The notes under the pieces: generated by a model
What the model was told of the DNA's origin: nothing
Seen by the model: the letters and a program-made list of their open reading frames with translations, nothing else
Databases searched by the model: none
NCBI RefSeq assembly: GCF_040958095.1
Contig: NC_091160.1
Coordinates: 39,884,730-39,948,729 of the forward strand
Reading direction: 5' to 3'
Source: Procambarus clarkii
Taxonomy: Eukaryota > Arthropoda > Malacostraca > Decapoda > Cambaridae
Length of the DNA: 64,000 bases
Translations under genes and position numbers: made by a program
Shown: one piece after another, positions 1-64,000 of the stretch
How positions within the stretch are numbered: the first letter of the stretch is position 1
How the letters are laid out: the number at the start of each line of letters is the position of its first letter

Positions 1-540
1 CCCCAGCCTCCCACAGTCACCCACCCCAGCCTCCCACAGTCACCCACCTCAGCCTCCCACAGTCACCCACCTCAGCCTCCCACAGTCACCCACCTCAGCC
101 TCCCACAGTCACCCACCTCAGCCTCCCACAGTCACCCACCCCAGCCTCCCACAGTCACCCACCTCAGCCTCCCACAGTCACCCACCTCAGTCTCCCACAG
201 TCACCCACCCCAGCCTCCCACAGTCACCCACCCCAGCCTCCCACAGTCACCCACCTCAGCCTCCCACAGTCACCCACCTCAGCCTCCCACAGTCACCCAC
301 CTCAGCCTCCCACAGTCACCCACCTCAGCCTCCCACAGTCACCCACCTCAGCCTCCCACAGTCACCCACCTCAGCCTCCCACAGTCACCCACCCCAGCCT
401 CCCATAGTCACCCACCTCAGCCTCCCACAGTCACCCACCTCAGCCTCCCACAGTCACCCACCTCAGCCTCCCACAGTCACCCACCTCAGCCTCCCACAGT
501 CACCCACCTCAGCCTCCCACAGTCACCCACCCCAGCCACC
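1..540. repeat. 23-bp minisatellite, about 23 copies
   Basis: A C-rich unit of 23 bp (core cctcccacagtcacccac) repeats almost perfectly from the window edge to about 540. The main variation is ccc versus ctc at the unit start. It probably continues to the left of the window. No coding role is seen. Confidence 0.95.
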
Positions 541-624
541 TGCAGGGGACGAAGGAAGTCCACAATATCATTAAGAAAAAACAACTCACTCAGGAGACGG
601 CCACCTGCCTACTTAGCTTAATAG

Positions 625-1056
625 ACGACTACCGTGTTCATTGTACACCTGATGGACGACTACCGTGTTCATTGTACACCTGATGGACGACTACCGTGTT
701 CATTGTACACCTGATGGACGACTACCGTGTTCATTGTACACCTGATGGACGACTACCGTGTTCATTGTACACCTGATGGACGACTACCGTGTTCATTGTA
801 CACCTGATGGATGACTACCGTGTTCATTGTACACCTGATGGACGACTACCGTGTTCATTGTACACCTGATGGACGACTACCGTGTTCATTGTACACCTGA
901 TGGACGACTACCGTGTTCATTGTACACCTGATGGACGACTACCGTGTTCATTGTACACCTGATGGACGACTACCGTGTTCATTGTACACCTGATGGACGA
1001 CTACCGTGTTCATTGTACACCTGATGGACGACTACCGTGTTCATTGTACACCTGAT
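625..1056. repeat. 31-bp minisatellite, about 14 copies
   Basis: The 31-bp unit contains gactaccgtgttcattgtac and is nearly invariant, with one cga to tga variant near 810. It is separated from the preceding array by about 85 bp of unique sequence. Confidence 0.95.
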
Positions 1057-1106
1057 GGACACTATTCACAGTACGGCCGGAGGAACTCAATCGTATCTCA
1101 GAAACA

Positions 1107-1412
1107 TGTAACTACGACATCCGAAGTGGCTTAACTGACTACGACATCCGAAGTGGCTTAACTGACTACGACATCCGAAGTGGCTTAACTGACTACGACA
1201 TCCGAAGTGGCTTAACTGACTACGACATCCGAAGTGGCTTAACTGACTACGACATCCGAAGTGGCTTAACTGACTACGACATCCCAAGCGGCTTAACTGA
1301 CTACGACATCCGAAGTGGCTTAACTGACTACGACATCCGAAGTGGCTTTACTGACTACGACATCCGAAGTGGCTTAACTAACTACGACATCCGAAGTGGC
1401 TTAAGTAAATAC
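1107..1412. repeat. 27-bp minisatellite, about 11 copies
   Basis: The 27-bp unit contains gacatccgaagtggcttaac. Because 27 is a multiple of three, the array gives open frames on both strands; these are treated as by-products. It begins about 50 bp after the 31-bp array. Confidence 0.93.
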
Positions 1413-1617
1413 CACTTCTCAGTAGCTAATTACCTCACCGTGAATGAGTTGTGAGGGCCGCTATTGCGTGCTATGGTGCTCCTCGCTGCTGTTATGGTGG
1501 TCGTTATATTGACCCGTTTATATATACCGGCCTGAGCTAGGGGCTCCTCCCCTTAGAAAGGGGAGGAGCCTTCCTATAGGGGAAAGAGATATCTCACGCA
1601 TGAGATACTACTTAAGA

Positions 1618-1618
<1 letters not shown>

Positions 1619-1685
<67 letters not shown>
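1619..1685. repeat. (TA)n microsatellite
   Basis: Uninterrupted TA repeat. It marks the 3' boundary of the minus-strand Penelope-like remnant that follows. Confidence 0.97.
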
Positions 1686-5245
<3,560 letters not shown>

Positions 5246-5249
5246 TGTA

Positions 5250-6010
5250 TTTATTATTGCATAATGCTTGAATGTGTTACTGCTGTTCATCATTGCCATT
5301 CTCTTAACTTTTTCTTCATACTCTTGGATCATCTTGATTCTTGTCTTTATTTGTTTCAATGTTATCTGACATACAACATCGACAAGAGTTTTTCCCCGAG
5401 GCTCTCTTCGCTATCTCATCAACTGCCTCATTCAACAGTATGCCCGCATGAGAAGGGATCCACATGAATCTTACTTTGAGCTTATAGCCAGCTGTTTAGT
5501 CAGAGCTGTGTTGTTTTTGTATTAAGGCAGGTATTATCTCCCCGTAATTCCATGTATGACTAACTATCCTGTGAGATGAGAATAATAGTTGAACCTATAG
5601 CTAGTTCTTGAACTACACTGTGTAATATCTCATATAGAATAGGGTAGCAGCATATTGCTGTGTATACCTAATTTTGCTCAATAAAAAAAAACTTTATACC
5701 CATTTTTTTCTATTGTCTTAACATTCTCTCTACACTCGATCACAATATTCTGGTATACTGGTCGTCTGCTAATTAAAGACTCGAACGCTCCTCTACTCTC
5801 TATAAAGAAACAGGCATTTTTACAACATTGGACTACTTCCTGTAATCCTGCTAATACACCTTGGAGTTCAGCCTGCGTTGAAGAGATATTGTCAGTTAAG
5901 CGGCGTCCAATAACAGTATCTACAGTGCCGATGTCAGTGTACTCCCTGATCAAGACTCCACATCCTGCCTTCCCATCCCTAGCTACTGACCCATATGTAA
6001 TATACATCAC
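5250..6010 (-). mobile_element. non-LTR retroelement fragment with RNase H domain
   Basis: Minus-strand remnant. At 5678-6010 a 110-codon frame reads like an RNase H domain: [16 protein letters not shown] near its start and [15 protein letters not shown] in the middle, the usual positions of the first catalytic Asp and Glu. Further left (5390-5490) the minus strand encodes WIPSHAGI, the late RNase H motif, but the two pieces are separated by about 190 bp resembling this family's 3' region (also at 34790-34990). The copy is rearranged and dead. Related fragments lie at 26029-26440, 28690-29340, 29740-30230 and 33650-35540. Confidence 0.75.
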
Positions 6011-6038
6011 ACTTCCTGGGGATGTGTGTGTACAAATT

Positions 6039-7000
<962 letters not shown>

Positions 7001-7616
7001 CAGCTGTCGGACTTTGGTGGGCGGCCAGCTGCTTCAGGGCAATCGTGCTGTGGTCAAGTTCCACCACCAGGCTGCCTTTCAGGCGTTTCTTGGACGGTGT
7101 GAAAGCGTGTTTACCCTCTCCCTGATACTACCTGTTCTGTTAAAATAGTGAATCTTAGTGTCGCCGTGGCGACACTAAGAATCATATGTGGTGGTGTATG
7201 GTGCCCATTACGAACCTTACCTCCTGTGGAGGTTAGTTCAAGTATAAAATGTTGGTGGACACAGTGGAGAATTTCTGATAGGAAAATATCTACAGCTGAT
7301 TTCAGTGAGGCCGCGAGTTACCAGTAATACTCCGCCCAGCAAAGTAGTACCTTCTCAGCTGGAGATTGTCAGGAATAATGTGAACTGGAATAGCCTAACT
7401 ATGTGAGGGGAAAATGGACTCAATCTAAAAGCATGCATGGGGAATATGGTAAATAAAGTCAATAAAGGGTTTGATTGCAAATGTAAAGCATAGAGTATTA
7501 AGGGGCGATGGCGCAAGAGAGGTGGACGCCATCTTGACTTGAGGGGAGGTGTATCGCTGCCGACCCGGTCCTGCTATTTGAGTGGTTTTCTCCGGCCGTA
7601 CAGTCAGATAAGCCTA

Positions 7617-7866
7617 TCTTGAGGTTATCTTGAGATGATTTCGGGGCTTTTTAGTGTCCCCGCGGCCCGGTCCTCAACCAGGCCTCCACCCCCAGGAGGC
7701 AGCCCGTGACAGCTGACTAACACCCAGGTACCTATTTTACTGGTAGGTAACAGGGGCATAGGGTGAAAGAAACTCTGCCCATTGTTTCTCGCCGGCGCCT
7801 GGGATCGAACCCAGGACCACAGGATTACAAGTCCAGCGTGCTGTCCGCTCGGCCGACCGGCTCCCT
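7617..7866 (-). repeat. SINE-1, tRNA-headed (type II, Ser/Leu-like head)
   Basis: Minus-strand SINE. The head carries an A-box-like cggccgagcggacagc and a B-box ggttcgatccc, followed by a body containing ttacctagcagtaaa-type sequence and ending cctcaagataa. Other copies: 52622-52885, 54532-54786, 55240-55487 and 61650-61830. Confidence 0.85.
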
Positions 7867-8411
7867 ACCTTTGTATCTAAACAGGGATGCAATATATTGT
7901 AAAGTAGTTATGCAGACTTTGGAGGTGTTCTTTAAGAGAGAGTCCAGGTTTCCTAGAGGTGTAAATATATGTCATCGGTGGATAGCTGTGGTGGCTGTGT
8001 GCACTGTTCCAGGTTTGGGACGGAGAGCCTTAGGGTATCTAGAGCCCGCTTGGAGGGTTATATCACGTCATAATGACCTTGTGTTGTAAGGAACAACATT
8101 TCATATGTGTAATATCGTGTGATTTATACATATAACTTTGTGTCCTTGTACTAGGCTGTTTACCTTACTCCTTGATTTGCCCTAGGCTCAAGTACAATCA
8201 TCTATTCCCCTAGACAACATTTAAAGGTCCACCATCACTAAATTCTTAACAGGCCTCTGAGACACAGCTATGACAAAAGTTTTTGACACACACACACCCC
8301 ATGACATAACACCCCCCTTCGAATTTAAGGACAATCTTTTAACCTGTTTTGAACGGTTTGGGACTGTGTTAAGTTCGATGGAACAAGGTCCTTGCCGGGC
8401 ACTGTGTTGGT

Positions 8412-8996
8412 ATGCTTGACGGCCCCCGCATCCTGATGTTGAAGTGTAGTGTACGGTCGTCAGTGTCTGTGTTGGGTTACACGCCCCGCTGTCTCTATCG
8501 GGGGCAACCACGCACCTGTTATAGGTGCGGTCACGAGGGTCATCTGGCTGCAGTGCACGAAAGAGGAGCGACTGGTAGGGTGCATATTTTTCGTGCGGAG
8601 GATTTTCCGCCCCTGTTGCATTCAGGCGGTTCTGAGGACGGTGTGGGTTCTGTACCAGAGGCGCCTAATTGCCTGTCAGCTGTTCTGCCTGTCGTGGCGG
8701 GTTCTACGGCTTGTGTGACTGTGAAGGTGGGGGGGAGTATGGTGCTCCGGACTCCGCCACCGTCGGTGGCGGAGCAGAGGGGCTCCAGTTACTTTCCTGT
8801 GCCCCCCCCCCCCCCCGAACCTCCCTGCGATCCCTGCGATGGGGGGTTGCCCCCTGGTGATCGGGACCTCGTCGTGGTGCTAAAGAAGGATGTGCGCTGG
8901 GGGGCTTCAGCTCCTGTGCCCAGTGGTGGGGACAATGCCACGCTTGCGTCCCCTGCGGTTCCCCCTACTTCGTTGCCCCAATCTGGGGGAGCCTAG
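8412..8996 (+). pseudogene. gag-like (ORF1) retroelement remnant with zinc knuckle
   Basis: A 194-codon open frame with CYRCGHEGHLAAV, a CCHC-type knuckle in which the last cysteine reads as valine, followed by RAEDFPPL. The rest is proline-rich low complexity. The layout fits the ORF1/gag protein of a non-LTR or LTR element. No RT lies alongside, so this is taken as an isolated decaying fragment. A host gene is possible but less likely because the knuckle is damaged. Confidence 0.5.
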
Positions 8997-9799
8997 TCCA
9001 GACTGCCGGGGCCATGACCCGTGGGGGGTCGGGTATTGGGCTTTTCTCGGAATGCCCAGATGCTTTCGGTCCCATGGTGCTCTTCCACTATCTGGGTGAC
9101 GAGGGTGAAGGAGTTTGTTTATGGGGTGCCGGATAGGATGCCTCCGCAAACGGCGCCGCCTGGTGGCCGGGTGCCCTTTGCCCACATTCTGCTGTGGGAA
9201 GCATATTGCTTGCGCTTTCCAATGCGGGAGTTCCCTGGTAAATATTAGTCGATGTCATGGACACAAAGTGCTGCCCTCCGGTGCGACATGTCTCCCTCTC
9301 CCGTCCGCCTTTGTTTTCGTCGCCGCTCCTCTGTCTACGGCTGCTAGTGACTTTTGACCCTTCTCATTCTTCACATACACGTGTCACCTAACATCTGTCC
9401 TGGTGCAGTCATTATGAGGATACGCCCTTCATGCAAACTGCACCTACTATCAAGAAGAAGAAAACCAGGAGAAGGGAATCGATGGATATCACCCACACTA
9501 TACTTCCCAGGATTGGCAAAGCACCTTCAACAGAATATGAGAAGTATTGTAATGACTCCAAGAAACCTATAGAGACCACCTGCCATGACCGACTTTCCCC
9601 ACAAAGACCACCTATGCTAGCATGGAAAATAGAAAAATCCATTAAGGAATACCTAGTTAAAGCAGCCTTTACACACGACTCTTCCAACGACGCTACGACC
9701 TGTTGAGGATCGTAGATTATAGATCGACGATTATAAATTATCGTAGATACATTTTTAATAAATTTAGGGGATTGCTGAGTCCCCCTAACCCTTAAACTG

Positions 9800-11340
9800 C
9801 GCATGGCGTATATATACGACAGGACCTAATGGTACCTTAAGTTAATTTTTTTTAAACTTGTTCTAACACTTTCCAATTTTTTGTGCATTATCTACTAAGC
9901 AAACACTACAACTTTGTCTAAATAATCACCAACATAACTCGAAAAACAAAAAAATCTAAATTATTATAAAATATATTATTAATAATTTCAGATTTTCAGA
10001 TCAGCTGCAGAAATATTAAATATCGCCAATTGTTCATTTTGTGTTATTATGCTATTAGAATAGTATATAATTTTCATTTTAATAGATTTAAAATAGATTT
10101 TCAGTTTAGTTTACTGTAAAAAAAATCAATATGGCATTTGAAATATGCACCAAATTCAGAAAACAAAATTTATAACTCAAAACGTTTAGAGTTTATGAAA
10201 AATCCATTCTAATAGGATTGTAGAACAGATAGCGGCGCACACTATATGGAAAAATGGTGATAATCGGTCAGAAACTGGATTTTTTTAAGCTGACTCAATG
10301 TTGAAACTCAACTTTTAGAGATAATTGAAGTTGAAGTTATCGACAATGTATAAGGTAGTTCTAATTAATTTACTTGTATGTTTTAATAAACATAATTTGG
10401 CATTCGTACTCGAATATGTGAAAGTTGTAGGTCAATATGTGTTGAAATAAAGTCAAGAAAAAATAACCCCCAAACACAAAATATAGGGATAATTATAATG
10501 ATTTAGGGGATATATTTAGGGGTATACTTTTTATAAATCGAAAAGCCCTAATCAGGTCCATAATCATCAAAACAATTTAAAGAAACAAGGAAAATAGTTT
10601 GAAATCTGTGAAAAATGACCCAAAAAAATCAGTCCCAAGTTTTGCCAGTTATGACTGATTTATTGACCAATTTTATTTTATCTTCACATAGGGACGGGTA
10701 TGCATTCTCCAGGATATAGAGGTTACAACAAAATCAGAAAAATAATCTCCCTCCTCCCCCCAAAAAATTGAGGACATAGATGAAAGTCAGATAATACCAT
10801 TAGACAATGTATTTGTGTGATATATAACAAAATAGAGCATAATAACATACTTACTCATTATTATTTGTGTTATTATGTATTTCTCAGCAATGCAATAAAG
10901 GCACCAGCTGCATATCCACTTTGTGGACACTTCTTGTCACTATTCTTTGTGCATCGTACAGATGCCTGCATCTCTTTATTACTGCATTATCCCTCAGTCC
11001 CAGGTAATAGGAACTATTCTCCTATCAACAAAACGTTCTTCTTTAAAAAAAATTGTCTAAATTTCATTTATGAAAATATTGGGATGAGGTTTTCATGATA
11101 CTGAAGCCAATAAGTTGGAAAATTTTTAACATTTAATATTAATTTTCACATAATTCATATATATTTTCGCCCAGCCCTAGCTTATACTCTCATTTACAGC
11201 CCAGGCTGTAGCAGTGCAAGAGCTAAAGCAGAAGATATACAAGGAACTTTCATCTCTGTCAGTCGTTAAGGAGGCCCAATGCTAAACAGAATACAACATG
11301 TGTTGAAGTTTTATTGATTTATTATGGCTAAATTTTAAAC
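9800..11340. other. AT-rich stretch, no gene recognised
   Basis: About 1.5 kb of AT-rich sequence with no open frame of family character. I see no repeat shared with the rest of the window. It lies beyond the 3' end of AMT-A. Confidence 0.5.
11310..11323 (-). terminator. candidate polyadenylation signals of AMT-A
   Basis: Two AATAAA hexamers on the minus strand (11315-11310 and 11323-11318), about 275 bp beyond the proposed AMT-A stop at 11596. These are the first canonical signals I see downstream. Confidence 0.35.
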
Positions 11341-11374
11341 AAAAAGTTCTTGAAATATTAAAACTCTTTAACAG

Positions 11375-11480
11375 TGTACATCCCTGTCTCACCCTACACA
11401 TCCCTGTCTCACCCTACACATCCCTGTCTCACCCTACACATCACTGTCCCACACCACACATCACTGTCCCACAGTACACA
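11375..11480. repeat. 20-bp minisatellite, about 5 copies
   Basis: Unit acacatccctgtctcaccct with drift toward the right end. It lies in the predicted 3' untranslated region or downstream flank of AMT-A. Confidence 0.85.
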
Positions 11481-11595
11481 TAGTAATAAACTAAATTCTA
11501 AACACAAAGTATTTATCATATTAATTATAATTTATACGGTAATGATAATCGTATAAATTAATTACAAATTATGAACATGGCAGGTCATTGGAGGG

Positions 11596-12005
11596 TCAGT
11601 GATCGTAGGCTGCTTCTGGAAATGGGAGATCGTAGGCTGCTGCTGGAGGTGGGAGATCGTAGGCTGCTTCTGGAAATGGGAGATCGTAGGCTGCTGCTGG
11701 AGGTGGGAGGTCGTAGGCAACTTCTTGATTGCATTCCCAAACTTCTTGATTGCATTCCCAAACTTCTTGATTGCATTCCCAAACTTCTTGATTGCATTCC
11801 CAAACTTCTTGATTGCATTCACAAACTTCTTGATTGCATTCACAAACTTCTTGATTGCATTCACAAACTTCTTGATTGCATTCACAAACTTCGGGGATGC
11901 ATCCATTAACTTCCGGGTTGCATCCACTAACTTCCAGGTTGCATTCACTTACTTCCGGGTTGCATTCACTAACTTCCGGGTTCGAAGGTTGAAGATCCAG
12001 GAAAT
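11596..12005 (-). CDS. AMT-A exon 10: coding minisatellite tail
   Basis: The acceptor cattgctttccag precedes 12005. Joined in phase 1 to exon 9, the frame stays open for 137 codons to TGA at 11598-11596. It encodes about 13 heptads of pattern C-N-x-E-V-x-x: degenerate first (NPEVSEC), then four EVCECNQ and four EVWECNQ. Four nonapeptides of [18 protein letters not shown] type follow, and the frame ends AYDH. The 21-bp and 27-bp units keep other frames open too, so frame choice rests on the splice join and the immediate stop. AMT-B and AMT-C have no such exon. It would form the cytoplasmic C-terminus. Without this splice, exon 9 reads GEGN and stops. Confidence 0.55.
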
Positions 12006-15000
12006 CTGGAAAGCAATGGGATCATTAAGTGAATGATGGATATATATATCAATAATTAAATTGCGTGTGTGTGCAAACGAATAAAGAAAAAGAATGTTGG
12101 AAAAGTTTGTCAAATGCTCAGTTACCTTCACCGTCATTGTGGGGGTTGAAGTGACTAGCTTCAGGGAGGCCGGGGTACATGGCCGAACAACATACTGAAC
12201 ACGATGAACGATTCGCACACTTTTGACCATCTTTGGGTGGAATTGGGTCCTGGAAATTGGTACAACCACATTTCTCTGGGGCATACATGTTGGCTAGAAG
12301 ATCTGGAAAAATAATGGATCATTATAGAAGATTGAGGGATAGATATTATTTTACACACACACATACTAGATGGGGTCTACGACGATGACCAGGTTGACTT
12401 GGTGGCCAGGTCTCTCCCTAACCCCTATCCCATGCCCCCTTTTTCACTTACATAAATTTTTACCATTCTTGTAACTATTTTCAATATGCACTGTCGTAAT
12501 AATTATAAACATCTTCACACCATCTCCATTCCAACTGTACACCCTCCCTCTTTTTCACACATCCATACATTAAAACATTGGTTGTAACCATGATGTATAT
12601 GTACTTCCGCCTACAGTTTAGACCTATTGTCTTGTGTATGACCCTCTGTCCTGCGTGACAGAGGATACCAGCATTATCCTCACTTCAGTAAGACTTAATA
12701 GAAATCCTCAGATAAGGAAAAATTGTAATTAATTTTGTCAATAAAGATGTTAATAATAATAAATCCCTCCCTCAATCTATGCACACCCTGCCCATCACCC
12801 CCTTACATTCCCTACCTATCTATTCCTCATACACACCCTCACTATCTCCCTCTATACCACCCTCGCAGTCTTCCCCCACATACACCCTCCCCATCACTCC
12901 TAGTACACCATCCTGGTCTCCAACACATACATCCACCGACTTTGTGAAGAGGGTGCATAGGGCCCATTATATATAGACAAACATCACACACACTAAACTT
13001 TAAAAGCAACTTGGTTGACATCTTACCTGAATTCCTCTTTTTCTCCTGTGCATTTATGGATCCATCGTACTGGCTCTCCAGCCAAGCGTCAGCTGGCTCC
13101 CCGTGCTTCAAGAGGTCCATTCCTGGCTTACAGAAATTGTTAGAGATATAAAACATGTACAATGTATAATGACTGCGTTCATAACACTGAAAACATAACA
13201 ATTATAATACAATTATCAATTATATAATACAAACGTGGAAACTTTATGTATTATCTTCACTTACCTGCAATTTCCATTTCTGGAGGCACCCTCAAGAGGC
13301 CGAGCAGCCTGAGGGAACCAAACATAACCAAACAAAGACCACCAGACCAGGCCACTATGGCCAGCGCACCCACTATGTTCCAGGCGAGGACCTCCGCGCT
13401 GCCCCCGTACACAATGCCACCATCCTGGAAGAGGGCCACAGCAACCAGCCCCCACAACCCACCTCCCATGTGCACAGCCACAGCATCAAGTGGGTCGTCA
13501 ACTGTGGAAGAAATATTAATTAACTTTACACTCACAACCTCAACAGTCCCAATATGCACGTACACTTCCCAATAATATAAAATTTTATAAATATTATTAT
13601 TTAAGTATATGCCATCTACAGAACATAACGTTAAAGTTAAAATATTTCAAACTCAAGTTAGATAAAGCCGGCTACTTGTTGCCTTCTTGAGACAAAGTTA
13701 AGAAAACTGAGCGGCGAGAGAATCAGTAACGTACCCTTCAACTTGGGCAGAAGGGTGTGGATGGCGAGGAACACTGATCCACCCACTGTACCAATGACAC
13801 TGGCACTCCACGGCCGCACAACGTTGCACCCGGCACTGATTGACACCTGTCATGGAAATATGTCCTTAAGCATTGGATAAACAAACTCACATACATATTG
13901 CAAGTAACGGTATTTTGATAAGAAATTAGTTATGTTATCATAATACTAAATTAAGTTTAAATTAAATGTCCATCCATGAAAATTAACAGCTAGCAGAGTC
14001 CATCACACTAGCACCAGATGGACTCCCGGCCACACAGTGCAGAGTGGTACTTACCATGCCAGCGAGAGAACCATTAAGGGCCATTAGGAAGGACCAGGTG
14101 GACTCCCTCCTAGAATGATTCATCAAGAGCACAGCGATGCCTCCTGAAGACGCCGAGATCACAGTGTTAAAGACAGCCTTGGCAATGGCTACAGCATCAC
14201 CCTCGTGGCTGATGGACGCTTGGAACCCTCCGTTGAAGGCCAGGAACCCGAAGAGCAGGATTAAGAATCCCTGAGCTGCGAGCTGGAAGTTCAAACACAA
14301 CTTTACACCTTCATCTTGACGTGTAATATTTGTATTAAACATGATATTCCACTAAAATTATATCTTGCTTCATGACTTCATATAATAACACATATTACTA
14401 ATGCTCTATGAACATACCGGCACAGAGTGTCCACGTATCTCCTTGCCCTTGGGTCCGAAGCGACCGATTCTGGGCCCAAGAATTACAGCCCCAACAAGAG
14501 CTGCCACGCCCCCTGTGAGGTGGACGACGCCGGAGCCACCGAAGTCCTGGTAGTGTTGAGTCTTGAGCCAGCCAATATCTGACCAGGTCCAGTGTGACAC
14601 CACAGGGTACACCACACCTGTACAAACACAAATATTATCATAACCAGGTACACCACAGCTGTACCAACACAAACATTGTCATATCCAGGTACACCATAGG
14701 GGCTGTCTTACATATGCCAGCTGTGCAAATGCTAGACAGTCTCCTCTCTTATGAATTTTGAGACACAGAAACAAAGAGATAAAGAGAATCGGATTCCTTC
14801 CACCCACCAGACAGCATGACGGAGCAGATGAGGTAGGCGTTGAAGGCACACCGCTCAGCCATCGACCCGGAGACTATGGTGGCAGCTGTGGCAGCGAACG
14901 CGAACTGGAACAACCAAAAGACCAGGCGCTCGTCCGCCAGCCCGTATGTCCAATCGCCCATGCCAGAGAAGCTGTTTCCTCTTCCAAATGCCAGCTGGAA

Positions 15001-18000
15001 CCCTACCAGCAAGTACGCTATGGCACTCGTCTGGAGAGAGCAATAAGGTAGATGTTTAGTACAGGAATAAGCACTAAAAGAAGTGATGGAGACAGTACTG
15101 GAAAGAAGTAATTAAGGCGGGCCAGGGAGGGATTAAAGAGGACGATATGGTAGTAGAATTTTTATAATTTCAAAATTATGCATAACACCTGCAGACTTGG
15201 GTTTGGAAAACCAAATATATATTTCTCAAGAAATGGGCGAGAACTTCACATATTAAAAACGAAGGCGGGTGTTTGATTACTTACCAATAATGTGTAAGTT
15301 CTTGAAAAGAATGTTGGCAGTGTTCTTGGACCTTACGTATCCTGCCTCAAGCAACGTGAACCCCGTCTGCAACACTGTTGGAAAAAATACAAATTGTATA
15401 TCAAATTCATTTAAAACATGTTAAAATTATTTCCAGAATAGAGAATACCTGTATTTTATTACTGAATAGATACTTGATTTCTATATATAACAGAATGTAT
15501 GTCGGTCTCCTAGTCCTTTAGCCGATAGTTTGATGCAAGTGATCTATCTCCTTTCTTAAAAATTGGTACCACATTAGCAACCTTCCATGACTCTGGGACT
15601 CTGCCTGACTCTATTGATTTATTAAATATGGTAGACAGTGCCTCCCAAAGCTCCTCTTTGCATTCTGGGGTGTGAGTTTTCAGTAACATATACAATGTAT
15701 AATGACTGCGTTCATAACACTGAAAAAATAACAATTATAATACAATTATCAATTATATAATACAAACGTGGAAACTTTATTTATTATCTTCACTTACCTG
15801 CAATTTCCATTTCTGGAGGCACCCTCAAGACGCCGAGCAGCCTGAGGGAACCAAACATAACCAAACAAAGACCACCAGACCAGGCCACTATGGCCAGCGC
15901 CCCCACTATGTTCCAGGCGAGGACCTCCGCGCTGCCCCCGTACACAATGCCACCATCCTGGAAGAGGGCCACAGCAACCAGCCCCCACAACCCACCTCCC
16001 ATGTGTACAGCCACAGCATCAAGTGGGTCGTCAACTGTGGAAGAAATATTAATTAACTTTACACTCAACCTCAACAGTCCCAATATGCATGTACACTTCC
16101 CAATGATGTAACAAGAGAATATTATTTAAGTATTTGCTTTACATCTTCAGAACATAACAGTGAAGTTAAAAGATTGCAAATTAAAGTTAGATAAAGCCGG
16201 CTACTTGTTGCCTTCTTGAGACAAAGAAGTTAAGAAAACTGAGCGGTGAGAGAAGCAGTGACGTACCCTTCAACTTGGGCAGAAGGGTGTGGATGGCGAG
16301 GAACACTGATCCACCCACTGTACCAATGACACAGGCACTCCACGGCTGGACAACGTTGCACCCGGCACTGATTGACACCTGTCATGGAAATATGTCCTTA
16401 AGCATTGGATAAACAAACTCACATACATATTGCAAGTAACGGTATTTTGATACGAAATTAGTTATGTTATCATAATACTAAATTAAGTTTAAATTAAATG
16501 TCCATCCATGAAAATTAACAGCTAGCAGAGTCCATCACACTAGCACCAGATGGACTCCCGGCCACACAGTGCAGAGTGGTACTTACCATGCCAGCGAGAG
16601 AACCATTAAGGGCCATTAGGAAGGACCAGAGGGACTCCCTCCTAGAATGATTCATCAAGAGCACAGCGATGCCTCCTGAAGACGCCGAGATCACAGTGTT
16701 AAAGACAGCCTTGGCAATGGCTACAGCATCAACCTCGTGGCTGATGGACGCTTGGAACCCTCCGTTGAAGGCCAGGAACCCGAAGAGCAGGATTAAGAAT
16801 CCCTGAGCTGCCAGCTGGAAGTTCAAACACAACTTTACACCTTCATCTTGACGTATAATATTTGTATTAAACATGATATTCCACTAAAATTATATCTTGC
16901 TTCATGACCTCATATAATAACACATATTACTAATGCTCTATGAACATACCGGCACAGAGTGTCCACGTATCTCCTTGCCCTTGGGTCCGAAGCGACCGAT
17001 TCTGGGCCCAAGAATTACAGCCCCGACAAGAGCTGCCACGCCCCCTGTGAGGTGGACGACGCCGGAGCCACCGAAGTCCTGGTAGTGTTGAGTCTTGAGC
17101 CAGCCAATATCTGACCAGGTCCAGTGTGACACCACAGGGTACACCACACCTGTACAAACACAAATATTATCATAACCAGGTACACCACAGCTGTACCAAC
17201 ACAAACATTGTCATATCCAGGTACACCATAGGGGCTGTCTTACATATGCCAGCTGTGCAAATACTAGACAGTCTCCTCTCTTATGAATTTTGAGACACAG
17301 AAACAAAGAGATAAAGAGAATCGGATTCCTTCCACCCACCAGACAGCATGACGGAGTAGATGAGGTAGGCGTTGAAGGCACACCGCTCAGCCATCGACCC
17401 GGAGACTATGGTGGCAGCTGTGGCAGCGAACGCGAACTGGAACAACCAAAAGACCAGGCGCTCGTCCGCCAGCCCGTATGTCCAATCGCCCCATACCAGA
17501 GAAGCTGTTTCCTCTTCCAAATGCCAGCTGGAACCCTACCAGCAAGTACGCTATGGCACTCGTCTGGAGAGAGCAATAAGGTAGATATTTAGTACAGGAA
17601 TAAGCACTAAAAGAAGTGATGGAGACAGTACTGGAAAGAAGTAATTAAGGCGGGCCAGGGAGGGATTAAAGAGGACGATATGGTAGAAGAATTTTTATAA
17701 TTTCAAAATTATGCATAACACCTGCAGACTTGGGTTTGGGAAACCAAATATATATTTCTCAAGAAATGGGCGAGAACTTCACATATTAAAAACGAAGGCG
17801 GGTGTTTGATTACTTACCAATAATGTGCAAGTTCTTGAAAAGAACGTTGGCAGTGTTCTTGGACCTTACGTATCCTGCCTCAAGCAACGTGAACCCCGTC
17901 TGCAACACTGTTGGAAAAAAAACAAATTGTATATCAAATTCATTTAAAGCATGTTAAAATTATTTCCAGAATAGATAATACCTGTATTTTATTACTTAAT

Positions 18001-21000
18001 AAATACTTGATTTCTATATATAACAGAATGTATGTCGGTCTCCTAGTCCTTTAGCCGATTGTTTGATGCAAGTGATCTATCTCCTTTCTTAAAAATTGGT
18101 ACCACATTAGCAACCTTCCATGACTCTGGGACTCTGCCTGACTCTAATGATTTATTAAATATGGTTGACAGTGCCTCCCAAAGCTCCTCTTTGCATTCTG
18201 GGGTGTGAGTTTTCAGTAACATATACAATGTATAATGACTGCGTTCATAACACTGAAAACATAACAATTATAATACAATTATCAATTATATAATACAAAC
18301 GTGGAAACTTTATGTATTATCTTCACTTACCTGCAATTTCCATTTCTGGAGGCACCCTCAAGACGCCGAGCAGCCTGAGGGAACCAAACATAACCAAACA
18401 AAGACCACCAGACCAGGCCACTATGGCCAGCGCCCCCACTATGTTCCAGGCGAGGACCTCCGCGCTGCCCCCGTACACAATGCCACCATCCTGGAAGAGG
18501 GCCACAGCAACCAGCCCCCACAACCCACCTCCCATGTGTACAGCCACAGCATCAAGTGGGTCGTCAACTGTGGAAGAAATATTAATTAACTTTACACTCA
18601 CAACCTCAACAGTCCCAATATGCATGTACACTTCCCAATGATGTAACAAGAGAATATTATTTAAGTATTTGCTTTACATCTTCAGAACATAACAGTGAAG
18701 TTAAAAAATTGCAAATTGAAGTTAGATAAAGCCGGCTACTTGTTGCCTTCTTGAGACAAAGAAGTTAAGAAAACTGAGCGGTGAGAGAAGCAGTGACGTA
18801 CCCTTCAACTTGGGCAGAAGGGTGTGGATGGCGAGGAACACTGATCCACCCACTGTACCAATGACACAGGCACTCCATGGCTGGACAACGTTGCACCCGG
18901 CACTGATTGACACCTGTCATGGAAATATGTCCTTAAGCATTGGATAAACAAACTCACAGACATTGCAAGTAACGGTATTTTGATACGAAATTAGTTATGT
19001 TATCATAATACTAAATTAAGTTTAAATTAAATGTCCATCCATGAAAATTAACAGCTAGCAGAGTCCATCACACTAGCACCAGATGGACTCCCAGCCACAC
19101 AGTGCAGAGTGGTACTTACCATGCCAGCGAGAGAACCATTAAGGGCCATTAGGAAGGACCAGAGAGACTCCCTCCTAGAATGATTCATCAAGAGCACAGC
19201 GATGCCTCCTGAAGACGCCGAGATCACAGTGTTAAAGACAGCCTTGGCAATGGCTACAGCATCAACCTCGTGGCTGATGGACGCTTGGAACCCTCCGTTG
19301 AAGGCCAGGAACCCGAAGAGCAGGATTAAGAATCCCTGAGCTGCCAGCTGGAAGTTCAAACACAACTTTACACCTTCATCTTGACGTATAATATTTGTAT
19401 TAAACATGATATTCCACTAAAATTATATCTTGCTTCATGACCTCATATAATAACACATATTACTAATGCTCTATGAACATACCGGCACAGAGTGTCCACG
19501 TATCTCCTTGCCCTTGGGTCCGAAGCGACCGATTCTGGGCCCAAGAATTACAGCCCCAACAAGAGCTGCCACGCCCCCTGTGAGGTGGACGACGCCGGAG
19601 CCACCGAAGTCCTGGTAGTGTTGAGTCTTGAGCCAGCCAATATCTGACCAGGTCCAGTGTGACACCACAGGGTACACCACACCTGTACAAACACAAATAT
19701 TATCATAACCAGGTACACCACAGCTGTACCAACACAAACATTGTCATATCCAGGTACACCATAGGGGCTGTCTTACATATGCCAGCTGTGCAAATGTTAG
19801 ACAGTCTCCTCTCTTATGAATTTTGAGACACAGAAACAAAGAGATAAAGAGAATCGGATTCCTTCCACCCACCAGACAGCATGACGGAGTAGATGAGGTA
19901 GGCGTTGAAGGCACACCGCTCAGCCATCGACCCGGAGACTATGGTGGCAGCTGTGGCAGCGAACGCGAACTGGAACAACCAAAAGACCAGGCGCTCGTCC
20001 GCCAGCCCGTATGTCCAATCGCCCATGCCAGAGAAGCTGTTTCCTCTTCCAAATGCCAGCTGGAACCCTACCAGCAAGTACGCTATGGCACTCGTCTGGA
20101 GAGAGCAATAAGGTAGATGTTTAGTACAGGAATAAGCACTAAAAGAAGTGATGGAGACAGTACTGGAAAGAAGTAATTAAGGCGGGCCAGGGAGGGATTA
20201 AAGAGGACGATATGGTAGTAGAATTTTTATAATTTCAAAATTTTGCATAACACCTGCAGACTTGGGTTTGGGAAACCAAATATATATTTCTCAAGAAATG
20301 GGCGAGAACTTCACATATTAAAAACGAAGGCGGGTGTTTGATTACTTACCAATAATGTGTAAGTTCTTGAAAAGAATGTTGGCAGTGTTCTTGGACCTTA
20401 CGTATCCTGCCTCAAGCAACGTGAACCCCGTCTGCAACACTGTTGGAAAAAAATACAAATTGTATATCAAATTCATTTAAAGCATGTTAACAATATTTCC
20501 AGAATAGAGAATACCTGTATTTTATTACTGAATAAATACTTGATTTCTATATATAACAGAATGTATGTCGGTCTCCTAGTCCTTTAGCCGATAGTTTGAT
20601 GCAAGTGATCTATCTCCTTTCTTAAAAATTGGTACCACATTAGCAACCTTCCATGACTCTGGGACTCTGCCTGACTCTATTGATTTATTAAATATGGTTG
20701 ACAGTGCCTCCCAAAGCTCCTCTTTGCATTCTGGGGTGTGAGTTTTCAGTAACATATACAATGTATAATGACTGCGTTCATAACACTGAAAACATAACAA
20801 TTATAATACAATTATCAATTATATAATACAAACGTGGAAACTTTATTTATTATCTTCACTTACCTGCAATTTCCATTTCTGGAGGTACCCTCAAGACGCC
20901 GAGCAGCCTGAGGGAACCAAACCTAACCAAACAAAGACCACCAGACCAGGCCACTATGGCCAGCGCCCCCACTATGTTCCAGGCGAGGACCTCCGCGCTG

Positions 21001-24000
21001 CCCCCGTACACAATGCCACCATCCTGGAAGAGGGCCACAGCAACCAGCCCCCACAACCCACCTCCCATGTGTACAGCCACAGCATCAAGTGGGTCGTCAA
21101 CTGTGGAAGAAATATTAATTAACTTTACACTCACAACCTCAACAGTCCCAATATGCATGTACACTTCCCAATAATGTAACAAGAGAATATTATTTAAGTA
21201 TTTGCTTTACATCTTCAGAACATAACAGTGAAGTTAAAAGATTGCAAATTGAAGTTAGATAAAGCCGGCTACTTGTTGCCTTCTTGAGACAAAGAAGTTA
21301 AGAAAACTGAGCGGTGAGAGAAGCAGTGACGTACCCTTCAACTTGGGCAGAAGGGTGTGGATGGCGAGGAACACTGATCCACCCACTGTACCAATGACAC
21401 AGGCACTCCACGGCTGGACAACGTTGCACCCGACACTGATTGACACCTGTCATGGAAATATGTCCTTAAGCATTGGATAAACAAATTCACATACATATTG
21501 CAAGTAACGGTATTTTGATAAGAAATTAGTTATGTTATCATAATACTAAATTAAGTTTAAATTAAATGTCCATCCATGAAAATTAACAGCTAGCAGAGTC
21601 CATCACACTAGCACCAGATGGACTCCCGGCCACACAGTGCAGAGTGGTACTTACCATGCCAGCGAGAGAACCATTAAGGGCCATTAGGAAGGACCAGAGG
21701 GACTCCCTCCTAGAATGATTCATCAAGAGCACAGCGATGCCTCCTGAAGAGGCCGATATCGCAGTGTTGAAGACAACCTTGGCAATGGCTACAGCATCAA
21801 CCTCGTGGCTGATGGACGCTTGGAACCCTCCGTTGAAGGCTAGGAACCCGAAGAGCAGGATTAAGAATCCCTGAGCTGCCAGCTGGAAGTTCAAACACAA
21901 CTTTACACCTTCATCTTGACGTATAATATTTGTATTAAACATGATATTCCACTAAAATTATATCTTGCTTCATGACTTCATATAATAACACATATTACTA
22001 ATGCTCTATGAACATACCGGCACAGTGTCCACGTGTCTCCTTGCCCTTGGGTCCGAAGCGACCGATTCTGGGTCCAAGAATTACAGCCCCAACAAGAGCT
22101 GCCACGCCCCCTGTGAGGTAGACGACGCCGGAGCCACCGAAGTCCTGGTAGTGTTGAGTCTTGTGCCAGCCAATATCTGACCAGGTCCAGTGTGACACCA
22201 CAGGGTACACCACACCTGTACAAACACAAATATTATCATAACCAGGTACACCACAGCTGTACCAACACAAACATTGTCATATCCAGGTACACCATAGGGG
22301 CTGTCTTACATATGCCAGCTGTGCAAATGCTAGACAGTCTCCTCTCTTATGAATTTTGAGACACAGAAACAAAGAGATAAAGAGAATCGGATTCCTTCCA
22401 CCCACCAGACAGCATGACGGAGTAGATGAGGTAGGCGTTGAAGGCGCACCGCTCAGCCATCGACCCGGAGACTATGGTGGCAGCTGTGGCAGCGAACGCG
22501 AACTGGAACAACCAAAAGACCAGGCGCTCGTCCGCCAGCCCGTATGTCCAATCGCCCATGCCAGAGAAGCTGTTTCCTCTTCCAAATGCCAGCTGGAACC
22601 CTACCAGCAAGTACGCTATGGCACTTATGACTGGAGAGAGCAATAAGGTAGATGTTTAGTACAGGAATAAGCACTAAAAGAAGTGATGGAGACAGTACTG
22701 GAAAGAAGTAATTAAGGCGGGCCAGGGAGGGATTAAAGAGGACTATATGGTAGTAGAATTTTTATAATTTCAAAATTATGCATAACACCTGCAGACTTGA
22801 GTTTGGAAAACCAAATATATATTTCTCAAGAAATGGGCGAGAACTTCACATATTAAAAACGAAGGCGGGTGTTTGATTACTTACCAATAATGTGTAAGTT
22901 CTTGAAAAGAATGTTGGCAGTGTTCTTGGACCTTACGTATCCTGCCTCAAGCAACGTGAACCCCGTCTGCAACACTGTTGGAAAAAAATACAAATTGTAT
23001 ATCAAATTCATTTAAAGCATGTTAACAATATTTCCAGAATAGAGAATACCTGTATTTTATTACTGAATAAATACTTGATTTCTATATATAACAGAATGTA
23101 TGTCGGTCTCCTAGTCCTTTAGCCGATAGTTTGATGCAAGTGATCTATCTCCTTTCTTAAAAATTGGTACCACATTGGCAACCTTCCATGACTCTGGGAC
23201 TCTGCCTGACTCTATTGATTTATTAAATATGGTAGACAGTGCCTCCCAAAGCTCCTCTTTGCATTCTTTAAGCACCCTGGCAAACACTTCATCCGGCCCT
23301 GGGGATTTGTTTGGTTTGAGTTTTACTGTTTGTTTAATAACATCCTCCCTGGTAACTGCTAAACTAGTCAACCTGTCTTTTTAACATTTTTAACCGGTTG
23401 TACGAATTCCTGTTCTAAACTGACTTCCCTATTCTTAATCCTTTTGTACCACGCTCTTTCTACCTATAAGGTTCTTCAGATACTTTGTTATCCATTTTGG
23501 GTCATTGGTATTCGATCTATTCAATTTGTATGGAATACTACGTTCCTGTGCTTTGCATAGAATATTTTTAAATCAGTTATATTTTAAATCCACATCGAAA
23601 TCCCTTTTTACGTCACCTATTGCTGGATTTACATCTCGCTCCAAGACTGCCAAACCCCCATGCCCAAGACTCCAATCTATTTGACCAAAAAATTCTTAGG
23701 CACCAATCGCTGGGTTCATGTCTCGCTCTAAGACCGGCCAACCCTCATGCCCAAGACTTTCCAATCTATTTGACCCAAAACATTTCTTAGGCTATTAAAA
23801 TCAGCTTTTCGAAAATCTGGCACTTTAACAGAATTTTCTCCTACAGATCTATTTCATTCTATGCTAAATCTGATTTCTCTGTGATCACTGTTCCCTAACT
23901 CACTCCCTATTTCGATGTCATTAATTTGTGTTTCCCCTGCTAGTTAACACTTAATCTAAAATATTATTTTCCCGCGTTGGTTCCAATGTGTTGCGTAAGA

Positions 24001-25180
24001 AAGCAATCGTCAATTAATTCTATAAATCTTCTGCTTCATTATTTCCTGTTCTGTTAAACCAATTTATTCCACTAAAATTAAAGTCACCCATGGCACAAAT
24101 ACTGTTAGACCCAGATGCTCTAGATATTTCATCCCATAGGTGCTTTGCTTCCATCCCGTCTAAGTTTGGTGGCCTGTATATAGCTCCTATTATAAGATTT
24201 GCTTTTTCGTTAAATTCTATCCATATAGTTTCTGTGTGTGGTTCAGTTTTGATTCCCTCTTTGAGACTACATTTCAAATTGTCCCTAACATATATGGCTA
24301 CTCCCCCTCCTCGTCTAATATATCTATCTGTGTGAATAAATCCATTTGATATTCAGCTAATAGTTCTCTATTTTCTACATTCATCCACGTATTTAGTGGA
24401 TGGTTAGTATCCACTAAATAGTAAAGTTTTAGTAAAGACAGTATTTATTGAAGATGGTTACAGGGATGAGCATGGTTATGTTGTGAGCAGTTAAGGTATT
24501 TACAGCGAGGAAGATAGGGTGAAATAAAGACGGTAAGTGATGATGCCCGTCAATAAAGACGGTGAGATGCCTTAAATAAAGACGGTAAGATAACGAGTAG
24601 TAAAGAAGCTTACAAAAATGAAGATAGTATGTAGGAAATATGTAGTGATGCAGACGGTGAAAGTGAATTCAGTATTACATTTTCTGCGATAGAGATCGAA
24701 GGGAAAGGAGGGGGGGGGGGGCAGAGGGCAGGAAAGGTGAGAAAGGGTGGATGTTGGGGGAGAGGGGTGAGATAGGACAGGGCAGAAGAGAGGGGAGAAT
24801 ACGGAAAGAGATAACTGAAAGGGGGAGAGAGAGAGGAGAAATTGAGAGAGCGGGGATGGGAAAGATAGACCCGGTCGTAGCCTAGTATTCTCCCTCCCAA
24901 AGTAATGTATACCGTGATCTGTATATCTGTTTATATACTTTTAAAAGGGGTGCTTTCAAGAGGACATTGTTAATTAGAAACGTGCCGCTAATGATAGGAA
25001 ATAACATTAACGTTGATACTCACTGAATATTAGGATTCCGGTCAGAATGAGGAAGAACATGTCCTTGTCAGTCAGCGAGGGAGCCAGCAGGTCACGTTCC
25101 TCCCGGACGACTGAAGACAGCGTCGCTGACGGCGGGTCTTCGGCAGACATTAACCAGGTTATATCTTGGCCGGAATCCAT
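11596..25180 (-). CDS. AMT-A: ammonium transporter gene with four tandem core blocks
   Basis: Amt/MEP-family gene for a membrane ammonium channel/transporter. Single exons: 1 (25024-25180), 8 (13027-13122), 9 (12126-12302), 10 (11596-12005). Exons 2-7 occur in four tandem copies between them. Signatures are [16 protein letters not shown] in TM1, [13 protein letters not shown] with the first pore His, and [15 protein letters not shown] with the second. All splice sites are GT/AG and phases match AMT-B. No single copy is open throughout. Exon 1, copy 4 exons 2-3, exons 4-7 of copy 1, 2 or 3, then exons 8-10 give an open frame of 1932 nt including the stop (643 residues). Whether the cell makes this, or the locus is decaying, is unknown. 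Confidence 0.7.
12126..12302 (-). CDS. AMT-A exon 9: C-terminal cytoplasmic region
   Basis: The acceptor tttttccag precedes 12302. The first codons ([11 protein letters not shown]) align with [11 protein letters not shown] of AMT-B exon 9. The exon is unusually Cys-rich (CGC, CSVCCS), unlike B. The donor is GTAACT after GAA G. If that donor is not used, the frame stops within three codons. Confidence 0.75.
12306..13020 (-). other. AMT-A intron 8
   Basis: Intron between exons 8 and 9. It holds CT-rich low-complexity sequence (12770-12930) and a repeat-like stretch around 12560-12750, but no gene. Confidence 0.6.
13027..13122 (-). CDS. AMT-A exon 8
   Basis: Encodes [17 protein letters not shown] and onward, the conserved segment at the start of the cytoplasmic tail. 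Relative to AMT-B it lacks 9 nt (AYPADAW is reduced to ADAW). Splice phases are 1 and 1. It is the only copy in the gene; the tandem unit breaks about 30-40 bp upstream of its acceptor. Confidence 0.9.
13155..15686 (-). CDS. AMT-A core block, copy 1 (exons 2-7)
   Basis: Exons: 2 (15285-15374), 3 (14808-15030), 4 (14418-14617), 5 (14055-14282), 6 (13735-13846), 7 (13265-13501). Every splice site is canonical and exons 4-7 are open and in phase. Exon 3 begins ACGAG where copy 4 has TCATAAG. The 2-nt loss throws it out of frame with exon 2, so exons 2-3 cannot be used together. This copy carries B-like alleles (SHEGDAVA in exon 5, VRPWS in exon 6, LLGLLRV in exon 7) that copies 2-4 lack. It sits next to the single exon 8. 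Confidence 0.85.
15510..15686 (-). mobile_element. CR1-like RT fragment plus SINE tail at unit junction 1/2
   Basis: The minus strand encodes [18 protein letters not shown], an early reverse transcriptase motif. It is fused at 15663-15683 to the tail of a tRNA-headed SINE (ttctggggtgtgagttttca), then to AMT intron 7. It lies in the predicted intron between exon 7 of copy 2 and exon 2 of copy 1. Confidence 0.85.
15687..18219 (-). CDS. AMT-A core block, copy 2 (exons 2-7)
   Basis: Exons: 2 (17818-17907), 3 (17340-17563), 4 (16950-17149), 5 (16587-16814), 6 (16267-16378), 7 (15798-16034). It shares the 2-nt loss at the exon 3 acceptor with copies 1 and 3 and adds a 1-nt insertion (gcccc for gccc) near 17490, so exon 3 is doubly damaged. 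Exons 4-7 are intact. Exon 7 is identical over 237 nt to AMT-C exon 7. Confidence 0.85.
18043..18219 (-). mobile_element. CR1-like RT fragment plus SINE tail at unit junction 2/3
   Basis: Same composite junction as at 15510-15686, with the SINE tail at 18194-18216. It differs by a few substitutions, including ggttgac for ggtagac, shared with the next junction. Confidence 0.85.
18220..20752 (-). CDS. AMT-A core block, copy 3 (exons 2-7)
   Basis: Exons: 2 (20350-20439), 3 (19873-20095), 4 (19483-19682), 5 (19120-19347), 6 (18802-18913), 7 (18331-18567). The only lesion seen is the shared 2-nt loss at the exon 3 acceptor. Exons 4-7 are intact and in the same phase as AMT-B, so they could follow copy 4 exon 3. 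Confidence 0.85.
20576..20752 (-). mobile_element. CR1-like RT fragment plus SINE tail at unit junction 3/4
   Basis: Third copy of the composite junction, with the SINE tail at 20728-20750. At the right end of copy 4 (23268) the RT instead continues into its native sequence, which shows the original breakpoint. Confidence 0.85.
20753..23268 (-). CDS. AMT-A core block, copy 4 (exons 2-7), next to exon 1
   Basis: Exons: 2 (22885-22974), 3 (22406-22630), 4 (22018-22215), 5 (21655-21882), 6 (21335-21446), 7 (20864-21100). Exon 3 is intact and joins exon 2 in frame (V-I-S-A-I-A-Y). Exon 4 is 198 nt instead of 200: near 22022 the sequence reads cacagtgtcc where the others read cacagagtgtcc, so it ends in phase 1 and exon 5 would be misread. 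Exon 7 has Met to Arg in LVRFGSLR. Confidence 0.85.
23100..24420 (-). mobile_element. CR1-like non-LTR element, degenerate (endonuclease and RT start)
   Basis: A minus-strand remnant in AMT-A intron 1. At 24020-24277 an 85-codon frame has [10 protein letters not shown] and [13 protein letters not shown], typical of the apurinic-like endonuclease of non-LTR elements. At 23111-23371 the RT start is seen ([18 protein letters not shown], then [15 protein letters not shown]). Between them the frame is broken several times. Its internal part supplied the right edge of the AMT-A tandem unit. RT motifs with the catalytic Asp pair are absent. Confidence 0.85.
25024..25180 (-). CDS. AMT-A exon 1 (start exon)
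   Basis: ATG at 25180-25178 starts [19 protein letters not shown], matching [16 protein letters not shown] of AMT-B. The exon ends [12 protein letters not shown] plus one base at the donor GTGAGT, phase 1 as in B. It holds the extracellular N-terminus and the start of the first membrane helix. It is the only start exon for the four core blocks. Confidence 0.9.
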
Positions 25181-25238
25181 AGTTGGATCTCTCAAAATCG
25201 CAAGGAAAATATCCTAGTCAACTTTAGACGAAATGGGC

Positions 25239-25607
25239 AACCCGTTCTCGCAAATTCGTAAAGTCAATATTGACTTATTAACTACGTGTATAGGTGATAT
25301 ACTAAACATAATAGATACCCCTAAAAAGATTCATAGAAAACACCGACCTTACCTAACCTTGTTAGTATCTTAAGATAAGCATCTTATTGCTTCGTAATTA
25401 CAATTATTACTTAACCTATACCTATTATAGGTTAGGTAATAATTGTAATTACGAAGCAATAAGATGCTTATCTTAAGATACTAACAAGGTTAGGTAAGGT
25501 CGGTGTTTTCTATGAATCTTTTTAAGGGTATCTATTATGTTAAGTATGTCACCTATGCACATATTTAATAAGTCAATATTGACTTATTAAATTTGCGAGA
25601 ACGGGTT
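25239..25607. mobile_element. 369-bp near-perfect foldback element
   Basis: The two halves are inverted copies of each other, from aacccgttctcgcaaatt at the left to its complement ending at 25607, centred near 25425. There is no coding capacity. It looks like a foldback MITE. It sits 59 bp upstream of the AMT-A start codon. I see no clear target-site duplication. Confidence 0.9.
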
Positions 25608-25663
25608 ACACCTTCTCACTCTTAAGCTCCTCCAACTACTGTCTGTTTTCGCGGAGCACTGCG

Positions 25664-25672
25664 GTATTTATG
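25664..25672 (-). promoter_or_regulatory. candidate TATA element of AMT-A
   Basis: The minus strand reads CATAAATAC followed by GC-rich sequence. Transcription from here would start near 25640 and place the foldback element in the 5' leader unless it is spliced out. This is weak evidence, based on composition and position only. Confidence 0.25.
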
Positions 25673-26028
25673 GGCGACCAGATGAGATGCTGATTGGTGA
25701 TTTTTACAGCTAATTCCCACTGATGCCACGGTGGTTGAAGGGGGGAAGGGAATTATCGGGGGAAAGCGCCCAGGATCAGGATTTGGGATAGGAAGGAATG
25801 GTACCCAACCACATGGACGGTCGGTGGGTTTGAACGCCGACCTGCATGAAGCGAGACCGTCGCTGTGATGGTATCCATACAAAGGAGATTCAAAAGATAA
25901 GATTCAGAAAGATACAAAGATAAATATAACCCGTCATAATGAGACAGACAGTGCAGCCAAATTAGCGTGTAACAAAGATGAAGTTGAATTAGAACTAGGT
26001 ATCCCCCATCTCTACCGTCAAAACTATA

Positions 26029-26640
26029 TTGTTCCAAACACTCAGGTCTGATAGAAAACAAATTACTGACTCCCAACGACCTAAAAGCACTAGTATAAAA
26101 AGCTATGATTTGTTCATATCTGAAACCTACATCTATGGGCAGCACAAAACGTCCACCAGACTGTGCGACACAGTGGTTGCCAGGATCAGGTTGGGTTACC
26201 GTTACCTGTGGCAGGTGGCTGCAGGTGACGGATCTCCCAATCCAGAGCACTCCAGGTGCAAATTCTGTCAGCAGGAACTGCGGCATGATCTCCCACACTA
26301 CATCACCGAACGCCGTTATTAGACCTTTTAGACCAGTTGGCATGAGGTACCTGGAATTTTGCAATTACTTTATTCACTCTTGTGTTCTTGAAGATATCCT
26401 CACAGTGCACCCAAAATTTGCCAGTGTAGGCTACTGAACATATGTCCCTGTATGACTAACCATCCTGCGAGATGGGGACTTTTAGTATCACTGCTGCCTT
26501 ATTCACTCTTGTGCTCATGATATCCTCATAATAGACCCAGAGTCTGTCAGTGCAGACTACTTATCACATGCCTCTGTATGACTAACCATCCAGTGTGATG
26601 GGGATTTTTAACATCACGCAGCTAGCTTTTTGACGGTCCG
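26029..26640 (+). mobile_element. retroelement 3' fragment (post-RNase H Cys/His motif)
   Basis: The plus strand encodes RLGYRYLWQVAAGDGSP and CKFCQQELRHDLPHYI, a Cys/His motif found after RNase H in some non-LTR elements. The same protein segment is on the minus strand at 33864-34172. The following 3' noncoding part contains the recurring tgtatgactaaccatcc. Confidence 0.7.
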
Positions 26641-27095
26641 TCTAATTACCACAAGCTACCACAAACTACACAAACTTCAGAAAGCTTCCTGGCAATACGT
26701 TAGTAATGAATAAATATGATATATTTACTCATTATAATGTTGGTGCTGAATGTACAACACGAAAAAACATAATTTTAATCTGAAAAAGTATCTTTTTATA
26801 AAGAAATTAGACGAAAATAAAAAGCTGGTGACGCCAAATCAAGTCGACGATCCAAGCTTCGGTTAGGTTAGGTTAGGTTTGGTTAAGTTAGGTTAGGTTA
26901 GGTTAGGTTAGGTTAGGTTAGGTTAGGTTAGGTTAGGTTAGGTTAGGTTAGGATAGGTTAGGTTAGGATAGGTTAGGTTAGGTTAGATTAGGTCAGCCTA
27001 ACTTAATATATCATATTTATTCATTACTAACGTATTGCCAGGAAGCTTTCTGAAGTTTGTGTAGTTTGTGGTAGCTTGTGGTAATTAGACGGACC
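26636..27095. mobile_element. foldback element enclosing a TTAGG array
   Basis: Terminal inverted repeats of about 90 bp (left 26636-26727, right about 27004-27095; ends ggtccgtctaattacc and complement) flank an inner array of the arthropod telomere repeat. It has no coding capacity. Confidence 0.9.
26862..26997. repeat. interstitial telomere-type (TTAGG)n array
   Basis: About 27 near-perfect TTAGG units with a few variants (ttagga, tttgg). TTAGG is the ancestral arthropod telomere repeat. The array is internal to a foldback element, not a chromosome end. Confidence 0.95.
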
Positions 27096-27099
27096 CAAT

Positions 27100-28680
27100 G
27101 AAGGTTCATATATCGCTATGAAGCGGTAGTTTATGGTAATGTAATGACCTCGTTGTAATGAACCCACCCCAGTGGGAACAATTATCCAAGAGCAACGCCA
27201 ATTCAACGTTAAAGTAACGTCATCAGCATCGATTCGACGTCGAGCCAAAGCCAATCCTGGATATTGTGGATATTGATTGATAAAGATTAAGGCACCCAAG
27301 AGGTGGCACGGGCATGAATAACCCGTAAACACCATAAGAATTACGTTAAGAAGTACGTTAAACAGTAACAAGGTTGGACAGGTGGAACGGTCACACAATG
27401 ATTGGCGAGTCATCGAGCAAATTGGTTATTGAAAGATTGAACAGTTTTAACCATAAATATGTAACAACATTCGCTGGTCAACGCATGTATATAAAGGAAT
27501 ATATTGAAACTCAACGAACAAATAATATACCCTGATCCCTTGTGAAACAGCAGAGTAGTCTACGTTCTCAGGTCACACTTGGGGATAAGGAGAGGTAAAG
27601 TAATTATCAGGAGAAAGCGCTAAGCCATTAGGACAATATAACCTTTGGAAGGGATTAAGATTTAGGATAGGACGGAGGGAAGGAATGGTGCCCAACTACT
27701 TGGAAATTGAAATTGAAATAAGTTTATTGAGGTAAAATACACATAAAGGGATGAGGTAGCTCAAGCTATTCTCACCCCGTTCAGTACATCGTGTTAATAC
27801 ATACATAGACACACATCACAAGCAGTAAACATATTACCAAACATTCTGAGAGATAAACATATACATTTCCTAACTACTTGGACGGTCGGGGATAGAACAC
27901 CGACCTGAACGAAGATGTCAGGTCCTTGTACAGGTATGGGCAAAGGACTCGGGGTCGAGCCCCTATTCCCCCATCCTCCTATTTATACCCACCCAAACTC
28001 ACTCATATCTGTGTCTAACCTACTCTTGAAACAATCTAGTGATCCAACGACTACTAGGTTACCTGATAATTTGTTCCATAACCCAAGAAACCGTTCCAAA
28101 CCCGAATGGAACACAGAGCTGTTGATTTAGTTAGAGAAGTTGCAAAACGAAGCCCTGAAACTAATCTTAGGATTGCAGAGAAATTCTGATTGAGGTAATG
28201 AGGAAGGAACTACACTTACAGAGTATTAGGGATAATTTCTGAGGTAAATATTATTCTCCAATTAGGCTAACGAGTGCAGGGGACGCTAATGAGTGTGTTT
28301 TGTTATATGAGAAACAATTAACACCACCATGGGTACAGGTAAAAATACCATCAAGTTTCTCATAGATTAAGGAGCAAATCAAGAAGAAAATGTTCCTGAC
28401 TGTCAAAAGTCGCCACAGAGCCAAAGTAACGGAAGGCAGACCCGCCGCGATGTGGTACAAACAAGCCACTGGGTAATCCTCTTTCAACACGGGAGACATC
28501 TCCCGTCACGCAGGGTGCACTTGCACCTCCACAGATCTCTAGTATCAGATCTTGATACTGGTAATGGCTCAAAAGGGCCACCACTTATGGGCTATTCATG
28601 CGAGTGCCACCTTTTGGGTGGCACTCGCATGAATAGCCCGTAAGCCCTTAGCCCGCATGAATAGCCCTGGCACTTAATCT
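27100..28680. repeat. repeat-rich intergenic DNA
   Basis: No gene seen. It includes fragments of the family with cacgggcatgaatagccc (27285-27330, 28490-28670), a TTTATTGAG-type interspersed repeat near 27715-27800, and a decayed CR1 3' end near 28010-28100. Confidence 0.6.
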
Positions 28681-28689
28681 TCATCAATC

Positions 28690-29340
28690 AATCAATCCTC
28701 TTTCAAGCCTGGATAAAAGCTATACAGGGACATTGCAGTAGCCATACACAAACTAAGACTTGGCTACAAGTGCTGCTGGGAGGTAATAAACCCAATAGTT
28801 AAAGGGTGTCATATATGTGGAACAGGTGCAGAAATGCCACTTTTGCATCACTTACTATTATGTGAAGCAACTGAAGCCCTGCACATCAAACTCAACATTC
28901 AACCACCTGGAGCAGCTGCATTAAATCTATGGGCCCCGTGGCGAAGTGGTAGCACACTCGCATGGCGTTTCGCGAGCACTTTGGCCTAGGTTCATATCCT
29001 GGCCGGGAAGGATTTATTTGGCGCCAATCCTTAACTGTAGCCTCTGTTTACCATCAGTGAATAGGTACCTGGTTGTTAAATGATTTGGCGGGTCGTATTC
29101 CTGGGAAAAATTAGGATTAATTAAGGTTCTGCCTAAAACGCTATGCGTGCTAGTGACTGTATAAGAATGTAAGAACTCTTGTATATAGATCAAATAAATA
29201 AAATAAATGCAAAATCCACAGCGACAACAATGGTTAACAAAGCAGTTGAAGAATGGGACGCACTAGTGAACATTGTGCATCTATACCCGCCACCAAGATA
29301 ATGTTATTAAAACTAAAGACTAAAACCATTGCGAAAAGAA
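28690..29340 (+). mobile_element. retroelement C-terminal fragment interrupted by a SINE
   Basis: The plus strand encodes HKLRLGYKCCWEVINP and CHICGTGAEMPLLHHLL, the Cys/His end of a non-LTR polyprotein. The reading resumes after the SINE with TMVNKAVEEWDALVN. No intact frame remains. Confidence 0.6.
28928..29205 (+). repeat. SINE-2, tRNA-headed
   Basis: Begins ccccgtggcgaagtggtag (A-box-like) with a degenerate B-box ggttcatatcc. The body contains aataggtacctgg and ends in an AAATAAATA tail. A reverse copy is at 63590-63712. Confidence 0.8.
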
Positions 29341-29739
29341 GGAAACTCTACCTTCATTTAAAACTCTGACCCAAATATCACAATAACAAAGTTATCGTGA
29401 ATAACCAAACTCAATTACGGGCTCACTATAGCCCGTGCTACATGGATATTTTGTTCCGAGTTCAAGTTGAAGTATGTTTATTGAGACAAGAGAATACATC
29501 TCAAAGGGATGGAGTAGCTTAGGCTATTTCTACCCTCCTAAGTGTTCCCAGTAGCTGAATCTAAAACAACGACAACCACCATGGGAGGAATGTAATGGTG
29601 GAGAGTGTTCCCCCTACAAAATAAAAAGATACATACGAGCCAGGGCAATTGAGGGCAATATATGATTGTATAACTAGAAAATTACATTAATTAAACACTA
29701 ACTGTTTATTGTGATTACTCAATATATAGCTAAGGACGG

Positions 29740-30230
29740 AATGTCTTGATTAGGGAATTCACTGACATCGGCACTGTAGATACTGTTATTGGACATCATT
29801 AGAGAGTAGAACACTGGCATCGTCACCGTATATATTGTTATTGGACATCATTAGAGAGTAGAAAAGTGACTTGAGAATGGTCCAGGACGGACCGAAACGT
29901 CGTCGTCCCTTCACCTTCTAGTGTGTGGTCTGGTCAACATACTTCAGCCACGTTATTGTGACTCATCGCCTGCATAGAAAAGTGACATCAGCACCATAGA
30001 TACTGTTATTGGACACCGCTTAAAGTGACAATGCATCTTCATCGCAGGCTGAACTTCAAGCTGTATTAGCGAGCTTAAAGAAAAGTAGTAAATAATAGTA
30101 ATGCCTGTGTTTTTAATGATAGAGGAGCGTTGGTGTCATGACATAGTAGAAGACCAGTATATCAGCATATTGTGGACGAGTGTTGAGATAACAGCAGGAA
30201 AGAGTAACAAAAAAAATAGTTGGTAACTAA
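29740..30230 (+). mobile_element. RNase H retroelement fragments with inserted repeat
   Basis: Three partial repeats of the segment encoding [11 protein letters not shown]-like residues (29760, 29815, 29990), then QAELQAVLASLK. It is interrupted at 29865-29975 by an interspersed repeat (core gaccgaaacgtcgtcg) also present at 43835-43935 and 46645-46745. Confidence 0.6.
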
Positions 30231-30239
30231 GATTTATGC

Positions 30240-32330
30240 AGGTTCCTTCACAAGCAGGGACCTGAGCTTGTAGAAGCATCTTAATCACCTTCAGTGGTTA
30301 AGTTTTTAATTGCACACTAGTTTCTCTGTCAGCTATCTCACCCTGTCAGAGTAAAAGAGACAAATATATGTGTATGTATGTGTGTGTATGTATGTATGTG
30401 TGTGTGTATAAAGTATATGTGGAAGCTGATCAGAATTACATTTCACCATTATAAATTGTGTATCTATGTATTTACGTATGTAGCTTAGCCTAATACTATT
30501 AGCCTAATAAAAGCACTACGATCACCTTCTGTGGTTCAATAAATCTCTGAACTGTATGTTTGACAAATCTCTCACCCTGTCCATGGAGGACAGAAGAAAA
30601 TGTATATGTGCTGGTTAGCATTGTAAATGTATGGCCACGTCTGTGGTAGAAAATAATAATAATAAAACAAAACAAGCAGGAATGCTGTTGATATATTAGC
30701 GAAGAGGGCCATGGAAACAATTGTTTTCAGTGTAATATAATTCTTAAGACAAAGCTCAATTTGATCAGTATTTAACTTATTTTCATTGAATAACTATAAT
30801 ATGTGTCCTGTTTAAGTCTGTCAGTTATATCACCTGTGTCAAATACTTCTGTCAACGTGAATGATTTCAAATGTTAAACTGTCACTTAATGAAGCGTTCC
30901 GGCAATCACTAGCGAGTTATGTCATAATTTATTGACTGATTGATGTAGATTAAGTCACCCGAAAGGTGTCACGGGCGTTAGCAGCCCGTAAAGTTATGTC
31001 ATAATGTAAACTGATCTTAATTAGGCTGTGAAATGGTGTACTTCTTTGTCCGACCCGAGGCGAGAATCTGTGTAGTCTCGGAAACATCCCAATTGATTGA
31101 TAAAGATTAAGTCACCCAAGAGGTGGCACGGGCATGAATAGCCAGTAAGTGGTGGCCCTTTTGAGCCATTACCAGTATCAAGAGCTGATACTGGAGATCT
31201 GTGGAGGCGCGACTGCACCCTGCGTGACGGGAAATGTCTCCCGTGGAAACATCCCAGGTGGACTTGGACAATTAGCAGCAGTCAACACTGGGAAAGTCTT
31301 AAGCACAGCTATGGCACGGGATGAAGTATTAATGTCAATTAAAGGCTCTGTCTTGGGACCTCTGTTGTTTACTATAGATATGAATGATTTACGAAGCTTC
31401 ATTTATCTCTGAAATTCTATCCTCAATACTCTGTAAGTTCAATTATATCATTATTATCTTAGTAATAGTAGTTCTTGGGCCATGAGAATCTTCTTGGGAT
31501 TATTTGCATGACTTCATTTTGTACCTTCTCCAACTTGTTTAGTCTGCAAAACAATACAGATATCAAGACATATGGGCAGCATAATCAATAAGAGATCTCA
31601 CAGTATGCCACGTGATTACCATTGGAAATATAGAATATGATTAATAATTGTGTACTGTATGGATTTGTGAGCCCTTGAGGGACCTTATGTAGACTAGGGT
31701 AGAAATAGCCTAAGCTACTCTATCCTTTTTGAGATTTTCGTTTTCTCAATAAACTTACTTGAACTTGAATGAATGACTTAGACACTAGATTGAACATCAA
31801 CATTTACCAGTTTACTGACCATTAGAATATAGTGCAGGAAATCAATGTAGATTGTTTAAAAAATGAATGAGTTTGGATGTATATAAATAAGAGGTACCCC
31901 CGTATAGCCTAATATGCCTTCTACAGTTTCGTTTATTTTTCTCATGCTAAGCTGTGTAAACTCACCATACCTCAAGGAGGAGTCCTAAGACAAGCCCTGT
32001 TATATTAATATAATATTGAAGCAGAGAGTTCCAGTGAAAACTCCTTCAGTACAACTCCAGTCATAGTTGCACACGATATTCTGTTTCGGGTTAAACATAT
32101 TTTTAATGGAGTCAACAAATTTATTCGTAAATTGCTATATGTTTATACTTGAGTTAGTTTACACAAAATTTCTGAATATTGTTTAAATAAGAGAGAGTAT
32201 GGTGATAACATAAGACGTGATCATTATAAACATATACTGTATTATCTAGATTTAGATTTAGAAGTTTAGTTTATTAGTAATATAAAATTTGGAGAAACTT
32301 AGTACAATGTCTTAGTGCTTGAATTGAGGT
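30240..32330. repeat. repeat-rich intergenic DNA
   Basis: No gene seen. It contains a (TG)n-like stretch at 30365-30415, a copy of the cacgggc...gcccgtaa family at 30940-31240, and a short RT piece encoding GSVLGPLLFTIDMNDL at 31340-31400. Confidence 0.6.
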
Positions 32331-32469
32331 GAAGGAAAGACCCAATACATGTGTAAGTGTTTTAATACCAAAATTTCGGATTTAGCCTATTTTCTTTATG
32401 AAAGTAATGTAAACAATGTTCTGCCTATGTCAGTCAGTTTTTTTATTAATATATTAGGTACATTAGGTA

Positions 32470-33610
32470 TATTAGGTAGAAGCTTTTGATACAGTGCCAC
32501 ATGAAAGACTGATTAAAAAAATAGAGTCTCATGGTATTGGGGGTGCTATATTAAGCTGGATTAGGGCATGGCTATACCAAAGGAAACAGAGAGTTAGTAT
32601 AAATGGAATCAAGTCAGAGTGGGAAAATGTTGTAAGTGGAGTGCCTCAAGGCTCTGTCCTGGGACCTCTGTTGTTTATAATATATATAAATGATTTAGAT
32701 TCAGGTTTGAGTAGCAACATTTGCAAATTTGCCGATGATACGAAAATCGGTAGGGAAATTAATTCGGAGGAGGACTCACTATCACTTCAAGTTGATCTAG
32801 ATAGGGTTTTGAAATGGTCAAAGGATTGGCAGATGCAGTTTAATGCTGATAAATGTAAAGTTCTGAGGTTAGGTAATGATGATAGAGTTACAAGATACGA
32901 GCTAGATGGTGTTGTGATTGCGAAGTCGGATTGCGAAAGGGATCTGGGAGTTATGATTAGTAAGAATTTAAAACAAAAGGATCAATGCATAAATGTTCGT
33001 AATAAGGCAAATCGGACACTTGGATTTATTAATCGCAGCGTTAGTAACAAGACACCTGGTGTGGTTCTCAAGCTATATCTTGCTCTAGTTAGGCCCCATT
33101 TAGATTATGCAGTTCAGTTTTGGTCGCCATATTATAGAATGGATATAAATTCACTTGAACGTGTCCAGCGTAGGATGACTAAGTTAATTCCCCAAATTAG
33201 AAATCTTTCATATGAAGAAAGATTAACAAAGCTTAAGTTGCATTCACTGGAAAGGCGAAGAGTTAGGGGTGACATGATAGAGGTTTACAAGTGGATGAAT
33301 TGGACATAACCGGGGGGATATTGATAGGGTATTAAAAGTATCAACACAGGACAGAACACGAAACAATGGATATAAATTGGATAAGTTTAGATTTAGGAAA
33401 GACTTGGGTAAATACTGGTTCAGTAACAGGGTTGTTGATTTGTGGAACCAATTGCCGCGTAACATTGTGGAGGTGGGGTCCCTCGATTGTTTCAAGCACG
33501 GGTTGGACAAGTATATGAGTGGGATTGGGTGGTTATAGAATAGGAGCTGCCTCGTATGGGCCAATAGGCCTTCTGCAGTTACCTTTGTTCTTATGTTCTT
33601 ATGTTCTTAT
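32470..33610 (+). mobile_element. CR1-like non-LTR retrotransposon, 5'-truncated RT
   Basis: A 271-codon frame (32494-33309) holds the RT palm: SGVPQGSVLGPLLFIIYIND near residues 48-67 and catalytic FADD at 79-82, then DKCKVLRLG and ALVRPHLDYAVQFWSP. Upstream, EAFDTVPHERL runs into it. A frameshift near 33305 is followed by a further open part (DRVLKVSTQDRTRNNGY, ending GIGWL, stop at 33536-33538). The 3' end is a short TTCTTATG repeat at 33588-33610, the usual CR1/L2-type terminus. The endonuclease is missing. Its 3' end recurs in reverse at 44283-44350 and 48278-48480. Confidence 0.9.
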
Positions 33611-33649
33611 GTACATCTGCATTTGTGCAGCTACCCTAGACTATATGAA

Positions 33650-34190
33650 GGGGAGTACAGTGTGTCCAAAAAGCTAGCTACGTGATGCTAAAAAAATCCC
33701 CATCACACAGGGTGGATAGTCATACAGAGGCATGTGATAAGTTGTCTGCCCTGGCAGACTCTGGGTTCGTTATGAGGATATCATCAACACAAGAGTGAAT
33801 AAGGTAGCAGTGATACTAAAAGTCCCCATCTCGCAGGATGGTTAGTCATACAGGGCCATATGTTTAGTAGCCTGCACTGGCAAATTTTGAGTACACTGTG
33901 AGGATATCTTCAAGAACACGATAATGAATAAAGTAATTGCAAAGCTCCAGGTACCTCATGCCAACTGGTCTGAAAGGTCTAATAACTGGCCATTCAGTGA
34001 TGTAATGTGGGAGGTCATGCCGCAGTTCCTGCTCACAGAGTTTGCACCTGGAGTGCTCAGGATTGGGAGATCTGTCACCTGTAGCCACCTGCCACAGGTA
34101 ACGGTAACCCAACCTGATCCTGGCAACCACTGTGTCGCACAGTCTGGTGGACAGTGCGACACAGTGGTCCACAGTTTACCATCTTCATGA
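33650..34190 (-). mobile_element. retroelement 3' fragment (minus copy of the 26029 family)
   Basis: The minus strand encodes RLGYRYLWQVATGDRSP, CKLCEQELRHDLPHYI and FRPVGMRYLELCNYF, parallel to the plus-strand copy at 26029. The 3' noncoding part (33660-33860) has the recurring ggatggttagtcatacag. Confidence 0.75.
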
Positions 34191-34789
34191 AGGAAGGTAC
34201 ATTCGGATGAATTCTCGGATGAATTCTTTCATCAGAGAATTTAGTATTATAACACTTACATATGTATTAGGTCTTTCCTTCACTTTCCTATAACATTTAT
34301 TACAGTTGCGGCTGCAGTGAGCAGATGTACAACCACAGAAATAACTTCTAGCTTCGAATTAAGGTGAAGAGATGCGTATTGACAGAACATATGCAACACA
34401 AAACTAGCATGATAAGAAGATAATTCGAAAGATACCTAATATAAACTTATACTATGAAGGTGTAGATATTTGCACACCCTCAGTATTTCATATCAACAGA
34501 TTTACGAGGTTGCCTCAGTTACTATCACTGGGCGCGACTCATGTATCATAGCTCTGACTTCAGTAGGATTTAAAATAATTGTCAATAAACCATCTTTTTG
34601 TGACTAATTCCTTAATAAAGGTCCTAAGTCGGAAGGTAGATGTCGGAAGCTTAATTGCTTAGATATGAACGAGAAAATTATAGATAATATGGAAAGTGTC
34701 TAATTATTTAGGATATTAAAAAATGGAACATAGATCAAGCGTCGAACTATTCCTCGGCGGGTCGGGAAACAAACTTTTTTGTTAAACAT

Positions 34790-35540
34790 CTTGCCAAATT
34801 ACCTTTTTTTATTAACAAGCTTAGGTATACACAGCAATGTGCTGTTACCCTATTATATATGAAGGATTAAAAACTAGCTATAAGTTCATCTAATATTCCC
34901 ATCTCACAGGATGGTTAATCATACACGGAATCAGGGGAGGAAATACCTACCTCAGTACAAAAATAAATTAACTGACTAAATATTAACGTTATGATTTTTA
35001 TAAGAGCTAACCACTGAACATGGAAATATTATATTATATTTATTTTTACCAGTTTCTATCAAATTCCTCTCAGATAATGTCTTTTTAACAAGCTTAGGTA
35101 TACACAACAATGTGCTTCTACCCTATTCTGTAGAAGCCCCTTTTGATCTACCACACAGTGTAGATAAAAAACCAGCTACACCCACATCCAACATCCCCAC
35201 TTCACAGGACAGCTAGTCATAAATGGAATCAGGAGAGAGCATAAAAAGTAAGGTATCTATTAGCCTCCACTTTCAAAATCTGGGTACAGCACAAGAATAT
35301 CTTCAACTTCATACACTTCTTAGTATATGAAATAATTACAAATATCAGAGTACCTCATACCATTTGGTCTGAAATCACTGATAACAGGGCAATCACAAAT
35401 TAGTGTTGGAGAGTATGTCCCAACTCTTGTTCACATACTTTACAACTGGAATGTTCACCATTGGGGGATTCATTACTTGCAGCCACCTGCCATAAATATC
35501 GATATCCCAAATTACCCGGAAGAGTGACGTATCTGTAAAA
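34790..35540 (-). mobile_element. decayed copies of the same retroelement 3' region
   Basis: The 3' noncoding parts at 34790-34960 and 35080-35240 and a coding remnant at 35280-35530 resemble 33650-34100. The fragment ends only about 30 bp before the AMT-B TATA candidate. Confidence 0.6.
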
Positions 35541-35544
35541 AGTA

Positions 35545-35577
35545 CCAATCGGCAACTTGGTTGCTCACCTATATATA
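35545..35577 (+). promoter_or_regulatory. candidate AMT-B promoter (CCAAT, TATA)
   Basis: TATATATA at 35570-35577 with CCAAT at 35545-35549. Initiation near 35600 would give a leader of about 175 nt before the ATG at 35776. This rests on position only. Confidence 0.4.
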
Positions 35578-35775
35578 CTCCAGAGGGTCGCTGAAATTAG
35601 GTATTAGGTAGCAGGTCCTGGCAGCGGGAGGGCGAGATCCTCGGAGCTGCTTGGCTTGCTCCACATTACATCCACGGGAATTTACGACGTGTTAATTTTG
35701 TCTGGAAATTTATTTTGCTAATAATTTTTAAGCTACAATTTGAGAGAGCTGGAAGCCTCGTTGCCAGCAACCAAT

Positions 35776-38700
35776 ATGGATGCCGGACACAATATTAGTT
35801 TACTAATGTCTGGCGAGAACCCGACGCCAATGTCCCGGGAACTGGACATCCTGCAGAAGGACCTGGACACCCTCTTCCTCATTGTGTTCGGCATCCTCAT
35901 ATTCAGTAAGTACCAAAATCTGTGTTTTCTCTCTTTTTTCAAGTATTTAAACATATATATGGCACCTATTTCACATTTTGTATATTAATAAAATAGTTGT
36001 ATAATAGTACAATAATCTGTGTGTTAGATTTTGTTTTATTATGCTTAGAATAATGTATTTGGAATGCAATTTGTACTTTTGACTAACATTTGTTTATAAT
36101 TTCAGTCTTGCAGACCGGGTTCGCTTTCCTTGAGGCAGGTTCCGTAAGGTCCAAGAACACCACCAACATCCTTCTCAAGAACATGCTCGATGTCTGTAAG
36201 TTATCAAACACCTTCTTTATTTGTTATCGTATCTGGCTTATGTCTGGTGAACCAGCACATGATTTTCTTATTCCTATCTCATAGCTAAAATACGCTCTCA
36301 ATGTATATAACTTTGCCGACTCTTGTATTCCTGTAATTTCCTGGTTTTGTTTTTCCTTCTGCTGGTGTTATATACTAAATTGTTCTCTGTATTTAACTGA
36401 CTTCCTCCCACCAAGCCTCACGTAGTAATAATGATATGAATTCCACAATCGTCCCCACCCTGTACTAACCATCTGCCCTGTTACTCTCCCCAGTCATTGG
36501 TGGCATAGCGTACTGGCTGGTGGGGTTCCCGCTGGCGTTTGGAGGCGGGAACAGCTTCTCTGGTACAGAGTACTGGGCGTCGTACGGGCTGTCGGACGAG
36601 CACCTGGCCTTTTGGTTCTTCCAGTTCGTCATCGCCACCACAGCCTCCACCATCATCTCGGGGTCCATGGCTGAGCGGTGTGCCTTCAATGCTTATCTCA
36701 TCTACACGACCGTGCTGTCAGGTGGGTGTGAAGCCTCTTTCTCTCTGTAAAGTATATTTCAAATTTAGCAGGATACTTTACACTATTTTGTGGTCAATGA
36801 ATAAATAACTTTACTCACTGGCTTTATTTATATAATTTAGATAATATTTGAGAGGAACCTTAACAGGGCAATCTTGAGAGAAAGACAATTTTTTAGACAA
36901 TAATAGCCTAACACTGATCATTATAATTAAACTTTGTGTTTCTCAATAAATTTAAAAGGCAATGCAAACAATAATACATTCCCCACGGAATTAATAGATA
37001 CATTATAAAATACAGCAGTGTTGGTACAGCTGTAGTGTGCCGTGTTTTAATCATGTTTGTGTGTTGTAACAGCTCAGTTATGATAATATTTGTGTTTGTA
37101 CAGCTGTGGTGTACCCGGTAGTGTCACATTGGACCTGGTCAGACGTTGGCTGGCTCAAGACTCAACACTACCAGGACTTCGGTGGCTCCGGCGTCGTCCA
37201 CCTCACAGGGGGCGTGGCAGCTCTTGTTGGGGCTGTAATTCTTGGGCCCAGAATCGGTCGCTTCGGACCCAAGGGCAAGGAGATACGTGGACACTCTGTG
37301 CCGGTATGTTCATAGAACAGTGGTAATATATTATAATCTGAAGTCATGAAGCAAGATATAAATATTTGTGGATTATCATGTTTAATACAAATATTACACG
37401 TCAAGGTGGAGGTGTAAAGTTGTGTTTGAATTTCCAGCTGGCAGCTCTGGGAGGCTTCATCCTGCTCTTCGGGTTCCTGGCCTTCAACGGAGGGTCCCAA
37501 GCGTCCATCAGCCACGAGGGTGATGCTGTAGCCATTGCCAAGGCTGTCTTTAACACTGTGATCTCGGCGTCTTCAGGAGGCATCGCTGTGCTCTTGGTGT
37601 ACCGTTCTGTGCTGTGTGGGAGGGAGTCCACCTGGTCCTTCCTAATGGCTCTTAATGGTTCTCTAGCTGGCATGGTATGTACCGCTCTGCGCTGTGTGGC
37701 CGGGAGTCCATTAGTGCTAGTATGATGGACTCTGCTCGCTGTAAATTTTCATTGACAGACGTTTGATTTAAACTTAACTTAGTATTATGATAACATAACA
37801 AATTTCTTATCAAAATGGTGTTACTTGCAATATGTCTGAATTTGTTTATCCAATGCTTAAGGACATGTTTCCATGACAGGTGTCAATCAGTGCCGGGTGC
37901 AACGTTATGCGGCCGTGGAGTGCCTGTGTCATTGGCACAGTGGGTGGATCAGTGTTCCTCGCCATCCACACCCTTCTGCCCAAGTTGAAGGGTACGTTAC
38001 TGATTCTCTCGCCGCTCAGTTTTCTTAACTTTGTCTCATGAAGGCAACAAGTAGCCGGCTTTATCTAACTTGAGTTTGAAATATTTTAACTTTAACGTTA
38101 TGTTCTGTAGATGGCATATACTTAAATAATAATATTTATACAATTTTATATTATTGGGAAGTGTACGTGCATATTGGGACTGTTGAGGTTGTGAGTGTAA
38201 AGTTAATTAATATTTCTTCCACAGTTGACGACCCACTTGATGCTGTGGCTGTGCACATGGGAGGTGGGTTGTGGGGGCTGGTTGCTGTGGCCCTCTTCCA
38301 GGATGGTGGCATTGTGTACGGGGGCAGCGCGGAGGTCCTCGCCTGGAACATAGTGGGGGCGCTGGCCATAGTGGCCTGGTCTGGTGGTCTCTGTTTAGTT
38401 ATGTTTGGTTCCCTCAGGCTGCTCGGCCTCTTGAGGGTGCCTCCAGAAATGGAAATTGCAGGCAAGTGAAGATAATACATAAAGTTTTCACTTTTGTATT
38501 ATATAATTGATAATTGTTATATTTTTAGTGTTATGAACGCATTCATTATACATTGTATATGTTCTATATCTCTAACAATATCTGTACGCCAGGAATGGAC
38601 ATCTTGAAGCACGGGGAGCCAGCCTACCCAGCTGACGCTTGGCTGGAGAGCCAGTACGATGGATCCGTAAACACTCAGGAGAACAAGAGGAATTCAAGTA

Positions 38701-39142
38701 AGTTGTAAACTAAGTTGCTTTTAAAGTTTTGTGTGTGATGTTTATTTACTTGATATTAATGAAATGCATCATAGAAGTTCATACAGTTTTGTCATCAACA
38801 TTTTCCACTATTCATCTAATCCATTATTTTCCAGATCTTCCACCCAACATGTCTGCCCCGGAAGAATTTGGCTTGACTAATTCCCAGGACCCAGCTCCAG
38901 TCCCTGGACACCTTGTATACTGGAGTCGTGCAGGACCAGTCCCATCCCACCTCTCACCCGTCGTGTCCCTCAACAACCACGAAGCTAACCACTTGAACTC
39001 CAACAATAGTGTCTCTGAAGCTGGCTTCACAATCCGACTGGGAGACCATGATCTGCGAGTCCTCGTTGAACCCAGAGATCAACGTGGTCAAGATCCTCAG
39101 TGTTACACCAATGAGGCTTTTGACGAAACCACAAAGCTTTAA
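35776..39142 (+). CDS. AMT-B: complete ammonium transporter, 9 exons, 548 residues
   Basis: Amt/MEP-family ammonium transporter of the plasma membrane. Exons: 35776-35905, 36106-36195, 36494-36721, 37104-37303, 37438-37674, 37880-37991, 38225-38461, 38593-38697, 38835-39142. The coding length is 1647 nt and all phases agree. Signatures: [19 protein letters not shown] (TM1), [13 protein letters not shown] with pore His182, [11 protein letters not shown] with Ser236, [14 protein letters not shown] with pore His343, and [13 protein letters not shown] opening the cytoplasmic tail. An in-frame TTG lies upstream, but ATG 35776 matches the AMT-A start. The intron 7 donor is GC (GCAAGT). Where most relatives have a gate Phe (FQFxFA), this protein reads FQFVIA. 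Introns are short (112-382 bp). Known roles of the family suggest ammonia excretion in gill. Confidence 0.95.
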
Positions 39143-39375
39143 GATTATCTTTTATTTGTCATTACTTATGAAAGTATTTGTATGTTGTCATTACTTATGA
39201 AAGTATTTGTATGTTGTCATTACTTATGAAAGTATTTGTATGTTGTCATTACTTATGAAAGTATTTGTATGTTGTCATTACTTATGAAAGTATGTGTATG
39301 TTGTCATTACTTATGAAAGTGGGTGTATGTTTGTCATTACTTATGAGAGTATGTGTGTTTGTCATTACTTATGAA
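39140..39375 (+). repeat. 29-bp minisatellite in AMT-B 3' UTR, about 8 copies
   Basis: The unit contains ttgtcattacttatgaaagt and starts within about 20 bp of the stop codon, so it is expected to be transcribed in the 3' untranslated region. The last copies drift. Confidence 0.9.
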
Positions 39376-39412
39376 ACCTCAAAACTCTGAGATTCTCTGT
39401 TCGTTCTTCGAC

Positions 39413-39418
39413 ATTAAA
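39413..39418 (+). terminator. candidate AMT-B polyadenylation signal
   Basis: ATTAAA about 270 bp after the stop, just beyond the 29-bp array. Confidence 0.4.
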
Positions 39419-39959
39419 GCTTGCCTGTATTGATTCGGTAAATTGACTTAATTAATTTATATTATTTTTCTGCACTAATTACATGAAATATATTATATAT
39501 ATTTTTGTATATATATTTTTTTATTCGGTGAACTTAGTAAGAAATCTGATAAACTAAAGGTTTAACAAGAATTACGTTAAGGTAAAGGATGTTGACAGAG
39601 AAAGATGGCGAGCATATTTTACGACTTAAAGTAGGGACTGGAATGAAGTATGAAGTATGGAGGGACTTGAAGTATGTGCCTAGCCACATACCTTCGCCCG
39701 ACAGTCTTCCAAGAACTGCCATCGCTTATGCACTCTAATTGTGCATTTTTTTACATTTGCATTGTTCTTAATGGGTTGTATTCAAGTGTTTAACTATCAA
39801 TAAGTTTCCTATTCTCGGATAATTACTTCCTGTTGTCTGGTCTTGATGATTTGATGGCCCATAAGATAATAGACTTGCGGTGGATTACTACCTAACTGGA
39901 TGTAAGATAACATAAGAAATGATTTTAACATGTTTGAAAGGAGTAAGGAAAACAAAAAG

Positions 39960-40740
39960 GAATTATAAAGTGGAGACATTTCCCCAACGGAGATATCACC
40001 CGCCAGAGACATTACCTGCCAGACACATCATCCATCAGACACATCATCCACCAGAATCATCACCCACCAGACACATGATCCACCAGTATCATCACCCACC
40101 AGACACATCACCCACCAGACACATCATCCACCAGAATCATCACCCATCATCCACCAGAATCATCACCCACCAGACACATCATCCACCAGAGTCATCATCC
40201 ACCAGAATCATCACCCATCATCCACATTATCCACCAGAATCTTCACCCACCAGACACATCATCCACCAGAGTCATCATTCACCAGAATCATCACCCACCA
40301 GACACATCATCCACCAGTATCATCACCCACCAGACACATCATCCACCAGAGTCATCATTCACCAGAATCATCACCCACCAAACACATCATCCACCAGTAT
40401 CATCACCCATCCGACACATGATCCACCAGTATCATCACCCTCCAGAATCATTACTCACCAGACACATCATCCACCAGAATCATCACCCACCAGACACATC
40501 ATCCACCAGAATCATCACCCACCAGACACATCATCCACCAGTATCATCACCTACCAGACACATCACCCACCAGACACAGCATCCACCAGAATCATCACCC
40601 ATCAGGCACATCATCCACCAGAATCATCACCCACCAGACACATGATCCACCAGTATCATCACCCACCAGACACATCACCCACCAAAATCATCACTCGTCA
40701 GACACATCATCCACCAGACTCATCATCCACCAGAGACAAT
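39960..40740. repeat. minisatellite of 15-16-bp subunits (catccaccagaatca type)
   Basis: Alternating subunits such as cacccaccagacacat and catccaccagaatcat run for about 780 bp. Many units keep one frame open (298 codons, His/Pro-rich), but that frame has no conserved domain and starts in unrelated sequence. It is treated as a satellite. Confidence 0.85.
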
Positions 40741-41240
40741 CTTCCATATAACATTGAGGAGGGCGACGTTGAGGGACCTGTACCATGGGCTGTGGGGCGC
40801 CCGTGTGCTTCCTGAGGCCCACCACCACCAGACACTCGGCCTCGTACTGGATGGCCTCCATCAGGCTGCACTTGTCCATCGAAAATCGTCAGCTGTTAAG
40901 ATACGTAGCCACGTTGGTGTTGAACAAACCTGTGGTGTCGCACAAGAGATATATCACATTTTGAGTCAAATCAATTATGTTGAATTAAATAAATATATGT
41001 ATTTAAGACAGAATGTTTTTTCTGCTCAAGGGGTGGGGGGGGGGGGGGCAGACGCTTGGACCTAGCCTCATCCAGCGTTGAAGGGTGAGTAATGTTGGCT
41101 ATGTGCCCAGAGTGGGAGCGTCGGGGTCTATCTCCTCTACTCCCATTTAAAAGGAGTCGGCATCAATGACCCTTTCTAAATATATCTGGGAAAGGTGGCT
41201 GTCTGAGTCTATAGAACTTCTTCTCTCCACCCTTCCTTGG

Positions 41241-41242
<2 letters not shown>

Positions 41243-41334
<92 letters not shown>
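41243..41334. repeat. (TA)n microsatellite
   Basis: Pure TA. It is followed by gtcgcacctcactattttcg, distantly like the termini of the foldback elements at 42064 and 42516. Confidence 0.97.
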
Positions 41335-41338
<4 letters not shown>

Positions 41339-41819
41339 GCACCTCACTATTTTCGCCTAAAATGCAGAGTGATTTTCGTTATTTTCAAATATTTCTTTCC
41401 AAATTGGTTTATTCCAAATAATATTTTATAATATTTAGAACAAGAATTACTGACTTAGTTGTAAGGATTGGTTAACCTAATAAGAACATTTCTTAATATA
41501 ATATTACTATATTATATTACTATATTATATTAGGAACATGAAATACTGAGTTAGTTATGTTAATTTAGGTTATGATAGGTTTGGTCGTATTTTTATGTTA
41601 GTTTCAAACTAAAAATACGTTTAATCATATAAAATATAATGGAAAGCTATATTATTTCATAAGACTTTTTTTTAGAAAAATATATATCTTTAGGAAAACT
41701 CTGCTTGTTTGTTTGAATGGCAATCAGGCTTCTTTGCTGAATGGCATTCAGGCTTGTTTGCATTTGTGTTCCTCACGTGTGCCCAAAAGAATGAGGTGAT
41801 TTGATAAAATGCTATGCCC

Positions 41820-41983
41820 AAGATTACCATCCGAGTGCCGGTGGGGAAGTGGTTCAAATAGCTTCGGCTATCACTTCCTTATGTCCGGTCGTGATGGTCA
41901 AGCGGATTAAGGTGTCCTGTAGATACCAGTTGCATTGCTCCTGGGAGTATGGGTTCGAGTCACTTCTGGGGTGTGAGTTTTCA
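41820..41983 (+). repeat. SINE-3, tRNA-headed
   Basis: Contains gtcaagcggattaaggtg (A-box side) and gggttcgagtcacttctggg (B-box side), ending gtgtgagttttcag and then (TA)n. This tail is the same sequence that sits at the AMT-A unit junctions. Related copies: 50925-51090, 51110-51310, and reverse near 51315-51410. Confidence 0.75.

Positions 41984-42063
<80 letters not shown>
41984..42063. repeat. (TA)n microsatellite
   Basis: TA array between SINE-3 and the first foldback element. Confidence 0.97.
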
Positions 42064-42066
<3 letters not shown>

Positions 42067-42448
42067 GTACCTAATAGCCAGAACGCACTTCTCAGCCTAC
42101 TATGCAGGGCCCGATTTGCCTAATAAGGCAAGTTTTCCTGAATTAATATATTTTCTCTAATTTTTTTCTTATGATATGATAAAGCTACCCATTTCATTAC
42201 GTATGAGGTCAATTTTTTTAATTGGAGTTAAAATTAACGTAGATATATGACCGAACCTAACCAACCCTACCTAACCTAACCTAGCCTATCTTTATAGGTT
42301 AGGTTAGGTTATATAGCCGAAAAAGTTAGGTTAGGTTAGGTTAGGTAGGTTAGGTAGTCGAAAAATAATTAATTCATGAAAACTTGGCTTATTAGGCAAA
42401 TCGGGCCTTGCATAGTAGGCAGAGAAGTGCGTTCTGGCTACTAGGTAC

Positions 42449-42451
<3 letters not shown>
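42064..42451. mobile_element. foldback element (MITE-like), copy 1
   Basis: About 388 bp with terminal inverted repeats of about 80-85 bp (gtcgtacctaatagccagaa at the left, complement at the right). An inner stretch is rich in TTAGG/CCTAA units. It is flanked by (TA)n on both sides and has no coding capacity. Confidence 0.9.

Positions 42452-42515
<64 letters not shown>
42452..42515. repeat. (TA)n microsatellite
   Basis: TA array separating the two foldback copies. Confidence 0.97.
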
Positions 42516-42518
<3 letters not shown>

Positions 42519-42901
42519 GTACCTAGTAGCCAGAACTCACTTTTTGGCCTACTATTCAAGGCCCGATTTGCCTAATAAGCCAAGTTTTCCTGAATTAATA
42601 TATTTTTTCTAATTTTTTTCTTATGAAATGATAAAGCTACCCATTTCATTATGTATGAGGTCAATTTTTTTTTATTGGAGTTAAAATTAACGTAGATATA
42701 TGACCGAACCTAACCAACCCTACCTAACCTAACCTAACCTATCTTTATAGGTTAGGTTTGGTTAGGTAGCCGAAAAAGTTAGGTTAGGTTAGGTTAGGTA
42801 GGTTAGGTAGTCGAAAAACAATTAATTCATGAAAACTTGGCTTACTAGGCAAATTTGGCCTTGCATAGTAGGCTGAGAAGTGAGTTCTGGCTACTAGGTA
42901 C

Positions 42902-42904
<3 letters not shown>
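42516..42904. mobile_element. foldback element (MITE-like), copy 2
   Basis: Near-identical to the copy at 42064 and in the same orientation, including the inner CCTAA/TTAGG stretches. (TA)n lies on both sides. Confidence 0.9.

Positions 42905-42970
<66 letters not shown>
42905..42970. repeat. (TA)n microsatellite
   Basis: Right-hand TA flank of the second foldback copy. Confidence 0.97.
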
Positions 42971-42973
<3 letters not shown>

Positions 42974-44030
42974 ATAAGCACTTGGCATGGTATTATTAAC
43001 AAACAAACTGAAGCTGACAAGAGTGTAAACAAAAACAAATTTTTGAGAAACAATTTACTCAAACTGGGACCGTGTCGACTTCTCACACAGAGATACAAGT
43101 TTTCCAACAAAAGAATCAACATATTCTTCCTGAATTTGTGAAAGGACCCTCTGCAACTAAGCAAAAGTTCATTGATGTATACCCAAGGAAATCACACTAA
43201 CATGCATTTGAAGGTCTTCGCGTTTGGTGGAGAACTGCATTAACTACACCAGAGTGCATGGTGGTTATTTGTAAAACATGGATTGGCTGTTACGACCCTC
43301 GATCCTACAAAGTACGAGCAGTGATCTTGTGAGTATAATATATGATTTATATTATATAGAGTGGCGGTTATATTAATGCACTCTCAAACGTACGAGGATA
43401 ATACGCTTCTAGCTAATTTAGCTATGCTATAAGGATATGTGGTTAAATGTATAAAACTTTACATTCTTAACCACATAGTACACTCTTAACCACAGGTTAC
43501 ATTAATACTTGGGTGAATGGTGGCTATAGGATGTTTTTTAAGTGAGAGTTGAGCCAAGCCAAGCCGGCAGTGGTGCGGGTGGAGTCTGAGATCTTGTGAA
43601 TGTTTTATTATAATGCACAACCCACACTCCTGTTAAGATAGTACTTTCTGTAACTGTAATCTACTTTCTGTAGACCATCGTATATGCATAGACGTAATAG
43701 ACAATTAGATAGTAGAATTTGGTACTATTCATTTTATTGTCCGAAACAAATAAAGCTAAAAACCAACTTAAATATTCCTTGACTTAGTATAACACATATA
43801 TGTATGTGATATACACATTCTCAATCGACTTGAGAATGGTCCAGGACGGACCGAAACGTTGTCGTCCCTTCACCTTCTAGTGTGTGGTCTGATCAACATA
43901 CTTTAGCCACGTTATTGTGACTCTTCGCCTGCTCATATATGTACTATATTATGCCTCAGATAGTGTGTATTAGCCCTAGGAAGGTTAGGTTAGGATAAGT
44001 TTTCTTTGCAACATCAGTACAAAAACTTTA
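42971..44030. other. intergenic DNA, no gene recognised
   Basis: I see only an interspersed repeat at 43835-43935 (core gaccgaaacgttgtcgtccc). The remainder is AT-rich without conserved frames. Confidence 0.5.
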
Positions 44031-44035
44031 ACGGT

Positions 44036-44271
44036 TTGTCCAAATTCATTAGTACCGATTTCTACTTTCTAATTGCCTTTTACGTCAATATATGTACGAC
44101 GGTCCTCATCGTTATTACCTAAACATGAGAATGGGCTACAATATATGTTAGTTAGCCCATCCTCTTGTTTATATAGCGCTTATAGTAACGATCCGCACTA
44201 TCGTACATATGTTGACGTAATGCACAACTAGAAACTAGAATTTAGTATTATAGAGTTTGGACAAACAGGAA
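44036..44271. mobile_element. imperfect foldback element
   Basis: Ends tttgtccaaattc and its complement near 44270. Internal matches pair acgtcaatatatgtacga with its inverted counterpart near 44200. The arms are diverged. Confidence 0.65.
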
Positions 44272-44387
44272 AAAGTTTTTAAGAACATAAGAACAAGGTA
44301 ACTGCAGAAGGCCTATTGGCCCATACGAGGCAGCTCCTATTTATAACCACCCAATGCAGGCGATGAGTCACAATAACGTGGCTAAAG

Positions 44388-44482
44388 TATGTTGACCAGA
44401 CCACACACTAGAAGGTGAAGGGACGACTAGTATATAGTATATTGTCGTCCCTTCACCTTCTAGTGTGTGGTCTGGTCAACAT
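44388..44482. repeat. short inverted repeat from the gaccgaaacg family
   Basis: Two inverted copies of a roughly 40-bp piece (gaccagaccacacactagaa and complement) meet around a TA-rich loop near 44435. They look like two fragments of one interspersed repeat head to head. Confidence 0.8.
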
Positions 44483-45249
44483 ATCCACCCAATCCCACTC
44501 ATATTTATGTTGCCTTAATCCCACTTTTGTATTTATCTTGCTAATAAAACCTAACAATCCATCAATCTTTGTAAAATCTCTTGTATGTAAGTACCTTACC
44601 TAAATAAACATTTATTTATTTATTTTATAATCTAACCATCATAGGCCTAATACACGATATCTGAGACCTAATATAGTACATATCGATGTGCACGGTCAAA
44701 TATATGATTTATATTATAATAGTTACATTGTAGGAATATTTCATATATATATTAAATATTTATTTAAGTCTAGGAATATTTAAGTTTGGTTTTAGCTTCA
44801 TTTTTCTGGACTCCTCATGCAAACCGACATATTTAGTTATACTAATCTCCTTCCCTTTCTCAGAATTTAGTCTGCTTATAACTAGAGACATTATTCTTGA
44901 CTTGCTCCACAACTAACTTAGCATCTCTTTTTACTTTACTCAACCAAGTATATCCTAACCTCAAGTTAAAGAGGTTAAGTACAATCATATTTGTTTGTAT
45001 TTCCTTTAGATTGATATAGGTTGAATAAAACAACATTGTCTAATAATTGGTCGTCGTTTTAGTATTGAGGAAACTATAGGAGTAGTGCGCATTATCCAGG
45101 ATTCAGCTAATCCTGGATAATTGCTCATAAACGAATTAACCAAAGCTGAGCTAATTTTGTAAATAATTAAATATTCATTATAGCTATGAACTGTGTGAAG
45201 CGATGAAAAAAAAAAAGAGAGGACGCTAGTAGGCTATCTTATCACGAAA

Positions 45250-45395
45250 TATATCTTGACGATATCATAGTAATTTCTTGACTGGATATCATAGTAATTT
45301 CTTGACTAGATATCATAGTAATTTCTTGACTGGATATCATAGTAATTTCTTGACTGGATATCATAGTAATTTCTTGACTGGATATCATAGTAATA
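45250..45395. repeat. 24-bp minisatellite, 6 copies
   Basis: The unit contains gatatcatagtaatttcttg. It is nearly perfect with one tgacta variant. Confidence 0.9.
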
Positions 45396-45654
45396 ATAAC
45401 TGTAACAGCCAACTCCCATCTAATCAAATTAACCTTCCATAGCTGTAAACTCTTCCCGAGACTATTAATGATTGAGTACGATACGCTTACTTACATACTG
45501 ATCCTTTATTAGAAATACAATCACTATAATATAAATATAAACGTTATAACATTACCATTGTATACATTTGTTAAATTTAAATAAAGAACCTGAATCACAC
45601 ATTATGAACCACTTAAAAGTACACAGCCTCATGGAAGAGCGATGCCTTAATCAA

Positions 45655-47215
45655 GTTCAAGTACGTTTATTGAGACAATAAAAATACATCTCAAAGGGAT
45701 AAAGTACCTTAGGCTATTTCTACCCTCCTCTACTTCAAGTCCCTCAAGGGGCGCACAAATCCAGTGAGTACAAATCCACAAATCACAGTACAAGAATCAT
45801 ATTTTACATTGCAGGTAATATAGTAAGGTAATATATATATATATATATAGTAATATATAAGTGTTACACTCTTGGGGCAAAGCGCTTGTAGCTCCTGCGG
45901 GCTCACCATAGCCCGTGATATTTGGAACTTTTGTGTTCCGAGTAGCTACAATCATATGTTGCCCTCAGCTCTCCTATCTCATACATACTCTTTTCTTTTG
46001 CATAGGAATAATTACTACATCTACGTTACAATCTTCCCATGATGATGTGAATTGTCTCTTAGGCAAAGCAACCATTTTGGAATAGCATCATACTTTATAA
46101 CATTAGAACATAAGGTACTCATATATGCTCTCTTTTTATACTTTATCATACATTGTGCATTACTTCCCACCTTTTGAACCGAGAGGATTAATTAATTAGC
46201 TCCCCCACCTCTCATTAATCCAATGGCAGAGGCTACATTTATCTCTGAAATTCTATCCCCAATACTGTTCAGATTCAACTCCATCCTCATTATCTCAATC
46301 ATAACATTTCTTGGTCATCCTAAGATTATTCTCATGGCTTCATTTTATACCTTCTTTGATGCCTTAATAAGAAGCGTCTAAAAATAATTGTAATATTTCA
46401 GATTCGCTGAAAAAAACAAAACATCCCTAACAAACCACCTCTGTATGACTAACCATCCTGTGTGATGGGGATTTTTAGCATCTCACTGCTAGTTTTTGAT
46501 GTTGTTGTTGTTGTTTCATATTTAGCTACTCAGAACGAAGTGTCCATGTAGCACCGGCTATGGTGAGCTACATAGAGCCCGTAAGCGTTTTTGACATTGT
46601 ACTCCCCTTCATATAGTCGAGGGTAGCTGCACAAATTCAGATTTTGTTATGCAGGCGAGGAGTCAAAATAACGTGGCTGAAGTATGTTGACCAGACCACA
46701 AGATGAAGGGACGACGACATTTCGGTCCGTCCTGGATCATTCTCAAGTCGATTGTGATGTACTAAAATGTGTTAATTAAAAAAAAAAGCCCATAACTGGA
46801 AATGCTTTCCAGTTTCGTGAATACAATTTTGGCAGATGATGTGCTGTCATTAGACTTCTCCAAGGCACTTAAAAGCTTAATCCTAAGGATTCCAACACAT
46901 GAAATCCTAGAAAACTATTCAAGTGGATAAACACTGGGTGGTGGATGAGGCAATGGACATTTTTACCGGATGTGAATCTGACTGGAGTGTTCCTGAGTAT
47001 GGTTGACATACTCAACTCCATCTGGAGCCTGTCCTCTCACACCATCTGGTCACCATTTGGTCCGGGAGACATCTCCCGTCACGCAGGGTGCAGTCGCACC
47101 TCCACAGATCTTCAGTATTAGCTCTTGATACTGGTAATGGCTTAAAAGGGCCACCACTTAAAGGCTATTCATGCCCGTGCCACCTTTTGGGTGGCTTAAT
47201 CTTCATCAATCAATC
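45655..47215. repeat. interspersed repeats between AMT-B and AMT-C
   Basis: Includes the TTTATTGAG repeat (45655-45730; also near 29460, 31690 and 47885), the agtagcacgggct repeat (45890-45950, 46505-46590), the gaccgaaacg repeat (46645-46745) and a minus copy of the cacgggcatgaatagccc family (47065-47215). No gene is recognised here or up to 47880. Confidence 0.65.
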
Positions 47216-47898
47216 TGTCCTCTCAGTTACCTTCATTAGACATGGACGAAAATATTTCAAACCTCGCGAAGCATACAACAGACAGTTAATAGAATTATGA
47301 CAACTTGTTCAATGCAAAGTTATTTACACAACAGTTAATGTATTAATCCATTTATAACAATTCACATCTCATTTATTATGTTGAAATACTGTCCTCTCGC
47401 TCTGGAACAAAATACATTCATCATAATAGTTCACGAATTGTTTAAATAAAGCAACGTGCGCGAATAACCAAACATATTTTAGGACTTGTAGAACCAACTT
47501 GAACACAAGGGCTTTAAAATGAAGTGCTCAACTTTAGATATTGTTTATGTCCTACATGTAGACTACTGTACTGTATTTCAAGCTCGGAGCCCATAACTTT
47601 CTTAACTAAAATCAAACACAATAAGACCAAACCGGTTAATGTCTTTGCATACAATTTCTGCTTGGAGTTATCCTACTGCCTGTTAGCCTACATCATTACC
47701 TCTAGAGTGTAAAGGAGAAGGAACCCAAGTTTTTAACCATTTCTGCAAGCTAAGAACTGTTCCTCATCATGGACCTTGTTAAAGCTTGACCAGCATATTT
47801 TCCCCAGAACAAGATCCTCCAATCGATGTACAGCCAAATCCCCGTTTACTGCTGGATGAACAGGGGCGATAGGCGCGTGTCAACCAAGTTCAAGTATG

Positions 47899-47904
47899 TT
47901 TATT
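47899..47904 (-). terminator. candidate AMT-C polyadenylation signal inside a repeat
   Basis: AATAAA on the minus strand, about 85 bp beyond the AMT-C stop codon, lying in the TTTATTGAG-family interspersed repeat at 47885-47970. Confidence 0.4.
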
Positions 47905-47988
47905 GAGACAAGAAAGAAATACATCTCAAAGGGGTAGAGTAGCTTAGGCTATTTCTACCCCCCCCCCCCCCCTAACGCGTGTCAACCA

Positions 47989-60224
<12,236 letters not shown>

Positions 60225-60554
60225 CTGGAAGAATAATAATAGAAATATAACAATAAAATAAACACGTCCTGACCTCCCTTATTCTCTAGCTTTCCCACCG
60301 TCGTCTGCCCCTGACCTTCCCTGACCCTGCCCCCCCCCTGACCCTTCCTCCCTTCCCTTGCTCCCTCACTCTTCCTCCCCTGCTCCCTAGGGATCTATCA
60401 ATGCCACTTGTAATATAAACTCTCCTTGGTGGGTTAGGACCAGTATATATATGCCCTTAAGTGCTACTTTCCTGAGCGCCGTGGATATCACTCAGTAAGT
60501 GCAACACTCTGTTATATTCCACGGAATTATACATTTGTACAACTTAGCGACGGG

Positions 60555-60955
60555 TTTGTCAAGCTGGGTGACTGGCTTTTACAGCTGGGTGACTGGCTTT
60601 TACAGCTGGGTGACTGGCTTTTACAGCTGGGTGACTGGCTTTTACAGCTGGGTGACTGGCTTTTACAGCTGGGTGACTGGCTTTTACAGCTGGGTGACTG
60701 GCTTTTACAGCTGGGTGACCGGCTTTTACAGCTGGGTGACTGGCTTTTACAGCTGGATGACTGGCTTTTACAGCTGGGTGACCGGTTTTTACAGCTGGGT
60801 GACTGGCTTTTACAGCTGGGTGACTGGCTTTTACAGCTGGGTGACTGGCTTTTACAGCTGGGTGGCCGGCTTTTACAGCTGGGTGGCCGGCTTTTACAGC
60901 TGGGTGACTGGCTTTTACAGCTGGGTGACCGGCTTTTACAGCTGGGCGACTGTAA
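60555..60955. repeat. 21-bp minisatellite, about 19 copies
   Basis: The unit contains ctgggtgactggcttttaca, with variants gtgacc, gtggcc and gatgac. At seven codons per unit, frames such as YSWVTGF stay open for 160 codons. It lies upstream of AMT-C exon 2, within intron 1. Confidence 0.93.
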
Positions 60956-61402
60956 ACACCGACATGAGAGATACAAGCTAAATCCTCCTCCCTCATTCAA
61001 AAGGTATGAGGACCTCTCATGCCTCTCGTATCAAGAGAGGGACATCTTTCACTGTCCAGTGTCACTCCACTGTCCAGTGTCGCTTCACTGTCACTGTCCA
61101 TGACAGATGACATGTTCAGTACACAGGACACACCTGGAAGTCATCGACGTGGAGCAGAGTACAGGGATGTACGGGATATTTACGGCTTCAAGGAGTGTAC
61201 ACTAAGTGTATTGTATGGTGCAGGTCGGACACCCAAGGGTAGGCACTGTGGCCGAGGACCTTCCTGTAGGGGGTGTACCCGGTGATCAACACTGCTTCAT
61301 AAGTCCGGCTGAGTGTTGCTGATCTTCCTGAGTTATTGACCCACTCATGTACGCATCATGGCACTCGCCCACACGCACACGCAACACTAGCATTATATAT
61401 AC

Positions 61403-61434
61403 ACAGACACACACACACACACACACACACACAC
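61403..61434. repeat. (CA)n microsatellite
   Basis: Short CA repeat, with a second near 61630-61648. Confidence 0.95.
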
Positions 61435-61649
61435 ATTCAAATGCATTCCATTTGGTTGACAAATGGAATGCATTAGGAAGTGATGTGGTGGAGGCTGACT
61501 CCATACACAGTTTCAAGTGTAGATATGATAGAGCCCAATAGGCTCAGGAATCTGTACACCAGTTGATTGACGGTTGAGAGGCGGGACCAAAGAGCCAGAG
61601 CTCAACCCCCGCAAACACAACTAGATGAGTACACACACACACACACACC

Positions 61650-61830
61650 AGGGCGCTGGTGACTGAGTGGACAGCACGCTGGATACGTAGTCATGTGTTC
61701 CGGGGTTCGATTCCCGGCGCCGGCGGAAACAAAAATGGCTAGTTTCTTTCACCGTGATGCCCCCCTGTTACCTAGCAGTAAATAGGTACTTGAGAGTTAG
61801 ACAGCTGTTACGGGCTGCTTCCTGGGGGTG
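61650..61830 (+). repeat. SINE-1 copy, truncated
   Basis: Starts agggcgctggtgactgagtg with B-box gggttcgattcccgg. It breaks off after the cctgggggtg part. Confidence 0.82.
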
Positions 61831-61979
61831 AGTTTGAACAAAAAAATAGTTAGTAGTAGTTAGTAACAGTTGATTGATTGACAGTTGAGAGGCGGGCAGA
61901 AAGAGCCAAAGCTCAACCCCCGCAAGCACAACTAGGTGAGTACACACGCACATGAACACACTGTAATCCGTCATCGTCA

Positions 61980-63160
61980 GGCGTCAAAATGATTGATTAA
62001 CAAATGGGTCAACTCTGAAGTAATTCTGACTACGTGAAAAAAAATTAATATTGCTTTGTAATAATTTTCAGTCTTTTTCTCAGACGTGACAATTTTTTTT
62101 GTTTTTTAACTTAAATTTTAATAACAATCTGAATGCAATTTACATCGCTATCATATACCAGATTCATGCAACAGAAACCTCTCCCAATATTTACATAAAG
62201 TTTTCATATTCTGAAACACAAACAGCATTTATTTAAATTAAATTTGAGTTTTATTAAATACTCAAACCTCCCAGAAAAGGGGATGATATTATGCAGCATT
62301 TATTTAGACAGATATTTTAATACAGTATATACAAGTTTTCTAAATGGTCCCATAAAACATTAAAAAAAATGGTTGGTACACAACATATGGAGACGCATAT
62401 TTTGTGTAAATTTTCAGATATATAAATTTGGATTTGTTAGTAAGTTATAGATTATTAGGTGGCAAGACCCCCTGAGTTATAATAATTAAGATATTTCATT
62501 GGGGACTTAAGCAAACAGAGAATCGCTCGTGTAGCCTAATTCCTTATCCTTCGCGATGTGTAATTAAATAAGTAATCATAACAATACCTTAACGAGAGAA
62601 TGCCATGCTTTATATCACATTTTAATTAGCATAATACGAATGAATTACAATTGTGTCATTTACATAGATAATGCCCTGATTACATACAATAAAAATCGGG
62701 AAATATATGGGAGTTTTGGCAGCCAAGTTCCGGAGTTCACTTGAATTGACTAAATAATAATCAAACTTGTTGTTTCTGGTAAAGTTAATGAAAATTAAAT
62801 TTCAATTTCTTTATTATGCACCCCATACCCATCCCGTGGGGGGTTGGTGAAAAGGATTACAGAGGCACATAATCGGTTCAGGAACTGAACCCTCTAGTTC
62901 GTTTAGCTAGGCAAATAACAATCTTTTGACGCTAGTTACAAAATTATTAATGTTATATATACATGTACACATATTGGCCCCTTTATTTGCAAACAAGTTT
63001 TATGTATTTTGAGCCTTACAGAAGGAACGTCAGAATGTACCAGTATCTGTAGCGGACATATTGAATTTAGACAAACCGGAAAAAAAATTATGTTGCAAAG
63101 ACAAACTAAACTAACGTAACCGCTCTCACGCAACCCACACAACTCCCGGAAACCTATTTA
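61980..63160. other. AT-rich stretch, no gene recognised
   Basis: No conserved frame or shared repeat seen. It is presumably AMT-C intron 1, if that gene's start exon lies beyond the window. Confidence 0.45.
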
Positions 63161-63164
63161 CTTG

Positions 63165-63275
63165 CTAGGTGAACACAGGCATTAGGTGAAAAAAAACGTG
63201 CCAAACCATTTCTGTCCCGCCCGGGATTCGAACCCAGAATTCCCGATTGTGAGTCGGGAACGAATCCCGCTGCAA
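63165..63275 (-). repeat. tRNA-headed SINE, minus strand
   Basis: Carries gggattcgaacccagaa (B-box complement) and a body with aggtgaacacaggc. Confidence 0.7.
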
Positions 63276-63394
63276 GCAACTGAAAGCTCAATTTCTTGCA
63301 AAATAGATAGTAGGAATATCATAACGTAAATTACATATTACATAACACAACTATTTTGAATTGATACAGTCTCAGATAGCAACAGCATAGATAA

Positions 63395-63500
63395 TATCCA
63401 TTTTTTTTATTTGTTTATTTACTTATTTTTTTGAGATATATACAAGATTTGTTACATTCTTGTACAGCCACTAGTACGCGTAGCGTTTCGGGCAAGTCCC
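63395..63500. repeat. interspersed repeat (cgtttcgggcaa family)
   Basis: Contains ttgttacattcttgtacagc and gtagcgtttcgggcaag. Related to 54290-54425 and 59880-59930. Confidence 0.7.
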
Positions 63501-63589
63501 TGTTACACCGCGCCGCGAAGAACCATTGTTACAACCAAGTACACATTTTACTGTTCTATTTACTGTTCATTTTACTTTCATGAGTTAAA

Positions 63590-63712
63590 CAGAGGCTACA
63601 GTTAAGGATTTGCGCCCAGTAAATCCTCCCCGGCCAGCAGGATACGAACCCATGACAAAGGGCTCGCAAGACGCCAGGCGAGTGTCTTACCACTACACCA
63701 CGGAGATTCGAC
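63590..63712 (-). repeat. SINE-2 copy, minus strand
   Basis: Reverse of 28928-29205: ggatacgaacccatgac is the B-box complement and cttaccactacaccacgg is the A-box side. Confidence 0.8.
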
Positions 63713-63887
63713 ACGAACTAAACAGGTAAAGCTGTACAGTATATAACAAACCTGTAACTGAACTAGACAATGGACTCCTATTCTCTATTGTTAAGGAAAC
63801 AGTACTTCAAAGGGAAGAAAGCTCTAATATTAATTATGAGTTATGATCGGTTAAGAATTGAGAACTGTATGTACACGAACACAAAAC

Positions 63888-64000
<113 letters not shown>

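Follow-up and report, generated by a model that had tools for sequence, protein, structure and literature searches.

An ammonium transporter gene of Procambarus clarkii with four internal tandem exon blocks is probably a pseudogene of a LINE-marked subfamily

Intragenic partial tandem duplication is a class of exon-block duplication by unequal exchange, and the duplicated (unprocessed) pseudogenes of large gene families form another recognised class. Here, we describe a gene of the Amt/Mep/Rh family (PF00909) from Procambarus clarkii, gene C, that has features of both. Gene C resembles cases of partial tandem duplication in its repeated internal exons, common join, and phase-compatible block, but it differs in having four copies, a breakpoint inside a non-LTR retrotransposon (LINE), and a broken locus. 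Like duplicated pseudogenes, it keeps its introns, has many near-identical relatives, and carries frameshifts; its internal tandem blocks set it apart from that class. Within the Amt/Mep/Rh family, its closest point of comparison is an open neighboring gene (gene B), with which its exons align one by one, whereas gene C has exons 2-7 in four copies, none of which is open. Dscam-type arrays (PMC3364881, PMC9741552) likewise repeat coding exons in tandem within a single gene. In such arrays the alternatives are usable singly, whereas the repeated unit of gene C is a block of six exons and each block is broken. Among the open-licence papers that our searches listed, titles and the opening lines of abstracts contained nothing on this locus, on an Amt gene of such build, or on an expansion of Amt genes in crayfish.

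The window, by which we mean the whole stretch of 64,000 bases that was analysed, spans positions 39884730-39948729 of contig C11 in the P. clarkii genome (4,027,284,227 bases; 4.03 Gb). It contains three Amt genes, of which A and C lie on the minus strand and B on the plus strand. Gene C runs from a start exon (25180-25024) through four 2.5-kb tandem blocks of exons 2-7 (23267-13152) to its tail exons (13122-12118). The features, in positions of the window, are as follows.

25024-25180, minus strand: gene C exon 1, the start exon, 157 bases long with a gtgagt donor; homologue of gene B exon 1
23114-24352, minus strand: LINE fragment in intron 1 of gene C, the end of which opens every block
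20733-23267, minus strand: gene C block 1, LINE end and exons 2-7; exon 4 (22215-22018) is 2 bases short
18200-20732, minus strand: gene C block 2, exons 2-7; exon 3 (20095-19873) is 2 bases short at its start
15667-18199, minus strand: gene C block 3, exons 2-7; exon 3 (17563-17340) is short of those 2 bases and also carries 1 additional base
13152-15666, minus strand: gene C block 4, exons 2-7; exon 3 (15030-14808) is likewise short of those 2 bases; exons 5-7 are partly gene-B-like
13027-13122, minus strand: gene C exon 8, single copy
12118-12302, minus strand: gene C exon 9 with the stop codon, single copy; start placed by homology to gene B exon 9, stop by translation
35776-38992, plus strand: gene B, a single-block Amt gene with exons 1-8 open, exon 8 ending at 38697 and exon 9 starting at 38835; end approximate
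48099-60224, minus strand: gene A, a single-block Amt gene with exons 2-8 open (60224-49138) and exon 9 starting at 48257; low end approximate

Exon 1 of gene A was not found within the window. The window also holds many minisatellite arrays with periods of 16-80 (at 1-1404, 39990-40738, 54927-56103, and 59407-60952), as well as a 456-base GA run.

The spliced protein of gene B (exons 1-8, 446 residues) matched PF00909 with 364.6 bits over residues 34-423, covering nearly the whole profile, and it also matched solved ammonium transporters. Exon by exon, gene C matched the same profile as well as genes A and B, the full-length Pfam score being that of gene B only. In-frame deletions relative to gene B have removed 3 bases from exon 3 of gene C and 9 bases each from exons 5 and 8. 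At the end of exon 7, genes B (38462, plus strand) and A (49947, minus strand) have a GC donor (gcaagt), and gene C has GT.

Alignment of the window with itself by BLAST gave three off-diagonal matches for gene C, with shifts of 2533, 5066, and 7599 bases, lengths of 7596, 5061, and 2525 bases, and identities of 97.1-98.2%. These matches reject chance as the source of the repeat. They also agree with the original prediction, which had proposed one start exon, one set of tail exons, and four 2.53-kb copies of exons 2-7 at 13155..23268. The block boundaries that we obtained (23267, 20732, 18199, 15666, and 13152) place the limits within a few bases of that range, and each block is in phase 1 at the entry of exon 2 and at the exit of exon 7, as had been predicted. 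In every block, exons 2-7 are flanked by AG acceptors and GT donors, and the splice dinucleotides are intact in all 24 block exons, in exon 1, and in the tail. The minus strand, the frame-breaking indels, the intron 1 LINE within the blocks, and the Amt genes A and B were absent from the prediction.

All three internal junctions of gene C are alike: intron 7 sequence is followed by a filler of about 18 bases and then by the LINE. The few bases further out vary among the copies. An endonuclease-like stretch of the LINE matched PF03372 and PF14529, both below the curated cut-offs, and a second stretch, which we take to be reverse transcriptase, had no match in Pfam. The internal copies of gene C are thus arranged head to tail with a common junction, present three times. 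When the full junction was searched against the genome, there were three full-length matches among the 40 candidates scored (of 1656), all at the gene C locus itself. Because the join is identical at the three junctions, a single event probably created it, and later exchange would have multiplied the copies.

Tandem blocks of 2.5 kb are a hard case for assembly, and one or two real blocks might for that reason have been written out four times. We regard this as unlikely. The blocks differ from one another by about 0.9-2.3% in substitutions, and each has its own private alignment columns, namely 24 in block 1, 8 in block 2, 15 in block 3, and 63 in block 4 (a number that counts gap columns, 18 of which are the filler absent at the end of that block). 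The junction is also a distinct sequence, and sister loci carry other internal arrays, described below.

The reading frame of gene C is broken in all four blocks. An open block has 1092 coding bases, and blocks 1-4 have 1090, 1090, 1091, and 1090, respectively. In block 1, 2 bases are missing near the end of exon 4. Blocks 2-4 share a different deletion, the same 2 bases at the start of exon 3, and block 3 has gained 1 further base in that exon. The first stop is reached at 251 codons in joins that start with block 1, at 140 in those that start with block 2 or 4, and at 134 in those that start with block 3. One to four neighboring blocks can be joined contiguously in 10 ways; with all exons kept, no such join, those of the four single blocks included, reached exon 8 with an open frame. 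The frame across the whole core, which is open in gene B over exons 1-8 and in gene A over exons 2-8, is therefore not open in gene C. Any transcript with all exons retained in order runs into a stop within its first block, in exon 3 or exon 5, which argues that gene C is a pseudogene. The frame-breaking indels could in principle be assembly errors; the fact that one deletion is common to three blocks argues against this source without excluding it.

These frames bear directly on how the array might be used. The original prediction held that the copies could in principle be joined in any number with the frame preserved, and this is true of an ideal block with phase 1 at both ends but fails for the blocks that are actually present. 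A transporter design of open-ended, joinable units therefore finds no place in gene C, given the frameshifts in all four blocks. One extreme version, in which all blocks are translated as a single chain of about 1500 residues with several transporter cores, would fit the block phase, but the chain would end after 251 of about 1538 codons and the join would fall inside the first membrane helix. The Amt fold has an odd number of helices (11), with its two ends on opposite sides of the membrane. With the join in the first helix, concatenated cores would thus also be mis-oriented. Unless the deletions are assembly errors, the present sequence refutes such a chain, and we give it almost no probability. 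The same phase-1 block would suit a Dscam-like arrangement in which exactly one whole block is spliced into each transcript. However, with every exon retained, all four single-block transcripts lose the open frame, so no whole block is usable on its own. The present sequence refutes a mutually exclusive exon array, and we consider that reading extremely improbable.

We then scored transcripts that take one copy of each of exons 2-7 in genomic order, drawn from any of the blocks. Fifteen of these 84 choices were open, with the first stop after 509 codons in exon 9, and all 15 combine exons 2-3 of block 1 with exon 4 of blocks 2-4. Together with the intact splice dinucleotides, this would allow splicing across blocks to yield one full-length transporter from exons 2-3 of block 1 and exons 4-7 of later blocks, the array being kept because no block is whole. 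Such splicing would have to skip at least six exons regularly, from exon 3 of block 1 to exon 4 of a later block, and the in-frame losses relative to gene B also speak against it. We consider this reading very unlikely, and the state of the sister loci, given below, weighs against it further. We attach a similarly small probability to the idea of a split gene that it implies, in which block 1 supplies the only usable exon 3 and blocks 2-4 the only usable copies of exon 4, the mutations compensating each other at the RNA level. Of the two conserved pore histidines, which we assign to the exon 4 and exon 7 stretches, both are found in blocks 2-4, and the first reads Tyr in block 1. Skipping exon 3 leaves blocks 2-4 open to the stop in exon 9 at a cost of about 75 residues of the membrane core, and we did not accept it as a functional solution.

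At least 40 sites on contigs C11, C25, and C41, the gene B exon itself (35776-35906) among them, match the gene-B-type first exon with 96-100% identity (40 of 56 candidates scored); these copies appear to represent a very large recent amplification of Amt genes. Of the four gene-B-type loci that we read (L005, L006, L037, and L038), only L006 is broken, by a frameshift in exon 7; the other three have exons 1-8 open. Directly after exon 5, a short extra partial match to exon 5 is present in L005, L006, and L037; we treated these partial matches, found in three of four gene-B-type loci, as a short repeat and set them aside. For the gene C start exon, the genome contains 13 sites, 12 on C11 and 1 on C25 (all 13 candidates scored).

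Gene C belongs to a LINE-marked Amt subfamily. LINE sequence lies upstream of exon 2 in related loci, and the LINE end is also present at L024 and L025. The 13 start-exon loci examined were gene C, L017 (the fetched stretch of which stops just short of exon 1), L018-L025, L030, L039, and L040. Eleven of them, counting gene C, are disrupted in exons 1-8 by a frameshift or stop. The sole defect of L020 is an exon 5 donor that reads TT in place of GT, and only L040 (C25:24268800-24274500), which is on a different contig, is clean over exons 1-8. Because the start-exon loci are mostly broken, decay appears to be the rule in this subfamily, which is a further point against a functional transporter assembled across blocks. 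Among 10 LINE-bearing loci without gene C exon 1 in the fetched stretch (L026-L029 and L031-L036), 3 are open over exons 2-8 (L027, L028, and L032). In total, exons 2-8 are clean in 4 of the 22 sister loci examined (these three and L040), so the subfamily has not decayed entirely; these counts cover the fetched loci, and further LINE-bearing places exist, for example on C11 at 4.04 and 9.34 Mb.

Three of the sister loci contain an internal tandem array of another kind. L017, L018, and L019 carry 7, 2, and 2 tandem copies, respectively, of a unit of about 771 bases composed of the LINE end and exon 2, located as follows.

L017, 3624-8340: array of LINE end and exon 2
L018, 3599-4459: array of LINE end and exon 2
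L019, 5309-6161: array of LINE end and exon 2

Among the 20 loci L017-L036, these are the only ones with a tandemly repeated exon. One end of the unit lies 34 bases beyond exon 2, and the next copy restarts at a position in the LINE that is different from that in gene C. Because the breakpoints differ at both ends, a common origin with the gene C blocks seems unlikely, and the arrays in L017-L019 look like the product of a separate event. Another locus, L031 (C11:5209500-5217500), has an inverted pair, with the LINE and exons 2 and 3 on the plus strand and then the same on the minus strand; the locus contains 500 N, and the pair is possibly an assembly join.

We compared nonsynonymous and synonymous differences over exons 2-7. 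Mean pN/pS was 0.17 among five gene-B-type sequences (L006 included), 0.26 between genes A and B, 0.33 among the four gene C blocks, and 0.55 among 18 LINE-bearing loci other than gene C. The last set was drawn from L017-L036, leaving out L029 and L031, which have lost exons, and L039 and L040 were outside it. Divergence in exons exceeded that in introns in the three pairs that involve block 1 (1.65 versus 1.04%, 1.84 versus 1.39%, and 2.48 versus 2.11%) and was lower than that in introns in the other three pairs (0.55 versus 1.18%, 1.19 versus 2.40%, and 1.38 versus 2.61%). Gene conversion could have caused this mixed pattern. Of 31 scorable substitutions specific to block 4, 24 match gene B, mostly in exons 5-7 and intron 6, and the simplest reading is that block 4 has been partly overwritten by gene conversion from the gene-B type. 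Such conversion would blunt the pN/pS test of relaxed constraint.

Taken together, we consider it highly probable that gene C is a pseudogene with an intragenic tandem duplication, belonging to a LINE-marked subfamily in which internal duplications recur and most of the members examined are broken. Its structure would then follow from recurrent internal duplication in a decaying subfamily. We infer that a tandem duplication of exons 2-7 fused intron 7 with the LINE of intron 1, and that unequal exchange then raised the number of blocks to four. Afterwards the blocks would have drifted apart, with gene conversion from the gene-B type replacing part of their sequence, and each now carries at least one frameshift. 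Several observations fit a pseudogene less well: pN/pS among the four blocks is 0.33 rather than 1, the comparison of exons with introns is mixed, all splice dinucleotides are intact, blocks 2-4 can be read to the exon 9 stop with exon 3 skipped, and a minority of the sister loci are clean. Nevertheless, disabling mutations in the coding frame, as found in duplicated pseudogenes, are present in every block, and gene C is most likely non-functional.

These results suggest that decay can produce, as a side effect, even a conspicuous internal repeat within a gene. Internal tandem blocks arose in this subfamily by at least two routes, both of which have one breakpoint in the LINE region that precedes exon 2. 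Splicing across blocks, if true, would be a new way of keeping a broken tandem gene alive. The wider setting may matter more than the array itself, with at least 40 near-identical copies of one Amt first exon standing alongside a sister type that is mostly broken.
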